A stretch of DNA of 64,000 nt. Origin: Magnetococcales bacterium (lineage in GTDB: Bacteria > Pseudomonadota > Magnetococcia > Magnetococcales > UBA8363). This document shows positions 1 to 64,000 of the stretch, in pieces. The notes below the pieces were generated by a model. It was not told the DNA's origin. It saw only the letters and a list, made by a program, of their open reading frames with translations, and made no database searches. The DNA lies in NCBI GenBank assembly GCA_015228815.1, contig JADGCV010000008.1, forward strand, positions 1 to 64,000, written 5' to 3'. A program made the position numbers and the translations under genes. Within the stretch, counting starts at the first letter, position 1. Each line of letters begins with the position of its first letter.

Positions 1-9
1 CGGGTCCAT

Positions 10-137
10 TTATTGAAAGAAAAACACGCGCCCTTTCACCCGAAGCAAGATTCCCGCAAAAGACGCTCCGAGGCTTCGCCCCGGACCCCACCAGGGGCTT
101 TGCCCCTGGACCCCACCAGGGGGATAATCCCCCTGGA
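10..137. repeat. Truncated palindromic element plus two tandem hairpins
   Basis: Bases 10-57 carry the TATTGAAAG end and the CACGCGCC/CACCCGAAG core of the palindrome family found at five other places in the window, with the G-rich terminator arm deleted between them. Next come two near-perfect hairpins: 91-109 (arms CCAGGGGC/GCCCCTGG) and 116-136 (arms CCAGGGGG/CCCCCTGG), each introduced by GGACCCCA. They sit directly upstream of the next gene's ribosome binding site, so they could attenuate or terminate upstream transcription. That role is inferred. Confidence 0.6.
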
Positions 138-168
138 CCCGTATTATTCTTTTTGGAGCCACACTTTC

Positions 169-1032
169 GTGTCCAATGACCAAACCGCCCGCGACAAAGC
201 CCTGGCCCTGGACGAAGAGTTCCGCGACATCCCCCAGGAAGTACGCAACGTCCTGCATCCGGTACGGATGACAGGCGCGGAACACTTTCAATTCCGTTGC
301 CATCCCGGCATCGATTGTTTCAATGCCTGTTGTCGCAATATTGAAATCATCCTGACCCCCTATGATCTGATCCGGATCCGCCGCCGTTTGGGGCTTGATG
401 TGGAAAGTTTTCTCTTTCAATACGCCACCCCGTTCACCCTGACCAAGGGACAGTTGCCAGTACCCTTGATCCGGATGGATCCCAAGACCGGGCAATGCCC
501 CTTCAATGGACCGGAAGGATGCAACATCTACAGCGACCGTCCCGTCGCCTGCCGTTACTACCCCATCGGCATGGCGCTGATGCACAAACAGGAGACAACA
601 AACGAGGATGAGTTTTTCTTTCTCATCAAGGAAGAGTTCTGTCACGGTCATCGTGAATCCAGGGATTGGACCATCCAGGAATGGCGGGCGGATCAGGGAT
701 CGGATGGTTATGACATCCAAAACCGGGGATGGATGGAATTCATCCTCAAACGGCGTTCCGCGGGTGATGGCGTTGCCACAGCCTTGCAACTTTCGGAATT
801 CTTCTATATGGCCAGCACCAACCCGGATGCCTTTCGCCGGTTCGTGTTCGATTCCAGTTTTCTCAAACGGTTTGAAGTGGATCCCGAAACGGAACGGTCG
901 ATCCGGGAAGACGACCTGGCCCTGACCGATTTTGCCTTTTCCTGGCTCAAGAGTGTTCTTTTCGGCGACGATGCGGTCAAGGTCAAACCCGATGCCATAC
1001 AAGAACTCAAGAAAAAGAAAAACAAACCGTAA
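169..1032 (+). CDS. YkgJ-type CxxxCxxCC cluster protein
   Basis: Member of the YkgJ/UPF0153 family, whose clustered cysteines are thought to bind zinc or an iron-sulfur centre; the reaction is unknown. Near the N-terminus it has CHPGIDCFNACC, followed by a conserved 'ILTPYDLIRIRRRLG' segment; further Cys lie in FNGPEGCNIY and RPVACRYYP, matching the spaced Cys of the family. I chose the GTG at 169 because GGAG lies at 155-158 with good spacing. The frame stays open upstream to 13, but that part is translated repeat sequence. The product is about 287 residues, soluble, without a signal peptide. The family is often annotated 'Fe-S oxidoreductase', which is unproven. Confidence 0.75.
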   Translation: MSNDQTARDKALALDEEFRDIPQEVRNVLHPVRMTGAEHFQFRCHPGIDCFNACCRNIEIILTPYDLIRIRRRLGLDVESFLFQYATPFTLTKGQLPVPLIRMDPKTGQCPFNGPEGCNIYSDRPVACRYYPIGMALMHKQETTNEDEFFFLIKEEFCHGHRESRDWTIQEWRADQGSDGYDIQNRGWMEFILKRRSAGDGVATALQLSEFFYMASTNPDAFRRFVFDSSFLKRFEVDPETERSIREDDLALTDFAFSWLKSVLFGDDAVKVKPDAIQELKKKKNKP

Positions 1033-1156
1033 ACTGGCTCAACATGGAGTTGCCCTCGAAAGTCATGTACCGTGTCACCGAAACAACAGGAACACAGGAA
1101 CGAGGAACGTTTGTCCCAGAAGGTTTTGTTTTCTTGATGCCGCCAGAGTTTTTCCC

Positions 1157-1591
1157 ATGCTGATCCGTCCCAGTGGTCTCTTCATCGACGGTCACCGGAT
1201 ATTGACCCTGCGTTATGCCTACCATGGTCACGACCGTTTTAATCTTCCCGGCGGCGGACAGGAGGGAAAGGAAACCGTGATCGATACCCTCCATCGTGAG
1301 TTTCTGGAAGAACTCGGAGTCAACATTGGGGTGGGAGACCTGCTGTTTACCTGCGAAACCCTGGTTCAGGAACGCCACCTGCTGCACCTTGTCTTTCAAA
1401 TCACCCGCATCTCCGGAATCCCCCATTGCATCCCCACCGCCACCAGCGCCCACGATGTAGCTTGGCTTCCCATCCAGGAGCTGTCCCGCGATACCCTTTA
1501 TCCCGCCATTGGACCTGAGATCAGGTCATCCCTTCTCCCCGAAAAACGTCATCCGGTCCATTTGGGACGACTGGTCCAATCCTGGTTCTGA
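1157..1591 (+). CDS. NUDIX hydrolase
   Basis: NUDIX pyrophosphohydrolase of about 144 residues, expected to cleave a nucleoside diphosphate linked to another moiety. The Nudix box is complete: GGGQEGKETVIDTLHREF followed by LEELG fits Gx5Ex7REUxEExGU. The ATG at 1157 (MLIRPSGLFIDG) starts right at the beta-strand that opens the fold. The frame is open further upstream, but that part has no domain character and overlaps the preceding gene. No strong Shine-Dalgarno sequence is visible, so translation may be coupled to the gene ending at 1032. The substrate cannot be told from sequence. Confidence 0.8.
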   Translation: MLIRPSGLFIDGHRILTLRYAYHGHDRFNLPGGGQEGKETVIDTLHREFLEELGVNIGVGDLLFTCETLVQERHLLHLVFQITRISGIPHCIPTATSAHDVAWLPIQELSRDTLYPAIGPEIRSSLLPEKRHPVHLGRLVQSWF

Positions 1592-2174
1592 TTCCGCTTC
1601 CTGCACATCGAATCCTGCCTCCCTCATGCCAGGAATCGGGTAAAATCCGACTTCAATCCCCTCTTTCCCGGCTTCATTTTTCTTCATAAAAAAATACGAT
1701 AACAAATCAATAAAATTTTCATTTTGCTTTTTTTTCCGCCATCATTCAATTAACGCAATCCAGAATTGTAAAATCCACGTTAAAGCCGTGCCACGTCCAA
1801 ACCATCACAAACGGATGCGATTTTCTTAACATTTTGTAATTTCGTGTAAAAAACTGACCCATCCCTGGAAACGCCATGCCTTGGGGAAGGAATGGATTTG
1901 AAATGAAGAAAAATACATGAGAAATAATGAGAAGAGATCATCAGCATATGATCGACTTCTTAAATTTATAGTGTCAAATATAGGATTGACTTATCCCCGG
2001 TTCATCATCTATTCATCAAACACTATAGGATCCAGATGGGAAATAGTGAGCGGACTTCATTGACTTGAAATGATTTTATGAAAGTGACCGCCAGTACCGT
2101 CACCACGGTGGAAAGAAGGAAGACGGGACAGGGGTCGTAACCGAATCGGCGCACCATGCACTCTGGAGGAAACC
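1592..2174. promoter_or_regulatory. AT-rich intergenic region upstream of sulfur cluster
   Basis: This 583-base gap is clearly more AT-rich than its neighbours and has no credible gene. The inverted repeat TATAGTGT (1967-1974) / ACACTATA (2020-2027) brackets a possible -35 box TTGACT at 1986-1991; the matching -10 is weak. The arrangement would suit an operator-flanked promoter for the DUF302/cytochrome/FccB operon, but it rests on motif reading alone. Confidence 0.3.
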
Positions 2175-2756
2175 ATGGCGGTAATCAGAAACATTTTTGC
2201 GATGTTGGGTTTGGTGACCTTGTTGGGAGGGGCCTACGCCTTTGTCCGCATCGCCCCGATCATGGCCGAATTCGACCCTGGGTACATGGAAATCTATCAG
2301 GATTTTGCCACCAAGCTGTTGACCACGAAAGATCCGGGCGAAGCGATGATGTGGACGGTTCCCGTCGAGGATCCGGCGCTGAAGGTGGAAGATGTCAAGG
2401 AATCGCTCAAGAGTCTGGCTGTCCAGAATAATTTTCTCTTTGTCGGTGAATCGCTTTTCTACAAGCAGGTGGAAGCGGTCACGGGACAACCGTATCGGCA
2501 TATCTCCTTCTTGAGTTTTTGCGATGCCAAGGTGGGCAAGATGATGGCTGATTACAGGAACGCCTATACAGGTTTCATGCCGTGCCGCATCTCGGTCGTC
2601 GAAGACAAGAATGGCAAACTTTGGCTTTATTCCATGAACCTGGACATGATGATCCATGGCGGAAAAAAGCTGCCGGATGAATTGAGAAACGAGGCTTTGC
2701 GGGTTCGCAACGTCATTTGGAAGATGCTGCATGGAGCGGCAAAGGGTGAATTTTAA
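2175..2756 (+). CDS. DUF302 domain membrane-anchored protein
   Basis: A 193-residue protein with one N-terminal hydrophobic segment (about residues 5-24) and a C-terminal DUF302 domain (FLSFCDAKVGKMM ... MPCRISVVED ... YSMNLDMMIHGG). DUF302 proteins often accompany sulfur-oxidation genes; their biochemical role is unresolved. The anchor places the domain in the periplasm or on the membrane. A clear ribosome binding site (TGGAGGA, 2164-2170) precedes the ATG. It is the first gene of a run with the dihaem cytochrome and FccB, so a role in sulfide or polysulfide handling is likely by context only. Confidence 0.75.
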   Translation: MAVIRNIFAMLGLVTLLGGAYAFVRIAPIMAEFDPGYMEIYQDFATKLLTTKDPGEAMMWTVPVEDPALKVEDVKESLKSLAVQNNFLFVGESLFYKQVEAVTGQPYRHISFLSFCDAKVGKMMADYRNAYTGFMPCRISVVEDKNGKLWLYSMNLDMMIHGGKKLPDELRNEALRVRNVIWKMLHGAAKGEF

Positions 2757-2852
2757 TCAGGCTTTCAGGGTGGGGAGCGGAGGAGGATCTGTTTTCTCTC
2801 CGTGGGGATCATCGACAATCGGGTTTCATCAAAGGTGTCATTGGAGGAAATT

Positions 2853-3485
2853 ATGCATCGAAAAAAAGTCCACATGCTGGCACTGGTCAGCGGGATCATG
2901 GCGGGAGGTTTTCTGATGGGGACGACCGCTTCGGCTGCCGAAGGGGGCGCGACCGCCGCCATGTTGGCCAATACCTGTGCCGGATGCCATGGCACGGATG
3001 GAATCTCCGGGGGCCCATCGATGCCGACCATCGCCGGATTTCCCGCGAATCATCTTAAAACCCTCATGGGTGAGTTCAAGGATGGGACCCGTCCTTCGAC
3101 GATCATGGGACGTCTGGCCAAGGGTTATTCCACCGAGGAAATCGCCCTGATTGCCGACTTTTTCTCCAAGAAGAAATGGGCAAGCGCACAAAGCCACGCC
3201 AATTCCAAACACGCAACCGCCATCGACCCCGCCCTGGCCGCCAAGGGTGAAAAGGTGACCGCCGATGCCAAATGCGACAAGTGTCATGAAGACGCCGGCG
3301 CCTTCCAGGACGAAGATACCCCCCGGGTCGCCGGACAATGGCTCGATTACCTGATCATCAAGATGCAGGATTACAAGAATCCGGCGATGAAGGTTCCGCA
3401 AGAGAAAAAGATGGAAACGGCCATGGAGAAACTTTCCCTGGAAGATCTGATCGCCGTTTCCCACTTTTACGCCTCCAAGAAGTAA
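2853..3485 (+). CDS. fccA: Dihaem cytochrome c, FccA-like subunit
   Basis: Periplasmic cytochrome c of 210 residues with a signal peptide (cleavage near ASAAEGG) and two haem-binding motifs: CAGCH at residues 42-46 and CDKCH at 141-145. Conserved GGPSMPTIAGF and TPRVAGQW segments place it with c4/FccA-type dihaem cytochromes. The next gene encodes FccB, so it is most likely the electron-accepting subunit of flavocytochrome c sulfide dehydrogenase. The ATG at 2853 has TTGGAGGA upstream; an in-frame start at 2802 would put extra residues before the signal peptide. It might instead be an independent c4-type carrier. Confidence 0.8.
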   Translation: MHRKKVHMLALVSGIMAGGFLMGTTASAAEGGATAAMLANTCAGCHGTDGISGGPSMPTIAGFPANHLKTLMGEFKDGTRPSTIMGRLAKGYSTEEIALIADFFSKKKWASAQSHANSKHATAIDPALAAKGEKVTADAKCDKCHEDAGAFQDEDTPRVAGQWLDYLIIKMQDYKNPAMKVPQEKKMETAMEKLSLEDLIAVSHFYASKK

Positions 3486-3508
3486 CCGGTCGAGAGGAGA
3501 GGATTGTC

Positions 3509-4795
3509 ATGTCGATGTTGAATCGTAGAACCTTCGTCAAACTGTCCGGCGCCGCGGCCCTGGTAGGGCTCTCCGGCACGACGGTCTCCCGTACCGGATT
3601 TGCCGCCGACAAGGGACGGGTGGTGGTCATCGGTGGCGGCTATGGTGGTTCCATTGTCGCCAAGTATATTCGCATGGCCGACCCCGCCATCGAGGTTACC
3701 CTGATCGAACGGAACCCCAACTATTATTCCTGCCCGCTCTCCAACTGGGTCGTCGCCGGTTTCCGCGACATCGAGGTCCAGAAATGGGGCTACGAGGGAT
3801 TGAAAAACCATGGGGTCAAAGTGGTCCATGAAGAGGCCACCGAAATCGATCCCGCCACCAAGACGGTCACCACCAAGGGGGGAACGAAGTTCAAGTATGA
3901 TCGCCTGGTCGTCAGCCCTGGAGTCGGTTTCAAGCCGGTCGAGGGCTATGATGCCGAAGCGCTCGAAAAAATGCCCCATGCCTGGAATGCGGGTCCACAG
4001 ACCGTCCTCCTCAACAAGCAGTTGTCGGCGATGCGCGATGGCGATCCCTTCATCATGATCGCCCCCCCCGACCCGTTCCGCTGCCCCCCCGGACCCTACG
4101 AACGGGCCAGCCTCGTTGCCCACTTCCTGATGAAGAACAAACCCAAATCAAAGGTGCTCATCCTTGATCCCAAGGACAAGTTTTCCAAGATGGGTCTGTT
4201 CACGGCAGGGTGGACCAAGTTGTACGGCTACGGCACCGACAAGAGCAAGATCGAACTGGTTCCCGGCGGCGAAGGGGGCAAGGTGACCCGGGTCGATGCC
4301 AAAACCATGACCGTCTATACCGAAATGTCGGAATTCAAATCGAGTTGCATCAACGTCATTCCGCCACAGAAAGCCAATGCCATCGCCGAAGCGGCCAAAT
4401 TGACCGATGAATCGGGCTGGTGTCCCATCAACTTCGATACGTTCGAATCGAAACTGCACAAGGACATCCACGTCATCGGTGACGCGAGCGCCGCCACCGG
4501 ACTGCCCAAGTCGGGCTATGCCGCCAACTCCGAAGCCAAGGTCTGCGCCGCCGCCATCGTCGCCCTCCTCAACGGACAGAAACCGGGCGAACCTTCCTTT
4601 GTCAATACCTGCTACAGCATGCTGAGCCCGACCTACGGAATCTCGGTCGCGGCTGTGTACAAATTGCAGGAAGGAAAAATCAAGGAGGTGGGTGGAGGTC
4701 TGTCCGCCGCCGATGCGTCCGATGCCGTCCGGCAGCAGGAAGCCCTCTACAATGAAAGCTGGTATCAGAGCATCATGGCCGATACCTTTTCCTGA
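3509..4795 (+). CDS. fccB: Flavocytochrome c sulfide dehydrogenase flavoprotein
   Basis: FAD-dependent oxidoreductase of 428 residues, the FccB/SoxF type that oxidises sulfide to sulfur or polysulfide and passes electrons to a c-type cytochrome in the periplasm. It has a Tat signal (NRRTFVKLSG) followed by the dinucleotide-binding motif VVVIGGGYGG, the conserved NPNYYSCPLSNWVVAG, the cysteine segment FRCPPGPYERASL, and HVIGDASAATGLPKSGYAAN near the C-terminus. The ATG at 3509 follows GAGAGGAGAGG. The frame is open upstream into fccA, but the Tat motif fixes the start. A perfect terminator at 4839 closes the DUF302-fccA-fccB unit. Confidence 0.9.
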   Translation: MSMLNRRTFVKLSGAAALVGLSGTTVSRTGFAADKGRVVVIGGGYGGSIVAKYIRMADPAIEVTLIERNPNYYSCPLSNWVVAGFRDIEVQKWGYEGLKNHGVKVVHEEATEIDPATKTVTTKGGTKFKYDRLVVSPGVGFKPVEGYDAEALEKMPHAWNAGPQTVLLNKQLSAMRDGDPFIMIAPPDPFRCPPGPYERASLVAHFLMKNKPKSKVLILDPKDKFSKMGLFTAGWTKLYGYGTDKSKIELVPGGEGGKVTRVDAKTMTVYTEMSEFKSSCINVIPPQKANAIAEAAKLTDESGWCPINFDTFESKLHKDIHVIGDASAATGLPKSGYAANSEAKVCAAAIVALLNGQKPGEPSFVNTCYSMLSPTYGISVAAVYKLQEGKIKEVGGGLSAADASDAVRQQEALYNESWYQSIMADTFS

Positions 4796-4838
4796 TGCTT
4801 CCCCGGTTGCATGGATCGGGAAACATCCGCTGATCGAC

Positions 4839-4873
4839 GGGCGGGGTCGTGTTCATGCCCCGCCCTTTTTTTT
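4839..4873 (+). terminator. Rho-independent terminator after fccB
   Basis: Perfect 8-bp stem GGGCGGGG (4839-4846) / CCCCGCCC (4858-4865), 11-base loop, followed by a run of T. It lies 44 bases after the fccB stop codon. Confidence 0.9.
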
Positions 4874-5085
4874 CCAAAGTTCCGTCGATTCACCGCAAAA
4901 CCATCCACAGGTTCACCGATGACCTCCGCGTTTACCTTTTTTTGCCGTCAATCGCCTTCGGTTCCAAAGAGTTTGTCCTTGCCATTGGCCTGGGGCATTG
5001 TGTACGCTCACGGCGATTGAGGAAATATTTCAGGATCATTCGATTGAACCAATTCGCGACTTTTTTCCACGAGGATTAACAAACC

Positions 5086-5766
5086 ATGGGATTGATCAAA
5101 AATCTTTGGGCACTGCTGAGCCGTCCCCATCAAAAAATTGCCTTGGGTCTCCTTCTGGGCGTCGGTTTCCTGGGAGGAGTCGTTTTTTTCCTGGTTTTTC
5201 ATTTCACCATGAATGCCACCAACAGCATGGATATCTGCATTTCGTGCCATGAGATGGACGGGGTCTACGAGGAATACAAGGAAAGCAAGCACTACACGAG
5301 CCGGTCGGGGGTTCGCGCCACCTGTTCCGACTGCCATGTCCCCAATGGCAAAACCTTTGGCGACTACATCGACAAATTTCTCGCCAAACTGACCATCGGT
5401 TCCAAGGATATTTATCATCATCTGATCGGTACCTATCCCACCCGCGAGGCCTTCGAGAAAGATCGCTGGCATCTGGCGCAGAATGTGTTGGCGAACATGA
5501 GGGAACGGGATTCCAAGGAATGCCGCCACTGTCACTCGTTTGACGCCATGGACATGGAGGAACAGGAAAAATCGGCGGCGCGCAAGCACAAGAGGGTCAT
5601 GGAAAGCGCCGACAAGACCTGTGTCGATTGCCATTCCGGCATTGTACACAAGGAACCCAAGGAACCTGAAAAGGAAAAACCAACGGAAAAAACCCCGGAC
5701 AAACCGGAGGTCAAATCCGAAACCTCTCCGGCACAGGCCGCCGATTCCGGCTCGGGATCCAAATGA
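5086..5766 (+). CDS. NapC/NirT-type tetrahaem cytochrome c
   Basis: 226-residue membrane-anchored multihaem cytochrome. One N-terminal helix (about 18-40) is followed by four CxxCH motifs: CISCH (51), CSDCH (80), CRHCH (146) and CVDCH (179), the spacing of NapC/NirT quinol dehydrogenases that link the quinone pool to periplasmic redox partners. The last 40 residues are a charged, Pro/Lys/Glu-rich tail without haem. Standing between fccAB and soxYZ, it may pass electrons between the membrane and the periplasmic sulfur enzymes; the direction of flow is not visible. No nap, nrf or other reductase gene is nearby. Confidence 0.85.
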   Translation: MGLIKNLWALLSRPHQKIALGLLLGVGFLGGVVFFLVFHFTMNATNSMDICISCHEMDGVYEEYKESKHYTSRSGVRATCSDCHVPNGKTFGDYIDKFLAKLTIGSKDIYHHLIGTYPTREAFEKDRWHLAQNVLANMRERDSKECRHCHSFDAMDMEEQEKSAARKHKRVMESADKTCVDCHSGIVHKEPKEPEKEKPTEKTPDKPEVKSETSPAQAADSGSGSK

Positions 5767-5925
5767 TGCCGAACGCTGCCGTGGCATGTCTGGAGGTGGT
5801 TGTTTCGATCGGTCCTTAAGGTTTGGAGTACTTCTTCAAATCCCAAACTCATTTGGATGATGGACGGACGGATCGCGATCATACCGACGATGCGATTGAT
5901 TCTTAACTCTTTTGGAGAGCCGAGC

Positions 5926-6402
5926 ATGGAAAACAAGGATATTCTGGCGATGAACCGCAGGGGATTTTTCCGGTCCGTTGGCGCGGCAGGGGTTGCCGCG
6001 GCCATGGGCGGGACCTTGGCGGGTCTTCCGAAAAATGCCTCAGCCAATATCGACGCCCTGATCGCGGAACAGGTTGGCCCGGGGACCGTTACCATGGACA
6101 AGGTTGTTGTCGATACCCCGGACAAAGCGGAAAACGGCGCCATGGTACGGGTTCCCATTGTCGTCAACCACCCCATGGAAGCCAACAACTACATCGAAAA
6201 AGTGTTTGTCTTCGTCGATGACAATCCCAAACCGTTTGTCGCCAGCTACGCCTTCATTCCCGAAAGCGGTCAGGTCAACGTCGAATTTCGGCTGAAAATG
6301 GCCAAGACCTCCACCCTTCGCGTCGTTGCCAAAAGCAATACCGGTTCTCTCTACGGCTTTGCCAAAAAGGTCGAGGTCGCCGAGGGGGGCTGCGCCGGTT
6401 GA
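5926..6402 (+). CDS. soxY: Sulfur carrier protein SoxY
   Basis: 158-residue periplasmic SoxY, which carries sulfur intermediates covalently on a C-terminal cysteine. The Tat signal NRRGFFRSVG is present, and the mature Ig-like fold shows VRVPIVVNHPMEANNYI. The swinging arm ends GGCAG (Cys156) rather than the usual GGCGG. The ATG at 5926 is preceded by TTTGGAGAG. soxZ follows 56 bases later. soxB, soxAX and soxCD are absent here, so the carrier probably works with other enzymes or with Sox proteins coded elsewhere. Confidence 0.9.
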   Translation: MENKDILAMNRRGFFRSVGAAGVAAAMGGTLAGLPKNASANIDALIAEQVGPGTVTMDKVVVDTPDKAENGAMVRVPIVVNHPMEANNYIEKVFVFVDDNPKPFVASYAFIPESGQVNVEFRLKMAKTSTLRVVAKSNTGSLYGFAKKVEVAEGGCAG

Positions 6403-6458
6403 CCGGCACATGAATCCATCCTGACCATCGAATTCACTACCGTATTGGAGGACCCATC

Positions 6459-6791
6459 ATGACCATCGGCAGCCCAAAAGTTCGCGTACCCAAGGACCCC
6501 GTGAAAAAAGGGGATCTGGTGATCATCAAGACCATGATCCAACATCCCATGGAAAGCGGCTTGCGCAAGGACAAGGATTCAGGCGAAGTCATTCCGGCGC
6601 ACCACATCGTCAGCGTCAAAGCGGTCTACGGCGGAAAGACCGTCCTGGATGCCGTCTGGACCGGCGCCGTCTCCAAGAACCCCTATTTGGGCTTTCATCT
6701 GAAAGCCGACAAGACCGGTCCGGTCGAAGTCATTTGGAAGGATGACAAGGGGCAGGAATTCAAGGCATCCGAAACCATCACCGTCGCCTGA
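6459..6791 (+). CDS. soxZ: SoxZ, partner of SoxY
   Basis: 110-residue SoxZ, the Ig-like partner that forms the SoxYZ heterodimer in the periplasm. It shows the typical opening IGSPKVRVPKD, the IQHPMESGLRKD segment and a C-terminal half ending KASETITVA. Like other SoxZ proteins it lacks its own signal peptide and would be exported by hitch-hiking with Tat-dependent SoxY. A GGAGG at 6448-6452 precedes the ATG. Confidence 0.92.
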   Translation: MTIGSPKVRVPKDPVKKGDLVIIKTMIQHPMESGLRKDKDSGEVIPAHHIVSVKAVYGGKTVLDAVWTGAVSKNPYLGFHLKADKTGPVEVIWKDDKGQEFKASETITVA

Positions 6792-6866
6792 TCACAAGCA
6801 CGGTAAAAAGAGAAGCTCTTGGCGCCATGAATCACATCCATGGTCGCCAAAACCTTCAAACAGATG

Positions 6867-6888
6867 CCGGGGGAGAACTCTCCCCCGG
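6867..6888 (+). terminator. Perfect hairpin after soxZ
   Basis: A 9-bp perfect stem CCGGGGGAG (6867-6875) / CTCCCCCGG (6880-6888) with a 4-base loop lies 76 bases after soxZ. There is no T-run, so it may protect the 3' end or pause transcription rather than act as a classic intrinsic terminator. Confidence 0.4.
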
Positions 6889-7054
6889 TCCCGCGCAAAA
6901 GTCACACCTCGCAATAACGGTCATGCGCGACCCGCCTCGTGATGGTCGATCGTCTCCCCTTCTCGTCCAATCCATAAAAGTATTGCATAAATGTTTGTCG
7001 TTGCTGTAAGATGCGCAATCGTTTCAACGCTTTCAACCTGATCCAGGTCATCAC

Positions 7055-7339
7055 ATGTCTCTCACAAAACTCGACTTGGCCAATGCCGTATACCGCAACC
7101 TTGGTCTGTCCCGTTCGGACGCCGCCATCATGGTCGATGAAGTCTTCGAATTGATCCGACACCAACTGGAATCAGGTGAGACCGTCAAACTTCCGGGATT
7201 TGGCAATTTTCAGGTACGACAAAAAAACGCACGACGGGGCAGAAATCCAAAGTCGGGGGAAGAGGTCGAAATTTCGGCGCGCAAGGTCGTCACTTTCAAA
7301 CCATCCGCCATTCTTCGCAAGAGGGTCAACAACGCTTGA
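7055..7339 (+). CDS. ihfA: Integration host factor alpha subunit
   Basis: 94-residue HU/IHF-family DNA-bending protein. It matches IHF alpha closely: LTKLDLANAVYRNLGLSR at the start, the GETVKLPGFGNFQVR beta-arm entry, the RNPKSGEEVEISARKVVTF arm with the conserved RNP tip, and KPSAILRKRVN at the end. IHF binds and bends DNA for sigma-54 promoters, recombination and replication. The gene stands alone rather than in the usual pheT-ihfA-merR context. HU is less likely because of the IHF-type opening and tail. Confidence 0.85.
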   Translation: MSLTKLDLANAVYRNLGLSRSDAAIMVDEVFELIRHQLESGETVKLPGFGNFQVRQKNARRGRNPKSGEEVEISARKVVTFKPSAILRKRVNNA

Positions 7340-7369
7340 TCCTGTCCAGGACTTGTTTCATGGACGGCA

Positions 7370-7402
7370 TTTTTTTTTGCGCGGAAGATGCGCAAAAAAA
7401 AA
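7370..7402. terminator. Symmetrical hairpin after ihfA
   Basis: T9-GCGC (7370-7382), a 7-base loop, then GCGC-A9 (7390-7402). The stem is 13 bp and its T and A tracts are mutually paired, so it can act on either strand. It lies 30 bases after ihfA and opposes the minus-strand gene beyond. Confidence 0.6.
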
Positions 7403-7430
7403 TCCCAAGGATGACATAAGATTGATTTTC

Positions 7431-7558
7431 CACGCGCCATTTTACCCGAAGCGAATTTCTGCGGTTTTTGCGAAAATTTGCTTCGGGTGAAATGGCGCGT
7501 GAAAAAAAAATCAAAACCCTGGGGGCAATCCCCAAGACCCCTTTTTTCTTTCAATAAT
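7431..7558. repeat. Palindromic element, one arm plus core
   Basis: Core inverted repeat 7431-7458 / 7474-7501: 28-base arms starting CACGCGCCATTT, with only two G-T type mismatches. It is followed by the right-hand arm 7511-7558 (CAAAACCCTGGGGGCAATCC ... CTTTCAATAAT). The outer end touches the stop codon of the minus-strand gene that ends at 7559. The arm contains a CCTGGGGG hairpin and a T6 run, suitable as a terminator for that gene or for ihfA. Confidence 0.8.
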
Positions 7559-9655
7559 TCAACAATTGCGCACGGAAGGTACCTCGGCTTCTCCGACAAC
7601 TTTGGCCAATTGCAACGCCACCCTCTGAACCACCGATCCCCAATCAGCAAAATCGACCTGCCGAAACAAACGCAACGTCGGATACCAGGGACTGTCCTCC
7701 CGTTCCTGAAGCCAGCGCCAGTCGGCAACCTTGGGCAGGAGTACCCAGGCCGGTCGCCCCAACGCTCCCGTCAAATGCGCTACCGCCGTATCGACCGTAA
7801 TGACCAGATCCAGGGATGCGATGACCGCGGCGGTATCGAAAAAATCGGACAAATCGGCACTGAAATCGATCCCATGGACACACCCGGAAAAAACAACCCG
7901 TTCCCGCTCGGTCAAACCCAGTTGCAAATTGACAAATCGGCATCCCTCGACCTCGAACAACCGTGACATCGTCTCCACCCCCATGGAACGATTACGGTCG
8001 TTGGAATGTCCCGGATTGCCACGCCAGACCAGGCCCACCGTCAATCCGGGCCAGGGCCCCAGACGTTGACGACACGCCGCAACCCGATCCGGATCCGCCA
8101 CGACATAAGGAACCGTCGCCGGAATGGTGTCGTGGCGGGTCTGAAACAACAGGGGAAGACTGAGAATGGGGAGCCGATGATCACATTCCGGAATCAAATC
8201 GGGATCATCGGACAAAAAATCGATTCCAGGGACGGTCGCAAACAGCCGGGTCAGGGGACCGGGACAAAAAACCACGACCGTCGCTCCCAATTCCCGCACC
8301 ATGAGCGCGTAGCGGATAAACTGGATGCTGTCGCCCATCCCCTGCTCGCAATGAATGAGAATGCGCCGTCCCCTGACCATTGCCAGATCGAGAAGCGGCG
8401 CCGCATGGCCGGCGATGCGGTAGGCCTGCATTTTCAAACGCCACTCACACAGTTGCCATCCACGTTCGAAATGACCGATGGCCAATCGTGCCATCCCTTC
8501 ATTATAGTAGGCATCCGGATAATCGGGAGCCATCTCCTGAACCTTCATGAACAGGTCGATGGCTTGCAACAGGTGGTTCCGCTTGTAGTGCGCCACCCCC
8601 AGATTGTTCCAGGCTTCGTAATAATCGGGTTTCAGGGCAAGGGCCTGTTCATAACAGGCAGCCGATTCTTCCATGCGATTTTGATTTTGCCGGGCAACCC
8701 CCAGATTGTTCCAGGCCAGGACATGCCCGGGGGCATGTTCGATGGCCCGTTGAAACATCCGGACTGCCTCTTCGGTCTCGCCGCGGTCCAACAGGGCGAC
8801 TCCCAGGTTGGTCAGGGCTTCATGATGATCGGGATCGAGTTCCAAGGCGCGACGATAGTTCGACATGGATTCGTCGAGTCGCCCCAATTCCTGAAGAACC
8901 GCCCCCAGGCTGTGGCAGGCAACGACATGATCGGCATCGATATCCAGGGCGCGACGAAACATCAGGGCCGCGTCTTCCTTCTGCCCGTCGTCCGACATCG
9001 CCCGTCCAAGGTTGACCAGGGCATCGACATAATCAGGCTTGATCCGAATCGCCTCGGCAAATCGTTCCATCCCCTCCGCCACCAGCCCCTGATGCACCAG
9101 AGCGCGCCCCAGATTATTGAGCGCCTCGGGAAATTGGGGAAGAAGATCAAGCGCCTGGCGATAATGATCGATCGCCTCATCCCGGCGCCCAAGTTCCTGA
9201 AGGGCGTTCCCGGCATTATTGAGAATCTGGGGCACGGGTCCAAGCAGGGCCAGCGCCTTCTGGAAATGGTCAAGAGCCTGCCGATAATTTCCCTGATCCT
9301 GAAGTGCCGCGCCCAGATTATTGTGCGCATTGGCGTACTCCGGCCTCAGAGCCAACGCCTTGAGATAGCTTGAGACCGCCTCATCGACCCGTCCCAATCC
9401 CTTGAGGGCGTTACCCAGGTTATTATGCACCTCCGGGCTTTGTTCCCCCACGTCGATGGCACGACGAATGAGAAAGGCGGCATCGTCCAGGCGGCCTTTG
9501 TGCAGGGCGACGACCCCCAACAAATGCAACGCTTCCCGATCGTTTGGATCGCCCCCAAGGAGTTGCAGGCAACCATGTCCCGCCTCATCCAGGCGACCCG
9601 CCCGAAAATGATCAAGCGCCTGATCCAGAATACGGGGTGACACGCCAGGACTCAT
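7559..9655 (-). CDS. TPR-repeat protein with C-terminal glycosyltransferase-like domain
   Basis: About 698 residues. The N-terminal two thirds are some ten consecutive tetratricopeptide repeats with the motif NNLGxAL..G...EA...Y..AL...P. The C-terminal 300 residues resemble a GT9/heptosyltransferase-like or O-GlcNAc-transferase-like fold: [37 protein letters not shown], and [18 protein letters not shown]. Such proteins usually glycosylate proteins or surface polymers in the cytoplasm. The ATG at 9655 overlaps the TGA of the upstream paralogue as ATGA, which implies translational coupling; an in-frame start 66 bases earlier is less likely. Acceptor and donor are unknown; flagellin is a possible target but is not linked here. 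Confidence 0.8.
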   Translation of the reverse strand: MSPGVSPRILDQALDHFRAGRLDEAGHGCLQLLGGDPNDREALHLLGVVALHKGRLDDAAFLIRRAIDVGEQSPEVHNNLGNALKGLGRVDEAVSSYLKALALRPEYANAHNNLGAALQDQGNYRQALDHFQKALALLGPVPQILNNAGNALQELGRRDEAIDHYRQALDLLPQFPEALNNLGRALVHQGLVAEGMERFAEAIRIKPDYVDALVNLGRAMSDDGQKEDAALMFRRALDIDADHVVACHSLGAVLQELGRLDESMSNYRRALELDPDHHEALTNLGVALLDRGETEEAVRMFQRAIEHAPGHVLAWNNLGVARQNQNRMEESAACYEQALALKPDYYEAWNNLGVAHYKRNHLLQAIDLFMKVQEMAPDYPDAYYNEGMARLAIGHFERGWQLCEWRLKMQAYRIAGHAAPLLDLAMVRGRRILIHCEQGMGDSIQFIRYALMVRELGATVVVFCPGPLTRLFATVPGIDFLSDDPDLIPECDHRLPILSLPLLFQTRHDTIPATVPYVVADPDRVAACRQRLGPWPGLTVGLVWRGNPGHSNDRNRSMGVETMSRLFEVEGCRFVNLQLGLTERERVVFSGCVHGIDFSADLSDFFDTAAVIASLDLVITVDTAVAHLTGALGRPAWVLLPKVADWRWLQEREDSPWYPTLRLFRQVDFADWGSVVQRVALQLAKVVGEAEVPSVRNC

Positions 9656-11487
9656 GAACGGGCATCCGCAAAACAGGGTTGTTCGGAAGAAACGGGGGAA
9701 TGAATCGGACGGGCAATCCATTCATGAAGGCATCCCTTGACCCGCGCCAGTACGCCCGCCCAATCTCCCGGCGTCGCTTGGCGAAACAGACGCATCGTCG
9801 GATACCAGGGACTCGTTTCCGTATCCAGAAGCCAACGCCAATCCGCCACTGCCGGCAACAGAAGCCATACCGGCCTGCCCATGGCCCCTGCCAGATGGGC
9901 AACGGCGGTATCCACCGCGATGACCACGTCCAAATGGGCAACCGCCAGGGCGGTATCGGCAAAATCATGCAGCCGACCTCCCAGATCGAGAAAATTGTCT
10001 CCGGCGACCATAAAAAGTTTCAGTTCGTCGGCGGTCGCGTCCTTCTGAAGTCCAATGAAAGAGCACCCTTCCAGATCAAGAAGCGTCGAAAAGAAACCCG
10101 GTGGCATGGAACGGTAACGATCCAGCAGATGCTTCGGATTGCCGCGCCAGACAAGGCCGATACGCAGCCTCTTTCGGAAAGGAAGGAAAAGTTCCCGGAA
10201 CGCCGCCATTCCAGACGCATCCGCCGCCAGATAGGGGACGAAGGAAAGGGTATGCGGACGGATTCCAAAGAGGCAGGGAAGGCTCAACAAGGGAAGGTGC
10301 AGGTCATATTCCGCCATGGCCGGGGTCTCATCCACCACCAGGCAGTCAATCCCCGGCGCTGTGGAAAAAAGACGGGCCAAAGCGCCAGGACAGACCAGCG
10401 TCACCCGCATCGCCGCCTGTGCCAAAAACGTGACAAGGCGGATGAATTGAATGTTATCGCCAAACCCCTGCTCACAGTAGACCAGAACGCGCCCCCCCGG
10501 AACCAGGGAAAGCGCCCACGCTGGACGAAAAAACAGATGGTTGCGGTACCTGGCCATTCCCAGGCGCGATTCATAACCACGCCATCCCCGCTCGAAGTCG
10601 CCCCGGGTCAACCAGATCAACCCTTCATTATACCGGGCGTCGGCAAAATCGGGATTGATCCGGCACGCCAGTTGAAACCATTCCAGGGCCTCGTCGAGAC
10701 GCCCCAGTTCCTGACACGCCAGGCCCAGATTGTTGGCCGCCGCGAAATAATCGGGTTTGAGGCGCAAAGCGTGGCGAAACTGTTCCATGGCGTCAAGAAT
10801 CTGGCCTTCCTTGTGCCATGCAACCCCAAGATTGTTCACGGCCAGGGGGTATTCGGGACACTGTTGGAGCGCCAGTCGAAACTGCCGGGCCGCTTCGGCA
10901 AACGCGCCCCGCTCCAGCAACGCACTGCCGTAATTATTGTGCCCCTGACACACGTCGGGATGAACCCGAAGGGCATGGCGAAACTTTGCCTCCGCCAGGT
11001 CCCATTCCCCAAGGCGTTGCAGAACCATTCCCAGACAGGTCAGGGCATCGGAATGATCGGGAACCACGGCAAGCGCCCGTTCCAGATGGATGCGCGCCTC
11101 CGCCGTTCGTCCCAGGGAAAGCAACAAACGCCCCAGCGAGACCAGGGCAGGAATCCAGTCGGAATCGTAATCGAGCGCCCGGAGGAAAAATCGGATGGAC
11201 TCGTCCGGTTCACCTGCATCGGCCAACCCCTGGGCCAGAATCGTCAGGGACACGACATGATCGGGCCGGATGCGCAGGGCCTCCAGGAGATATTGAAACC
11301 CCTCTTCGCTCCGTCCCTGGACCAGCAGGACCTGCCCCCATGCGGCCAGGGTATCGGGAGAACGTGGTTGTCCCGACAGCGCCAGACGAAAACATTCGAT
11401 CGCCTGATCCATGTGTCCCTGATGGAAACGGGACCACCCCTGTTCGAGGAGTTCGCGTGTCGCGTCAGCGTCGCCGCACGGATTCAT
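9652..11487 (-). CDS. TPR-repeat protein with C-terminal glycosyltransferase-like domain (paralogue)
   Basis: 611-residue paralogue of the downstream gene: about eight TPRs, then the same C-terminal module ([56 protein letters not shown] and a final [12 protein letters not shown] motif shared with its neighbour). The order of motifs is that of GT9-like transferases, in which the C-terminal lobe binds the nucleotide sugar. First gene of a two-gene unit, with its TGA overlapping the next ATG. The two proteins clearly arose by duplication and have diverged in TPR number, so they may act as a pair or on different substrates. Confidence 0.8.
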
Positions 11488-11530
11488 GACGCGCCCTTTT
11501 CTCTTTCACTATTTTTTCCGAAACCGGAAC

Positions 11531-11566
11531 AAAAAAAGCGGCCTGGAAAAATTTTCCCCTGGCCGC
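11531..11566 (-). terminator. Rho-independent terminator of tRNA-Pro
   Basis: Read on the minus strand, GCGGCC (11566-11561) pairs with GGCCGC (11543-11538) and is followed by seven T. It lies 25 bases after the tRNA 3' end. Confidence 0.8.
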
Positions 11567-11590
11567 CGTTCTTTTCATCCCCGGATTCGA

Positions 11591-11667
11591 TGGTCGGGGC
11601 GAGAAGATTCGAACTTCCGACCCCTAGCACCCCATGCTAGTGCGCTACCAGGCTGCGCCACGCCCCG
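11591..11667 (-). tRNA. tRNA-Pro (anticodon GGG)
   Basis: Full 77-base cloverleaf on the minus strand: acceptor stem CGGGGCG/CGCCCCG, D-arm GCGCAGCCTGGTAGCGC, anticodon stem CTAGC/GCTAG around loop ATGGGGT (anticodon GGG at 11633-11631), T-arm with GTTCGAATC, and an encoded CCA end (11593-11591). An intrinsic terminator follows. Confidence 0.95.
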
Positions 11668-11894
11668 ACATCGGCCCGAAGCGTAACCGAATCGTATCCG
11701 TTTGTCCAGAACTACCAGTCGTTTTGACAAGAAATCAGGCAAATCTTTTTATACGGAAACAGGCATGACGATTGCATGTTGAATTGTCGAGCGGCGCCGA
11801 CAGCATCATGACAAACAACGCCGCCCCATCTTCGGAAAAAGGATCCCGGAACACACACCACGATTCCGGAATCGGACAGGAAGGAAAAAACACC

Positions 11895-12131
11895 ATGGAT
11901 ATCGCCAGTGCCGCCAGCTACCTGATCGATCGCGCCGTTAAAATGGCCGCCGGTCTGCATCAACAACCCCGCGACAATACCGCCAAGCCGGCCAGCATCC
12001 GTACCGTGCGTGAAAAGGGATCGGACCGCTTGAACGAACCGACCCCCACATTTCGTTCCTCCTCGGCCTATCGGGTCTCGATTTCCAATGCGGGGCTGCA
12101 AAAGATGCAATTGAACAGCACGGCGGTATAA
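11895..12131 (+). CDS. Small hypothetical protein
   Basis: 78 residues, not recognised. The ATG at 11895 has a good ribosome binding site (AGGAAGG about ten bases upstream). The protein begins MDIASAASYLIDRAVKMA (amphipathic), has a charged, Pro-rich middle, and ends SISNAGLQKMQLNSTAV, which recalls the short disordered tails of flagellar or secreted proteins. There is no signal peptide or membrane segment. No operon partner is apparent. It might be a spurious frame, but the ribosome binding site and start fit a real gene. Confidence 0.45.
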   Translation: MDIASAASYLIDRAVKMAAGLHQQPRDNTAKPASIRTVREKGSDRLNEPTPTFRSSSAYRVSISNAGLQKMQLNSTAV

Positions 12132-12246
12132 ACCAGGTGACCGCTCGGCGACGCGCCATAGGGCAATTTTTTCCCATGGACCTGCGCTGTCCCCTTTTGC
12201 CACTGGGATACCGGCCCGAGGGATGGAAATCGCCCGTCATGCCCCA

Positions 12247-12609
12247 TCAGATGAATGATCGGTCCTGGTCACCAGAAGGGGCGGAAGGTGGCGCCTTCGG
12301 GGTTGAACTTTCCCGATCCATCTCTTTCCGCACCCGATCCATCCACTGATCCAGGAGCCTTTTCGACTCATCGAGCATGTCGCGCGCCTTTTTTCCGACC
12401 TCGGGCGCGTTGTCCTCGTAGGCCCGCTTTCCGGCCCGGTTCAGGGCCTCCATCGCTTCGAGAAACAACGCTTTCGCTTCATCCAATGCCTCCTGTGTCG
12501 TCCCACCCTTTGGATCCTTGGGCGGGGCTTCGTCGGCTTGGGCAAGGTGGATCTGGATCGACAGGCAGGCGAACAATATCGTGGAAAAAACCTTCCTGAA
12601 TAATTTCAT
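12247..12609 (-). CDS. Secreted small coiled-coil protein
   Basis: 120 residues with a cleavable signal peptide (MKLFRKVFSTILFACLS ... LAQA-DE) and a mature part that is mostly one charged amphipathic helix (DEAKALFLEAMEALNRAGK ... DMLDESKRLLDQWMDRVRK), followed by a disordered Ser/Pro tail. No known domain is recognised; it resembles periplasmic helical proteins of unknown function. It stands alone on the minus strand. Confidence 0.6.
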   Translation of the reverse strand: MKLFRKVFSTILFACLSIQIHLAQADEAPPKDPKGGTTQEALDEAKALFLEAMEALNRAGKRAYEDNAPEVGKKARDMLDESKRLLDQWMDRVRKEMDRESSTPKAPPSAPSGDQDRSFI

Positions 12610-12724
12610 AACTTAAAATCCATTCTCAGGTTGGAACAACATTTTTCACGGCCTGAAGGCATTTGATATTCCGAATGAGCCACAGTGTTTCACGACAAAC
12701 TTTGCCGCGCCCGGATGAAGCCTT

Positions 12725-13204
12725 CTACACATTCCATCCCAGAAACACAACCTGTTCGCGCATGCAAGGATAGGCCAGGGCCTCTTCCATCACCATCTTC
12801 CGGTAGTCCGCTTCGTCAGCCCATTGCAGATCCAGAAATTCCCGGGTCAGACACGCCGGTTCGCCCTGCCAATGATCGCTCGAATAGAGGAAACTGATAT
12901 GCGGATGTTCCAGATGCAACATGGGTTGCACCTGGATTCGTTCCCAGGAGAGCAGTTGCATGCCCGTCTCCTCCAGAACCTCGCGACACAGGGCCACCTC
13001 GGGCTCCTCCCCGTGATCCATATACCCCCCCGGAAAAGACCACTTTCCCCAACGATGATCGCGATAGGCCAGTTTCCCAAGCAGAATCCGCGGTCCATCC
13101 CGGTCCACTTTTCGATCGACCAGAATCACATGGGCCGAAACGGTGGCCAAAAGACGTCGTGTTTTCCCGGACGCGGGATCCTGGTTCACGGACATGATCG
13201 TCAT
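12725..13204 (-). CDS. NUDIX hydrolase
   Basis: NUDIX hydrolase of about 159 residues. The Nudix box GGYMDHGEEPEVALCREV followed by LEETG is complete. The opening SAHVILVDR and RILLGKLAYRDHRWGKW are typical of MutT/ADP-ribose-type hydrolases. The ATG at 13204 overlaps the TGA of the L,D-transpeptidase gene (ATGA), so the two are coupled; upstream in-frame codons belong to the neighbour. Substrate unknown. It is unrelated in position and context to the NUDIX gene at 1157. Confidence 0.8.
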   Translation of the reverse strand: MTIMSVNQDPASGKTRRLLATVSAHVILVDRKVDRDGPRILLGKLAYRDHRWGKWSFPGGYMDHGEEPEVALCREVLEETGMQLLSWERIQVQPMLHLEHPHISFLYSSDHWQGEPACLTREFLDLQWADEADYRKMVMEEALAYPCMREQVVFLGWNV

Positions 13205-14397
13205 CCATTGGGTTCGAAAACAATTTTCCAGTCGGTCCCCTTCTCGGGACGCCAATATTGGGTCATCGGCACCCCATGCCGCGCCGAATCCGAGGTTTGC
13301 CATTCGCCCCAGATCACCACCATCATCGACTCGTCGCCAGGATACCCCATCAAACCCGGATCCAGCAAATCGACCCGCCCGTCGAGCAAAAGATTCCAGG
13401 CCGCTCCATCATCCATCCGCGGCGTCCCCCGATAGCTGGATGAATAGTGCCGCAAGATTCCTTCCCCCTTTTTCTGGATCCAGTCGTCGCGCCAGCGATT
13501 GACCCGTTGCAGCATCTGCTCGCGACGCTGCCACCATGCCTTTGGCTCCAACCATTCGATACGCTCGGTCAGGATCACCGGGTTGTCCACAAGCAACGAT
13601 TTTCCCAGGTCACTGAAGTCAGGATTGGTCAATACCACACAACCATCGCTCGCACGCGGAGGCCGACTGTAGGTATCCGTGGGAGAACCATGCAACCATA
13701 TGCCACTGCCCGTCCGCTGATGAAGCTGGTCCCAGGCATTGGGGTAATCCAGAGGAAACGCGCCCACACCATAGAACGGCGGCAAAGTGTCGTCTCCCAT
13801 CCGACCGGTGACATGATAGAATCCGATCGGAGTTTTCTTGTCCCCCTCCAACGTTTTGCCGCTCCCCTCCTTGCCAATGGCGATATAATAGTCCGCCACC
13901 TTTTCCGGAATGCTTTGCCAATTGCGGAACAGATACAGTCGGGAACGGGAGAAATCGACAATGACAACGTGAGAATAGCGGGCCGGAATGCGGAGAACTT
14001 CCCCAGGTAGGGCGTTCGTGGCGGGACGCCGTTCGCTGTCCCATCGAACCCGGGCCTCCGCGAGAAGATCGGCCAGTTCCTTGTCCCGGTCCACCACCCC
14101 GGCGCCGAATCGGTCAACCCCTCCCGCACGGCGCAACAGCAGGTCCCCCAGAACCACATTGGCCAGGCGAAAATCGGGACGCATGGTCAGCAGGCGGCGG
14201 ATCGTGGACTCCGCCTCGTCAAGACGGTTGCGCCCGATCAGCTCGAGACCTTGAATCAGGAGCCGTTCAAGAGGGTTTCCATCGGTCGTCCGATCATCGG
14301 ACACCCGACCACTGCGCCTGGAAACATCCATTGCATCCGTCGCGGCCAGCCCAGGAACATTGAAGAAAACCACGACGCAAACCGACAGCGACGCCAT
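13201..14397 (-). CDS. L,D-transpeptidase (YkuD domain)
   Basis: Periplasmic L,D-transpeptidase that would form 3-3 crosslinks or attach or trim peptidoglycan stems. After a signal segment (MASLSVCVVVFFNVPGLAA), a TPR-like region precedes the YkuD domain: HVVIVDFSRSRLYLFRNWQ, the His motif GIWLHGSPTDTYSRPP and the catalytic ASDGCVVLTN (SxGC). The fold matches the Csd6/YafK group. I take the ATG at 14397; one at 14451, overlapping the upstream gene by 41 bases, is also possible, and neither has a strong ribosome binding site. A separate upstream gene supplies the NTF2-like domain that Csd6 proteins carry in the same chain. Confidence 0.8.
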   Translation of the reverse strand: MASLSVCVVVFFNVPGLAATDAMDVSRRSGRVSDDRTTDGNPLERLLIQGLELIGRNRLDEAESTIRRLLTMRPDFRLANVVLGDLLLRRAGGVDRFGAGVVDRDKELADLLAEARVRWDSERRPATNALPGEVLRIPARYSHVVIVDFSRSRLYLFRNWQSIPEKVADYYIAIGKEGSGKTLEGDKKTPIGFYHVTGRMGDDTLPPFYGVGAFPLDYPNAWDQLHQRTGSGIWLHGSPTDTYSRPPRASDGCVVLTNPDFSDLGKSLLVDNPVILTERIEWLEPKAWWQRREQMLQRVNRWRDDWIQKKGEGILRHYSSSYRGTPRMDDGAAWNLLLDGRVDLLDPGLMGYPGDESMMVVIWGEWQTSDSARHGVPMTQYWRPEKGTDWKIVFEPNG

Positions 14398-14410
14398 CCA
14401 ATGCCAAAAG

Positions 14411-15418
14411 CTATCCCCCGGAACTTTCCCGCACGATTTTCCAGCGGCCATTTTCCAAAACCATGGAAAGGGTTTTCCTGACCGTGTCCTTGTAACTGGG
14501 GGACCGATAGTCCTGTTTGAACGTCGCCTGCGCACGACCCGGATTGAGAATGGTAACCTTGAGATCGGAAATGTCGATCGAAATCGACCCGCCCGACTGG
14601 CCGATGACCTGACTGCGCCGTGCCTCCCAGACGGCACGACTGGTGAACGGGGCCGGAACCTGAAACCGGACCGCATAGGCATCCAGATAACCGCGGGTAT
14701 TCTTCTCGGACCAATCCCTGGCCCATTGTTCGATACTGCGCCCGATCTCCCCCTTGATCTGGACTGCGGGGTCTTCGGGTTGGGCCGGGGGGGCCGGGGG
14801 GGCCGGAGGGTCGGGGGCGGCAGCGGGAGATTCAGGGACGACCATGGCGGACGGAATCTCCGGAGAAGCAGGGGAAGAATCCTGTTTCACATCGGCGGAG
14901 ACTTCATTTCCCTGTTGGGCAAACAGTTTGCGGATCAGATCGAGTTTCGTCTGCGCCGCACGATTCTGGGCATCGAGGGACAAGGCCTTGCTGTAGGCCT
15001 GGGAGGCCATCTTGGAGTAGATGTCGCCCAGGTTTTCATGGGCCGTGGCATAGCTCGGATGGGTCCGGATCGCCTTTTTCAACGATTCGCTCGCCTCTTC
15101 ATACATTCCCTTTTCGGCATAGAGGACCGCCAGATTGTTGTACGGTTCGGGCAGATTGGGATGATCGGCGGAAAGGCTCTTGAAAACGGCGATGGCCTCA
15201 TCGGGCCGCTTTTGTTCGGTCAGGATCAACCCTTTGAGAAACCGTCCCTGGGCGTCCTTGGGATTCTTCCGCAGATACCCTTCCAGCCGATTCATCGCCT
15301 CGGGAAACCGCTTCTGATCCGCCAAGGCGTAGATGTCATCGATTTCGGCAGCCGCCAAAGCGGTCCAGGATCCCAACCACAACAAAAAACCAAGGAGAAA
15401 AAATACGGTACGCATCAT
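14411..15418 (-). CDS. Periplasmic TPR protein with Csd6-type NTF2-like domain
   Basis: About 335 residues: signal peptide (MMRTVFFLLGFLLWLGSW ... ALAAA), three or four TPRs (residues about 30-160), a low-complexity PDPPAPPAPPAQPEDP linker, and a C-terminal NTF2-like domain (SIEQWARDWSEKNTRGYLDA ... ATFKQDYRSPSYKDTVRKTL ... RWKIVRE). This C-terminal fold is the accessory domain of Csd6-family L,D-transpeptidases. The next gene is such a transpeptidase without that domain, so this protein probably positions or activates it. Start chosen at tandem ATG 15418/15415 at the signal peptide. Confidence 0.75.
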   Translation of the reverse strand: MMRTVFFLLGFLLWLGSWTALAAAEIDDIYALADQKRFPEAMNRLEGYLRKNPKDAQGRFLKGLILTEQKRPDEAIAVFKSLSADHPNLPEPYNNLAVLYAEKGMYEEASESLKKAIRTHPSYATAHENLGDIYSKMASQAYSKALSLDAQNRAAQTKLDLIRKLFAQQGNEVSADVKQDSSPASPEIPSAMVVPESPAAAPDPPAPPAPPAQPEDPAVQIKGEIGRSIEQWARDWSEKNTRGYLDAYAVRFQVPAPFTSRAVWEARRSQVIGQSGGSISIDISDLKVTILNPGRAQATFKQDYRSPSYKDTVRKTLSMVLENGRWKIVRESSGG

Positions 15419-15573
15419 GAAAAGAAATCCGGTATCCAATGGCCGTGACCTTGGTCCATGGCAGACCAGCATCGCCTGCACTCGACCCCGCATCGACTCC
15501 AACAATCCCGAAAAAACCGGTTTCCCACCGTGACATCGACCACACCCCGCACCGGAGAAACCTTGACTCTTTT

Positions 15574-16395
15574 TCACTGGCGCAGCGCCTTGCGCCGCGT
15601 TTGCAGATAGGCGTCCCGCACCGCCACATAGGGGTCCAGGGCCGCCTTCTTGAGATCTTCGTATTCCCCAAGCCTGAGCGAGGTTTCGTTCAGATGTCGA
15701 TAGCCCTGAATGCCACCACGGACCCAGATTTCGCTCGGAACGTACCCCAACGGATTGAGAAAGGCATCACCAGCCAGACCCACGGTATCGCGCAGGTTGG
15801 AAGGGCCGATCAAAGGCCAGTTGATGTAGACGCCATCGCCAATTCCATAGGTCCCCAGCGTCTGCCCGGTATCCTCGTCACCCGATTTAAGTTGAAACAT
15901 CTGGTCGGCTGCATCGTGAAATCCCAGTACCCCGACGGTGGAATTGATCAGAAAACGGAACAACTCCCGCCCCGCCACATCACTCTTCCGTTGCAACAGG
16001 GCGTTGACGAAATGGGTCGGCATCGCCAAATTGTGGAAGAAATTACGTACCGCCGCACGAACAACCTCCGGCGCCACGGCGGCATAGACATGGGCCAGAG
16101 GCTTGATCACCACCGTGTAGACCATGTCGTTGATCACGAACATCGCCCGGTTGAACGGTTCCAGTGGATCGGAGATGGTTTCCTGGGATTCCTGGAATTC
16201 CATGTCATCGACCGTGTCCATGGAATCCCCCGTCCCCATCCCTGGACCGGCCCCTCCGGCCTGGACCGCCATCGCGGAGGAGCCAACGGAAGCCCCCATC
16301 GTCGCCGCAGTCCCCGGATCGGCGCCACCCGTCGCCAGTGATTCCGACGCCAAAAACAACGCAAGAAAAAAGATTATCGGGAAACGTAACGACAT
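15574..16395 (-). CDS. mlaA: MlaA-type outer-membrane phospholipid transport protein
   Basis: 273-residue MlaA/VacJ protein that extracts phospholipids from the outer membrane and passes them to MlaC. Diagnostic segments are DPLEPFNRAMFVINDMVY, FFHNLAMPTHFVNALLQ, GRELFRFLINSTVGVLGFHD and INWPLIGPSNLRDTVG. The signal peptide (MSLRFPIIFFLALFLASESL) has no lipobox cysteine, although E. coli MlaA is a lipoprotein; a Gly/Ala/Met-rich stretch follows instead. Start 16395 has AAAGAGGA upstream. It is divergent from mlaEFDC, which supplies the rest of the pathway. Confidence 0.85.
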   Translation of the reverse strand: MSLRFPIIFFLALFLASESLATGGADPGTAATMGASVGSSAMAVQAGGAGPGMGTGDSMDTVDDMEFQESQETISDPLEPFNRAMFVINDMVYTVVIKPLAHVYAAVAPEVVRAAVRNFFHNLAMPTHFVNALLQRKSDVAGRELFRFLINSTVGVLGFHDAADQMFQLKSGDEDTGQTLGTYGIGDGVYINWPLIGPSNLRDTVGLAGDAFLNPLGYVPSEIWVRGGIQGYRHLNETSLRLGEYEDLKKAALDPYVAVRDAYLQTRRKALRQ

Positions 16396-16752
16396 CGCGA
16401 TCCTCTTTATTGTATCGGGTCCCAGGGGAACCCACGGTTCATCCGCCTTCCGTCCCGCGGACGATCGGGCCTGGGAAACGAAAAGCCGCCACCGGAAAGG
16501 CTCATTCAGGCGCCTTGTCAACCACACGATGATGAGCGATAATCCGACTGAATGCAATGATCGCGATGGACATCGTCGCAAAGGCGCCCCTGCCGGATAT
16601 CGGCGCCGCAAAAACCATGTCGATGCCCGTCACGACCGGTCCGGGTCGCCATGACACTCCGGCGGAATCGATTTCACCGACGGACTTGCGTTGGCCTTCG
16701 AAACCAAGGTCGATTCATCAATGAAAATCCACTCTCGACATAAAAACAAATC

Positions 16753-17580
16753 GTGGTAGGAAAATTGTCAAGTTTATCGACCGATCCTTCAGGAATTCGC
16801 CCCGGGCGCCTCCTCGTCCTCCTCCAGGAACTGGGACGAGGGACCCTCGACTTCACCCTCGAAACAGGACGGATGTTTCTTTTTTTCCTGCGCACCCTTG
16901 CCGTCATCCCCGCCCCCCCGTGGCGCTGGCGCGACCTGCTCGTACAGATTCACTTCATCGGCGTCCGCTCCCTGTTCGTGATCGGACTGACCGCCATATT
17001 CGCCGGCATGGTTCTGGCGCTCCAGGGATTTTACACCTTGAGCCGCTTCGGTTCGGAAGCGCTCCTGGGACCCGCCGTGGCCCTGTCGATGATCCGGGAA
17101 CTGGGGCCGGTCCTTTCCGGTCTCATGATCACCGGACGCGCCGGTTCGGCCATGGCGGCGGAACTGGGAATCATGCGCATCCGCGAACAGATCGATGCCC
17201 TGGAAGTGATGGGAATCCCCCCCATCCATTTTCTGGCGGTCCCCCGTTTCCTGGCAGGGCTCGTCGTTCTGCCACTCCTGACGGTCATCTTCGATGTCGT
17301 CGGCATTTTCGGCGGCTACCTGGTATCCGTGCAACTTCTGGGCCTGAGCGCCGGTACCTATTTTGGGGGAATCGAATCGGCAGTATCCATGCACGACATC
17401 CACACCGGTCTCATCAAGTCCCTCTGTTTCGGCCTGATCATCGCGTGCGTCTGTTCCTTCAAGGGATTTTTCGCCCGCCGAGGGGCCGAAGGGGTCAGTC
17501 ATGCCACGACCTCGGCCGTCGTCCAAAGTTCCGTTCTGATCCTCGTCAGCGATTATTTCATCACCGCCATCATGCTCTAG
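16753..17580 (+). CDS. mlaE: Mla ABC transporter permease MlaE
   Basis: 275-residue inner-membrane permease of the MlaFEDB lipid transporter. It has the MlaE fold with five or six helices and the conserved FIGVRSLFVIGLTAIFAGMV, REMGP-equivalent IRELGPVLSGLMITGRAGSA and EQIDALEVMGIPPIHFL. The start is a GTG at 16753; no better ATG fits the N-terminus. It opens the mlaE-mlaF-mlaD-mlaC operon with gaps of 9-74 bases. mlaB (a STAS-domain gene) is missing from the operon. Confidence 0.9.
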   Translation: MVGKLSSLSTDPSGIRPGRLLVLLQELGRGTLDFTLETGRMFLFFLRTLAVIPAPPWRWRDLLVQIHFIGVRSLFVIGLTAIFAGMVLALQGFYTLSRFGSEALLGPAVALSMIRELGPVLSGLMITGRAGSAMAAELGIMRIREQIDALEVMGIPPIHFLAVPRFLAGLVVLPLLTVIFDVVGIFGGYLVSVQLLGLSAGTYFGGIESAVSMHDIHTGLIKSLCFGLIIACVCSFKGFFARRGAEGVSHATTSAVVQSSVLILVSDYFITAIML

Positions 17581-17589
17581 GATCGTCCA

Positions 17590-18606
17590 GTGACCGCCCC
17601 GTCCCGTCATCAACCCACCTTTGGCCTCGGCCCCAAACCACTAGGGCAACGGCTCCTGGCCGCCGGCTGCATCACCCCGAAGCAACTCGATGAAGCCCTG
17701 GCCGCCCAATCCGCGATTGATCCCGGCGACATCAATCACCTTATCGGACGCACCCTGGTCGCATTGGGACACCTTTCCCCCGCGAGACTCCGTTCCTGCC
17801 TGACGGAACTCTTCGCCGAGGAATGCCGTGAATACCGTGCCAATCCCCACGTTCCTCCCATCATTTCCATGAAGGGGGTCGAAAAACGACTTGATGGCCG
17901 TGCGGTTCTCGATGGCATCGACATCGATATTCCCAAAAACCACGTTACCGCCATTCTCGGCATCAGCGGCGGCGGCAAAAGCGTCACCCTCAAACATTTC
18001 GTCGGCCTGATGCGTCCGGACCGCGGTACCGTCACCATCGACGGCAAAAACATCGAAGCGATGGCCCCACGTGACCTGCAAAACATCCGTCGCCGCATCA
18101 GCCTGTTGTTCCAGGGGGGCGCACTGTTCGATTCCCTCGACGTATTCGACAACATCGCTTTTCCTCTTCGGGAAACCTCCACGATGTCCGAAGCGGAAAT
18201 TCAGGGAAGGGTCACCCGGGCCCTCGAAGCGGTCAACCTGGCGGGAATGGAACGAAAATTTCCCGACGAACTCAGTGGCGGCATGAACAAACGGGTTGCC
18301 CTCGCGCGTGCGCTGATCACGCAACCCGAAATCATCCTCCTCGACGAACCGACCGCGGGCCTCGACCCGATCATCGAAAATGCCATTCACCACCTCGTTT
18401 GCGATACCTTCATGCGCACCAGAACGACGATGGTCCTCATTTCCCACGCCATTCCCGCCATCTTCAAATGGTGTCATCATGCGATTGTCCTTCATCAGGG
18501 CAAGGTTCGCGCTTCGGGCCCGACACTGGCCATTCAGGAATCCGACGATCCGATCATCCGCCAGTTCATCCATGGCGATGTCGATGGTCCAGTCACCGTC
18601 CTGTAA
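17590..18606 (+). CDS. mlaF: MlaF ATPase with N-terminal MshEN-like domain
   Basis: 338-residue ABC ATPase of the Mla system. The ATPase part (from about residue 90) is intact: Walker A GISGGGKS (124-131), signature ELSGGM, Walker B IILLDEPTAGLDP, switch His in LISHAIP. The first 85 residues are an extra domain with two copies of a LGxxLxxxGxIxxxxLxxxL pattern (PLGQRLLAAGCITPKQLDEA and LIGRTLVALGHLSPARLRS). That is the pattern of MshEN domains, which bind cyclic di-GMP in secretion ATPases. E. coli MlaF has no such extension. It may replace MlaB, which is absent. Start is GTG 17590. Confidence 0.88.
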   Translation: MTAPSRHQPTFGLGPKPLGQRLLAAGCITPKQLDEALAAQSAIDPGDINHLIGRTLVALGHLSPARLRSCLTELFAEECREYRANPHVPPIISMKGVEKRLDGRAVLDGIDIDIPKNHVTAILGISGGGKSVTLKHFVGLMRPDRGTVTIDGKNIEAMAPRDLQNIRRRISLLFQGGALFDSLDVFDNIAFPLRETSTMSEAEIQGRVTRALEAVNLAGMERKFPDELSGGMNKRVALARALITQPEIILLDEPTAGLDPIIENAIHHLVCDTFMRTRTTMVLISHAIPAIFKWCHHAIVLHQGKVRASGPTLAIQESDDPIIRQFIHGDVDGPVTVL

Positions 18607-18658
18607 CCGCCATGGTACCAATCTCGACCAACGTTCAACCAAGAAAGGATCCTCCATC

Positions 18659-19105
18659 ATGAAAGAGGGCAAACTGGAACTGTCCGTTGGCGTGTTTGTC
18701 CTGATTGGATTACTCTGTCTGGGATGGCTTTCGATCAAACTGGCACGCATGGAACTGGTGGGCGGCAATCATGTCCCGATCTGGGCCAAGTTTTCCTCGG
18801 TGTCTGGCCTCAAATCGGGAGCCACCATCGAAATTGCCGGCGTTTCCGTTGGCCGGGTCGATCAAATCATCCTGGATACGGAGGACTATGAGGCCAAGGT
18901 TCGGCTCCTCATCCAACCCGAGGTCCCGATCCAGGACGATGCCATCGCTTCCATCCGCACCAAAGGATTGATCGGTGACCGTTATGTCAGCATCAGTCCC
19001 GGTGGGTCGAACACTCTGCTCAAGGAAAACGATACCCTCGTGCAAACCGAACCGGCAATCAATTTTGAAGAGTTGATCAGCCAGTTCGTTCATGGCAGCA
19101 TCTGA
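18659..19105 (+). CDS. mlaD: MlaD, MCE-domain lipid transport protein
   Basis: 148-residue MCE protein, anchored by one N-terminal helix (LELSVGVFVLIGLLCLGWLS) with the MCE domain in the periplasm (FSSVSGLKSGATIEIAGVSV, GRVDQIILD, RTKGLIGDRYVSISPG). MlaD hexamers form the channel between MlaE and MlaC. The ATG at 18659 follows AAGAAAGGAT; longer in-frame forms would run into mlaF in another frame. The length is shorter than E. coli MlaD because the C-terminal helix is brief. Confidence 0.9.
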   Translation: MKEGKLELSVGVFVLIGLLCLGWLSIKLARMELVGGNHVPIWAKFSSVSGLKSGATIEIAGVSVGRVDQIILDTEDYEAKVRLLIQPEVPIQDDAIASIRTKGLIGDRYVSISPGGSNTLLKENDTLVQTEPAINFEELISQFVHGSI

Positions 19106-19179
19106 TGGTACCATCCAAAAGACCGACATCCACCCATGGATCCCATCATCTCAACACAAAATTCGGAGACCTCCACACA

Positions 19180-19821
19180 ATGAGGCGTCATCATCGTTTC
19201 ATGGGCCTTTCCGCCCTTCTCCTCCTCTTCTTCCTTGCCTTTTCTGTGTCGGCCTCCCCGACGACCCCTTCCGCCGCCATGACACGTCTGGAACAAACCG
19301 TTCGCCGCGCCTTGGCCATCCTTCAGGACCCCACCTACATCGGCGCGGAACAACGGGACAACAAACGCAGGATGCTTCAGGAGATCATCTATCCCGCCTT
19401 CGATTTTCAACGGATGGCCCAGGGGGCAGTCGGCGTTCCCTGGAAAAAATTCACCCCCCAGCAACAAGAACGGTTTGCCCTGGCCTTTCGCACCATGCTG
19501 GAAAACACCTATTTCAACATGATCGAACGCTACAGCGGCGAGGAGGTCACCTTCACCAACGAAGTCCCCCTCTCCAATCAGGTTCTGAGGATCGACAGCA
19601 TCGTCGCCGCCAAGGGGCAGAAATATGACATGTCCTATCGAATGTATCCCAAAGGGGATGAATGGTTGGTCTTCGACATCATCATCGAAGGGGTCAGCGT
19701 CATATCCAATTATCGTTCCCAATTCAAACAACTGCTGCAATCCGCCAATCCCGACATCGAGGGATTGCTGACGAAGATACAGGAAAAAAACAAGGAAAAC
19801 AGCAAGGAAACAAAATTTTGA
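19180..19821 (+). CDS. mlaC: MlaC periplasmic phospholipid carrier
   Basis: 213-residue periplasmic shuttle between MlaA and MlaD. Signal peptide MRRHHRFMGLSALLLLFF ... VSASP, then the MlaC (Ttg2) fold: IIYPAFDFQRMAQGAVG, WKKFTPQQQERFALAFR, TNEVPLSNQVLRIDSI, and GDEWLVFDIIIEGVSVISNY. The ATG at 19180 has CGGAGA upstream. The last 20 residues are Lys/Asn/Glu-rich. Ends the core mla operon. Confidence 0.9.
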   Translation: MRRHHRFMGLSALLLLFFLAFSVSASPTTPSAAMTRLEQTVRRALAILQDPTYIGAEQRDNKRRMLQEIIYPAFDFQRMAQGAVGVPWKKFTPQQQERFALAFRTMLENTYFNMIERYSGEEVTFTNEVPLSNQVLRIDSIVAAKGQKYDMSYRMYPKGDEWLVFDIIIEGVSVISNYRSQFKQLLQSANPDIEGLLTKIQEKNKENSKETKF

Positions 19822-19857
19822 CCCCCTGGGACCACACCATCGCCCGGCCAGCCGATC

Positions 19858-20679
19858 ATGTGTTTTCGAACGTCCCGGACTTTATCAGGACTCCCGATCC
19901 ACCACCCCGGACTCGATGTCCCATCATCGGATTGGGGTGGACTGGCGCTGGCGGCCCACGCCTCATCCCCTGGGCCGCTGTTCGCGACATCGGTCCGGCA
20001 TCTTTTCACCTTTCTGGTGTTCACTTTTCTTGTCGGAGGTTGCTCCCTTTTCGAAGATCAAGGAAAACCGATCGACGCGGACGATCCCCGTCTGCATGAC
20101 ATCGAACACGTCAAACCGATTCTGCCGGCAAAGTTGAACCGGCATGTTCACATCAAAAACATCTCCTACCCGATCCAAGGTCGTTCCGTGGCGGGATTGA
20201 ACGAGGCCATGCAACGGGGGTCCCCCTGCAAGGCCTCGATTCTTCATCACGAATCGGAACAATCGATCGCCTGCACCCAATCCCGATTTTCACTGGTTCT
20301 CAATGATGCCTCGCCAGAACATGTGACCGGTTTGTGCCGCTCGGAAAGTTTTCAGGTGCGGTTGCGAATCACCCTGACCCTGCCCGAATGGACCAATCCC
20401 GAAGAAGGGGCGCACGGGATGGTGGATGCCTGGGCGTTTTTTCATCGGGCATTGACGCGCCATGAAGAAGGGCATGCCCACATCGCCATTCGCGAATTCA
20501 TCGAATTTGAACAGGCGGTCGATGACGCCTTTGCAGAGCTGCCCGAGAACGCCTGTGCCGACAAGCAACGAATCTTTGTCAGGCTCTGGAAGATTTTCTT
20601 CGACAAGATTGTCGCCCGTAACCGGGAATACGACCGCAGGACGGCACATGGAGTCAATAATGGGACCTCTTTTTATTGA
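19858..20679 (+). CDS. DUF922-type putative zinc protease, lipoprotein
   Basis: Up to 273 residues. A hydrophobic segment with a lipobox-like LVGGCSLF predicts an outer- or inner-membrane lipoprotein; the C-terminal half has the DUF922 layout with an HExxH metal site (RHEEGHAHIA) after WAFFHRALTRHEEG. DUF922 is a putative secreted zinc-dependent protease domain with no defined substrate. Start is uncertain: the ATG at 19858 lacks a ribosome binding site and leaves about 40 residues before the signal segment. It follows mlaC by 36 bases and could belong to that operon, suggesting an envelope role. Confidence 0.65.
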   Translation: MCFRTSRTLSGLPIHHPGLDVPSSDWGGLALAAHASSPGPLFATSVRHLFTFLVFTFLVGGCSLFEDQGKPIDADDPRLHDIEHVKPILPAKLNRHVHIKNISYPIQGRSVAGLNEAMQRGSPCKASILHHESEQSIACTQSRFSLVLNDASPEHVTGLCRSESFQVRLRITLTLPEWTNPEEGAHGMVDAWAFFHRALTRHEEGHAHIAIREFIEFEQAVDDAFAELPENACADKQRIFVRLWKIFFDKIVARNREYDRRTAHGVNNGTSFY

Positions 20680-20682
20680 AGA

Positions 20683-20976
20683 TCATCGAACGTCGAGTTT
20701 TTTATTGATGCGATAAACATACGCCAGGACCTCGGCCACGGCGCGGTAGAGTTGCGGTGGAATGGTCTGCCCCACGGGAATCTTTCCCAGTACTGCCACC
20801 AGGTCGGGGTCCTCCATGAGGGTCACTCCGGCATCCTCCGCCTTTTTCATGATGATTTCGGCAATGCGTCCCCGTCCCGAGGCGGTCACCCTTGGAGAAG
20901 AATCCTTGCCACGCTGGTAACGCAATGCCACTGCCTGCCTGCGGCTCAAGGGATTGTCGTTTTTCTCTTCCGCCAT
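20683..20976 (-). CDS. FlhB C-terminal-domain-like protein (FhlB type)
   Basis: 97-residue soluble protein resembling the cytoplasmic domain of the export protein FlhB: AVALRYQRGKDSSPRVTASG, then KKAEDAGVTLMEDPDLVAVL and IPPQLYRAVAEVLAYVYRI. The NPTH autocleavage site is absent because only the downstream half of the domain is present. Such stand-alone proteins can substitute for the FlhB C-terminal part in substrate switching. The ATG at 20976 lies 7 bases after the FliK-like gene, its functional partner in switching. Confidence 0.75.
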   Translation of the reverse strand: MAEEKNDNPLSRRQAVALRYQRGKDSSPRVTASGRGRIAEIIMKKAEDAGVTLMEDPDLVAVLGKIPVGQTIPPQLYRAVAEVLAYVYRINKKLDVR

Positions 20977-20983
20977 CGATCCG

Positions 20984-22126
20984 TCACACCTCGACTGAAA
21001 ACCCATCCCCCAATTCAAGGATGGCCTGCCGTTCTTCCTGAAGCATTGCCCGGGTCATGAGCGACAAATCCAGGGACCGAAGGGGAAGTTCCGCCGCGAT
21101 CAGAGCCTGCCGCAATTGGCGGATCTCTTCGCGCAGGACGGAAAGCGATTCTTCCTCCTCCGCCTTCAAGGCGATCCGTAACGTATTTTCGGCCAGGGAA
21201 AGATGGGCCTGAATCGCCCCCAGGCGCGTCAGGTTCAGAGTGACCAGAACCGAGGTCTCCTCTTTTTCCCCCCCCTCCCCACCCGATCCGCCTTTCCGAC
21301 GGCGACGCCAGATCAATTCTCCCAGGCCCCGGTCATCCAGCCAGAACACGCGGTACCCGAGGAACGGATCACCATCCGGACCCGGCGTGGTCCGGGGCAG
21401 AATCTCCTGCATGGCCAAAAGATCGCCCAGGCGGGTCAATGTCTGCCGCGCCGCGGCGAGTTCCTGTTCACCCGGTCCCCGTCCCGTCACCGGGTCGGCA
21501 ACAGGTTGCAAATCCAGGGCGGCCTGGCGCAATTGCCGCACCATTTCGGAAACCTCTTTCCCCCCGCGAAGCAACTGCATCAATTCGCCCAGGTCCCCTT
21601 TGCCCAGGGCCTCGAAGGAAAAATTGGGCAATACCCGCTGCATGAGGGCTGCCAGGCTCTCCCCCTTGCCCGTCGCGAACAGGGAATGCGGCGTTCCGCC
21701 CTGACGCAAAGTTGCAAACAAGGATGAAAGTGCCGTTCCCTCCCGGGTCACGGCGCCCGTCGCATCCAAACCGGAAAGATGCATCAACCGCGCAAACAGG
21801 TCGGGAAGACGCATCAGACTTTGTTCCATGTCCGAAGCCATCCGTTGCGCCATTCCCGAGTCGCTCCCCAGGAGTCGAAGCGTCACCTGGGGTTGCAACT
21901 GCACCACCTCCAGACGAACCTGCTCCCCCGCCTTGAGCGCCTGCCCCCCAGAAAAGAAAAAACCACTGCCATCGGTCAGTCGCAGCACCCCTTCACCACG
22001 ACCATTGATCTCACTGATGCGTCCCGCCACGACTGCCCCCTGGGTCAGCGACGAAGATGGGAGCGCGGTCCCCGGCGCATCGACCGGCTTGTTGACGGAT
22101 TGAACCCAATTTCCGGAGATGAACAT
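20984..22126 (-). CDS. fliK: FliK-like flagellar hook-length control protein
   Basis: 380 residues, fast-evolving. The C-terminal 120 residues fit the hook-length control domain: FLGYRVFWLDDRGLGELIWR, LVTLNLTRLGAIQAHLSLAE, and a helical tail. N-terminal residues 30-75 form a small beta-domain (GRISEINGRGEGVLRLTDGS) like those of short FliK-type proteins. The neighbouring fhlB-like gene supports a role in switching export from hook to filament. Identification rests on the C-terminal pattern and context. Confidence 0.6.
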   Translation of the reverse strand: MFISGNWVQSVNKPVDAPGTALPSSSLTQGAVVAGRISEINGRGEGVLRLTDGSGFFFSGGQALKAGEQVRLEVVQLQPQVTLRLLGSDSGMAQRMASDMEQSLMRLPDLFARLMHLSGLDATGAVTREGTALSSLFATLRQGGTPHSLFATGKGESLAALMQRVLPNFSFEALGKGDLGELMQLLRGGKEVSEMVRQLRQAALDLQPVADPVTGRGPGEQELAAARQTLTRLGDLLAMQEILPRTTPGPDGDPFLGYRVFWLDDRGLGELIWRRRRKGGSGGEGGEKEETSVLVTLNLTRLGAIQAHLSLAENTLRIALKAEEEESLSVLREEIRQLRQALIAAELPLRSLDLSLMTRAMLQEERQAILELGDGFSVEV

Positions 22127-22212
22127 TGCCTTGCCCCAATCGTCTGGATGAAAGGACGGACTTCCAGTTCCCGGTGCGGCGGTCCATCAGGTGACAATAA
22201 ATCATTTTCAGA

Positions 22213-22292
22213 GGTCGGAAAAACAAATCACCAAAAAAAAGAGGGATCCTGGTGCAATCCCCCGGACCCCTCTTTCTTTTTCAATATCCTCC
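22213..22292. repeat. Diverged terminator-like palindromic element
   Basis: Contains GAGGGATCC ... GGACCCCTC and ends with CTTTCTTTTTCAATAT, a diverged form of the family's CCCCTTTTTTCTTTCAATAAT arm. It lies 23 bases beyond the DUF2802 stop codon and upstream of the FliK-like gene on the minus strand, so it could reduce read-through between them. Confidence 0.5.
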
Positions 22293-22315
22293 CCGACATC
22301 CAGCCTTTGCCCCCT

Positions 22316-22795
22316 TCAGGAGGGCTTGTTGGCGATCCGCTTCAACAGACTCACCTCTTCCACCGTCAATCCGGTCTCCTGGATGACCCGTTCTTCATCC
22401 ACATTGTTGGCCAAAAGCAGTCGGGCCTCGCGATAGGTATTGGATTTCGCGGCATCATCGCCATCCCCCCCGGACCGTCCCCCACCCATGCCCATGTTGA
22501 GCGTCCCCATGGAACGGTGCAGTTGGTTGATTTCTCCCTGAATGGCATTCAGATCGTCGCGAAACGCTTTGGGCAGTTTGTCCATGGCATCAAGCAGTTC
22601 GGTGCCCAACAGTTGCAACCGCCTGTTCAACTCCAACGCCGGATTTTCATCGTTTTCCACGGGTTCCCTGGTGGCCATTTCACGGCCCAGACGGGCGATT
22701 TCCTCGCGCAATGCCCGCACCTGTCCAAAAACCAGGGTCAGCCCCAGATACAGGATGAAAAAACAGGCGACGACGATGATGTTCCAGTATGTCAT
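22316..22795 (-). CDS. DUF2802 membrane-anchored protein of flagellar operon
   Basis: 159 residues: one N-terminal membrane helix (YWNIIVVACFFILYLGLTLV), a coiled-coil stretch, a Gly/Asp-rich linker, and a C-terminal DUF2802 segment (YREARLLLANNVDEERVI ... LTVEEVSLLKRI) that resembles a helix-turn-helix. DUF2802 genes typically follow fliA in flagellar operons; function unknown. Start 22795, one base after the fliA stop codon. Confidence 0.75.
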   Translation of the reverse strand: MTYWNIIVVACFFILYLGLTLVFGQVRALREEIARLGREMATREPVENDENPALELNRRLQLLGTELLDAMDKLPKAFRDDLNAIQGEINQLHRSMGTLNMGMGGGRSGGDGDDAAKSNTYREARLLLANNVDEERVIQETGLTVEEVSLLKRIANKPS

Positions 22796-22797
22796 GG

Positions 22798-23568
22798 CTA
22801 TTTCTTGCCGAGAACCCGCCGCATTTTGGCCCGCATTCTGAGGGCCGCCTTCGAGTGCAATTGGGAAATACGAGATTCGGTCAACCCCAGGGCCTCGCCA
22901 ATTTCGCACATGGTCAGTTCTTCATAATAATAAAGGGTCAGGACCAGACGTTCTTTTTCCGGCAGACTTTCGATCGCTTGGCTCATGGCCAGACGCATTT
23001 CGCGCAAACCGATCGATTCGAGTGGATCTTCGACATCAGGATCCGCCAAAACCTCAAGAATATCCCATTCATCGTCTTCCAGGGAAGGGCGAATATCTTC
23101 AAACGACAGAATCGAGATCCCACGAACCGCGTCGAGTTGCTGATAAAACTCATTGACGCTGATTTGCAGACGCTCCGCCACCTCCGCATCCTCCGCAGGG
23201 CGTCCCAGTTCCCCTTCCAGCTGCTGATAGACGGTCTGGATATGGCTGGCCACCTGGCGAACCGCCCGAGGGACCCAATCCATGGCGCGCAGTTCGTCCA
23301 GAATCGCCCCCCGAACCCTGAATTCGGCATAGGTCTGGAATTTGATGCCGCGATTGGGATCGAATTTGGCGACGGCATCGATCAATCCCATCACTCCGAC
23401 CTGAATGAGGTCGTCCAGATCCACCGATTGTGGCAGTTTCATGGAAATGCGACTGGCGACGTATTTGACCATCGGGGCATACTTGATGATCACGTCATCC
23501 CGGGACATTCCCTCCCAGGATTCCGAACTTTCCCTGATGCGGCCGGCATCCATCGTGGGCATGGCCAT
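22798..23568 (-). CDS. fliA: Flagellar sigma factor sigma-28
   Basis: 256-residue sigma-28. Region 2 (IIKYAPMVKYVASRISMKLP, DLDDLIQVGVMGLIDAVAKF, RGIKFQTYAEFRVRGAILDE), region 3 and region 4 (LPEKERLVLTLYYYEELTMC, LGLTESRISQLHSKAALRMR) are complete. It directs late flagellar and chemotaxis promoters. An AAGGAAAC ribosome binding site precedes the ATG at 23568. Order flhA-flhF-flhG-fliA is the common polar-flagellum arrangement. Confidence 0.95.
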   Translation of the reverse strand: MAMPTMDAGRIRESSESWEGMSRDDVIIKYAPMVKYVASRISMKLPQSVDLDDLIQVGVMGLIDAVAKFDPNRGIKFQTYAEFRVRGAILDELRAMDWVPRAVRQVASHIQTVYQQLEGELGRPAEDAEVAERLQISVNEFYQQLDAVRGISILSFEDIRPSLEDDEWDILEVLADPDVEDPLESIGLREMRLAMSQAIESLPEKERLVLTLYYYEELTMCEIGEALGLTESRISQLHSKAALRMRAKMRRVLGKK

Positions 23569-23593
23569 GGGTGGTTTCCTTGCGAGATGAGAA

Positions 23594-24529
23594 TTATTGC
23601 CGCCGCCCTTCGTTGAGCAACCGGCGCCAGAAAAAGATCATCCGCCCATCATCCTGGCGCTGACGCTGCCAAAGACGGCTGATGCTTTCGGAAAGTTCCT
23701 GAAACGATTGCGAGGCAGGCGCCTCGGGGAAACGTTCCGAAACCTGCTCCCCATTGCGGACCGACTGGGCCAGCAATGGATCGTACGGAATATAACCTGC
23801 AAACGTCAGGCCAATATTCAGATGGGTCCCGGCAACCGAGGAGATCCGACGGTAGACATCCCGTGCCTCATTCTGGGTCCGCGCCTGATTGACCACCAGA
23901 TCGAACTGCGACACCCGGTGGGTGTTGAACATCACCTTCATCAAGGCGTAGGCATCGGCGATGCTTGCCGGGTCGGGCGTGGCCACGACCATGATCCGTT
24001 CCACCGCCAGGACAAAAAAACGCACGTTGGCCGAAATTCCAGCCCCGGTATCAACCAACACCACATCGAATTCGGCATTCCAATTGTCGATATGGTCCAT
24101 CAGGGCCAATTTCTGCCCTTCGGTCAGGGTACTCAACTCCGCCACCCCCGAGGCGGCGGGAAGGACCGTAATGCCGAAGGGACCGGGAACCGCCACCTCG
24201 TCCAGGGTCATGTCCCCGAGCAGAACATCCTGTATCGTATGTTTTGGCGACAGGCGCAAGACCACGTCAATATTGGCCAGGCCCATGTCGGCGTCGATGA
24301 TCAGAACCTTGAAGCCCTGGCGGGCATACTGGATCGCCAAATTGACGGTCAGTAACGTTTTTCCAACACCACCCTTGCCACTGGTCACCGCCAGCGTATG
24401 CGGCACCTTGCGCTCGGACGGAGCCCGATCCAGGGCGGAACGCCGCGAAGGTCCTCCCTGGCGCTCCCCCGATTTTTTCTTCCTGGCCAGTTCCTGGAGG
24501 GTCGCAACCTGGTTGTCCATTTCTTCCAT
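23594..24529 (-). CDS. flhG: FlhG (FleN/MinD-like) flagellar number regulator
   Basis: 311-residue MinD-type ATPase that limits flagellar number and works with FlhF. The deviant Walker A TSGKGGVGKTLLTVNLA, switch DADMGLANIDVVL and the DTGAGIS motif are present. The N-terminal 40 residues hold a DNQ-like motif (MDNQVATLQELA) used to stimulate FlhF. The MinD membrane-targeting helix could be the C-terminal segment MIFFWRRLLNEGRRQ. It sits between flhF (69-base gap) and fliA. Confidence 0.92.
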   Translation of the reverse strand: MEEMDNQVATLQELARKKKSGERQGGPSRRSALDRAPSERKVPHTLAVTSGKGGVGKTLLTVNLAIQYARQGFKVLIIDADMGLANIDVVLRLSPKHTIQDVLLGDMTLDEVAVPGPFGITVLPAASGVAELSTLTEGQKLALMDHIDNWNAEFDVVLVDTGAGISANVRFFVLAVERIMVVATPDPASIADAYALMKVMFNTHRVSQFDLVVNQARTQNEARDVYRRISSVAGTHLNIGLTFAGYIPYDPLLAQSVRNGEQVSERFPEAPASQSFQELSESISRLWQRQRQDDGRMIFFWRRLLNEGRRQ

Positions 24530-24598
24530 AGAGTGTTACCTTCACCATTCAGGCGGTTGTTCTTCTTCAATCCTTGATGTTTTTGACGAAGATTGGAC

Positions 24599-25822
24599 TC
24601 AATCGTTCATATTCTGTTCCCGGGTAAACCAGGAGGCCAAGGTTTTCGGGGCCATCCAGCCCAGATTTTCCGGAACTCTCTGACCATCGGTGTACATCGT
24701 CAATGGCAATCCCGATTTGATCGCCACATTGAGAATTCCGCCATAGGTGACGGTTTCGTCGAGCTTGGTGAAAATCAATCCGGTCGGATTGAGCACCGAA
24801 AAACGACGATGGATCGCATGCTGCTCCGATTCGCGTACATTGGCCGACATGCACAAGATCACTTCCCGGTCCTCCCCCATCACCGGCAGCAGGCCAGCGG
24901 TGGAATTGACCTGGCGCCGGTTGTACGGGCTCGAACCCACCGTATCGACCAGAACGAAATCGCAGCGGTTGAGTGAATGGAGTCCAGCCTTAACCTCCGA
25001 CAGAGACCGGGCCACCACCAAACGCACCTGGAGCAGTTTGGCATAGGTTTCCAACTGTGCCACCGCCCCGACGCGGAAGGTATCGAGGGTCACCAAGCCC
25101 ACCGACCGTTGGCGGTTGAGCATCAGATCGGCAGCAATCTTGGCCAGGGTCGTGGTCTTGCCGACCCCCGTCGGCCCTACCAGGGCCACCACCCGCGCCT
25201 TGCCGCTCAAGGGATCGCGAAACTGGAGGCTTCCCTTGAGCGCAGCCTCCATGCTGTTGCCCGATTCCCGGGAGCTGACGATGATCTTGCGAGCGATCGG
25301 TTCCTCCACCCCATGCATCAGAAGCCAGCTATAATTACGTTTGCTTTCGGGATCCAACGAGGCCAATTCATCCGATCCCACCGCCACCGACATCGCCGGG
25401 ACCTGTTTTTCCAGGCTGCGCAACCCCTCCTTGATGGAATGCACGTCCGGTCCCGGGCGTCCCATTCCTTCCGTTCCCCGGACAGCCTCGCGTGCGCCTC
25501 CTCCTCCTCCTCCCTGGCCATATCCTCCCGGAAGACGCCCCCTGGAAACGGGCATCTCCACCGGATCATCCACCACCGCCGAAAACCGTCCCGACGTGTT
25601 CGGCGCCCGTGACTGCGATCCCGGATCCACACTGCCCCCGCCGCCCCTGGCGGCACTCGGACAGGCCGTCACCTCGATGAAGGTCTCACCCAGGGCCGAC
25701 CCACCTTTGACCTTTTCCCGGACGCTGCGCGTAGTCAGGATCACCGCATCCTCTCCCAGTGCTTCCTTGACCAGATTCAAGGCTTCACGCATGTCCCGTG
25801 CTTTGAAGGTCGAAATATTCAT
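24599..25822 (-). CDS. flhF: FlhF signal-recognition-like GTPase
   Basis: 407-residue SRP-type GTPase that marks the pole for flagellar assembly. It has the B-domain opening NISTFKARDMREALNLVKEA, a Gly-rich linker, and the NG domain with P-loop VVALVGPTGVGKTTTLAKIA, LVTLDTFRVGAVAQL and TGLIFTKLDETVTYGGIL. The G3 region reads VLVDTVGSSPYNRRQ rather than DTAGR; FlhF proteins vary here, but the loss of the DxxGR Arg is worth noting. It precedes flhG in the operon. Confidence 0.93.
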   Translation of the reverse strand: MNISTFKARDMREALNLVKEALGEDAVILTTRSVREKVKGGSALGETFIEVTACPSAARGGGGSVDPGSQSRAPNTSGRFSAVVDDPVEMPVSRGRLPGGYGQGGGGGGAREAVRGTEGMGRPGPDVHSIKEGLRSLEKQVPAMSVAVGSDELASLDPESKRNYSWLLMHGVEEPIARKIIVSSRESGNSMEAALKGSLQFRDPLSGKARVVALVGPTGVGKTTTLAKIAADLMLNRQRSVGLVTLDTFRVGAVAQLETYAKLLQVRLVVARSLSEVKAGLHSLNRCDFVLVDTVGSSPYNRRQVNSTAGLLPVMGEDREVILCMSANVRESEQHAIHRRFSVLNPTGLIFTKLDETVTYGGILNVAIKSGLPLTMYTDGQRVPENLGWMAPKTLASWFTREQNMND

Positions 25823-25857
25823 TGTTGTTCCGATGTCGTTGGTTTATTCGATCAAAA

Positions 25858-27942
25858 TCAGGAAACAGAAACTGTCCCCAAGGAATAGATCTGAATGTTG
25901 GATGGTATTTCGTTCTGCGACAGAACGACCAGATGGGGAATGGTCGATTCGGTCGCCTGTTTCACAAACGGTCGGGCGCGAGCGCCGGTGATGATGATCG
26001 GTTGGACCACCTGGGTCGCCACCTTTTCCACCTGGGCGCGGAGTTGATTCAGAAACAGTCCCGCCGACCGGGGCGCCAGGGAAAGGTAGGAACCATACTC
26101 GCCATCGACGATGGCCTCGTTGATCATGTTTTCCGCATCCGCCCCCAGCACCAGGGCTCTCAGGGAGCCGTCATCCTCCAGATAGCGGGTCACCAGGGAA
26201 CGCGACAGCGATTGCCGTACCAGTTCCACCAACTGTTGCGGCTGTTTGACCACCTTGGCGAAATCGGCCATCGTTTCCAGGACGGTGGTCATGTCGCGGA
26301 TGGAGACCCGTTCGCGCAACAGTCCTTGAAGGACTTTCTGGATCCCTCCCAGGTTGACCACGTTGGGAATGAGTTCATCGACCAGTTTGGGTTGGGTTTT
26401 GGCCACCATGTCGAGGAGGGTCTGCACCTCCTGCCGGTTCAACATTTCATGGGCATGTCCATGGATCATCTCGGTGATGTGGGTGGCCAGGACGGTCGCC
26501 GCATCGACCACCGTATAGCCCAGCATTTCCGCCCGTTCGCGATCATGCGCCGTGATCCAGATGGCCGGCAAGCCAAACGCGGGTTCCCGGGTCGGCGCCC
26601 CCTCGATCTGCCCGGTCACCGCCCCTCCCTCCATGGCCAGGAAGTGTCCCACCTTCAACTCGCCACGACCCACCTCGACCCCTTTGATGTAGAAGGCATA
26701 CTCCCCCGGGCGAAACTGCAGATTATCCTTGATGTGGATGGGGGGCACCACGAACCCCATATCGACGGCAAACTGCTTGCGGATCGAACGAATCTTGTCG
26801 AGCAGGGTCCCGTGTTGGCTTTCATCGACCAGGGAAATCAGGCCGTAACCGACATCCAGACGCAATAGATCGAGGGCGAGAAATGTTTCGATCGGTTCTT
26901 CCTGTTGCGCCTCTTCCTGGGATTGGACCGCCACCTCGCGGCTGACTGCCCGTTCCTTGGCCTCCTTTCTGCGAAACAAGACGTAGGCCCAGATTCCCAT
27001 GATGATGGCAAGGAAAGAGAAGGGGATCGTCGGCATTCCCGGAACGATGGCGAACAACCCCAGAACCCCGGAACTGAGCAGAATGACCCGAGGATTGGCG
27101 GTGATCTGCCCACCGACATGGTCGGCCAGGTTTTGATCGGTCGAGGCGCGGGTCACCAGAAAACCGGCGGCGGTGGAGATCACCAGGGCGGGAATCTGGT
27201 TGACCAATCCATCCCCAACCGTGAGGATGGTATAGATATTGGCTGCCTGGGCGGCGGTAAGCCCCTGGCTGACGACACCGATGACGAATCCCCCGACAAT
27301 GTTGACCAGCGTGATGATGATCCCCGCCACCGCATCGCCACGGACAAATTTGGAGGCACCATCCATGGCCCCGAAGAATTCCGATTCCGCCTCGATTTCG
27401 CGGCGCCGGGCCTTGGCCTCCGCTTCGGAGATCAGACCCGAATTAAGATCGGCATCGACTGCCATCTGTTTTCCCGGCATTTTGTCCAGGGTGAACCGGG
27501 CCGCCACCTCGGCGATGCGTCCGGCGCCCTTGGTGATGACGACAAAGTTGATGATGACGAGAATGGTGAAGACGATAATACCCACCACCGTATTGCCACC
27601 GACGACAAACTGGCCAAACGACCGGATCACCTCGCCCGCTGCTGCCTCGCCCTCCGCTCCGTGCAGCAGGATCAATCGGGTGGTGGCAATATTGAGGGCC
27701 AGGCGAAACATCGTCGTGATGAGGAGGATACTGGGAAACGATGAAAAATCGAGGGGTTTATGGATGTAGACCGTCGTCAGAAGTATGACGATTCCCATGG
27801 AAATATTGACGGAAAGAAACAGGTCCAACAACATCGGCGGCAACGGGATGATCATGACCATCAGGACGACGATGATCCCCGCCGCCATGACGAGGTCATT
27901 GAGCCCTTTCACCCGTCTCAAGGAAAAGGGAATTGCAGCCAA
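25858..27942 (-). CDS. flhA: Flagellar export protein FlhA
   Basis: FlhA, about 694 residues, the main membrane component of the flagellar type III export gate. Eight membrane helices span about the first 310 residues, with the FHIPEP-type region VSINISMGIVILLTTVYIHK-like and MPGKQMAVDADLNSGLIS. The cytoplasmic domain follows (PPIHIKDNLQFRPGEYAFYI, NLGGIQKVLQGLLRE). I start at the TTG at 27942, which has GGAGGA at 27953-27948; another TTG at 27984 lacks such a site. Likely first gene of the operon. Confidence 0.92.
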   Translation of the reverse strand: MAAIPFSLRRVKGLNDLVMAAGIIVVLMVMIIPLPPMLLDLFLSVNISMGIVILLTTVYIHKPLDFSSFPSILLITTMFRLALNIATTRLILLHGAEGEAAAGEVIRSFGQFVVGGNTVVGIIVFTILVIINFVVITKGAGRIAEVAARFTLDKMPGKQMAVDADLNSGLISEAEAKARRREIEAESEFFGAMDGASKFVRGDAVAGIIITLVNIVGGFVIGVVSQGLTAAQAANIYTILTVGDGLVNQIPALVISTAAGFLVTRASTDQNLADHVGGQITANPRVILLSSGVLGLFAIVPGMPTIPFSFLAIIMGIWAYVLFRRKEAKERAVSREVAVQSQEEAQQEEPIETFLALDLLRLDVGYGLISLVDESQHGTLLDKIRSIRKQFAVDMGFVVPPIHIKDNLQFRPGEYAFYIKGVEVGRGELKVGHFLAMEGGAVTGQIEGAPTREPAFGLPAIWITAHDRERAEMLGYTVVDAATVLATHITEMIHGHAHEMLNRQEVQTLLDMVAKTQPKLVDELIPNVVNLGGIQKVLQGLLRERVSIRDMTTVLETMADFAKVVKQPQQLVELVRQSLSRSLVTRYLEDDGSLRALVLGADAENMINEAIVDGEYGSYLSLAPRSAGLFLNQLRAQVEKVATQVVQPIIITGARARPFVKQATESTIPHLVVLSQNEIPSNIQIYSLGTVSVS

Positions 27943-28350
27943 GTTATCCTCCGCTATAATCGTTGGGGTATTCGTCGGTCGCAATCACGGTCCATAACCC
28001 GACCCAACCCATGACAATCGGGGACATCCACCCTTCACCGACCGCAAAAAAGAACGGCGTCCCGTGATGATACGAAGGCAAAGCAATAACCATGCCTCAT
28101 TATCGACAGCAGCGACTGTCCCTGGATCAAGATTGATTCTTCGGCAATCGCCCCCGAGGGAGATGGACTGGTACTCTTGCGAAAAACATGATTCAATCAA
28201 AATGGACGCCAGGAGGATGGCGTCCTGTCCTTCGTGGCGCCTGCGATGACGGATTTCGCTTCTCCTCGCGGATCCTGTCGAGAAAAACAAAACCTTGATG
28301 ATTGTCAACTTCCCAATGCCCACGTTCCCTTGTCGCGAAAAATGTGATCG
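27943..28350. promoter_or_regulatory. Divergent intergenic region, possible sigma-54 promoter for flhA
   Basis: This 408-base gap separates flhA (minus) from a hybrid kinase (plus). On the minus strand, 28092-28078 reads TGGTTATTGCTTTGC, which keeps GG and GC 10 bases apart as in -24/-12 promoters and the TTGC of the -12 element, but not the CAC of the -24 element. It lies about 135 bases upstream of the flhA start. Nothing else is recognisable. Confidence 0.25.
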
Positions 28351-31300
28351 ATGCGTTGGTTCGAACGACGGAAGAATCCCATGATGAATGTCTCCTTCCG
28401 GGTTGTGCTCACATCGGGTTTGGGGGTGATGTTTCTTTTTCTGTTGCTCGTCGCCCAACAAGGGCGCCATTTTCTGGAGGTCTCCGCATCAAGAATGCAG
28501 GTGATCGTTCAGGAACACATCCCCGTTCAGGAACATCTGCGGCTGCTCGTCCGTATGCTCAACAGTTCGGTGGCGATGTTTCACCAGTACCTGGCCCGCG
28601 ACAAGGTTTCCGCCCACGGCGTTGTCGTGACCTTGACCTCGCTCGGCATCCAGACGGAAAAACTGGAACGGCATCTGCTGACGTTGGGGTGGCAACCTCC
28701 CGAAACAGGTGGTCCGGGCAGCCTGGGAAAACGGGTCCTGCTTTCGTTTCAGCACCATGTCGTCGAAGAAAAGAACGATCCGGCCAACGATACCAGCGTC
28801 TTTTTGCGTCAGCGGATCCAGGCCGACCTGGACGAACTGGTCAGGCTGTTCAACAACGAACTCGAAGCGATCCGCCTGGACCATCGGCACGACCCATCCC
28901 TGGAACAACGAATCCAGGAAATCCGCGTCCTTCTCAACGATGCCAGAAACGAGGTTCAACGCTATTTCACACGCGATGTCACGACGTTGCGTCATTTTTT
29001 CATTCCGCTTGAGCGAATGCGGATCCTCCTGGAAAAAATCGAGGGCACCACCTCCCCCACCGTTGACGCCCAGGTGCGACAATCATCCCTGGCAATCCGC
29101 CAAGGGCTGGAAAGGTACAAGACTCTTCTGAAATCGTATGAAGAGGAAATGGCATCGCAACAAAATCATGATCATGATGGCGTTCAGGAACTGCTTGAAA
29201 AGGAAATTTTCGATACCTTCGAACGGATCGACGGCAACATCAACGAAATCGCTCAGATGATTGTAAAAATCGCTGGAGTGGAACAAACACGGATCATCCA
29301 CGACGCCAACCGACACCAACGGATCATGCATGACGTTTCGCTGGCGGGTGGCATGCTTTTTCTCGTTTTTGCCGGGCTTGTCTGGTACATATTGACGGTG
29401 CGGGTCCGGACCCTGCATCAGGGAGCGGAACGATTGAGTTCCGGGGATCTGGAATTTCGCATGGCCAGCGGAAACAAAGACGAACTCGGCCAACTCGCCC
29501 ACCATTTCAATCAAATGGCCGAGACACTGAACAGTCAACGACACCGGCTTCTGGAGGCCAGTCAGGCCAAATCTCAATTTCTGGCCAACATGAGCCATGA
29601 GATCCGCACTCCGATGAACGCCATCATCGGGTTGACCGAATTGAGTCTGAAAAAAGAGTTGCATCCCCGGGTGCGCAACCATTTGACCAAGGTGCTTACC
29701 GCCGCCAAGTCATTGCTGCGCATCATCAACGATATTCTCGACTTTTCCAAGATCGAGGCGGGCAAACTGGACCTGTTGCCCAAAACCTTCCGCCTGTTCG
29801 ACCTGTTCGAGGAAATCGGAGATCTGTTCCGGCAACAGGTGGCGGAAAAGAATATCGAACTGGTGCTGTCCCTGGCCTCGCCCCTCATGATCGAGACGGT
29901 GGGCGACTCCTACAGGTTGCGGCAGGTGCTGGTCAACCTGGTGGGCAACGCGGTCAAATTCACCCATCGGGGCGAAGTGGTTCTCGAAGCGGAATTGATC
30001 GAGAAAACACAGGATTTTGTTTGCGTGGCGTTTTCCGTCCAGGATACGGGAATCGGCATCGATACCTCGCAACAGCAGCGGGTGTTCGAGGCGTTTTCCC
30101 AGGTCCAGGGCAGTCCCAGCCGCAATTTTGGCGGAACCGGACTGGGGCTGGCCATCAGTCGGCGTCTGGTTGCGATGATGGGGGGTGAGCTGAGCATGGA
30201 AAGCAGGTTCGGGCAGGGATCGCGATTTTTCTTCACCCTGAAACTGGGACTGCCTTCCGAGGCGTCGAACCCCTGTCTGCTTTCGACGGGAACGCTGGAG
30301 GGCATGCGCGCCCTGATCGTCGATGACAGCACGTCGGCCCGGGAAATTCTGGAAGAGATGTTGCGGGATTTTCGTTTCGATCCGATGTCGGTCCCTTCGG
30401 GCGAGGAGGCACTTCGAGCCATGGACCGGGCGGTCAGCGACGGCGCCCCGTTCGGGTTGATCCTTCTCGACTGGTTGATGCCGGGTCTGGATGGCCTGGA
30501 AACCGCTGCCCGCATCATCGATGAAAAACGTTTTTTTCAACAATGGAGCGATGCCTCGGGGAGATGGATCGGCATTCCCAGGATCATTTTCATGAGTGCC
30601 TTCGGCAACGAAGCATTTCAGGAGAAAGCGGAGTTTCTCGGCATCCGGGGCTACCTGGAAAAGCCCATCTGCCGATCCGGGCTGTTTGACGCGATCATGA
30701 CCGTTTTCGGTCTCGATGTGACCCTTTTCTATCGCAACCGGACGCGAAAAGAATCGGAAAAGCAGATCTGGACAACGATGTTCGGCGCGCGCGTGTTGCT
30801 GGCGGAGGACAATGAGATCAACCAGATCGTGGCCCGCGAAATTTTGGAAGGGGTCGGTCTGGTTGTGGAAGTTGCCGCGGATGGACGCGCGGTGCTGCGC
30901 AAGGTCAAGGAAAAATCCTACGCCGTCGTCCTGATGGACCTGCAAATGCCCTTGATGGACGGCTTCGAGGCGACCCGCCTGTTGCGTGAAAATCCCGCCT
31001 GCGCCCAACTGCCCATCATCGCCATGACCGCGCACAACCTTGCCGGAGATCGGGAAAAGTGTCTCGCCGCCGGCATGAACGATCATGTGGGTAAGCCGAT
31101 CAACACCGAAGAGTTGTTTCAATGTCTGTTGCGCTGGGTTCATCCGCGCCAGGAAGACCGCGACCTTCCCGGACCTTCCGCCGAGCCCGTTGAAAAACGC
31201 CCGTCCCTTCCCATGACGCCACCACCCGCGTCTTTTCACCCATTGCCGGGACCCCAGACCACTGCGCCGGGCACAATCCTCCTGCCAGAAACGCTGCCAG

Positions 31301-31932
31301 AGTTGGACCTCCAGGAGGCATTGGAGCGACTGGGAGATGACGAGGAACTGCTGCTGAAACTCATGGAATTGTTTTTCAAGAAATATTGCGCTGCCTCCCG
31401 GTCCGTGGACATGCGTCGCTCCTGGAACCAGGGCGAACCTCCGGAGGCCATGGCCGCCCTGCTCCATTCGATGAAAAGCAGTGCCGGCAACATTGCCGCG
31501 ACAAACCTGTATGAAGCGGTACGGGATCTGGAACAGGCCTTCAAGGAAGAAAATCTGGGGGAAATCCCGGAATTGTTGGCGTCCTATGAAACAGAGCTCG
31601 ACAAGGTGAAAAAATCCCTTCGCCCCCTGGTCACAAGCCCCGATGAACCTTGCGAAAACAACGACCCCGGCCCCCAGCGCGATGATGATGCGACCGATGT
31701 TCTGGACGCCGGATCGATTGACCAGTTGCTGGGTTCGCTGGAAGTTTTCCTGAGGGAACAGGACATCGAGGCCATCCAGATTGCGCGGTTGCTCCATCGA
31801 AAGATTTCCGGCCCCGAGGACCGCAGGGTTTTGGCGACCATGGTGGACCACCTGGAACACTTCGATTTTGTGCATGCCCGGCACGTCCTGATGAACATGC
31901 CCGCATTCGGAAACCGTCTCCATGTTCGATAA
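28351..31932 (+). CDS. Hybrid sensor histidine kinase (HAMP-HisKA-HATPase-REC-REC-HPT)
   Basis: 1193-residue membrane phosphorelay kinase. Helix at about 17-36, a long helical periplasmic part to about 330, second helix ([18 protein letters not shown]), HAMP, HisKA with SHEIRTPMN (His416), HATPase ([29 protein letters not shown]), two receivers (Asp707 in LLDWLMPG; Asp863 in [11 protein letters not shown]), and an HPT domain with His1039 ([10 protein letters not shown]). The periplasmic part is a four-helix-bundle-like sensor with no known ligand. The next gene overlaps its end by 11 bases, so the receiver-PAS-GAF protein is made with it. Confidence 0.88.
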
Positions 31933-33262
31933 CGCCCTGATCGACCGCCGGAATTCCCTGCCACGCATCCTGATCGTCGATGACAATCCGGCGGATATCA
32001 AACTTTTGATTGGCATTTTGTCGGAACTCGGACGCATCCAGGTCGCGACCGATGGCGCGCAGGTTCTCTCCCTGGTGAAAAACCATCCCCCGGATTTGGT
32101 ATTGCTGGAGGTTCGATTGCCGGGCATGGATGGCTTCGAGGTCTGCCGGTCCCTGAAATCCGAACCGGAAACCCGCATCATTCCCGTTATTTTCATCACT
32201 GCCCATGACACGCCCCAGGGACAGGATACCGGTTTGGAGTGCGGGGCCATCGACTATATCGCCAAACCGTTCAATCCCCGCTTCATGCGAATGCGCATCG
32301 GCAACCAATTGCGACAGCGCGACGAGGAACGCATGCATCAACGACTTTGCCTGCAACAACAGTTGATTCTGGATGCGATCGGGGAAGGAATCATCGGTTT
32401 CGACCACCATTGCCGGATCACTCTGGCCAATCCCGCGGCGACCCGTCTGCTGGGCGCCCCCGAGGCGGACCTGCTGGGTCTGCGGCTTCAGGAAATGACG
32501 CAACTTGACCGCATCGATGGCACCCCATTCGAGACGGAGCAATGCGTCTTATGCCATCGAAACGACGATTCCGTCCCGAGCCACCGGGGAGAAGCGCTTT
32601 TTCGCAACCGCAACGGCATGCCTTTTCCCGTGGAATATACCACGTCCATGGTTCGGCACGAGGGAAGGCGCCTTGGTTGCGTCGTCGTCCTGCGCGATAT
32701 TTCCCGGCAACAGGAGATGGAATTGCGCTATCAGCGACGTCTCGCTTCCCGAATCGCCATCAATGCCCTGCTGGAAACCAGCGTGGAACCGATGAGCATG
32801 GAACGGCAACTTGATGTGGCCCTGGAGATCATCCTTTCGGTCTCCTGGCTTCCCTCCCTGTACAAGGGGGCCTTTTTTCTCGTGAACCACGTCACCGGAC
32901 ACCTGGAAATGGTGGCCTCCAAGGGCCTGTCCCCCGAGGCGAAGGCCTGTTGCGCCCACCTGGCCCCCGGAGAATGTCTTTGCGGCCAGGCGGGTCAGAC
33001 CCGGCAACTGGTCTTCGCCGGCGAGGATGAGTGCCGCCATTATTCCGAGGCAGGAGAAGACCTTCACCACGGACACATTTGCGTCCCTCTGACCGACAAG
33101 GAGCAACTGATCGGCGTCGTCACAATCCCGGTGAAACCTGGCCACAAACCCGACACCGAGGAATTGGCCTTCCTCACCACACTGTCGAAAACCTTGACCA
33201 GCATCATCGGACGACGGCGCCTGGAACAGAAAGTAAACGCGACACAACCTTGGAAAGGATGA
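31922..33262 (+). CDS. Receiver-PAS-GAF protein lacking the phospho-acceptor Asp
   Basis: 446 residues: receiver domain ([14 protein letters not shown] ... Lys of YIAKPFNP), PAS domain ([20 protein letters not shown]), a Cys/His-containing PAS insertion ([10 protein letters not shown]), and a GAF-like domain ([37 protein letters not shown]). No kinase, cyclase or DNA-binding output follows. The receiver has Glu63 where Asp is phosphorylated ([11 protein letters not shown], codon GAG at 32108), so it should be locked in a pseudo-active or phospho-independent state. Co-expressed with the kinase upstream; it may sense a cofactor and regulate that kinase by contact. Confidence 0.8.
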
Positions 33263-33265
33263 ATC

Positions 33266-34132
33266 ATGAAACGCCCCCCTTGGCCTGCCATTGGAATGCT
33301 CCTGTCGCTGATCGCCACTCCGGTTTGGGCGGAACAGGAACTGACCGCCTCTCCGGTCTCCCAGCCGCCGATCATCGATGGTCGCCCCGACCCGATTTGG
33401 AACACGACCACGGAAATCACCACCAGGGACAAGGTGACGGGAACGGATGTTCGCCTCAAGGCCATCCAAACCGGCAATCAGCTGTTCCTCATGGCCATCT
33501 ACGACGATCCCAAGGAAGAACGCGAACACAAAACCATGATTTGGAATGACACACTGAAAAATTACGAAACCGGGCCTGCCAGAGAAGACACCTTCGTCAT
33601 CAAATGGAGCATGGAATCCGATCCCATCGATCTCTCCCTGTCGGCGGACCATCCCTACCGATCCGACATCTGGTTTTGGAAAGCCTTTCGGACCGATCAT
33701 GCCGGTTATGCCGATGATAAAATCGACATCTACAGCATGGATCCCCTTCCCGATCATCAGAAGGTTTTGTCCAAGGAAGGTTATGTTTATTATCTGGTAC
33801 GCCAGGGGGATCGCGGCCAGGCCGCCTACGAGCCCAGATTAACCGATCGCTTCCAGGGGAAAACGGTTCCGAAGTTCACCCTGAAAACCCCGGATGGCAG
33901 TCGTGCGGATGTCAAGGCCAAGGGATATTGGGAAAACGGTCAGTGGTGCATCGAGTTTGGTCGGGCGTTTTATACCGGAAACAACGATGACCTTCTGTTC
34001 CAGAAGGGGGGTCGGCATCAGTTCGGGATCTCGATTTACGAAATCGCCGGGCGGCCCGAGGACCCATCGCTGGACAAGCCTCTTTTTGGCAGCGGCGAAG
34101 TGGGAGAAACCCTGTTTCTCGTCATCCCCTGA
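33266..34132 (+). CDS. Periplasmic haem-binding protein, EB_dh-like
   Basis: 288 residues with a signal peptide (MKRPPWPAIGMLLSLIATPV ... WA-EQE). The mature protein resembles the ethylbenzene-dehydrogenase gamma/cytochrome c-552 haem-binding domain: IDGRPDPIWNTTTEI, LFLMAIYDDPKEER, DTFVIKWSM, SDIWFWKAFRTDHAGYADD, GQWCIEFGRAF. It has no CxxCH, consistent with a b-type haem held by non-covalent ligands. It starts 3 bases after the receiver-PAS-GAF gene and so is probably co-transcribed. It may be a periplasmic redox sensor part or an electron-transfer subunit. Confidence 0.7.
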   Translation: MKRPPWPAIGMLLSLIATPVWAEQELTASPVSQPPIIDGRPDPIWNTTTEITTRDKVTGTDVRLKAIQTGNQLFLMAIYDDPKEEREHKTMIWNDTLKNYETGPAREDTFVIKWSMESDPIDLSLSADHPYRSDIWFWKAFRTDHAGYADDKIDIYSMDPLPDHQKVLSKEGYVYYLVRQGDRGQAAYEPRLTDRFQGKTVPKFTLKTPDGSRADVKAKGYWENGQWCIEFGRAFYTGNNDDLLFQKGGRHQFGISIYEIAGRPEDPSLDKPLFGSGEVGETLFLVIP

Positions 34133-34182
34133 CCGAATGCCGATCAAGGTCGCCCGGTCCCCGGATGGCCACGCCGTTTGAC

Positions 34183-34998
34183 TCAGGCAAAGTGTTCCAG
34201 GATTCGTGCGACCTCGATCAGGAGGACATCGGTCAATGCGTCACTGTTTTCCGTGCGGTAGCGCCCGATGGCCTGGACCACCCCATCGGCACCGGCGGTG
34301 ACGTTGGATTGCAATGGATATTCAATCTGGTCGAGATGGCTGAAAAAACGAATGTCGTCCACCGCCATGGCGAACCGGGTCCCGTCGGAAACAAACACCA
34401 CGACATACTCCCGCATGTACCGCTGCACCAGGTCGCCAATGCCGTTGAACAACTCCAGCAACGATGCCAACAGGCCATTCTCGGTCTTGTTGATCAGCGC
34501 GACCGCATCCTGTTTTTTTCCCTCATCGATCAATTTCTTGGCCTGGATGGCAATGCCGTGAATCTCCTTGTGCGGCGCGTCGAAACGGGCCATATAGGTA
34601 TTCAGGTAACTGTTGTCCGAGGAAAAGGTGTCGTACCATTTCCCGAAGGCGCACAGATGAGGATTGGTCTGGACCGAGAGGGACCTGTCGTGAAACACTT
34701 CATCCTTGAGTTTGTTCAACCAGTTGACATGGTCCTGCTTGCGCATTTCCATGGTGGTCACCAGCTCTCGAATCTCCTCCGTCCGCGCCTTCGACCCGAG
34801 CAGGACTCTTAGATCGAACAATGGCAGATTGCCCTCGCGAAAGGGAATCACCCCCCGCATCTCCGGAGGACTGTTGGGGACCGGAGTGAACTCCGGCATG
34901 TCGATGACCGAAACAATGTCATGGGAAATGACCCCATAGGGAGTCCCCTTGACGGTAAACACCAGATAATCCGAATCCCGAGAAAATGTTCCTGTCAC
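34183..34998 (-). CDS. CheW-like protein with inserted zinc-binding CZB domain
   Basis: 271 residues. The CheW fold opens with DYLVFTVKGTPYGVISHDIV and VRGVIPFREGNLPLFDLRVL-like text and closes with YVVVFVSDGTRFAMAVDDIR. Between these halves, residues about 85-160 form a CZB domain: HVNWLNKLKDEVFHD, then NPHLCAFGKWYDTF and APHKEIHGIA, supplying the His/His/Cys/His zinc site. CZB domains sense zinc or hypochlorous acid in chemoreceptors and cyclases. Here it would tie receptor-kinase coupling to redox or metal state. It stands alone on the minus strand, without cheA or mcp nearby. Confidence 0.8.
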   Translation of the reverse strand: MTGTFSRDSDYLVFTVKGTPYGVISHDIVSVIDMPEFTPVPNSPPEMRGVIPFREGNLPLFDLRVLLGSKARTEEIRELVTTMEMRKQDHVNWLNKLKDEVFHDRSLSVQTNPHLCAFGKWYDTFSSDNSYLNTYMARFDAPHKEIHGIAIQAKKLIDEGKKQDAVALINKTENGLLASLLELFNGIGDLVQRYMREYVVVFVSDGTRFAMAVDDIRFFSHLDQIEYPLQSNVTAGADGVVQAIGRYRTENSDALTDVLLIEVARILEHFA

Positions 34999-35050
34999 CG
35001 TTCCCCCCTGGTTTGGCGCGGTTGTTCCTGAAAGGTTACCCCTTCAATCA

Positions 35051-35091
35051 GATCTTCACATGAATAAGAATATTCTACATCATGATCTTCA
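35051..35091. promoter_or_regulatory. Palindrome within direct repeats upstream of hepT
   Basis: Perfect palindrome AGAATATTCT (35067-35076) between two copies of GATCTTCA (35051 and 35084), in an AT-rich patch 106-146 bases before the toxin-antitoxin start. A binding site for a regulator is possible but unproven. Confidence 0.25.
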
Positions 35092-35196
35092 GGAAGTTAA
35101 ACAAAATCCTAAAGGCTGTCGGCGTTGTTTCTGGCCGGTAAAAACCATATCGCCGTGGAAGATTGAACGCGGCAGGATGATTCAGGAGGACAGACC

Positions 35197-35592
35197 ATGT
35201 CGCGCTTGAGCGTTGAGGCGTTGGAACGGGCGGTAACTGCATTGGAAGATGGGCTGCGTGAGTATGCCGAACATCCTGTTCTGACCATGCGGGATGGCGT
35301 CATCCAACGGTTTGAAATTGCCATGGACCTCTCGTGGAAACTGCTGCAACGCACTTTGAAGGATATTCTGACGATCAACCCGGGAGCGATCCGAACCAAG
35401 GAAGACATGTTCCGTGTTGCCGCGGAGTACGAGTTGCTCACGAATACGGAGCGTTGGCTGGGTCATTACGAAGCCCGAAACCAGACTTCGCACATCTACG
35501 ATGCCGGTCTGGCAGCGCAGGTATTCGACCGTATTTCCTCGTTCCTGCCGGATGTCCGGGAACTTGTCGCGAGGTTGAAGGATGCCGCTTGA
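35197..35592 (+). CDS. hepT: HepT-type HEPN toxin
   Basis: 131-residue HEPN-domain protein of the HI0074/HepT family. It carries the RNase motif RX4HXY exactly: R94-NQTS-H99-I-Y101, plus the LSWKLLQRTLKD helix typical of the family. In type VII systems the partner MntA adenylylates the Tyr of this motif to silence the toxin. A strong GGAGG precedes the ATG. The antitoxin gene overlaps its end by 11 bases. Confidence 0.85.
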   Translation: MSRLSVEALERAVTALEDGLREYAEHPVLTMRDGVIQRFEIAMDLSWKLLQRTLKDILTINPGAIRTKEDMFRVAAEYELLTNTERWLGHYEARNQTSHIYDAGLAAQVFDRISSFLPDVRELVARLKDAA

Positions 35593-35920
35593 TCTCCGAT
35601 CCGACCACCTGGCCATCGTCCAGGATATCCTGCGGCATCATGCGCCGGACCGGGAGGTGTGGGCCTTCGGTTCCCGGGTCCGGGGAACGGCACGCGCGGC
35701 CTCGGATCTGGATCTGTGTATCCGGGGAGATGAACCCATTGGGTTTGAACGGCTGGGGCGGTTGCGGGATGCCTTTTCGGTAAGCGTTCTGCCCTTCAAG
35801 GTGGACATGGTGGATTGGGCAACGACATCAGAGGGATTCAGAAGGATTATCGAAATGAACCGGGTGGTGGTGCAATATTCGGAAAGCGGTTTTCGCGCAT
35901 CAATTTTAGAAATATCGTAA
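35582..35920 (+). CDS. mntA: MntA-type nucleotidyltransferase antitoxin
   Basis: 112-residue minimal nucleotidyltransferase with the active-site motif GSRVRGTARAASDLDL (GSx10DxD) and the third carboxylate in KVDMVDW. It pairs with the preceding HEPN protein as a type VII toxin-antitoxin system, expected to adenylylate the toxin. Its last two codons and stop lie inside the left end of the 449-base palindromic element, so the natural C-terminus may have been altered. Confidence 0.85.
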   Translation: MPLDLRSDHLAIVQDILRHHAPDREVWAFGSRVRGTARAASDLDLCIRGDEPIGFERLGRLRDAFSVSVLPFKVDMVDWATTSEGFRRIIEMNRVVVQYSESGFRASILEIS

Positions 35921-36364
35921 CTGCCCAGGTACCCTCTGGGTTCAATTATTGAAAGAAAAAAGGGGTCTGGGGGATTGCCCCCAGGGTTTTGATTTTTCTT
36001 TTGATTTTGATTTTGATTTTCCACGCGCCATTTCACCCGAAGCGAATTTCCGCGTGATTTTTGCGGAAATTCGCGTAGGCGCGCACCTTGGTCCTGGTCT
36101 TTTCGCGGTTTTTGCGAAAAGACCAGGACACATTGCAAGTTTCCATCCTGCAATGCGTTTGCCCTTCTTCGCAAGAAACGCGAAGAAGGACAGGCCAAGG
36201 GGCGCGTCTTACGCGGTTTCTCGCAAAAACCACGCGAGAAACCGCTTCGGGTGAAATGGCGCGTAAAAAACAAAGTCAAAAACAAAATCAAAACCCTGGG
36301 GGCAATCCCCCAGACCCCTTTTTTCTTTCAATAATTGAACCCAGAGGGTACCTGGGCAGTTACG
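35916..36364. repeat. Full-length 449-base palindromic element
   Basis: Terminal arms 35916-35996 and 36284-36364 are perfect inverted repeats of 81 bases. Each begins CGTAACTGCCCAGGTACC, runs through ATTATTGAAAG, and contains a CTGGGGG/CCCCCAG hairpin next to T-rich tracts, so each arm is terminator-like in both directions. The interior has a second inverted repeat (CACGCGCCATTTCACCCGAA near 36022 / its complement ending near 36264) and at least three nested hairpins, including GTCCTGGTCTTTTCGC with its complement near 36113-36128. No gene is inside. It has no target-site duplication that I can see. Confidence 0.9.
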
Positions 36365-36571
36365 GAAAAAAAAGAATCCGGGGGCGTCCCCCCAGGGGGT
36401 CGAACCTGGCGTCACGTTCTTCCGACCAGTCCCGGATCCATTCCGAGGGACTGATGCGGAGGATTCATTCAATACATGGCAAACATGGTCTGTTTTGACA
36501 TGGATGGTTTCGTGTATCATGATTCATGCATCAATCATGGATGCAACTCCATCGGCGGTCCCAAGACAATC

Positions 36572-37708
36572 ATGCCCCAGGATGTACCTTTCATACAACG
36601 TTTTCTCAGAAATTCCGGGCGACTGGAGTTTGCGGCGTTGGAAGCCCTTGCCGGGAACCACGATGAACAGCAATTCATTCGCCAATTGCAGGTTCCGGTC
36701 CTCATGGGTAACGAGGTGATCCCTGGGACGTTGACGAGCCGACCGAACGAGGTCGTGATGCGGTTCCAGGCGGATGAACCCGACCTTCGTCAACGTCCCG
36801 TCCCGATTCGTCCTTCCCTGATGCACCTGATCTTTCCCTTCATCAAACGCAAGGATTCGGATCGGGAGGATTTTTTTTCGATCGGTCGGGACGAAGGGAA
36901 TGATTTTGTCCTCCCCGACTATACCATCGCCCCCATTCAGGCGGGAATTCGGCGGACAGGGGCCAATCGGTATCTGTTGCGTGGCGCTGCCACCGTCAAT
37001 CCGACCCTTCTCAATGGCCGCGTCAATGATCGCGGCGAAATGTTTCTCCATGACGAAGACCGTCTGACGTTCGGTCGTTATGAATTTCTTTTTTTGACGC
37101 CAAGTGCGCTTTATTGCCGTTTCCGTGGGGTGGAACTGAAACCGAGGATCATGCAGTTTCTCGACGCATTGGGAAAGGCGGATCACGATGCGCTCAAGGA
37201 TTATGCCATCCGCCATGGTCAGGACCTGTTCGTGCAGTTGATCATGAATCCCAGTTTTGTCGGGTCGGGCTTGTTCCGGGGATATTCCCTGGACCGGTCC
37301 CTGGAGGATACCGAGACGACAATGGCGTTTCTTCCCGACCTGACGTTTGGTCCTGAACCCAAGCAGTTGAAAATGCTGGAACGGGCCATCTATCCCCTGG
37401 TGATGCCGGAGATCGATGGGGAATCTTGCCCGGCCATCCGGATCGGACGGGCCGAGGCCAACGACATCATCATGCCCGAGGGATCCATCTCCAATCGCCA
37501 TGCCTGCATCGACATCCTGGGGCCTGGACAGTATCACCTGAGCGATCTGGATTCGACCAACGGCACCTTCGTCGATGGCAAGGCCATCCCTGCCAGGGGG
37601 ATCGATCTGAAGGACGGCCAACGGGTCAAGATGGGACGATTTGAGTTCATGTTTCTTTTCCCCGGATCGCTTTATTGTCGCATGGCTCCGGAGAATGTTC
37701 GCCGATGA
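36572..37708 (+). CDS. Protein with two FHA domains
   Basis: About 378 residues. The C-terminal FHA domain is canonical: AIRIGRAEANDIIMPEGSIS, NRHACIDI, DLDSTNGTFVDGK, with the Arg/Ser/His/Asn residues that bind phosphothreonine. The middle FHA-like domain (FFSIGRDEGNDFVLPDYTIA ... NPTLLNGRVNDRG) has lost the SxRH motif and is probably structural. The N-terminal 100 residues are unassigned. The start is uncertain (ATG 36572 or as far upstream as 36476), with no clear ribosome binding site. A phosphothreonine reader would match Ser/Thr kinases, but the only kinase-like gene in the window (59364) looks inactive. Confidence 0.75.
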   Translation: MPQDVPFIQRFLRNSGRLEFAALEALAGNHDEQQFIRQLQVPVLMGNEVIPGTLTSRPNEVVMRFQADEPDLRQRPVPIRPSLMHLIFPFIKRKDSDREDFFSIGRDEGNDFVLPDYTIAPIQAGIRRTGANRYLLRGAATVNPTLLNGRVNDRGEMFLHDEDRLTFGRYEFLFLTPSALYCRFRGVELKPRIMQFLDALGKADHDALKDYAIRHGQDLFVQLIMNPSFVGSGLFRGYSLDRSLEDTETTMAFLPDLTFGPEPKQLKMLERAIYPLVMPEIDGESCPAIRIGRAEANDIIMPEGSISNRHACIDILGPGQYHLSDLDSTNGTFVDGKAIPARGIDLKDGQRVKMGRFEFMFLFPGSLYCRMAPENVRR

Positions 37709-37753
37709 TCTGGAGGACTGATGCCATCGGCGATGCCATCGGGGGGCGGACTT

Positions 37754-38797
37754 TTATCGAGGAGCTGGTTGACCCGAGAAAGAGGTCAAGGCCTGGAACA
37801 TGGTCTGGGCCAGGGTTTCGGTGAAACTGCGTCCGATTCGATCGACCCAGTGGTCCCTTGAGGTGAAATCGACTGTTTTTTCGACCTTGATCACCTCACG
37901 GGCAATCGATTGGGCCGATCCGAGTTCATCGACAAGACCCAGTTCGACCGCCTCGTCCGCGGTCCAGTAGAGTCCCTGGAATAAATCTTTTTTCCAAGGT
38001 TTCAGTCGATCGCCGCGACCGTCCTTGACCGCCTGGACGAACTGGCTGTGAATCCGGTCGAGGATCCCCTTGGCATGCGTGACCTCTTCTTCCTGCATTG
38101 GCCGGAACGGATTGAGAAATGCCTTGTTTTTGCCCGCGGTCAGATTGCGGTCCTCGACACCGATTTTTTCCAGGACCTTTTCCAGCCCGAAATTGAAGAG
38201 CACAACGCCGATGGAACCGACGAGGGAGGCTTTGTCGGCATAGATGCCGTCGGCGGCGGCGGCGACGTAATAGCCGCCCGAGAGGCAGGCGTCTTCCACG
38301 GCGGCATAGAGTGGGATTGTGGTGTATTTCTTGCGCAACCGTTTGATTTCATCGTAAATCAAACCTGCCTGAACGGGAGAGCCTCCCGGGGAGTTGATCC
38401 GGAGGATGACGCCCCGGGTATCGGGATCCTTGAAGGCGGCGTTCAATCCCTTGATGATGTTGTGGGCCCCGGCGGGGGCGCCGCTGGCGATGGGACCTGT
38501 CAGTTCGACGATGGCGGTGTGTCCTTTGTTTTTATCCAACGACTTCAGGGAGACATCGTCCCAGTGGCCATCGAGTCCGACGACGGCGAGAAACACCAGA
38601 TAGCCGACGATGAACAGTCGAAAGAACAGTCTCCAGCGCCGTCCCCGCCGTTGTTCGGCGATGAATTGGGTGAACATCTCCTCGATGACCCGCCGCTCCG
38701 AGGCCCGTTCCAATTGCAGATGTTCCAGCAGGGTGTCGCTGGAGGCGGCTTTTCCCTGGTCGAAGGGGTCGGAAAGTTCTGGTTCCATTTTGTCCAT
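37754..38797 (-). CDS. sppA: Signal peptide peptidase SppA
   Basis: 347-residue membrane serine protease of the SppA 36K type that degrades leftover signal peptides. One helix (LFFRLFIVGYLVFLAVVGLD), then the S49 fold: VILRINSPGGSPVQAG, catalytic Ser in DACLSGGYYVAAAAD, SLVGSIGVVLFNFG and the catalytic Lys region NLTAGKNKAFLNPFRPM. It is followed on the same strand, upstream, by a MerR-type regulator 37 bases away. Confidence 0.9.
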   Translation of the reverse strand: MDKMEPELSDPFDQGKAASSDTLLEHLQLERASERRVIEEMFTQFIAEQRRGRRWRLFFRLFIVGYLVFLAVVGLDGHWDDVSLKSLDKNKGHTAIVELTGPIASGAPAGAHNIIKGLNAAFKDPDTRGVILRINSPGGSPVQAGLIYDEIKRLRKKYTTIPLYAAVEDACLSGGYYVAAAADGIYADKASLVGSIGVVLFNFGLEKVLEKIGVEDRNLTAGKNKAFLNPFRPMQEEEVTHAKGILDRIHSQFVQAVKDGRGDRLKPWKKDLFQGLYWTADEAVELGLVDELGSAQSIAREVIKVEKTVDFTSRDHWVDRIGRSFTETLAQTMFQALTSFSGQPAPR

Positions 38798-38834
38798 TCA
38801 GGAGCGGCCTGTCGCATGCGTGTTGGGATGGTTT

Positions 38835-39347
38835 TCAGGTTTGAGGCGAGAATCCGATCCCTTCCTTGGGTTTGATTTCCACCACGTTTTTGAGGGTGGC
38901 GGCCTTGAAACGCAACCGGTAGACCTTACAATTCCGGCATTGCTGTCCTGTTTCCTCGCACAGGTTGTTCTGGTTGGCCCAGCAGGGGGCCTGGTGATCG
39001 GTGATGGCGGGACAGTTGGTCCGGGAACGATAGTCGCAGGGACGGATTTCCCAGCAGGGAATGAGCGACATCAAGGCGCGAATGCCGGCGATGCTGAGAC
39101 TCGACTTGATCATCCGGCGCAATTCGACGAACCAGCGGATGTCCTCCTTGGAAAAATAACGGGTTCCCGCCTTGTTCTTGTAGGCAATGAACAGCCCTTC
39201 ACGTTCGTACATGTGTATGGTGCGCAAGGAGATGCCAAGCAGCCTGGCTGCTTCTCCGATCTTGATCATTTCCTCCGGGCCGCCCGAACCGGCGTCATCG
39301 GCCCGAGGGGGGAAATCGTGAGTGTCATCGTCCGATGGTTTGGACAT
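38835..39347 (-). CDS. MerR-family regulator with Cys-rich tail
   Basis: 170-residue regulator. N-terminal winged helix of the MerR class: MIKIGEAARLLGISLRTIHM, YEREGLFIAYKNKAGTRYF, DIRWFVELRRMI. Instead of a long dimerisation helix it has a compact tail with seven or more Cys (IPCWEIRPCDYRSRTNCP, QAPCWANQNNLCEETGQQC, NCKVY), suited to a metal or Fe-S cluster. The ATG at 39347 was chosen because upstream in-frame residues lack domain character. It lies just upstream of sppA and may control it. Confidence 0.8.
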   Translation of the reverse strand: MSKPSDDDTHDFPPRADDAGSGGPEEMIKIGEAARLLGISLRTIHMYEREGLFIAYKNKAGTRYFSKEDIRWFVELRRMIKSSLSIAGIRALMSLIPCWEIRPCDYRSRTNCPAITDHQAPCWANQNNLCEETGQQCRNCKVYRLRFKAATLKNVVEIKPKEGIGFSPQT

Positions 39348-39506
39348 CGCGTGTTGCCAACCTCGCAGGGAAAGGATTGTTCCTTCTCGGGAACGAAAAC
39401 ACGGCATGATCAGGGGATGTTAGGATTTTCGGGAAAGATTTGTCAATCCTTCAAGTGGCGCCCGTTTCCATGATCGTAACTATTCAGATCCCTTTCTCGA
39501 TTCGGG

Positions 39507-39630
39507 ATTATTGAAAGAAAAAAGGGGTCTGGGGGATTGCCCACAGGGTTTTGGTTTTGGTTTTGATTTTGTTTTTCCACGCGCCCTTTCACCCGAAGCA
39601 AGATTCCCGCGTGGTTTTTGCGGGAATCTT
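39507..39630. repeat. Palindromic element, left half
   Basis: Has the ATTATTGAAAG end, a GGGGTCTGGGGGATTGCCC arm with one change (CCCACAGGG for CCCCCAGGG), T/G-rich spacer, the CACGCGCC/CACCCGAAG core and a closing hairpin AAGATTCCCGC/GCGGGAATCTT (39600-39630). The right arm is missing. The rest of 39631-39995 is AT-rich and holds no gene. Confidence 0.75.
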
Positions 39631-39703
39631 ATGGCTGGGCGGGTTTATTGTTTGGACGATGTTGTTTATTGCTGATAGTATATTACGGCGGGCGAATATA
39701 TGT

Positions 39704-39775
39704 AACCGTTCAGATTCCGTTCTTCCCGCGTTCGTTTTGGATGATGTTTGTTGAAGGGGGTATGAACGGTTACGA
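39704..39775. repeat. Short inverted-repeat element with GTAACCGTTCA ends
   Basis: Arms GTAACCGTTCA (39704-39714) and TGAACGGTTAC (39765-39775) match the ends of the larger element at 46901-47126. GAATAT stands just outside both ends (39696 and 39776), offset by two bases on the left, so a target duplication is possible but not clean. A separate hairpin ATGGTCA/TGACCAT follows at 39780-39809. Confidence 0.55.
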
Positions 39776-39995
39776 ATATATGGTCAGTAGTATACAGTAA
39801 TATGACCATATCAAAAAGAAAAATAATTGTCGATAAATGAAATTTTCCAAGGGGGTGGACTGTTTTTTCTTGCGGTCACAATGAAAATGAGTATACATCC
39901 ATCTTCGTGATTTTTCATGGGTGTCATCGAATTGCGGTGGCGCCTGTGGAATGGAAGGTGATGAATCTGGAATCATTTTTTCTGAATGAACATTG

Positions 39996-42848
39996 ATGAG
40001 CGACTCCGCAAGATCTTGGGCCTTGGTTATGATTCTCGTCCTGACGGGTCTGTCCGTAGGCGGGATCGTGATCGGTGTGCTTTATTTCACGACCTTCAAG
40101 GAACAGACGGCGACTCTGACGCGCGTGGTCAGGGGCCAGGCGCATCTGGTCGAACGCCTGGCCAATGAGCGTGGAGTGGACCTGAATCAAGATAATCATT
40201 TGGATGAATGCGCTCTTGTGCGGAAGATGCTGGAAATCGTTCAGGGGATCGATCTGGGAGACAGTGGAGAATTTGTTCTGGGACGGAAGAATGGTGATCA
40301 GGTCGAGTTTCTCTTTCCCTCGTCCCAACTTGACAACACCATTCCACCACCGGTTGATTTTGGCAATTTTCTGGCGGTTCCGATGCAGAATGCCTTGATG
40401 GGCTTGTCCGGGGTCGGCATCGAAACCGACTACCGTGGTGAAAAGGTTTTGGCTGCTTATCAACCGGTTGGGGTATTTGGCTGGGGGTTGGTGGCCAAGA
40501 AGGATGTCAAGGAGCTGCGGGCGCCGTTTGTCCATGCCGCTTCCGTGGCCGGATCCGTCGGAATGGTGATCATTGTCCTGGGGGTCGTTTTGTTTCGGTG
40601 GATCGGTCAACCGGTTCTGAGACGGCTTGAGGATTCCGAGAAAAAATATCGCGATCTGTTCGAATTTGCCAACGATGGCATTCTCTTGATCGATCTGGGA
40701 AAACTGGTCGTTCAGGATGTCAACTGGTTGGCGGCCAGACAATTGGGGTATGCCCGGGAGGAATTGTTGGGGCTTGATGTTCGGGAAATCTCCGTCTCCG
40801 ATCCGACCGAGGAAGCGGAGGATTGTTTCCTTCGACTCATGCAGGCGGATGGCCTGGTATGCAACCATCTGTTTCGCTGCAAGGATGGCAGTCGTATTTT
40901 TGTCGAGATCAGCGCCAGAAGATTGAGCCTGGGGGGCGTTCAGGGGGTTCAATGGTTGGTCCGGGACATCACCGAGCGCAAAAAAATCGAGCATGAATTG
41001 CTCAGGCATCGAGAAAATCTGGAAGAAATGGTCCAACAAAGAACGGATGAATTGCGCAAGGCCAGGGATGCCGCTGAAGAGGGCGCCCGGACCAGGGAAA
41101 GTTTCCTGATCAACATGAGCCACGAAATCCGTACCCCCATGAATGGGGTGCTGGGCATGGCCGACCTGATTCTCAAGACATCCCTGAGTCAGCAGCAGCG
41201 CCATTATGTCGAGACCATCCATCGTTCTGGCCGCACGCTTCTTAGAATCATCAATGATATTCTTGACTTTTCAAAAATCCAGGCGGGTCGTCTGACCTTG
41301 GAGAGGCTTCAGTTCGATCTGGATGTGGTGATCCTGGATATCCGGAACCTGTTTTTGCAGCGGGCACGTAGCCGGGGTCTGACGTTTGAACTGCGTGTCG
41401 TCGAAGGAGTTCCCTCGCGTCTTGTCGGGGATCCCTATCGACTCAACCAGGTCTTGTTCAACCTGGTCGGAAACGCCATTAAATTTACCGAACGGGGGAC
41501 TGTTGTATTGTCGGTGGATCTTTTGGAACTGCATGAGGAAAATGTTCTGTTGCGCTTTCATGTCCAGGATAGCGGCATTGGCATTTCCGAGGAATTTCAA
41601 CGGAACATGTTTCAGGCGTTCTCCCAGGAGGACACTTCCGTTGCACGCCGCTTTGGCGGGACAGGATTGGGTTTGGCCATTACCCAGCGGTTGCTGTGTT
41701 TGATGGGGAGCCGTCTGGAGGTGGAGAGTGTTGTGGGGCAGGGGGCGAAATTCTGGTTCGAGGTTCGTTTCGACAGACCACAACCTGGGGATCAGGAGGG
41801 AATGGGCGTCTGGCAACAGGCGCGGCAGTCGGTCATCGATGCAAATACGATGTTTACGGGAAACATCCTTCTGGTTGAAGACAATCTGGTCAATCAGGAG
41901 GTGGCGGCAGCCACCTTGGAATCGTTCGGGTGCCGGGTGACCGTCGCCGGAGACGGCAGGCATGCGTTGCACCTTTTGTGCGAATCGGACTGTTCTTTCG
42001 ACATCGTGTTCATGGACTGTGAAATGCCCGTTCTCGATGGCATTGAAACGGCCATGCGTGTTCGGTCCTGGGAACGGCAGAATGGAAAACCAGGGGTTCC
42101 TATCATTGCCCTGACGGCGCATGTTCTGAAGGAAAGCCGTCATCGCTGTCTCGATGCGGGAATGAATGATTTTCTCCGTAAACCCTTCAGCCCGTCTGAC
42201 GTGGGTGAGATGTTGCATCGTTGGCTCCCTCCAGAACGGGCGGTAATTCATGAGAAAAAGGAATCCGATCCTCTGGCCCTCTTTTTCCTTGATCAGGCAA
42301 CCTCTCTGGACGCCACGCCATCGGATCATGGGGGGGGGATGATGGCATCCGATCCCCTGGTCGCCTTTTCCCTCGATCAGGCAACCGATCCAGATGCGAC
42401 GTCGGCGGAACACGGTGGGATGAAAGACGGTGGGATGGAAGAGATTTTCGCCATGCCGGTTCTGGATCGGGAAACCTTGGGACACATCGACGAATTGTCC
42501 AGCAAAAGGGGCAATGACCTTTTGGAAAAAATGGTCGGTCATTTCACCCAGCGAACGCCACTTCTGCTGGCCGAACTCAATGCAGCCATCGAGCGTGGTG
42601 ATGGCGAAGGGGTTCGGGTGGCGGCGCATACCCTGAAATCCTCGGGTCTGGTCATGGGAACCCAGCGTTTGGCCGGGCTGGGCCGGGCCATGGAGAATGG
42701 CTGCAAGGATATGGATCGGGCACGGATCCTTGTTCGACAGGCATTTGTTGTCTACGAAGAATCCTTTCAGGCTCTGAACGAACTTCTTCATGGGCCGTCC
42801 CGGGCGATGGAAAACCGTGGCGCTCCGGCAAGGACACGGGACTCATGA
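39996..42848 (+). CDS. Hybrid sensor histidine kinase (Cache-like, PAS, HisKA, REC, HPT)
   Basis: 950-residue membrane kinase. Two helices (about 8-33 and 183-205) flank a periplasmic Cache-like sensor domain (GDSGEFVLGRKNGDQVEFLF, AYQPVGVFGWGLVAKKDVKE). Then PAS (residues about 215-325), HisKA with SHEIRTPMN (His376), HATPase ([22 protein letters not shown]), receiver (Asp674 in FMDCEMPVLDG) and HPT (His878, AAHTLKSSGLVMG). The receiver-HPT hinge carries an 84-base tandem duplication. The start is the ATG at 39996 right after a TTG; no strong ribosome binding site. Its TGA overlaps the next kinase's ATG. Confidence 0.88.
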   Translation: MSDSARSWALVMILVLTGLSVGGIVIGVLYFTTFKEQTATLTRVVRGQAHLVERLANERGVDLNQDNHLDECALVRKMLEIVQGIDLGDSGEFVLGRKNGDQVEFLFPSSQLDNTIPPPVDFGNFLAVPMQNALMGLSGVGIETDYRGEKVLAAYQPVGVFGWGLVAKKDVKELRAPFVHAASVAGSVGMVIIVLGVVLFRWIGQPVLRRLEDSEKKYRDLFEFANDGILLIDLGKLVVQDVNWLAARQLGYAREELLGLDVREISVSDPTEEAEDCFLRLMQADGLVCNHLFRCKDGSRIFVEISARRLSLGGVQGVQWLVRDITERKKIEHELLRHRENLEEMVQQRTDELRKARDAAEEGARTRESFLINMSHEIRTPMNGVLGMADLILKTSLSQQQRHYVETIHRSGRTLLRIINDILDFSKIQAGRLTLERLQFDLDVVILDIRNLFLQRARSRGLTFELRVVEGVPSRLVGDPYRLNQVLFNLVGNAIKFTERGTVVLSVDLLELHEENVLLRFHVQDSGIGISEEFQRNMFQAFSQEDTSVARRFGGTGLGLAITQRLLCLMGSRLEVESVVGQGAKFWFEVRFDRPQPGDQEGMGVWQQARQSVIDANTMFTGNILLVEDNLVNQEVAAATLESFGCRVTVAGDGRHALHLLCESDCSFDIVFMDCEMPVLDGIETAMRVRSWERQNGKPGVPIIALTAHVLKESRHRCLDAGMNDFLRKPFSPSDVGEMLHRWLPPERAVIHEKKESDPLALFFLDQATSLDATPSDHGGGMMASDPLVAFSLDQATDPDATSAEHGGMKDGGMEEIFAMPVLDRETLGHIDELSSKRGNDLLEKMVGHFTQRTPLLLAELNAAIERGDGEGVRVAAHTLKSSGLVMGTQRLAGLGRAMENGCKDMDRARILVRQAFVVYEESFQALNELLHGPSRAMENRGAPARTRDS
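42264..42428 (+). repeat. In-frame tandem duplication in kinase hinge
   Basis: Two copies (84 and about 81 bases) encode SDPLALFFLDQATSLDATPS... and SDPLVAFSLDQATDPDATSA..., about 65% identical as protein. They lie in the linker between receiver and HPT domain and keep the frame. Confidence 0.8.
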
Positions 42849-45800
42849 AGGATTCGATCCGACTGGGACTGATGGCTCCCCTGACGGGGCTGGTACGGAT
42901 GTACGGTCGGGAAATTTCGTTGGCGGGGCGGATTGCCGTTGAGGTTGTGAATGAAAACGGTGGCGTGTTGGGCCGCCCGTTGCAATTGGTGATCGAGGAT
43001 GATGGCAGTCTTCCGGACAGTGCTTTGGTGGCCGCGGAGAAACTGGTCCGGTTGCACGGGTGTTCGGCCATGATCGGCAATCTGCTTTCCAATTCGAGAA
43101 TCGCGGTTGCGTATCGGGTGGCGGAGGCGCAGAGAATTCCACTTCTTAACTTTTCTTTTTACGAAGGGAGCATTCTCAGTCGATATTTTTTTCATTTTGC
43201 CGCCCTGCCCAATCAGCAGATTGAAAAAATGATTCCTTTCATGAAGGAAAAATATGGTCCAAGGATGTTCTTTGCCGGAAACAATTATGAATGGCCTCGT
43301 GGATCCATCGATGCGGCCAAGAAAACAGTGTCTGCGGTGGGGGGGGAGGTCGTCGGAGAGGAATATCTGGCGATCGGAGTCACTCGGGAGGACATCGAGT
43401 GTTTGTTGGAGGCCGTGGCGCGATCGGGGGCGGATGTCTTTGTCCCCTATTTTGCCGGTTCGGACCAGTTGTCGCTGCTGAAGCGGTTTTCCGAAAGGGG
43501 TCTGAAACGTCGGATGGCAGTGGTCATGGGACATTTCGACGAAGTTCTGGCCAGCCTTCTGCCTGCGGAGGTCAGAGACGGGTACTATTCGAGCAATACC
43601 TATTTCATGTCGCTTCAGACCGGGGAAAACCGTCGCTACCTTGAAAGGTTGTCCGCTCAGCCTGGCATCGACGGGTTGTGGCCGCATGGCAATGGGGTCC
43701 TGACCAATTTTGGCGAAGGGGTGTATCTTTGCGTCAAGGCATTTGCCCAGGCGGTCACGCAGGCGGGCTCATCCGATTCCGAGGCGATCATCGATGCCCT
43801 GGAGACCTTGACCGTGACGGGTCCCCAGGGGGAGGTCCGCATGGATCCGACCACGCATCATGCCACGGTCAACACTTTTCTTTCCCGTTGTGACGCGGAG
43901 GGACGATTTGCGATCATCGCTGATTTTGGTGCGATCCATCCGATCATTCCGTCGCGCTACAATCATCTCAGGATTCATTCCCAGGCTTCCCGCGAAGAGG
44001 ATATCCGGCTTCAGGCAAGGATGCTTGAGCAGATGTCCGAGGGGGTGTGCCTGATTCGGGCGGTGGACGGCGTGATTGTTTATACGAACGCCGGATTTGA
44101 ACGTTTGTTTGCCTATGAAAGTGGCGAGGCCGTCGGCCTTGGGATTGAGCGGACCTGCGGCGGTTCCGACAGGGAGACAAAGAGAATCCATGACGAAATC
44201 AGGGACCATGTCTTCCGCAAGGGGACCTGGAAGGGGGAGATTCACTCCGCGAAAAAGGATGGGACGTTATTCTGGTGTTCGGTGTCCATTACCACCCTGA
44301 CCCACGCCGAGCATGGCGAGGCATGGATCACCGTCTTCAAGGACATCACGGAGCGCAAGGAAAACGAAAGGGAACTGGGTTTGTATCGGGAAAACCTGGA
44401 ACGGATGGTCAGGATCCGAACCGAGGAACTGCAAAAGGCGCTCGAATCTTCCGAGGCAGGGGCGCGGACCAAGGAACGATTTCTGATCAACATGAGCCAT
44501 GAAATCCGCACGCCCATGAATGGGGTGCTGGGGATGGCCAGCCTCATGTTACGAACCCCGATGACGCCAAGGCAACGCCACTATGCCGAAACCATCCACC
44601 GTTCCGGACGTGTTTTGTTGCGCGTCATCAACGATATTCTCGACTTTTCCAAGATTGAGGCCGGGCAGCTCAGCCTGGAGATATTGCGGTTCGATCTGAA
44701 TGTGTTGATTTCCGACGTGGCGAGCATGTTTTCGCAACGGGCCAGGAGCAAGGGGTTGGACTTCAACTTTAACATGGATGAAGGTATTCCGGTTCGCCTG
44801 CTGGGGGATCCCCATCGTTTGAGCCAGGTATTATTCAACCTTCTGGGCAACGCGATCAAGTTTACCGAAAAAGGATCCGTCACCTTGTGGGTGGATGCCG
44901 ATGAGGAACGAGAGGTCGATGTTCTGATGCGGTTCAAGATTGCCGATACGGGGATCGGAATTTCCGCGGAATTTCAGCGGAACATGTTTCAATCCTTTTC
45001 TCAGGAGGATTCTTCGATTTCCCGAAGGTTTGGCGGAACAGGACTTGGATTGGCCATTACCCGGCAGTTGGTGCGGCTCATGGGGGGGAATCTGGAGGTG
45101 GAAAGTGTCCAGGGGCGGGGAACGTCGTTCGGGTTCACGATTCGTTTTGGCAAACAGAGGCAGGAGTTCGTGGAGGAAACTTCCGATTGGCAGCGAACCT
45201 CCAAGGCCTCATTCGACGAAGGAGGTTCCTTCGATGCGGATGTTTTGCTGGTGGAGGACAATGTGGTCAACCAGGAGGTGGCGGTGGCGATCCTGGAGCA
45301 GCTTGGTTGCCGGGTGACTGTGGTTGGCAATGGTCAACAGGCATTGAATCTTTTGTGTGGTGGCGTTACACCGTTTCATGCCGTGTTCATGGATTGTGAA
45401 ATGCCCATTCTCGATGGCATGGAAGCGACCCGGCGTCTTCGTCTCTGGGAGAAGGAGCAGGGAGGTCATGTGCCTGTCATTGCCTTGACCGCGCATGCCT
45501 TGCCGGAGAGTCGGCGGCAGTGTCTGATTGCGGGGATGGATGATTTTTTGCGCAAGCCGTTCAGTCATGGAGATGTCGCGGTCGTTCTCGACCGTTTGTT
45601 GCCGCTGGAATGTGTTCTCCGATCGGGAGAGGAGGAGATTGGCCGGGGGAGAGCGGTACTGGAGGATCCGGTGGATTGGTTTTTGGGCAGAACGGCTTCG
45701 GAAAATTCCCTGGAGCGGGAAGAATGGGCCATTCCGATCCTGGATTGGGAAGCCGTGCAGCGCATTCGCGATCTGGATCGCAAGAATGGCGGCGAATTGA

Positions 45801-46084
45801 TGGAAAAGATGATCCGGCATTATCTGGAACGGACCCCGCTGGTGCTGAAGGAACTGGGACAGGCTCTGGAACAGGGTGATTCGGGTGGCGTGCGGTTCGC
45901 AGCCCATACTTTGAAGTCCTCCAGTCTGGTCATGGGGGCGGCGCGGTTGGCCAAATTGGGACGCATCATGGAGGAGGAACATGCCGATTTGTTTCGGGTT
46001 CGGCAACATTTTCAATTTTGTGCCCAGTTTCTCGACGAGGTCGCACTGGCATTGGGCCATTTGCGGCAAGACGGCAATGAATGA
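42845..46084 (+). CDS. Hybrid kinase with cytoplasmic amide/urea-type ligand-binding domain
   Basis: 1079 residues. It begins directly with a type I periplasmic-binding fold of the AmiC/UrtA/FmdD kind (IRLGLMAPLTGLVRMYGREI, AVEVVNENGGVLGRPLQLVI, FYEGSILSRYFFHFAALPNQ), about 365 residues, with no signal peptide or membrane helix, so ligand binding is cytoplasmic. Then PAS (about 395-520), HisKA (His552, SHEIRTPMN), HATPase ([13 protein letters not shown]), receiver (Asp850) and HPT (His1021). The C-terminal half is a close paralogue of the preceding kinase. ATGA overlap with that gene implies coupled translation. AmiC binds small amides in the cytoplasm; the ligand here is unknown. Confidence 0.85.
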   Translation: MKDSIRLGLMAPLTGLVRMYGREISLAGRIAVEVVNENGGVLGRPLQLVIEDDGSLPDSALVAAEKLVRLHGCSAMIGNLLSNSRIAVAYRVAEAQRIPLLNFSFYEGSILSRYFFHFAALPNQQIEKMIPFMKEKYGPRMFFAGNNYEWPRGSIDAAKKTVSAVGGEVVGEEYLAIGVTREDIECLLEAVARSGADVFVPYFAGSDQLSLLKRFSERGLKRRMAVVMGHFDEVLASLLPAEVRDGYYSSNTYFMSLQTGENRRYLERLSAQPGIDGLWPHGNGVLTNFGEGVYLCVKAFAQAVTQAGSSDSEAIIDALETLTVTGPQGEVRMDPTTHHATVNTFLSRCDAEGRFAIIADFGAIHPIIPSRYNHLRIHSQASREEDIRLQARMLEQMSEGVCLIRAVDGVIVYTNAGFERLFAYESGEAVGLGIERTCGGSDRETKRIHDEIRDHVFRKGTWKGEIHSAKKDGTLFWCSVSITTLTHAEHGEAWITVFKDITERKENERELGLYRENLERMVRIRTEELQKALESSEAGARTKERFLINMSHEIRTPMNGVLGMASLMLRTPMTPRQRHYAETIHRSGRVLLRVINDILDFSKIEAGQLSLEILRFDLNVLISDVASMFSQRARSKGLDFNFNMDEGIPVRLLGDPHRLSQVLFNLLGNAIKFTEKGSVTLWVDADEEREVDVLMRFKIADTGIGISAEFQRNMFQSFSQEDSSISRRFGGTGLGLAITRQLVRLMGGNLEVESVQGRGTSFGFTIRFGKQRQEFVEETSDWQRTSKASFDEGGSFDADVLLVEDNVVNQEVAVAILEQLGCRVTVVGNGQQALNLLCGGVTPFHAVFMDCEMPILDGMEATRRLRLWEKEQGGHVPVIALTAHALPESRRQCLIAGMDDFLRKPFSHGDVAVVLDRLLPLECVLRSGEEEIGRGRAVLEDPVDWFLGRTASENSLEREEWAIPILDWEAVQRIRDLDRKNGGELMEKMIRHYLERTPLVLKELGQALEQGDSGGVRFAAHTLKSSSLVMGAARLAKLGRIMEEEHADLFRVRQHFQFCAQFLDEVALALGHLRQDGNE

Positions 46085-46116
46085 TGGGTTGCGGACCATG
46101 AACTCCGGAGAGATTC

Positions 46117-46611
46117 ATGAATGATGATTACAATGAATATGATAAACCTTTGATATTGGTCGTCGATGACGAATTTCTGCAACGATTGCCCATGTGCGAG
46201 GCCCTGTCACAAGGTGGTTTTCGTGTGCTGGAGGCGGAGGATGGGGTTGATGCGTGGGCATTGATCCGCGAGGAATCACCCGATCTGGTGATTTCGGATG
46301 TCATCATGCCGCGGATGGATGGGTTCGAACTGTGTCAAATGATCCGCGGCGCGGAAAAATTGCAGCATCTTCCGATTGTGTTGGCCACTTCATTGGATGA
46401 TCTGTCGTCCATCGAACATGCCTACCGTCTTGGGGCGACCGATTTTATCACCAAGCCCATCAACTGGAGTTTGTTGGGGCATCGTATACGTTCAGACTTC
46501 CTGATCCCTCGTTCTTTCCAGTTGGCACTTTTCCGACGAATATTACACCAATTCGTAAATCAATTTATCTCCCGTCTCAGGGTGGCAGAACTGGATCTGG
46601 TTCAGTTCTGA
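46117..46611 (+). pseudogene. Response regulator truncated after its receiver domain
   Basis: Complete receiver domain (ILVVDDEFLQRLPMCEAL, Asp61 in VISDVIMPRMDGFEL, Lys in FITKPINWSLLGHRIR). In related proteins LGHRIR continues into a linker and an output domain, often GGDEF. Here, from about residue 126 (46492), the frame runs antisense through an IS remnant and ends 40 residues later. The receiver might still fold and work as a stand-alone regulator for the kinases 33 bases upstream, but the output domain is lost. Confidence 0.7.
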
Positions 46612-46908
46612 CAGAAGCGCATGGATCGCCCGATCATGCGCGGGGGTGGCCATGCGGTGAATTCGGATCGTAAGCGTTTTGGCGCATGTGTCTGGAACAA
46701 TGTCGGCGGACGAGACAAAAAGTGCCCGAATCAATGCGCGAGCCTCTTCCTCCTTGTTTAGATGTGGGCGCAGGATTGCTACCAATGCTGTTTCAGCCCG
46801 ATAGGCGATCATTTTTACCGTATCGGACAGCATTTTGTTCAGTGGCAAGAACTGTGTTGGACAATCCTCCAGTGGCAACATGTCGAGGGATACCTTTCGC
46901 GTAACCGT
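46543..46908 (-). pseudogene. Transposase C-terminal fragment
   Basis: An open minus-strand frame of about 120 codons ending ARALIRALFVSSADIVPD ... RIHRMATPAHDRAIHALL ... FCHPETGDKLIYELV, which I recognise as the C-terminus of a large transposase family common in environmental proteobacteria. The N-terminal part is missing: the frame hits a stop at 46909-46911 inside the inverted-repeat element at 46901. Family assignment is from memory of the sequence type. Confidence 0.65.
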
Positions 46909-47126
46909 TCAGACCCCCGCTCCCTCCGGGAGAGGGTCGGGGTGAGGGGAACAGAAACTCCATCATTCAAAGGGCTGTGGTGATCCTTGAAGAACCATTC
47001 CAATTGCTTGATTTCGTGACGAGATCTTTCTATGGAATTACCGTTGATCAAAGCGCCGGTTCCCTCACCCCTGCCCCTCTCCCAGAGGGAGAGGGGAAAA
47101 AATCCAGGGGGGGTCTGAACGGTTAC
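46901..47126. repeat. 226-base inverted-repeat element with GTAACCGTTCAGACCCCC ends
   Basis: Left end GTAACCGTTCAGACCCCC (46901-46918) mirrors the right end at 47109-47126. Inside lie CTCCCTCCGGGAGAGGGTCG (46921 on) and, inverted, CCCCTCTCCCAGAGGGAG, the widespread CCCTCACCCC-type repeat, with a unique middle of about 100 bases. No transposase is inside. It cuts off the transposase remnant. Non-autonomous mobile element is the likely reading. Confidence 0.7.
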
Positions 47127-47198
47127 TCCTGGTCTGTGAACATTTCTCAATCCAGCCGCTCCATTCAACACAAAAAAAATCGCTTGAGAATTGATTCA

Positions 47199-47228
47199 TT
47201 GACAGGAACTACAAAAAGTAGTTACAAT
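47199..47228 (+). promoter_or_regulatory. brnTA promoter with operator palindrome
   Basis: -35 TTGACA (47199-47204) and -10 TACAAT (47223-47228) with an 18-base spacer, 7 bases before the brnT ATG. The spacer contains the palindrome AACTAC-AAAAA-GTAGTT (47207-47223). This position suits autorepression by the BrnTA complex, as known for the family. Confidence 0.75.
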
Positions 47229-47234
47229 AACAGC

Positions 47235-47507
47235 ATGAACATTTGCTGGGATGAAACCAAACGACGGACCAACCTGGTCAAACATCGGATGGATTTCCGG
47301 GACGCTGAGGCAGCCCTTTCTGGTCCAACGGTTACGGTCGAAGATGTTGGCCCTTACGATGAACAACGGTTCCTTACGTTAGGACTTCTTCGCAGTCAGG
47401 TTGTTGTGGTAGCCCATGCAGAACGAGGTGATCAGACCCGGATAATTTCTATGCGAAAGGCGTTAAAATATGAGAGGGAAACCTATTTCTCCTATTTCCG
47501 AAACTGA
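47235..47507 (+). CDS. brnT: BrnT ribonuclease toxin
   Basis: 90-residue BrnT toxin: ICWDETKRRTNLVKHRMDF, RDAEAALSGPTVTVED, RFLTLGLLRSQVVVVAHAER, IISMRKALKYERETY. BrnT has a RelE-like fold and cleaves RNA; BrnA neutralises it. The ATG at 47235 fits the conserved N-terminus, although the frame is open upstream. The promoter sits only a few bases away, so the transcript would be nearly leaderless. The antitoxin gene overlaps by 38 bases. Confidence 0.88.
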   Translation: MNICWDETKRRTNLVKHRMDFRDAEAALSGPTVTVEDVGPYDEQRFLTLGLLRSQVVVVAHAERGDQTRIISMRKALKYERETYFSYFRN

Positions 47508-47751
47508 TTGGGATGCCTTGGATGGGTTGACAGACGACCAAATAGATGTAAGCGACATTCCTCCCATCTCTCCAGAAATGTTTGCCAATGCTTTGGTAAG
47601 ACGGGGGATCGCTACCCCAGCCACGAAACGGCAGATTACGTTACGCCTTGATGCCGATATACTGGAATGGTTCAGGGCAAGGGGACGTGGGTATCAAACC
47701 CAGATCAATTCCATCCTCCGTGCTTACAAGGATGCGCACAAAGCAAGTTAA
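47470..47751 (+). CDS. brnA: BrnA antitoxin
   Basis: 93-residue BrnA antitoxin. The N-terminal part contacts BrnT; the C-terminal ribbon-helix-helix segment reads KRQITLRLDADILEWFRARG, YQTQINSILRAYKDAH and binds the operator. The start overlaps brnT by 38 bases. Just after its stop codon the sequence switches to the remnant of another gene on the opposite strand. Confidence 0.88.
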   Translation: MRGKPISPISETDWDALDGLTDDQIDVSDIPPISPEMFANALVRRGIATPATKRQITLRLDADILEWFRARGRGYQTQINSILRAYKDAHKAS

Positions 47752-47803
47752 GAGCTTTCAATTCCTTGACGTATGCATGCGTGTCGAAGGTGAGGGCGGT
47801 CAT
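47705..47803 (-). pseudogene. N-terminal stump of a coiled-coil gene
   Basis: On the minus strand, a ribosome binding site (GGAG) and ATG at 47803 open a frame reading MTALTFDTHAYVKELKALN, clearly related to MPQTTAFDTYTYVKKLKDSG of the intact gene ending at 47935. After about 18 codons it enters brnA antisense and stops at 47705. The junction coincides with the brnA stop codon, showing that the brnTA block replaced the rest of this paralogue. Confidence 0.65.
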
Positions 47804-47934
47804 GTCCAGATCTCCAGCAAAATTGATGACAAAATCAGCTTACGAGGCATGTTTGGCGGACTGCTTTTCCGCCATTCCCTTGTTTCACGCCTTTTCTGGT
47901 CCTGGGGAGATTCCCGGGAGCTTTCCACGGAAAT

Positions 47935-48513
47935 CTAAAGCAACTTCACCAGCGCCGCCACGACACCGACGGCAACGACCATCAGGCTTCCGAGCTTGAT
48001 CACCATGCGTTGTTCCAGTTCCTTGAGCCGAACTTCAACCTTCGTGTCCAGTTCCTTGATGTCGCGCTTCAATTCCGCTCGGACCGACTCGATCTTGGCA
48101 TCCAGTTCCTTGATGTCGCGCTTCAATTCCGTTCGGACCGACTCGATCTTGGCATTGAGTTCCATTCGGACCGACTCGACCTTGGCATTGAGTTCCGTTC
48201 GGACCGACTCGATCTTGACATCCAATTCCTTGATGTCGCGCCTCAGTTCCGTTCGGACCGACTCGATCTTGACATCCAATTCCTTGATGTCGCGCTTCAG
48301 TTCCGCTCGGACCGACTCGATCTTGACATCCAGTTCCTTGATGTCGCGCCGCAAGCCGGCATCGACCTCGGCCAAATCTCTCTTGGTAGCCAGTCGGTCC
48401 TCGATCAGGGTGACGAGGGCCTCGGCCTGGATGGCTGCCTGCCGCTCATCGACCCCGGAATCCTTCAGTTTCTTGACATAAGTATAGGTATCAAACGCAG
48501 TCGTCTGGGGCAT
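47935..48513 (-). CDS. DUF1640-like coiled-coil protein with tandem repeats
   Basis: 192 residues: an N-terminal helix (FDTYTYVKKLKDSGVDERQA), a long coiled coil built from near-identical 18-residue units (LKRDIKELDVKIESVRAE) and two 11-residue units (LNAKVESVRME), and a C-terminal membrane helix (IKLGSLMVVAVGVVAALVKL). Architecture matches the DUF1640/CCDC90-like family of membrane-tethered coiled coils, function unknown in bacteria. The ATG at 48513 has AAAGGAAAG upstream. Repeat number probably varies between strains. Confidence 0.7.
   Translation of the reverse strand: MPQTTAFDTYTYVKKLKDSGVDERQAAIQAEALVTLIEDRLATKRDLAEVDAGLRRDIKELDVKIESVRAELKRDIKELDVKIESVRTELRRDIKELDVKIESVRTELNAKVESVRMELNAKIESVRTELKRDIKELDAKIESVRAELKRDIKELDTKVEVRLKELEQRMVIKLGSLMVVAVGVVAALVKLL
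48034..48348 (-). repeat. 54-base coding tandem repeats
   Basis: About five copies of a 54-base unit (TTCCTTGATGTCGCG...GACTCGATCTTG on the plus strand) interrupted by two 33-base shortened units. All are in frame within the coiled-coil gene and differ at few positions, pointing to recent expansion by slippage or recombination. Confidence 0.8.
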
Positions 48514-48686
48514 CGGTCTTTCCTTTTGGAAGTTCCTGTTCACTTTTTCCCTCCCGCAAGCATACGACACAGGGAAAATTTTTGACAGCAAGGATGTTCA
48601 TGACGTCGGACATGGAGTTTTGCAGCCTCTGCAAAACACCAACGGCGGCGACGGCCATGGCGGGCATATGGAGAAGAAAAGTTGCG

Positions 48687-51149
48687 TCAATCCCAGGGGA
48701 ACAGCCCACGTTTGAAGCGGCTCATGGGATGCCGATTGCGCGGTCCCGATTCGGCCATGGGAACGAAGGGAGGGGCGTCGATGAAGGGGTTCGGAGCAGG
48801 AAGCGGCGCTCCGTTATTATTTTGATTTTGTCGCGCCGCCAGGATCTTCCGTGTCAGCTGTGGTTCGCCAATCTGCGGTTTTTTCGACAAGGACAGAGGT
48901 CCGACGATCGAGATCGGCAGCACCGCTCCCTCCAGTCGATCCCAATAGGGGACATCCATTCCCTTCAAGGCCGCCTGGGCATCGGCCTGGAAGGTATAAT
49001 CCACCGTCAACGCCAACAGGTCTACCTCTCCCTTGCCCTTGATGACCGAAGAGTTGGACACGGCCAGAAGGTCACTGTTGAGCAACCGACCCTGACCGAC
49101 CCGGGCCGTTGCGGTCAGTTCGGAAAAAGAGGTCACCGGATCGTCCACGCCCTCCCGAACCGGGGCAGCCTGAATTGGACGTCCCTCGATGCCCGCCACC
49201 AGATCGCGGATCGACCGGGTCAGATCAAGTCCATGAAAGGCGCCGTTTTTCATTCCGAGCCAATAGGACCCCTTGAGATTTTTCCGCGAAGAAACGGAAT
49301 CGTTGCCCGATGTTTCCACCCGACCTGAAAGATCCATGATCCCCGACAACCAGTCCACGCCGGCGATGGTCTTGAAGAAAGGTTGAATTTGAATTCCCTT
49401 CATTTCCTTTTCCACCAACATCCGTGTTTCATCCCCACGACCGTCGATCTGGACCTTCTGTTTCCAATTTCCGTCATAGAGGCCGAACTGAAAGGGTTCC
49501 AGGTTCAGAAGGCGATCTTCCAAGGCCATGCCGAGGGTGAAGTTTTCCACTTCGGCTCCGGAAAGGCGCACTTTTTTCCCTTCAAGGATTCCTTTCAGGC
49601 GCAAGTCGTCGGGCAGGCGTTGCAACAATCCCGACAAGGCGATTTCCGGAATCAGGAGAACGGCCAGAGGTTTGTTTTCCGGCAGTTTATTTCCGGGAGC
49701 CATCGGATCCCAGTACCGATCGACATCGACGTGATTCATGGAAAGCTGGAAATCGACGGCGTCATGCGTTCCTCGTGACCAGTTCAGGCGTCCCTCCATC
49801 TGGGTATCATCGAGGTCGAGATGCAAAGGCTCCAGGACGATTCCCTGTCTGTCGGCCTTGAAGCTGCCATGAAACTTTCCCTTGGCAAAAAGGTCCTGCG
49901 AAAAGACCCGGGGCAGCTTCTGGCCCAGGGAGAGGAACAGTGCTTTTGGATCGAAGAGTTCCGATGCCAAGGACCCGCTCAGGGTGACATCATCCCATCC
50001 ATTTCGTAATCCCCGAAGGTCCAGGTCTCCTGCCAACCGGATGTCCGCGGGCCCCTGAAGGCTCATCCGGGAAAGATTCAGGACCCCCTCCTTTTCCCGC
50101 CAGGTCACCGCCGAACGAAGGGAAAGATTCAATCCCGCCGGAGGAAGCTCATCGGTATGGACCGTGCTGGTCAAACGAACATTGTCCATGGTTCCAGTGG
50201 CGGAATCGACCTCCCACAATGCCGTTCCCTTGACGACCGTCTTCATGTCCCTGAGCGAACCGTCGGTGAACCATCCCGTGAGGACCAATTCAAGATCCTT
50301 TGCTTCCACGCGGCGCTTCCCGAAATCCAGGTCGATTCCGGCGGTGAAACGAAGTTCGGACTCACGCAGGAAAATTTTTTCCGAATGGCTTGTCACCACG
50401 AGGTGGACGTTGGCCATCTCAAGGGTGTCGCCATCTTCGTGAACCTGGTAGTCCAGGAGCACCCGTCCCCATGCGTCAATCGGGCTGCGTTTCCAGTTGC
50501 CACTGACCTCGATCCCCGTGCCGCCACCATCCAGGGGATGGCTCAGGATGGAAACATTTTCCAGAAGATGGTCGATGTCGCGATGTCGATCCCGCCAGTG
50601 GATTCTGGCCCCTTCCACCTGAAGTTTTCCCATGGAGATGGCCGCGAGTCCGGAAAGCGCGGTCCGTATATCCGAGTCCGGTTCTCCATCGGAACCGTGT
50701 CCGGAGGCCAGTTCACGCAACCGCCCCCAGGAGGTTTTTCCCACGATGCTCCCCAGATCGGGCCAACGGGTGATGCCATCCGCTCCCCGCTCCAGAGTGA
50801 TCCGAAGGTCTTCCAAAGCCAGTTCCACCACATCGAGCCGTCCGAGCAGCAAACCCGTCCCCCGGACGACGAGGATGGCCGATTCGAAAGCTGCCTCCGG
50901 ACCGGAGGCGGTCCCTTCGGCGGCCTGGAAGCGTGAAGGACCGAGATGGATTTCGACATTGGGAAAGAAAGAGAAGGTCAAATTCCCTTCGATGACCATT
51001 GGCCGTCCCGTTTTTTCCCGGATGAGCCGGGCGATCTGTTCCTTGATGAATTGCGAATCGAGAAAAGAAGGCAGTGCGGCATGGAGAACAATGACCACGA
51101 CCGCGGTCAGTGACAAACCGATGACGATGGTCGCCTGTTTTCGATTCAT
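48687..51149 (-). CDS. AsmA-family protein
   Basis: 820-residue AsmA-like envelope protein: N-terminal membrane helix (IVIGLSLTAVVVIVLHAAL), the AsmA opening FIKEQIARLIREKTGRPMVI and EGNLTFSFFPNVEIHLG, a long beta-rich bridge region and the C-terminal LNGSYWLGMKNGAFHGLDLT-like AsmA_2 region (ATARVGQGRLLNSDLLAVSN). AsmA proteins are thought to carry phospholipids across the periplasm. The ATG at 51149 overlaps the TGA of the epimerase gene (ATGA). A Pro/Asn-rich C-terminal tail follows. Confidence 0.82.
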   Translation of the reverse strand: MNRKQATIVIGLSLTAVVVIVLHAALPSFLDSQFIKEQIARLIREKTGRPMVIEGNLTFSFFPNVEIHLGPSRFQAAEGTASGPEAAFESAILVVRGTGLLLGRLDVVELALEDLRITLERGADGITRWPDLGSIVGKTSWGRLRELASGHGSDGEPDSDIRTALSGLAAISMGKLQVEGARIHWRDRHRDIDHLLENVSILSHPLDGGGTGIEVSGNWKRSPIDAWGRVLLDYQVHEDGDTLEMANVHLVVTSHSEKIFLRESELRFTAGIDLDFGKRRVEAKDLELVLTGWFTDGSLRDMKTVVKGTALWEVDSATGTMDNVRLTSTVHTDELPPAGLNLSLRSAVTWREKEGVLNLSRMSLQGPADIRLAGDLDLRGLRNGWDDVTLSGSLASELFDPKALFLSLGQKLPRVFSQDLFAKGKFHGSFKADRQGIVLEPLHLDLDDTQMEGRLNWSRGTHDAVDFQLSMNHVDVDRYWDPMAPGNKLPENKPLAVLLIPEIALSGLLQRLPDDLRLKGILEGKKVRLSGAEVENFTLGMALEDRLLNLEPFQFGLYDGNWKQKVQIDGRGDETRMLVEKEMKGIQIQPFFKTIAGVDWLSGIMDLSGRVETSGNDSVSSRKNLKGSYWLGMKNGAFHGLDLTRSIRDLVAGIEGRPIQAAPVREGVDDPVTSFSELTATARVGQGRLLNSDLLAVSNSSVIKGKGEVDLLALTVDYTFQADAQAALKGMDVPYWDRLEGAVLPISIVGPLSLSKKPQIGEPQLTRKILAARQNQNNNGAPLPAPNPFIDAPPFVPMAESGPRNRHPMSRFKRGLFPWD

Positions 51150-52090
51150 GGACACTGTTCCGATGAGAGGAAGGCCAGGAGTTCACCGAGGCCGGGAGCC
51201 ATGTCATGACTGGCCACCAATTCCAGTTCCCGGGCGGCCATGGCCGGATCGCCCAGGGAGTGTCGAATATCGCCGGGTCTGGGAGGAGCGAAACGCATCG
51301 GCACCGGGTATCCCACGACGCGAAACATGAGTTGCACCAGTTGGTTCAAGGAGGTTTGGCGGCCTGTGCATACATTGTATATCAGGGGATTGTCGCCCCC
51401 CCGTTCCATTCCTGCAAGCAAAAAATGAATGACGTCCCGAACATGAACGAAATCACGGGTCTGCTCGCCGTCGCCGAAAATGGTGATCGGTTGTCGTTGC
51501 AGTATTTTTCCGGCGAAGATGGAAATCACCCCCGAGTAGGGCGAGCGGGGGTCCTGCCGGCGACCGAAGACATTGAAAAAGCGAAATCCGACAGTGGGAA
51601 CGCCGTGAACCCGGGTTGCGACTCTGGCGTGAAGTTCCGTTCCGAGTTTGTCGGCGCCGTAGGCCGTCAGGGGACGGGTGGTTGCGTGTTCGCCCAATGG
51701 AAGTTCGGTAGTGTCGCCATAGACCGCCGCGGAGGAAGCGTAGACGACCGGAATGGGGTTTTTACCCCGGCCAGCGGTGCGTGCCGCCTCGAAAATGGCG
51801 ATCGACCCGGTTTGATTGACCCGGTGGGTCGTCAGCCATTCTTCATTGGAACGGGCTACCGAGGCGATGGCGGCCAGATGCCAGCAACCATCGGTTCCTT
51901 CCACGGCCTGGCGTACACGGACGGTATCGCTCACATCACCGACCATCAGTTCCACGCCATCGGGAAGATTTTCACGGCGCCCCGTGGAAAGGTCGTCCAG
52001 GACCCGCACCTGGTCGCCTCGGGCAACCAGGGCGTCGGCCAAATGAGAACCAATGAATCCGCAACCACCAGTGATCAGGTATTTCGCCAT
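51146..52090 (-). CDS. NAD-dependent sugar epimerase/dehydratase
   Basis: 314-residue extended short-chain dehydrogenase, most like UDP-glucose/N-acetylglucosamine 4-epimerases. Rossmann motif ITGGCGFIGSHLADAL, DDLSTGRRENL, HLAAIASVARS, active-site YGADK with upstream SSAAVYGD, and NVFGRRQDPRSPYSGVIS. It supplies nucleotide sugars for surface polysaccharide; the exact substrate cannot be read. First gene of a pair with asmA. Confidence 0.85.
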   Translation of the reverse strand: MAKYLITGGCGFIGSHLADALVARGDQVRVLDDLSTGRRENLPDGVELMVGDVSDTVRVRQAVEGTDGCWHLAAIASVARSNEEWLTTHRVNQTGSIAIFEAARTAGRGKNPIPVVYASSAAVYGDTTELPLGEHATTRPLTAYGADKLGTELHARVATRVHGVPTVGFRFFNVFGRRQDPRSPYSGVISIFAGKILQRQPITIFGDGEQTRDFVHVRDVIHFLLAGMERGGDNPLIYNVCTGRQTSLNQLVQLMFRVVGYPVPMRFAPPRPGDIRHSLGDPAMAARELELVASHDMAPGLGELLAFLSSEQCP

Positions 52091-52179
52091 GTCATCGAAA
52101 CTTTAAAGTGTCCCGGTCTTTCCCAAACCGCGAAAAGACCGGGATCGGTGGCAGGTGGTGTTGCCAAAATGCGACCGGT

Positions 52180-52488
52180 TCAGGCCAGACGCAGACGTTC
52201 CACGGGTTTTCCCTTGTCCAGATGCTCGTCGAAAATGACGGGCACGTCCTCGGGTTTCACCCGGCCATACCACACCGCGTCGGGATAGACGACAACGGTA
52301 GGGCCCTTGTCGCACGGTCCCATGCAGAAGGTGCCGGTGACCTGGACTTTTTCGAAAAGTCCCCGTTTTTCGACTTCTCCCGCCAGCGCCTCGAAAACGC
52401 TGCCCGCTCCCGCTTGGCTGCACGATCCACGTGGATGTCCCGCCGGTCTTTGATTCATGCATACGAAAACATGGTGCTTTGGTTTCAT
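52180..52488 (-). CDS. Thioredoxin-fold [2Fe-2S] ferredoxin
   Basis: 102 residues with the thioredoxin-like ferredoxin pattern: HVFVCMNQRPAGHPRGSC at the start and GTFCMGPCDKGPTVVVYPD, giving four cluster Cys (C-x10-12-C and C-x3-C). The ATG at 52488 follows TTCAGGAG. It acts as a cytoplasmic one-electron carrier. It is divergent from dsrC, 517 bases away, so a link with the DsrC/DsrMK pathway is possible but not proven. Confidence 0.85.
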   Translation of the reverse strand: MKPKHHVFVCMNQRPAGHPRGSCSQAGAGSVFEALAGEVEKRGLFEKVQVTGTFCMGPCDKGPTVVVYPDAVWYGRVKPEDVPVIFDEHLDKGKPVERLRLA

Positions 52489-53005
52489 GTTCCTGAACTC
52501 CTGAACGAATGTTTGGAAGGTGAACAGGGCGTAGCCAGGCCGCCATCCCGCGTTCCAGCGGCGTTCCTGGCGGTCTTGCGGCGACCCGGACCGGATGCCG
52601 GAGGACCCGTCCGTGGCGTGTTCATGAAAGCCGGTTCGATTCCATGGCATCGCGATCGTGCCCCGGATTCTGGTGACATACGCGGCGAATGTCAATTCAT
52701 CCTTGCTTCCCCCAGGGGTAAAACCATCTGAAAATGGCTTGTCCGACTTTTCTCCGTCCGGAAGAACCATCCTTGAACCTTTCATCCGCATCGGTTTAAG
52801 ATTGATCCCGGTCTCATGCCCCTTGATCCATCGTGTGGAAGATTGATTCCTTGTCGTTCAAGTGAATCATGATATACTGATAATGCCCAGGCCTGATTGG
52901 CTTGAAGACGTGGCATTTCACGACCGGATTCCAGGACTGAATGCTTCCGGGTCCTTTTCCTTTTTTGGATTGAAAAAAACCTCTCAATAACAGGAGTTGT
53001 CCATC
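52489..53005 (+). promoter_or_regulatory. Divergent region with candidate dsrC promoter
   Basis: 517 bases without a credible gene. TTGTCG (52851-52856) and TATACT (52873-52878), spaced by 16, make a plausible sigma-70 promoter 128 bases upstream of dsrC. The leader that follows has no recognised riboswitch. Confidence 0.45.
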
Positions 53006-53341
53006 ATGCCAAGCTTTGAACTCAATGGCCGTACCTACGAAACCGATGAGGACGGATATCTGGTCAATCTTTCCGACTGGAATGAAGAGGTCGCTGCCTA
53101 TGTCGCCAAGCAGGAAAACGTTGACATGTCTGAAAATCATTGGGAGGTCGTCAATTTTCTTCGGGAATACTATGAAGAATACAAGATTGCACCGATGATC
53201 CGCATTCTTACCAAGGCCATCGGCAAGAAACTTGGCAAGGAAAAGGGAAACACCAAATACCTTTACGATCTTTATCCGGGCGGACCCGCCAAGCAGGCGT
53301 GCAAGATCGCGGGCCTTCCCAAGCCGACCGGTTGCGTCTGA
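53006..53341 (+). CDS. dsrC: DsrC sulfur-trafficking protein
   Basis: 111-residue DsrC/TusE protein. The C-terminal arm carries both redox cysteines, Cys99 and Cys110 (QACKIAGLPKPTGCV), so it is a true DsrC able to form the intramolecular trisulfide, not a TusE-only form. MPSFELNGRTYETDEDGYLV and WEVVNFLREYYEEYKIAPMI are typical. ATG 53006 with AGGAG at 52992-52996. In sulfur oxidisers it carries sulfur to the Dsr enzymes and is recycled by DsrMKJOP. Confidence 0.93.
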   Translation: MPSFELNGRTYETDEDGYLVNLSDWNEEVAAYVAKQENVDMSENHWEVVNFLREYYEEYKIAPMIRILTKAIGKKLGKEKGNTKYLYDLYPGGPAKQACKIAGLPKPTGCV

Positions 53342-53516
53342 GGCTTTCCCCCTCCAGGGCTTCTCCTTGCATGTTTCGCTGGTCCATTTTCCTCAAGGAG
53401 GAGCCCTGGTTGGAGCCAGGGTGTGCCGTGTCACCTGGAGTCTGTCGTGGTGCTTCGATGCAGTTAAGCGATTTTATTGGCGCCATGACCTTCAACCCCA
53501 AAGATGGACAAGCCGG

Positions 53517-54233
53517 ATGCTGACCTTCCTTGCCTACACCGTTGCGGGGATTTTTTCCGTGGGTTTCGTGTGGAAAATCTTCGTCTACGCCCGATCTCCC
53601 GCGCCACTTCTCATTCCCACAACCCCTGCGCCGGTGACACGAGGCGGGGTGGCATGGCGTCTTTTTCGGGAGATTGCCTTTTTTGAAAGCCTGTTCAAGG
53701 CGGACAAGCTGCTTTGGATTGTGGGGTATGCTTTTCATGTCGCACTGGCCCTTGTTCTCGTCCGGCACATCCGCTACTTCGTCGATCCGTTGCCGGAAAT
53801 CTTTGCCCATTACCAGATCGTTGGCATCCTGGCGGGAATGGCCATGGTGGGGGCGCTTTTCGTTCTGTGGGGGCGGCGTTTTCTCATCGATCGGGTGCGG
53901 CACATTTCTTCTCCTGCCGACCATCTGATCCTCTTGCTGCTTCTGGGAATCGGTGCCTCCGGTTTGTTGATGGACTTCGTGCTGCGGCCCGACATCATCG
54001 CGATCAAGAATGCCATGTCTATGATGTGGCGTTCTCCGGCGGTTGCCTTGTCGATGGCCGGTCCGGGTGATGTCGTGTTTCTTTTCCATCTGATCCTGGT
54101 CGCGGCGCTTCTGGTGATCTTTCCTTTCAGCAAGCTGATGCATTTGGGGGGCATCTTTTTCAGCCCGACCCGCAATCAGGTGGACAATCCAAGGGAACAG
54201 CGTCACATCAACCCATGGTATGTCGAAAAGTGA
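53517..54233 (+). CDS. dsrM: DsrM, membrane cytochrome b subunit
   Basis: 238-residue NarI/HmeC-like membrane protein with about five helices (FLAYTVAGIFSVGFVWKIFV, IVGYAFHVALALVLVRHI, YQIVGILAGMAMVGALFVLW, HLILLLLLGIGASGLLMDF, FLFHLILVAALLVIFPFSKL). His residues in AFHVALALVLVRHIRYF and FLFHLI can bind haem b. DsrM exchanges electrons with menaquinone or another quinone and pairs with DsrK. The ATG at 53517 opens the first helix; upstream in-frame sequence is not conserved-looking. Lies 175 bases after dsrC. Confidence 0.87.
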   Translation: MLTFLAYTVAGIFSVGFVWKIFVYARSPAPLLIPTTPAPVTRGGVAWRLFREIAFFESLFKADKLLWIVGYAFHVALALVLVRHIRYFVDPLPEIFAHYQIVGILAGMAMVGALFVLWGRRFLIDRVRHISSPADHLILLLLLGIGASGLLMDFVLRPDIIAIKNAMSMMWRSPAVALSMAGPGDVVFLFHLILVAALLVIFPFSKLMHLGGIFFSPTRNQVDNPREQRHINPWYVEK

Positions 54234-54287
54234 TGTTTCAAGCGTCTTAAACGTCCCTGTTGTCGTCACAATCCCGAGGATGCACCG

Positions 54288-55790
54288 ATGGCCGAAGCGC
54301 ATGATGTACCCAAACTCCTGGATGACATCGAAACCCCTCCCTTGAAACCGGGAAGCATGGGTCACCTTGCCCCCTATCCGGCTGTCGAAAAGCACATGAA
54401 GCCTCTTGGGTTTCCGGAAGCCAGGGTCCCGGAATGGGAAAAACGGGGTGTGGAAAAACTTGGAGAGATGCTGAAAAAATACCGTTCTCTTCAGGTTTAT
54501 CTGGACATTTGCGTCAAGTGTGGCGCCTGTACCGATAAATGTCACTATTATCTCGGGACCGGCGATCCCAACAACATGCCGGTCCAGCGTGCCGAATTGA
54601 TGCGCGCTGTCTATCGCCGTTATTTCACTCCGGCGGGAAAAATGTTTCCAGGCCTTGTCAAGGCGCGGGATTTCGACGAGGAAACCCTCAAACTGTGGTT
54701 CACCTATTATCATCAGTGTTCGCAGTGTCGGCGTTGTTCGGTCTTTTGTCCGTATGGCATCGATACGGCGGAAATCACGATGGCGGCCCGGGAAATCATG
54801 GATGCCATCGGGGTGGGACACAAATATTCCACTGAAATCGTTGCCAAGGTGCATGACATCGGCAATAACCTGGGGATTCCAAAACCGGCGCTTTCGGGGA
54901 CCCTTCAGTTTCTTGAAGATGACATGTTGGAAAATACCGGGCATGAGATCAAGCTGCCCCTCGATCAGGAGGGCGCGGAGGTTTTGCTGGTGGCCCCCTC
55001 CGCCGACTTTTTCAGTGAACCGCACATTCAGTCGCTCATGGGCTATGCCAAGGTGTTTCATCAGGCGGGAATCTCCTACACCATCAGTTCCTACGCCTCG
55101 GAAGCGGCCAATTTTGGCATGTTCATCGGCAGTTACGAGCAAAAGAAAAAAATTTCCAAACGGATTGCCGAGCAGGCCCGGGCCTTGAAGGTCAAGCGGA
55201 TCGTGGTTGGAGAATGTGGTCATGCCTGGCGTGTCGCCTACAGTTTCTGGAACACCCTCAACGGGCCGTTCGACTTTTTGGACAGTCGCTATCCGGTGCC
55301 GCAGCACATTTGCGAGTTCACCCATGATCTGGTCCAGCGTGGCGCCTTGAAGTTTGACAAGGAAGCCAACGATGGATATGTGGTCACCATGCATGATTCC
55401 TGCAATGTGGCGCGGGCCTCGCGCATGGGCAACGTCCCCGGAGGTCAGTTTACCATCCCGCGTGATCTGATTCGCGCCTCTTGCAATCATTTTGTCGATA
55501 TGGACGAGGATACCATCCACGAGAAAACCTTGTGTTGTGGTGGCGGTGGTGGACTTTTGACCGATGAACTGATGGATTTGCGCATCCAGGGGGCGCAACC
55601 GCGTGTGACTGCCCTGAAGAAGGTCATGGATGAACACAAGGTCAATTTCCTGGCGCTGATCTGTGCCATCTGCAAGGCCCAGTTCAACAAGATTCTCCCT
55701 GCCTATGGCATTTCCATGGATACGGTTGGAGGGGTGCATCAACTCGTCAGCAACGCCATCCGCCTGGGGGTCAATAAAGGAATCGTCTGA
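54288..55790 (+). CDS. dsrK: DsrK, HdrD-like Fe-S subunit
   Basis: 500-residue cytoplasmic Fe-S protein related to HdrD. Two [4Fe-4S] ferredoxin sites: Cys75/78/81/85 (CVKCGACTDKC) and Cys144/147/150/154 (CSQCRRCSVFC). The C-terminal CCG domain has HDSCNVARASRMGN and LCCGGGGGLLTDEL for the noncubane catalytic cluster. DsrK is the site that reacts with DsrC disulfide or trisulfide. Follows dsrM by 54 bases; dsrJ, dsrO and dsrP are not present. Confidence 0.92.
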   Translation: MAEAHDVPKLLDDIETPPLKPGSMGHLAPYPAVEKHMKPLGFPEARVPEWEKRGVEKLGEMLKKYRSLQVYLDICVKCGACTDKCHYYLGTGDPNNMPVQRAELMRAVYRRYFTPAGKMFPGLVKARDFDEETLKLWFTYYHQCSQCRRCSVFCPYGIDTAEITMAAREIMDAIGVGHKYSTEIVAKVHDIGNNLGIPKPALSGTLQFLEDDMLENTGHEIKLPLDQEGAEVLLVAPSADFFSEPHIQSLMGYAKVFHQAGISYTISSYASEAANFGMFIGSYEQKKKISKRIAEQARALKVKRIVVGECGHAWRVAYSFWNTLNGPFDFLDSRYPVPQHICEFTHDLVQRGALKFDKEANDGYVVTMHDSCNVARASRMGNVPGGQFTIPRDLIRASCNHFVDMDEDTIHEKTLCCGGGGGLLTDELMDLRIQGAQPRVTALKKVMDEHKVNFLALICAICKAQFNKILPAYGISMDTVGGVHQLVSNAIRLGVNKGIV

Positions 55791-55814
55791 GCCAGGTCCT
55801 GGAGCTTGGAATTC

Positions 55815-55875
55815 CGGAGTTCGATCTTTCTTCTCCTTCCAGAATCCTGGACTGGAGGAGGAAGATCGAACTCCG
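55815..55875. terminator. Long imperfect hairpin between dsrK and rph
   Basis: Arms beginning CGGAGTTCGATCTT (55815) and ending AAGATCGAACTCCG (55875) pair for 14 bases and then imperfectly up to a short loop. No T-run follows directly, so it may pause, terminate or protect RNA ends. Confidence 0.45.
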
Positions 55876-55924
55876 TCCTGCCCGGTGTTTGTGGTTTTCC
55901 CTCCTTTTTTGAAGGATTTTTCCC

Positions 55925-56665
55925 ATGTCACGGCGTAACCAACGTGAGCCGGATCGACTCAGGCCGGTCACCATCACCCGTTCTTATGTCGATCATGCCG
56001 AAGGATCCTGTTTGATTACCTGTGGCGGCACGCGCGTTTTGTGTACTGTCTCGATCGAGGAACGGCTTCCTTTCTGGATGCGTGATCAAAATCGTGGTTG
56101 GATCACGGCGGAATATGGCATGTTGCCTCGTTCGACCCATACGCGCAGTCCGCGTGAGGCCACTCGCGGCAAACAATCGGGGCGTACCCTTGAAATTCAG
56201 CGTTTGATCGGACGTTCGCTGCGTTCGGTGGTTCAGCTTGAAAAATTGGGGAAAAGGACGCTTTGGATCGATTGTGATGTGATTCAGGCGGACGGGGGGA
56301 CCCGTACCGCATCGATCACCGGGGCGTTCATCGCTTTGACGGATGCCTGCCGTCGTCTCCACCAGGGGGGAATCATTGCCGAGTTTCCCATTGCCGACCA
56401 TGTGGCTGCGGTCAGTTGTGGCATGGTTCACAACATTCCCATGTTGGATCTGGATTACGAGGAGGACTCTCAATGCCAGACCGACATGAATTTCGTCATG
56501 ACCGGCGATGGTCGTTTTGTCGAAATCCAGGGTACTGCCGAAGGCAATCCGTTCACCCGGGAACAATTCAATGCCTTGCGAACGCTTGCGGAACAGGGGA
56601 TCAACGAGTTGGTCCAATTGCAAAAGAACGCCCTTTCTCTTTCTCCCCAGGTTCATGATTATTGA
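55925..56665 (+). CDS. rph: Ribonuclease PH
   Basis: 246-residue phosphorolytic 3' exonuclease that trims tRNA precursors. Clear family text: [96 protein letters not shown]. The stop codon TGA lies inside the left end of the palindromic element that follows, so the last codons are adjacent to, or part of, the repeat. Confidence 0.96.
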
Positions 56666-56827
56666 AAGAAAAAAGGGGTCTTAAGGGATTGCCCCCAGGG
56701 TTTTGATTCTTCTTTTGAATTTTCTTTTGATTTTGTTTTTCACGCGCCATTTCACCCGAATGGCGCGTAAAAACAAAGTCAAAACCCTGGGGGCAATCCC
56801 TTAAGACCCCTTTTTTCTTTCAATAAT
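56658..56827. repeat. 170-base palindromic element, perfect 49-base arms
   Basis: Arms 56658-56706 and 56779-56827 are perfect inverted repeats of 49 bases (ATTATTGAAAG ... CCCCCAGGGTTTTGA). The core is reduced to CACGCGCCATTT ... AATGGCGCGT. Both arms carry GTCTTAAGGG where the copy at 35916 has GTCTGGGGG. It overlaps the end of rph and faces hemW, fitting a bidirectional terminator. Confidence 0.9.
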
Positions 56828-56878
56828 TTTGAACACGAAGAAGGATTTGAATCGTTACATTTTCCGAAGGGTTCAGAT

Positions 56879-58102
56879 TCAGATCAGCCGGACCAGGCAG
56901 TCGTCGAGAAAATCAAGGCCCCTGGCGGTCAGGCGAATGATGGAATCATCCAGTTCGAGGAAACCTTCTTCGACAAGAAAATCGACCTCCTCCTTTTTTG
57001 TTTCCGCCAGATCCTTTCCCGCGATGCGATGATAGAGCCTTCTCGAAATGCCGGAGGACAGCCGTAAACCCATGAGAAGACAAAGACCCGCCTCTTCTTC
57101 CGGGGGTGAATATTCGATCCAGGCATGAGGGGAACGTCCCGCTCGGGTCGCCCTGAGATAGGCCTCCAGAGGCCAATGGTTGACGCAACGGATGACATGA
57201 TCTCCGGCCAGGGTGATCCTGCCATGCGCGGCGGGTCCGGCCCCCAGGTAGTCTCCGGAACGCCAGATTTCCAGATTGTGCCGGCAGTAGCGACGATTGC
57301 GGGCATGGTTGGAGATTTCATAGCGTTCCCAACCCCTTGATCCAAGAATTTGCAGGGTTTCCAGATAAAGATCCGCCGCCGTTTCCGCATCGGGCAATAC
57401 CCATCGACCATCCTGTAATTTTCGATCCAAAAATGTTCCCGGTTCGACCGAGAGGGCATAACAGGAAAGATGTTCCGGTTCCAGGTTCATGGCGCAATCG
57501 AGTTCGTCGCGCCAAAGATCCAGGGTATGTCCTGGAGAACCATGAATCAAATCAAGGTTGATGTTGTCGAACCCCGCGCGTCGTGCCGCGGCGAAGGTCG
57601 TGCGTGCCTGATGGACGGAATGTGGTCGGCCCAGCACGTCAAGACGGTGGTCGTCGAACGCCTGGACGCCCAGGCTCAGGCGGTTGACACCACAGGCACG
57701 CCATTCCGATAATTTTGACAAGTCCGTCGATTCAGGATTGGCTTCGAGGGTGATTTCCACATTCCGGTCCAATGACCAGCACGAAACGATGTGTTCGAGA
57801 ATGCCTCCGATCAGTCTGGGGGAAAGGATCGAAGGGGTCCCGCCTCCAAGGAAGATCGAGGTGACCCGTCGTTCCCGGGTATTCATGGCACGGGCTTGAA
57901 AATCAAGGTCACGAAGAAGCCCCTGGAACCAGGCCTCGGAATCGGTCGCGCAATGCGTCACCGAATGATAGGCGCAATAATGACATTTGATCCTGCAAAA
58001 CGGTACGTGTACATAGATGGCCAGGGATTGGGCAGTGGTCGGGGATGACTGTTCCGCTCCCTCCCTGGGTTCAGGACCGTCGAAAGAAAAAAGGGGGCGC
58101 AA
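56879..58102 (-). CDS. hemW: HemW-type radical SAM haem chaperone
   Basis: 407-residue radical SAM protein of the HemN/HemW group. YVHVPFCRIKCHYCAYHS gives the CxxxCxxC cluster site (HemW-type spacing), followed by IFLGGGTPSILSPR, ITLEANPESTDLSKL and HGSPGHTLDLWRDEL. The residues N-terminal to the first cluster that HemN needs are short, as expected for HemW, a haem chaperone. The start is TTG 58102 with AAAGGA upstream; no ATG is available in frame. rph-rdgB-hemW is a common order; rdgB is missing here. Confidence 0.85.
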   Translation of the reverse strand: MRPLFSFDGPEPREGAEQSSPTTAQSLAIYVHVPFCRIKCHYCAYHSVTHCATDSEAWFQGLLRDLDFQARAMNTRERRVTSIFLGGGTPSILSPRLIGGILEHIVSCWSLDRNVEITLEANPESTDLSKLSEWRACGVNRLSLGVQAFDDHRLDVLGRPHSVHQARTTFAAARRAGFDNINLDLIHGSPGHTLDLWRDELDCAMNLEPEHLSCYALSVEPGTFLDRKLQDGRWVLPDAETAADLYLETLQILGSRGWERYEISNHARNRRYCRHNLEIWRSGDYLGAGPAAHGRITLAGDHVIRCVNHWPLEAYLRATRAGRSPHAWIEYSPPEEEAGLCLLMGLRLSSGISRRLYHRIAGKDLAETKKEEVDFLVEEGFLELDDSIIRLTARGLDFLDDCLVRLI

Positions 58103-58106
58103 CGCA

Positions 58107-59015
58107 TCATCCTTTCAACAGGGTGGCCAGGAGCGGCAAAAGAATCAGAGACAGGAAAATGCCCCAGCCGACCATGGCGGCGGCAAGCTCCACCGCCAGA
58201 CCCGAGGCCGCGGCAATGGCGCCGGCGGTGATCATGGGAGGCATGCCCGCCTCGAAAACGGCAATGATGGCGGGAGGGGAGGTCCATCCCAGGAGCAGAC
58301 ACATTCCCAGGGCCAGGGCGGGGGCCAGGACCATCTTGATTCCAAGTCCGGTCACGAGGGGCGCCAGGTAGACCCGGGAAAGGTGCGATTTCAGGCTGAA
58401 TCCCACCGCCACCATGACGACCGGCACGAGGGTGTCGGCAAGACGTTGCAACACCGGCATGATTTCCGGACTCTTCAAAAATCGCCCCGCGACAAGCGCC
58501 GTCATCAGGGCGGCAAAGGAGGGAAAGGTCAGAATGCGACGCAGGATCGCCGTTGGCGGGAGTCGCGGTCCCCCAGTCTCCTGGTACCAGGTGGCCACGA
58601 TCGCCCCATAGGTCGAAAGGGCGAGAAATGATCCGGTCTGATCGTATAAAATACCATAGGGCACCTGATCCGGTCCGAACATCGCCTCGATCATCGGAAT
58701 TCCCAAAAACGAGGTGTTGCCCAAAGGAACCGTCAACATCAGGCAACCGGTGACCTCCCGCGACCATTTCAGTCTCCGGGACACGACAACGACCAGAATT
58801 GCCGAAAGGAGGAGCATGAGCCATGGAATGAGGACCGGTATCATGAGATCGGTCGAAAATTCAAGACGTGGAATCTGGATCAGAATCAATGCCGGCAACG
58901 AAACATGGAGGACATATTGATTGAGCGCCTGCGGGGTTTCCCTGGGAAAAACGGAAAGCCGGCGAAGGGCCATTCCCAGGAACAACAGGATCATGATGAA
59001 GACAAGGTTGTTCAT
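58107..59015 (-). CDS. AEC-family transporter
   Basis: 302-residue membrane protein of the auxin efflux carrier (AEC) family with about ten helices in two repeats: LVFIMILLFLGMALRRLSVF, VSLPALILIQIPRLEF, VPLGNTSFLGIPMIEAMFG, and FEAGMPPMITAGAIAAASGL. The conserved GNTSFLGIP and MPPMIT loops are the family's crossover motifs. Transports an unknown carboxylate or similar small metabolite. The ATG at 59015 is chosen over one 48 bases upstream. It ends 4 bases before hemW, forming an operon. Confidence 0.82.
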   Translation of the reverse strand: MNNLVFIMILLFLGMALRRLSVFPRETPQALNQYVLHVSLPALILIQIPRLEFSTDLMIPVLIPWLMLLLSAILVVVVSRRLKWSREVTGCLMLTVPLGNTSFLGIPMIEAMFGPDQVPYGILYDQTGSFLALSTYGAIVATWYQETGGPRLPPTAILRRILTFPSFAALMTALVAGRFLKSPEIMPVLQRLADTLVPVVMVAVGFSLKSHLSRVYLAPLVTGLGIKMVLAPALALGMCLLLGWTSPPAIIAVFEAGMPPMITAGAIAAASGLAVELAAAMVGWGIFLSLILLPLLATLLKG

Positions 59016-59363
59016 TGGCCGATTTTTCGATCCGGGGAAAGCGATGGCGGTGGACAGGAACAAGCCAGGGCAACGAGGATTGAAGAAATCAGCAAGAGAT
59101 GGAAAACGGGTCCATCGGGTGTTGTTGGCGCGGGCATCATTTTCATTGATGGCATGGAAAGTGCGTATAACGGTTCGTTAATTCCAGTTGAAGAATCCTT
59201 GGAATTGATCGTGTCGCGAAGGACCGCCTGGTTTGGCGGACGGGTTCAAGATTGCGTCGGGAGTCATGGCGATGGCATTCCTTGGGTGTTGGAAATTTGA
59301 CGGAATCGAGGGAAAGTTCGTTCGAACCGCCTTTGCATCTTTCATGGACGGGAACGGTCGCAA
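59016..59363. other. Divergent intergenic region
   Basis: 348 bases between the AEC transporter and the kinase-like gene. An inverted repeat AATTCC (59180) / GGAATT (59201) is the only structure I see. No gene or convincing promoter. Confidence 0.3.
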
Positions 59364-62300
59364 ATGAAAAAAGGTCTCATTCTCGCCGGACGTTATGCAC
59401 TCCAGCAGGAACTTGGTCAGGGTCTTTTCGGGGATGCCTATCTGGCCCATGACGAGAGTACCGGACTGACGGTCACCGTCAAGACGCTCGCCGAGCGGGT
59501 GCGCCGGGACGATCGCATTCTGGCCGACATAAAACGCAATTTTCAGTTGTTGCAAAATCTGGATCATCCGCACATCGTCAAGATGCACGCCCTGGAGTTC
59601 GATGCCCTGACGCAGGAACATTTTCTGGTGCGGGAGTATGTTTCGGGGATGACGTTGACGGAACATCGGATACGCAACGGGGGTGGCCGGTTGCCTTTGG
59701 CGGAAGCATTGGAACTATGCCGGCAGATTGCCTTGGCCCTGGATCATGCCCACCGTTCGTTGCTGCATCGTGATCTGAAGCCGGACAACATCCTGATCAC
59801 TCCGGCGGGGGAAGTCAAGCTGATCAATTTTTGTCTGATTCCGGAACCTCTGGCCAAGGAGATTCGTTTCGAGAACATGGTCCGGGATCTGGAATCGGCC
59901 AGCCGGATGCATGGCTACATGGCCCCGGAACAGTTTTTTGGTTTTCCGCCGCCGGGACCGGCGGCGGATCGGTATGCCCTGGCGGCCATCTTCCATGAAT
60001 TGATTTCAGGCCGTTCCCCCTTCGATCAACCGGAACCGCAGGCGTTGATGCATGCTGTCTGCAACATGGCGCCGCCGCTGTTGAAGGAAGTTGGGAAACG
60101 GAGGAACCGCCTGGTCCAACTGGCGATGTCCAAGGATCCTGGAAAAAGGTTTCCTTCCGCCATTTCGTTCATCGAGTCCCTTGAGGCGTCACCGCTGGCT
60201 CTGATGGGTCACTATGCCGGACCTTTGCTGGTGGCCCTTTTGGTGGTCGTGGTGACGGCTGGTTTGGGGTGGTACTACCGCGGACATGTCGGCGTGGACG
60301 GGTTGATGACGGCCATGCCTGGTATTTCGGCGGAGGTGACGGCGCCATCATCCCGGAGTGATTCGCTCCGGAGTGTCGCCCCTCGGGAGGATGGCGAGGC
60401 GGTCGCGACGGTCGAACAGGGACAGACGGTCATGCTGCGGGTCGAGAGCCGACCGGGTGGGGCCCGGGTGACCCTGGATGGCAAACAGTTGGGGACGACT
60501 CCCTTGACGGTCGGTCAGGTGATTCGCGGGCGGTATGCCTTGAGGTTGGAAAAGCAGGGGTATAACGACGTTGTGGTGGATATGGAACTGGCCGAGGATA
60601 CGGTCGTGGATTTGAGTCTGGATGAAATTTTGCCGGAAGAAACGGTTGCGGCGGCTCGGGGGGGCAAGGCCGCCAAGGAAGGGGTGTCGGGAAAGGATTC
60701 CACCACGGGGGATGGGGTGCGGGATCAGGTGGCGCTTCCGCTCCGACCGGCCCAGGAATCGGCGGCAATGGAACTGGCCGGGAATGGGGCGGCTTTGTCG
60801 GAGAAAGGGGGTTCCGGGGCGGGGGCTGGCGTGAAGGAACCGACGGCGGTGGAAGATTCGCCGGTGGATCGCTCCGGCCTGTCGCGGGAACAGGGTGTTT
60901 CGACGGACGGATCGACCGTGGCCGAGGGGTCGGATGGAGGTGTTTCCGGGGCGATGAAGGTTGACTCCAGGCCGGAATCCGCGGCGGTTGGGAAAAACGG
61001 TATCGATTCGGGTGAATCTCCGGCCAGGGTGGGTGAAGGCGATCCCGAGGGGGTGAATGATCGGGAGGCGGAACGGGTGGTTTTGCCTGGGATTCCGGAG
61101 ACCACCGCCACCGAGGCCATTCATGCGGCAATCTGGGGAACGGAGGTGGTTCGAGTGGCCGGTGTCGATGGCCCGGTCTCCATTCCCGAGCCTCCTCCCT
61201 TGGCGCGGCGATCCGGGAGTTCCGCCGTGGAGCCGTCGATGGCGGATGATCGGGGTTCATCGAGCGAGCCATTTCTGGAGGGCGATTCGCGGGTGAGGGG
61301 GCAAGGTGAACCTGGGCCTGTTCCGGCGCCGAAGCGTGTCCTCGCGGCGGGGGCCGATGGCCAGCCTTTGGCGGCGGCGGGAAAAGTGGCGGATGGTGAT
61401 GGTGGGGTCAGCCGCATGGAGGGGGTATCCCTGGCCGAGGCCATGGGGGAGGGGATTCCTTTCCGGGACGGCAAGGGGGATGAAATGTTGCCGTCGCGGG
61501 GGGCGGTGCCGTCGAAGATTGGCGGGGATGGGGATTCCCAGGCGGCGGTTTTGCCCGACGATCCCCGCATCCTCGGATGGCTCAAGGAGGCGGCGCGTCA
61601 TTTTCGCGCCATGCGTCTGACCTTTCCCCAAGGTGAGAATGCCTTGGAGCGGTATGACGCCGTTTTGGCCCTTGTTCCCGATCACAAGGCGGCCCTGGAG
61701 GGAAAACAAAAGATTGCCGATCGCCTTTTGTCTCTGGCCGAGGAGGATATCGAGGAGGATCGTCTTTCGCAACCCGAGGGGAGGAATGCCCTGTCACGGA
61801 TCGCGGTGGCGCGCCGGATCGATCCGGAAAACGCGAAATCTCTCCTTCTGTTGAAGGCGGTTGGCGAAAAATATGTCGCCCTGGCCCGGCAGGCGGCCAG
61901 AAGGAGCGATCGACCGATCGTGGAAGCCCGGCTGGCCCAGGCGGCCGAGCTGGCTCCCGAAAGCACCCTGGTGGCCGAGGCCTACCGTGATCTGCTGCAA
62001 CGGGAATGGGTTCCCCAGCCTGGGCCGGCGCTGGCCGGTTCCGCGAACCCATCCGCCACGGGTGTGAATACAGAACACGATCCTGTTCCGGCAACCACGG
62101 AAAAACCTGTCGCGATTGCGGCCATTCCTCTTTCGCCGGCTCCGGGTTCCACGGGCCAACCCCCTTCGGCGGCGAAGGCAACATGGCAGGATCCGGTGAC
62201 CGGCATGGAATTCATCGAAATTTCCGATGGATGTTTCAATATGGGGAACGAGGATGGCGATGCGGATGAATCACCGGTCCACAAGGTATGTCTTGACCGT

Positions 62301-62909
62301 TACCGGATCTCCAGACTGGAGGTGACCCAGGGGGTATGGAAAAAGGTGATGGGGGCCAACAACAACCCCTCCAGGTTCAGCCAGGACGATCAACTTCCCG
62401 TCGATTCGGTCTCCTGGCTCATGGCGATGGAGTTCATTCAGCGCCTGAACGAAAAATCCTCGGTGATGTTTCGTTTGCCGACCGAGGCGGAATGGGAAAA
62501 TGCCTGTCGGGCCGGAGGGACGGATCCTTATCAGTTCGGTTCCGTCATCCGGACCACCCAGGCCAACTTCAATGGTTCCCAACCGCTTCCCGGAGAGGAA
62601 ACCGGTTCTTTCCGCAGGACCACGACCCTGGTCGGTTCCTTTCCTTCCAACCGTTTCGGGCTTCATGACATGCACGGCAATGTCTATGAATGGGTCGAGG
62701 ATTGGTATGTGAAGGACTATTACCAGAAATCACCCCAACGCAATCCTCTGGCGAGCGATGACAGTTCGTCGCTTCATGTCCTTCGTGGTGGGGCGTGGCA
62801 CAGCAATTCGGGTAATCTGCGTTGTGGTTACCGTTATCGCGGGCGCCCTGATTTCAATAATTTTGGCAACGGCTTCCGGCTGGCAAGTTCCGTGACCGGT
62901 GGCGGGTGA
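59364..62909 (+). CDS. Membrane Ser/Thr pseudokinase with PEGA and FGE-sulfatase domains
   Basis: 1181 residues. Residues 1-280 are an STK fold: G-loop LGQGLFGDAYLA, VTVK (Lys40), HRDLKPDN (Asp137), but the DFG motif reads N155-F-C157 (KLINFCLI), losing the Mg-binding Asp. A helix at about 286-307 is followed by PEGA (VESRPGGARVTLDGKQLGTT), a 350-residue disordered Gly/Glu/Pro-rich stretch, a helical TPR-like region, and a C-terminal FGE/SUMF domain (MEFIEISDGCFNMGNEDGD, RLPTEAEWENACRAGG, MHGNVYEWVEDWY, VLRGGAWHSN). The outer part lies in the periplasm. Such fusions often act as envelope stress or assembly sensors; here catalysis is probably lost. Confidence 0.85.
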   Translation: MKKGLILAGRYALQQELGQGLFGDAYLAHDESTGLTVTVKTLAERVRRDDRILADIKRNFQLLQNLDHPHIVKMHALEFDALTQEHFLVREYVSGMTLTEHRIRNGGGRLPLAEALELCRQIALALDHAHRSLLHRDLKPDNILITPAGEVKLINFCLIPEPLAKEIRFENMVRDLESASRMHGYMAPEQFFGFPPPGPAADRYALAAIFHELISGRSPFDQPEPQALMHAVCNMAPPLLKEVGKRRNRLVQLAMSKDPGKRFPSAISFIESLEASPLALMGHYAGPLLVALLVVVVTAGLGWYYRGHVGVDGLMTAMPGISAEVTAPSSRSDSLRSVAPREDGEAVATVEQGQTVMLRVESRPGGARVTLDGKQLGTTPLTVGQVIRGRYALRLEKQGYNDVVVDMELAEDTVVDLSLDEILPEETVAAARGGKAAKEGVSGKDSTTGDGVRDQVALPLRPAQESAAMELAGNGAALSEKGGSGAGAGVKEPTAVEDSPVDRSGLSREQGVSTDGSTVAEGSDGGVSGAMKVDSRPESAAVGKNGIDSGESPARVGEGDPEGVNDREAERVVLPGIPETTATEAIHAAIWGTEVVRVAGVDGPVSIPEPPPLARRSGSSAVEPSMADDRGSSSEPFLEGDSRVRGQGEPGPVPAPKRVLAAGADGQPLAAAGKVADGDGGVSRMEGVSLAEAMGEGIPFRDGKGDEMLPSRGAVPSKIGGDGDSQAAVLPDDPRILGWLKEAARHFRAMRLTFPQGENALERYDAVLALVPDHKAALEGKQKIADRLLSLAEEDIEEDRLSQPEGRNALSRIAVARRIDPENAKSLLLLKAVGEKYVALARQAARRSDRPIVEARLAQAAELAPESTLVAEAYRDLLQREWVPQPGPALAGSANPSATGVNTEHDPVPATTEKPVAIAAIPLSPAPGSTGQPPSAAKATWQDPVTGMEFIEISDGCFNMGNEDGDADESPVHKVCLDRYRISRLEVTQGVWKKVMGANNNPSRFSQDDQLPVDSVSWLMAMEFIQRLNEKSSVMFRLPTEAEWENACRAGGTDPYQFGSVIRTTQANFNGSQPLPGEETGSFRRTTTLVGSFPSNRFGLHDMHGNVYEWVEDWYVKDYYQKSPQRNPLASDDSSSLHVLRGGAWHSNSGNLRCGYRYRGRPDFNNFGNGFRLASSVTGGG

Positions 62910-63004
62910 GATGGACCCCTTCGCAAGGACAATTTTTCGTGAAAATGAAACGGGTTGAGACGAGAATGGGGAACAATCCAACCACGAGAAGGAAGACCCC
63001 CTCC

Positions 63005-63295
63005 ATGACCCTGGCTGAAGAAATTTACCAACGCGCCCAACATTTGCCCGAGGACAAGGTTGTAGAGGTTCTTGATTTCATTGGATACATTGAAATGATG
63101 TTGGAGCGGCGACAACGGGCTGGTCAACCATCCACTCCGATTCCGGAAAAGTTGGCAACTTTTGTCACCGCCACCATTCCGATCATCGAAGATGAAGCCC
63201 CCACTGACGATTGGCCGGAACCCATCCATGGAGTTCATTGGGACGATCACATTTCCTTGCGGCGGGAAGACATGTATGGTGATGATGGGCGATAA
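63005..63295 (+). CDS. DUF2281/VapB-like antitoxin
   Basis: 96 residues. N-terminal segment MTLAEEIYQRAQHLPEDKVV followed by EVLDFIGYIEMMLERR is the DUF2281 pattern often found as antitoxin to PIN toxins; the tail is acidic with EPIHGVHWDDHISLRREDMY. AAGGAAG precedes the ATG at 63005. It overlaps the PIN gene's start by 20 bases. Confidence 0.75.
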   Translation: MTLAEEIYQRAQHLPEDKVVEVLDFIGYIEMMLERRQRAGQPSTPIPEKLATFVTATIPIIEDEAPTDDWPEPIHGVHWDDHISLRREDMYGDDGR

Positions 63296-63733
63296 TCTTC
63301 TGTTTCTGGACACGAATATTTTGGTTTATGCTGGTGTGGCCGAGTCCCCGTATCACGGAATATGTGTCCATTTTCTCAAGGAGCAGCGTCGTTCCGGTGT
63401 CACATTAGTGGCCAGTCGCCAAGTCATGCGGGAGTTCATGGCGACACTTTCCCGTCCACAATGGGCTTTCCCTGTCGTTCAGAGGGAAAAAATTGTGCGT
63501 ATGGTTGTTGCGTTCCAGAGACGCATGGCGGTTTGTGACGACCACACCCTGGTCGGTACCCATTTGTTGCGACTCTTCGCGGAAATACCCGTGGGCGGCA
63601 AACAGGTACATGATGCCAACTCGTCGCCACCATGCTGGCCCATGGTATTCCCACCCTGGCCACCTACAATCTGGCCGATTTTCGCCGTTTCGAGCCTTTC
63701 ATCCGCCTGATCACGCCGGGAACATCGTCATGA
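63276..63733 (+). pseudogene. PIN-domain (VapC-like) toxin, frameshifted
   Basis: PIN-domain protein: LLFLDTNILVYAGVAESPYH carries the first catalytic Asp; QVMREFMATLSRP and GKQVHDAN hold later acidic residues. At 63620/63621 one base is missing: GCCAAC-TCGTCGCCACC should read AACATCGTCGCC. The frame then runs out at 63710, while the other frame continues MLAHGIPTLATYNLADFRRF to a TGA at 63731-63733, typical PIN C-terminal text. The last strand and acidic residue are thus lost. Start could be 63276, 63282 or 63285. Confidence 0.8.
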
Positions 63734-63837
63734 GTCTCACCATCGGCAATCCGTGGGGCATCCGGTGTTGATCCGGGAGAGTGTGTGACATGGTTGACGT
63801 GCGGATAATAATTCGATATTAATGGAATTGTCAAAAT

Positions 63838-64000
63838 ATGGATCTGATCAAGGCTTCTCGTTTGCTTGGGGCATTGGGTCATGAATCGCGTCTGGCCATT
63901 TTTCGTCTGTTGGTGGAGGCGGGACAGGAAGGGGTGATTGCCAGTGCCATTGGGGAACGGCTGGGGATGGCGCCTGCGACCTTGTCGTTTCACCTGGCCC
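63838..64000 (+). CDS. ArsR-family regulator (partial, cut by window end)
   Basis: First 54 codons of an ArsR/SmtB winged-helix repressor: MDLIKASRLLGALGHESRLA, IFRLLVEAGQEG, and IGERLGMAPATLSFHL, the start of the recognition helix. The window ends within the HTH. Upstream 63806-63837 is AT-rich with ATTC...GAAT symmetry that could be its operator. Metal or other ligand cannot be inferred from this part. Confidence 0.8.
   Translation, partial: MDLIKASRLLGALGHESRLAIFRLLVEAGQEGVIASAIGERLGMAPATLSFHLA

Follow-up and report, generated by a model that had tools for sequence, protein, structure and literature searches.

The window, the whole stretch of 64,000 nucleotides of Magnetococcales DNA that was analyzed, contains an Mla phospholipid transporter operon with the gene order mlaE-mlaF-mlaD-mlaC. 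The second gene, mlaF, encodes an N-terminal domain ahead of its ATPase. The features of the locus are listed with the evidence for each.

15574..16611, minus strand: mlaA/VacJ-like gene, divergent from the mla operon (named from a reading of the sequence alone)
16753..17580, plus strand: mlaE permease, without an N-terminal STAS domain (PF02405, E=1.1e-82)
17590..18606, plus strand: fused mlaF gene, 338 amino acids, GTG start (ABC_tran, NCBIfam, AF2, Foldseek)
17638..17709, plus strand: MshEN motif I, residues 17-40, PLGQRLLAAGCITPKQLDEALAAQ (NF053729 match over 17-73, contact-site tally)
17710..17739, plus strand: spacer of 10 residues between the motifs, residues 41-50 (alignment, contact-site tally)
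17740..17811, plus strand: MshEN motif II, residues 51-74, LIGRTLVALGHLSPARLRSCLTEL, which starts with Leu and ends with Leu instead of Gln (NF053729, contact-site tally)
17812..17856, plus strand: residues 75-89, with the end of helix alpha4 and the linker leading to the ATPase (AF2 helix 64-84)
17857..18603, plus strand: MlaF nucleotide-binding domain, residues 90-338 (Walker A GISGGGKS, signature LSGGM, Walker B ILLDEP)
about 18659..19105, plus strand: mlaD, MCE domain (PF02470, E=2.5e-20; start set by inspection)
19105..19821, plus strand: mlaC, start codon uncertain (PF05494, E=1.3e-45)

The mlaF reading frame is open throughout 17590-18606 (plus strand, 338 residues). An in-frame TAG lies upstream at 17578, and the GTG at 17590 is the sole in-frame ATG, GTG, TTG or CTG between that stop and the motif. 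From residue 90 to residue 338 the protein is an ordinary MlaF ATPase. This part matched ABC_tran in Pfam (E=8.7e-32), and its top NCBIfam match was NF008809 (MlaF; residues 91-336), with a score under the equivalog cutoff of that family. Its top Foldseek match was E. coli MlaF (6xgy, MlaFEDB), which has ~40% identity over the ATPase, the same LSGGM signature and the same operon partners, but has no N-terminal domain, carries a C-terminal extension and needs MlaB. The window protein ends in DGPVTVL without such an extension. The Pfam matches, the conserved operon and the MlaF fold match together identify an Mla transporter, with an ABC ATPase encoded beside MlaE, MlaD and MlaC. The mlaE-F-D-C order is kept in nearly all Magnetococcales loci, and an mlaA/VacJ-like gene adjoins the operon in most of them; in the window, the true start of this gene probably lies inside the open reading frame 15574..16611. 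Two further minus-strand frames adjoin mlaA (13201-14682 and 14411-15577) and were read by eye as genes for an L,D-transpeptidase-like (YkuD-type) protein and a TPR-type protein.

An MshE-type domain precedes the MlaF ATPase

The original prediction described two consecutive LGxxL-type repeats and read them as an MshEN-like domain fused ahead of the MlaF ATPase. Both repeats are present (residues 17-40 and 51-74, separated by the 10-residue spacer), their pattern is far beyond chance, and residues ~17-74 are an MshE-type N-terminal four-helix domain. Residues 17-73 scored 43.1 bits with NF053729 ('cyclic di-GMP-binding domain, MshE-related'), for which the curated cutoff is 38 (genome-wide E=3.1e-10), and 36 of 36 aligned fused orthologues matched the same family at E<=1 (best 9.1e-15). 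A profile of the fused orthologues was searched against 177,635 distinct PDB sequences and recovered PilF (1.7e-22), MshE 5htl (2.4e-13) and PilB (9e-13); only the N-terminal domains of PilF, PilB and MshE stood above noise, down to 3e-5.

Structure prediction, one of the checks that had been proposed, returned four helices and MshE as the best match. The AF2 model of the window MlaF (mean pLDDT 83.9) places high-confidence helices at residues 18-24, 30-41, 52-58 and 64-84, in the order of MshEN_N. With Foldseek, the N-terminal domain matched MshE with c-di-GMP first (5htl; probability 1.00, E 0.027, TM 0.53 by query), and PilF GSPII-B with c-di-GMP was also among the top matches at a probability near 1; these E-values are modest (0.027 and up), as expected for a domain of about 60 residues. 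Another proposed check, a search with PF05157, was negative for the window MlaF and for every fused orthologue, apparently because only the N-terminal half (MshEN_N) is present and the MshEN_C half is missing. In MshE, the ligand-binding N-terminal half suffices for c-di-GMP binding (PMC5013675). A DUF4388 match at 16.4 bits was set aside, as the Pfam cutoff is 25.

The window domain resembles that of V. cholerae MshE (5htl) in its two 24-residue LGxxLxxxGxIxxxxLxxxLxxQ-type motifs, its four-helix bundle and its position N-terminal to an ATPase. It differs in being attached to an ABC ATPase rather than a secretion or pilus ATPase, in lacking MshEN_C, in the replacement of Arg9 and Arg38, and in its longer spacer (10 residues, compared to 5 in MshE and 6-12 across the fused family).

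Conservation at the c-di-GMP contact positions of MshE

The conserved contacts of MshE are R9, L10, G11, L25, L29 and Q32 in the first motif and R38, L39, G40, L54, L58 and Q61 in the second (PMC5013675). The corresponding window residues are P17, L18, G19, L33, L37 and Q40, and L51, I52, G53, L67, L71 and L74. Eight of the 12 are identical, a ninth is a conservative Ile, and Leu at the motif-II Arg position brings the count to 10 of 12 by an extended consensus in which R, K or L is accepted at motif starts and aliphatic swaps are permitted. The predicted binding of c-di-GMP is plausible, and these residues speak for it only in part: ten positions are compatible with it, and Pro17 (R/K/L expected at the start of motif I) and Leu74 (at the motif-II Gln) deviate.

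Both MshE arginine contacts are replaced in the window MlaF. Thermus thermophilus PilF GSPII-B (8pdk, 8pfa) shares with it a motif II that begins with Leu, the lack of an arginine contact and the same bundle, but has Lys at the start of motif I and both Gln residues, and is one of three tandem domains of a traffic ATPase (PMC11731258). With Lys and Leu at its motif starts, GSPII-B binds c-di-GMP with a KD of 6 nM, and its authors widened the consensus to R/K/L (PMC11731258); loss of the arginines alone therefore does not exclude binding. GSPII-C of the same protein binds c-di-GMP despite a Pro at one motif start (PMC11731258). The loss of the second Gln in the window is more serious than that of the arginines. 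Both Gln positions are changed in the non-binder GSPII-A, and restoring Gln together with the rest of the consensus left the full domain non-binding (PMC12002112), so binding cannot be read from the motif residues alone. The scaffold is known without ligand binding from GSPII-A, XpsE and X. citri PilB (PMC12002112, PMC5013675, PMC8389850).

Across the fused orthologues, the motif glycines are kept in 36/36 (motif I) and 35/36 (motif II), the Leu54 equivalent is Leu in 35/36, and the Leu58 equivalent is kept in all 36. Leu occupies the Arg38 position in 34/36. Gln32 is kept in 28, Gln61 in 23 and both in 16 of the 36. Individual members range from L108, with 12/12 contact positions by the extended consensus, to L121 and L120, in which several or key contact residues are changed. 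In the window's genus, the motif-II Gln is replaced by Leu or Phe in all six fused species, and motif I begins with Pro in five of the six. Judged by these positions, the fused orthologues as a group resemble a receptor whose pocket is of a Leu type, and the branch to which the window belongs is one of the less convincing.

Distribution of the fusion and selection on the domain

The fusion is an order-wide feature and not a local oddity. It is present in 36 of 48 Magnetococcales genomes, in one of them split by a contig end; MlaF lacks the bundle in three (G001, G006, G010), and one genome is too fragmentary to score. No MlaF orthologue was found in the other eight (G018, G025, G028, G029, G032, G034, G041, G042). 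Several of these eight are near complete, and they include all three sampled members of family f12. One genome, G003, has a second fused MlaF operon (contig C400, L127) nearly identical to that of G026:C2 (L117) from another family of the order; a contaminated metagenome bin is a more probable source of it than a second system.

The original prediction held that MlaF otherwise starts without such a domain, and in all other groups sampled this proved to be the rule. A survey covered 399 Pseudomonadota genomes, ~350 of them outside Magnetococcales. Among the matches listed, none that lies outside the order reaches cleanly into the domain; a few of those listed start earlier, and these contain stop codons or begin well within the domain. 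No clear fusion was present in 149 genomes drawn around an Acidobacteriota genome. MlaF proteins with longer N termini from this draw (L164-L177) were considered as candidates and rejected, as none matches the domain profile; L164, L165, L166, L172 and L176 have in common an unrelated acidic N-terminal extension in which a VEEFMxxAAxQNxAA-like stretch is conserved.

Within the order, the domain is absent from two of the eight members of the window's genus and from one other lineage. In the ATPase tree, G001 and G006 nest within the window's genus and G010 lies among other fused sequences, which indicates at least two independent losses. The losses leave the ATPase intact, and the C-terminal end of helix alpha4 survives each of them (L007, L015, L096, L099, L125). 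Where the domain is present, purifying selection acts on it, in most comparisons slightly less strictly than on the ATPase, with dN/dS values mostly of 0.04-0.16 and one close pair at 0.33.

MlaB and c-di-GMP in the window genome

An MlaFEDB system is marked by MlaB, as a separate operon gene or as part of MlaE, and by an MlaF C-terminal extension; in E. coli this tail docks at the MlaB interface (PMC7367683). The window has none of these. As originally noted, mlaB is absent: no STAS domain is encoded in the operon or fused to MlaE. STAS_2 domains exist in the genome and, among the matches listed, none is on the Mla contig. The docking tail is missing throughout the fused Magnetococcales MlaF family, and it is present in gamma-type outgroup MlaFs, many of which are encoded within a few kb of a STAS gene. 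Three Magnetococcales genomes lack MshEN and, among the matches listed, have no STAS domain on the MlaF contig.

Absence of MlaB had been used to argue for a role of the fusion, and this argument is weak. Four MlaEF operons (L143, L146, L158, L160), assigned to an alpha type from gene order and sequence, resemble the window in having no MlaB nearby, no STAS-MlaE fusion and no MlaF C-terminal tail, but have no MshEN either. The idea that MshEN replaces MlaB is thus not upheld; the loss of MlaB is not explained by the fusion, and the function of the fusion cannot be argued from that loss. Brucella MpcEF is different again, as MpcE has a fused STAS domain (PMC12436622).

The window genome has 29 GGDEF matches and further MshEN proteins, so c-di-GMP should be present, and the organism probably makes it. 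Two CheA proteins of this genome, L085 (G000:C1) and L087 (G000:C67), have MshEN-type motifs between the Hpt and dimerization domains, which suggests c-di-GMP input into chemotaxis.

Discussion

We favor, at a probability of roughly 55%, the reading that the N-terminal bundle of MlaF is a c-di-GMP receptor controlling Mla transport. In this model, which follows c-di-GMP control of MshE-type ATPases, the MshEN_N four-helix bundle is joined via helix alpha4 directly to the MlaF ATPase domain, and one c-di-GMP would most likely be bound between the two 24-residue motifs. Binding would shift alpha4 with respect to the nucleotide-binding domain, a coupling made conceivable by the way the last helix of the bundle runs into the ATPase domain, and the shift may change the assembly or the ATPase rate of the MlaFED phospholipid transporter. 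That the bundle was lost while the ATPase stayed intact is in keeping with a regulatory module that can be removed. A counterpoint is the spacer of 6-12 residues, against 5 in MshE; we know of no tested precedent for a c-di-GMP-binding domain with such a spacer. The residue tally favors binding for the family as a whole, and we are less sure of it for the window's genus. The original interpretation, second-messenger control of phospholipid transport, is partly supported.

Sensing of c-di-GMP could be ancestral in the order and decaying in the window's genus, where the domain would be heading to loss. This is a refinement of the receptor explanation and compatible with it, and we place it somewhat short of an even chance. 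The Leu or Phe at the motif-II Gln in every fused member of the genus points to decay, as do the two members without the domain, which the ATPase tree places within the genus. Against it, the domain is still constrained (omega of 0.09-0.16 when the window is compared to other members of its genus, at synonymous divergence close to saturation), and a changed Gln alone may merely weaken binding.

The main rival, with the odds against it, is that a former receptor now serves without ligand as a docking or stabilizing module whose partner would be a PilZ-like adaptor, MlaE or the MlaF dimer, and so does for MlaF what MlaB and the C-terminal tail do in E. coli. Contact residues are lost in the window's genus, the alpha4 end persists where the bundle is missing, and magnetococcal MlaF lacks both MlaB and the C-terminal extension that stabilizes the E. 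coli dimer (PMC7367683). X. citri PilB provides a parallel, as it joins a PilZ complex through a non-binding MshEN-like domain (PMC8389850). However, the glycines and the guanine-stacking leucines, which are important to ligand binding by MshE, hardly vary, while many other positions do; this is not decisive, because some of them are also needed for the fold. A stabilizer is also not required, given that alpha-type MlaF does without MlaB, tail and MshEN, and three Magnetococcales genomes do without the bundle. Finally, an artefact of a wrong start codon or a chance repeat, with the real MlaF beginning at the ATPase, might be suspected from the GTG start and the silence of PF05157, and is refuted by protein-level conservation over 36 sequences, purifying selection, the single possible start codon and the profile and structure matches.

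The best reading of the domain is thus a c-di-GMP sensor on MlaF that is specific to the order and removable, and that may be weakened in the window's lineage. The wider proposition, that an ABC-transporter ATPase has a built-in c-di-GMP receptor through which the second messenger directly sets the rate of phospholipid transport across the order, we regard as evenly balanced. MshEN fusions to unrelated enzymes have been described (PMC5013675): CheA fusions and the glycosyltransferase NfrB likewise have MshEN_N grafted onto an unrelated enzyme, and neither is an ABC transporter. In the literature searched, supplementary tables of MshEN architectures aside, no fusion of MshEN to an ABC ATPase is described, and nothing relevant was found on MlaF and c-di-GMP, on MshEN and ABC transporters or on Mla in Magnetococcales.

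Conclusions

Regulation of Mla transport is an open question even in E. coli, where the regulatory role of MlaB is unclear. If the receptor reading is true, a self-contained sensor on MlaF would offer a direct handle on this regulation, as a single purified complex and one small ligand could be followed through ATPase activity. The naturally occurring deletions and the gradation among contact residues form a ready-made comparative series. An ABC-transporter ATPase would then also join the outputs known for c-di-GMP, such that the messenger of the switch between motile and sessile life would set intermembrane phospholipid transport. Our findings suggest that Magnetococcales, mostly uncultured magnetotactic-type bacteria, may tune outer-membrane lipid transport by c-di-GMP.

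Follow-up and report, generated by a model that had tools for sequence, protein, structure and literature searches.

Elements of the IS66 family are on record as leaving 8-bp target duplications (PMC3281130). Among intergenic palindromic repeats, the ERIC and RU sequences of enterobacteria (PMC2229807, PMC2759123) have been likened to MITEs, and the family described here shows a general resemblance to them; its copies reach about 450 bp with a branched interior, and ERIC measures 127 bp. The REP/REPIN sequences associated with RAYT transposases are dispersed hairpins between genes and a target for IS110-family elements, two properties shared by the present family, which differs in having no linked RAYT, 8-bp duplications, and IS66-type ends. 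IS110 and IS1111 elements are described as choosing their targets by means of a guide RNA (PMC11187229, PMC11208160).

The 64-kb stretch of DNA analyzed here (the window) is part of contig C8 in a draft genome of 4.2 Mb in 96 contigs, and it contains several copies of a palindromic element. The family is a large set of short, noncoding mobile elements in magnetotactic bacteria; it is real, large, and composite, with IS66-type palindromic copies, and no description of it was found in the literature searched. The core arm ATTGAAAGAAAAAAGGGGTCT, with two mismatches or fewer, occurs 179 times in this genome and 13 to 349 times in seven genomes of the same genus (recorded as Magnetococcales), while the reversed pattern gave zero matches in all of them. 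The family is thus present in 8 of the 8 genomes of the genus, and a diverged form of the core extends to other families of the order, some match being present in 29 of 48 genomes (examples are L021, L022, and L031). Searches of plasmid, phage, and viral collections returned no match to the element.

The coordinates of the window copies are collected in Table 1. The preliminary description, made from the window alone, had singled out two palindromes, and both proved to be exact: 35916-35996 and 36284-36364 are inverted repeats at 81 of 81 bases, and 56658-56706 and 56779-56827 are inverted repeats at 49 of 49. The two arm versions, GTCTGGGGG and GTCTTAAGGG, and the partial copies near positions 10, 7431, 22213, and 39507 were also found in the window as described. 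The predicted RNA folding of the 449-nt stretch at 35916-36364 has a z score of about -33 against its own dinucleotide shuffles; therefore, the palindrome is not a product of chance.

Table 1. Positions of the palindromic elements and their parts in the 64-kb window
Feature	Position	Strand	Remarks
Complete composite palindromic element, 447 bp	35917..36363		GTAAC...GTTAC; GTAACYGYYCAG match at both ends; without target duplication
Left outer arm	35917..35946	+	IS66-type terminal inverted repeat (GTAACTGCCCAGGTACC...)
Right outer arm	36334..36363	-	Same terminal repeat, inverted
Left core arm	35947..35968	+	TATTGAAAGAAAAAAGGGGTCT; common to the family
Right core arm	36312..36333	-	
Terminator-like hairpin	35966..35985	+	TCTGGGGGATTGCCCCCAGG; T-rich tail; similar site on both strands
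Mirror terminator-like hairpin	36295..36314	-	
Trunk 1, left arm	36024..36041	+	CGCGCCATTTCACCCGAA
Trunk 1, right arm	36246..36263	-	
Side hairpin A1	36042..36074		Stem GCGAATTTCCGC; 9-nt loop
Trunk 2, left arm	36077..36090	+	Trunk 2 arms without within-copy covariation
Side hairpin B1	36091..36129		Stem GTCCTGGTCTTTTCGC; perfect 16-bp stem; loop GGTTTTT
Apical hairpin C	36130..36156		
Side hairpin B2	36157..36195		GTTTGCCCTTCTTCGC type; 3 mismatches in this copy
Trunk 2, right arm	36196..36209	-	
Side hairpin A2	36213..36245		Stem GCGGTTTCTCGC; variant unlike A1
Second palindrome	56658..56827		Core lacking IS66-type outer arms; both sides with the GTCTTAAGGG variant
Left half of a copy	39476..39635	+	Outer arm GTAACTATTCAGATCC plus one A hairpin
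72-bp element	39702..39773		GTAACCGTTCAG ends; 8-bp target duplication GAATATAT at 39694-39701 and 39774-39781
226-bp sister element	46901..47126		GTAACCGTTCAGACCCCC ends
Partial copy	7420..7558		Right core arm plus one A-type hairpin
Core copy	22228..22285		Strongly decayed
Partial copy	10..58	+	Core start joined directly to trunk 1 and A

Read from the outside inward, the element consists of an outer arm of about 30 nt that starts with GTAAC, the core arm TATTGAAAGAAAAAAGGGGTCT, a small hairpin (GGGGGATTGCCCCC), CAGGGTTTTGATTTTG repeats, trunk 1 (CGCGCCATTTCACCCGAA), side hairpin A1, trunk 2 (AGGCGCGCGCCTTGG), side hairpin B1, and the apical hairpin C, past which B2, trunk 2, A2, trunk 1, and the outer layers follow in mirror order. 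The smallest copies, of 58 to 59 bp, comprise the core only. This plan is kept in the relatives despite quite different stem sequences, with B stems of 16 bp and a 7-nt loop and A stems of 11 to 14 bp. Many copies of the relatives (L042, L084, L098, L107, and others) have a second type of interior, made of AAACAAAAAGGTTTCCATG and AAATAAAAAGCTTCATTCTTCGC modules, in place of the side hairpins. In relatives such as L062, L093, and L107, the same core is flanked by outer arms GTTGACATTC...GAATGTCAACACGCCCTA that are not of IS66 type and are possibly a second terminal-repeat family. Short G/C-rich palindromes (CCCCTGGACCCC and GGGGGCGTCCCCCCAGGGGG) were observed close to element remnants at window positions 61-145 and 36374-36400. 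A tree-shaped fold can be proposed for all copies only with caution, because the predicted fold of the 447-bp copy joins A1 with A2.

From its sequence, the element is best read as a composite, nonautonomous MITE of IS66 type. The end motif GTAACYGYYCAG was found 49 times in forward and 43 times in reverse orientation in this genome, compared with 2 and 0 times for the reversed-pattern control. Copies with intact ends span from GTAAC to GTTAC, some of them with an 8-bp target duplication. Such 8-bp direct repeats stand on either side of palindromic copies L004 (ACAATATA), L005 (AAAAATAT), L010 (ACGCCTGG), L188 (GCTGAGGC), and L226 (GTCATGTC), and a total of nine elements that belong to the family or carry its ends have them; the other two-ended copies, like the 447-bp one, have none. 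The 226-bp sister element occurs in four near-identical copies (the one in the window and L331, L332, and L333), and three copies of this type have 8-bp duplications (L223/L333, GAAAAAAA; L331, CCTCAATC; L332, CTTCCAAT).

A 1737-bp IS66-type transposon with a 476-codon open reading frame (PF03050; E value, 2.4e-49) was found in a genome of the same genus (L335 in G001). It has GTAACTATTCAGCACCCCCC at both sides, and its flanking octamers, GGAGGAAG and CGAGGAAG, are alike at 7 of 8 positions, as a near-perfect target duplication. Both of its ends share the 19-nt sequence GTAACTATTCAGCACCCCC with six palindromic copies in relatives, all of which start with these 19 nt (L059, L068, L074, L075, L092, and L156), and the ends of the 447-bp copy, GTAACTGCCCAGG, are related to it. 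No transposase gene lies inside the 447-bp hairpin sequence. The window contains no IS66 match, and elsewhere in this draft genome there is one transposase match of 49 residues. A full-length IS66 parent in the element's own genome was rejected, since the draft assembly holds a remnant only; longer IS66 genes are present in genomes of the same genus. A MITE usually has its parent in the same genome, which is not required if the parent has been lost. IS66-type ends are found on both sides in 14 of the 34 complete pairs of this genome, on one side in 11, and on neither in 9, so that the core may also have spread by other means.

The same ends and 8-bp duplications, which fit IS66, bear on whether the family is of a REPIN-like kind, mobilized by a RAYT (Y1) transposase. 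Palindromic hairpins scattered through intergenic regions would be expected of such elements, and the genome does encode one Y1 transposase, but no family motif was seen by eye in the 3.3 kb surrounding this sole Y1 gene. Not being flanked by family repeats, it was rejected as a RAYT partner, and we regard a REPIN origin as extremely unlikely.

Gene neighborhoods were taken from a simple codon-usage gene finder, and the copies prefer gaps in which two genes converge. In this genome, 21 copies lie between convergent genes, 29 between in-line genes, and 3 between divergent genes. Within the 8-kb loci of the relatives, convergent gaps account for 25 of 63 gaps with the element versus 29 of 224 without it (Fisher P, 7e-6), and divergent gaps account for 8 of 63 versus 66 of 224 (P, 0.0085). 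Read on either strand, the core resembles a terminator, with a GC-rich hairpin followed by a T run downstream of genes, as predicted for an intrinsic terminator. Because of this likeness on both strands and the location mostly at the 3' ends of genes, the core probably serves as a transcription terminator in both directions or is tolerated as one. At 35917, the upstream reading frame, whose end is at 35920, seems to take its stop codon from the GTAA of the element.

No clean empty sites were found for the window copies in comparisons with the relatives, as either the flanking order or the identity was too different, and a scan of all copies of this genome against the relatives gave partial cases only. 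L321 and its counterparts L093 and L101 are one locus, at which the relatives have an ordinary terminator 3' of a gene, while here the terminator runs directly into an element's right half. L161 and L047 represent one insertion common to two species.

It had been proposed that arms are the same within a copy and differ between copies. This was compared in 34 complete pairs from this genome and 59 from the relatives by aligning the left arm with the reversed right arm, within and between copies. The proposal holds for the two palindromes first noticed and for the short-loop side hairpins, and it fails for the long arms. As a general rule, symmetry is contradicted by the core arms, which are identical over 31 nt in only 10 of 34 pairs here and 10 of 59 in the relatives; mixed copies, which combine GTCTGGGGG in one arm with GTCTTAAGGG in the opposite arm, are common (L180, L181, L188, L212, L223, and L234). 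Similarity of the 31-nt core arms is 0.925 within copies versus 0.906 between copies in this genome and 0.919 versus 0.896 in the relatives; permutation reached these values in 14 of 2000 and 0 of 2000 trials, respectively, so the effect is real and small. A further comparison of core arms in this genome gave 0.955 versus 0.947, a significant but tiny difference. For the 32-nt outer arms of this genome the values are 0.477 within and 0.414 between. In the full-length copies of this genome, neither the trunk 2 arms, about 115 nt apart (0.806 versus 0.796), nor the trunk 1 arms, about 200 nt apart (0.968 versus 0.965), differ significantly. Left and right long-range arms thus hardly cluster by copy in this genome, and the symmetry of the two palindromes would come mainly from spread of the whole palindrome with different terminal-repeat subfamilies.

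The side hairpins, on the other hand, do behave as proposed. In this genome, the A stems match at 0.968 within a hairpin versus 0.680 between hairpins (0/5000 permutations), the B beta stems at 0.920 versus 0.850 (2/5000), and the B alpha stems at 0.971 versus 0.921 (50/5000). The corresponding values in the relatives are 0.974 versus 0.735 for the A stems and 0.938 versus 0.807 and 0.980 versus 0.715 for the B stems (each 0/5000). In a count restricted to B stems of fixed length, from which seven false tips had been taken out manually, 39 of 55 were perfect and the mean match was 0.955. Perfect symmetry might simply reflect youth, that is, a recent spread with no time for decay, and the A stems of this genome do fall into three nearly invariant classes. 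The trunk 2 arms provide an internal control: they have decayed to about 75 to 80% and differ by about 20 to 25% in the same copies whose stems match at more than 90%, so the copies are not that young and youth alone is no explanation. Stem sequences also vary between genomes yet stay paired, and we find the youth reading very improbable.

Covariation was assessed in 22 aligned full-length copies, whose orientation was set by their B hairpins, with the structure derived from the window copy. Across six helices, 93.7% of the cells are paired, compared with 84.4% in shuffles, and 213 cells are changed on both sides, compared with 76 in shuffles and 10 to 46 in slid versions; the aligned copies are related by descent, and these are not counts of independent events. 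Two-sided changes occur in 8 of 16 pairs of B1 (99.4% paired), 8 of 16 pairs of B2 (96.0% paired), 5 of 12 pairs of A1, and 7 of 12 pairs of A2. Trunk 2 has them in 2 of 14 pairs (84.2% paired) and trunk 1 in 4 of 18 (96.7% paired). The changes in trunk 1 are concerted between genomes, though not within this one, so that the dependence on arm distance is not a strict rule. Further pair types in the alignment numbered 65, which is no excess over shuffles. Side-hairpin matching together with the frequent two-sided changes supports, at short range, the earlier suggestion that the arms are corrected against each other or that structure is under selection; for the long outer arms this suggestion mostly does not stand.

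One kind of selection would act on a structured RNA encoded by the element and keep its stems paired. The strong covariation of the side hairpins, the fixed 16-bp B stems, and the conserved loop GGTTTTT are what such an RNA would have. An RNA made from one strand should, however, favor G-U over A-C mismatches, and the strand-oriented stems have 8 G-U versus 5 A-C, a small count biased by design toward well-paired hairpins, in which there is no G-U excess. Both strands fold alike, no promoter-like site was found in the element, and the element has no Rfam match (a tRNA is the only match in the window). An RNA origin of the pairing is decidedly unlikely.

Alternatively, the hairpins may be kept as protein-bound DNA structures, either cruciforms or single-strand hairpins, with the compensated changes arising from selection alone. 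The constancy of the tips (TTTTCGCGGTTTTTGCGAAAA) relative to the mid-stems and the fixed stem length agree with this, as does the combination of unlike A hairpins: A1 and A2 are of different types in all 12 copies read in this genome (permutation P, ~0.012) and in 14 of 15 copies read in the relatives, L347 being the exception. This difference could result from the instability of long perfect palindromes or from a requirement that the two hairpins stay separate. Against this reading, trunk 2 would be required for the same fold but is only 84% paired, with the few two-sided changes given above, and in the predicted fold of the 447-bp copy A1 pairs with A2, so that the two individual hairpins are not formed. 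We consider selection on DNA structure as the sole cause to be somewhat unlikely. The two-sided stem changes could be due to template switching at short range or to selection for hairpins in the DNA, and the data fit both. The imperfect hairpins L004, L010, L349, and L352 look like chimeras of two variants with mismatches, the product expected from recombination between copies. None of the hairpins read has a loop inverted relative to its trunk; such an inversion is the trace left by some template-switch routes.

The element is itself a site of insertion. An insert starting with AATGGTATGGTCCGCC, which encodes an IS110-family transposase (PF01548; E value, 7.2e-18), adjoins the core arm at one fixed base, immediately after GGGGTCT, at 14 junctions in varied surroundings. 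Junctions of GGGGTCT with AATGGTATGG lie at L214 1-573 (G000:C29) and in L048, L094, L153, L155, L156, L186, L191, L192, L217, L227, L243, L246, and L251, and the element is also present at L368 764 to about 1930. Because most of these loci, other than L368 and L367, were fetched for containing the core arm, the number of junctions is not a rate. An independent search with PF02371 recovered L368 as a full-length element between two core-like halves and L367 as a truncated one fused to a core arm. In this assembly, dozens of contig ends (e.g., C1, C4, C9, C14, C17, C25, C31, C44, and C50) lie inside the palindromic element or its IS110-family lodger, and the element accounts for much of the fragmentation of these assemblies.

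Junctions of this kind raise the question of whether the palindromes were built by successive insertions at the tips of other palindromes, with symmetry only a relic of nesting. The 14 IS110-family junctions at GGGGTCT in the core centre agree with such a history, as do the GTAAC ends that stand directly inside core arms after TATTGAAAGAAAAAAG (L165, L176, L198, L203, L205, and L226). The presumed empty outer palindrome at C46:11256-11311 was rejected as such, being a deletion derivative, and nesting leaves the concerted changes of the side-hairpin stems across species unexplained. It is unlikely to be the source of the symmetry.

We therefore return to an IS66-type element, and it is probable that the family is a noncoding mobile element (MITE) of this type with co-changing side hairpins and a terminator-like core. 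The terminal repeats GTAACYRYYCAG, the 8-bp duplications of several copies, and the same-genus IS66 transposon with identical 19-nt ends suggest that an IS66-type transposase would move the element in trans, as a whole palindrome, so that each copy would be symmetric at the start. Copies with different terminal-repeat subfamilies would then differ from each other, and their long arms would become unequal by later decay and recombination. The larger copies hold a conserved set of side hairpins whose two arms have co-changed as the genus diverged; the most likely cause is that replication slips between close inverted arms and uses one arm as the template for the other, whether or not the hairpins are also under selection. 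A tentative extension, which as a whole we consider less likely than not, is that the arms of fixed DNA hairpins in a genus-wide mobile element are kept identical by short-range template switching, that hairpin correction is thereby recorded naturally in hundreds of dispersed copies across the eight genomes, with the distant arms as a control, and that the palindrome is also a programmed landing site for the IS110-family element.

Compared with IS110 and IS1111 elements (PMC11187229, PMC11208160), the PF01548-containing element resembles them in sitting at a fixed base of the palindrome core. It occupies copies of the family without being part of the family, and the palindrome offers it a repeated target outside the enterobacteria. 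The family shares with IS66-family MITEs (PMC3281130) the GTAA-type terminal repeats, the 8-bp duplications, the lack of a transposase, and the ends of an IS66 element of the same genus, and it differs from them in its near-complete palindromic interior with conserved side hairpins and in the mixing of terminal-repeat subfamilies within one core family. Perfect stems, multibase concerted changes, and short loops are features in common with the template-switch hairpins (PMC8794818) and quasipalindromes (PMC7202029); here the changes were read from sequence comparison and come without loop inversion. Unlike those hairpins, the present ones belong to a dispersed mobile element, of which many copies carry the record. 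Two-sided stem change is an old question, to which the family brings many hairpin copies in one genome and its relatives, and because arms at different distances lie inside the same copy, the distance rule can be tested.
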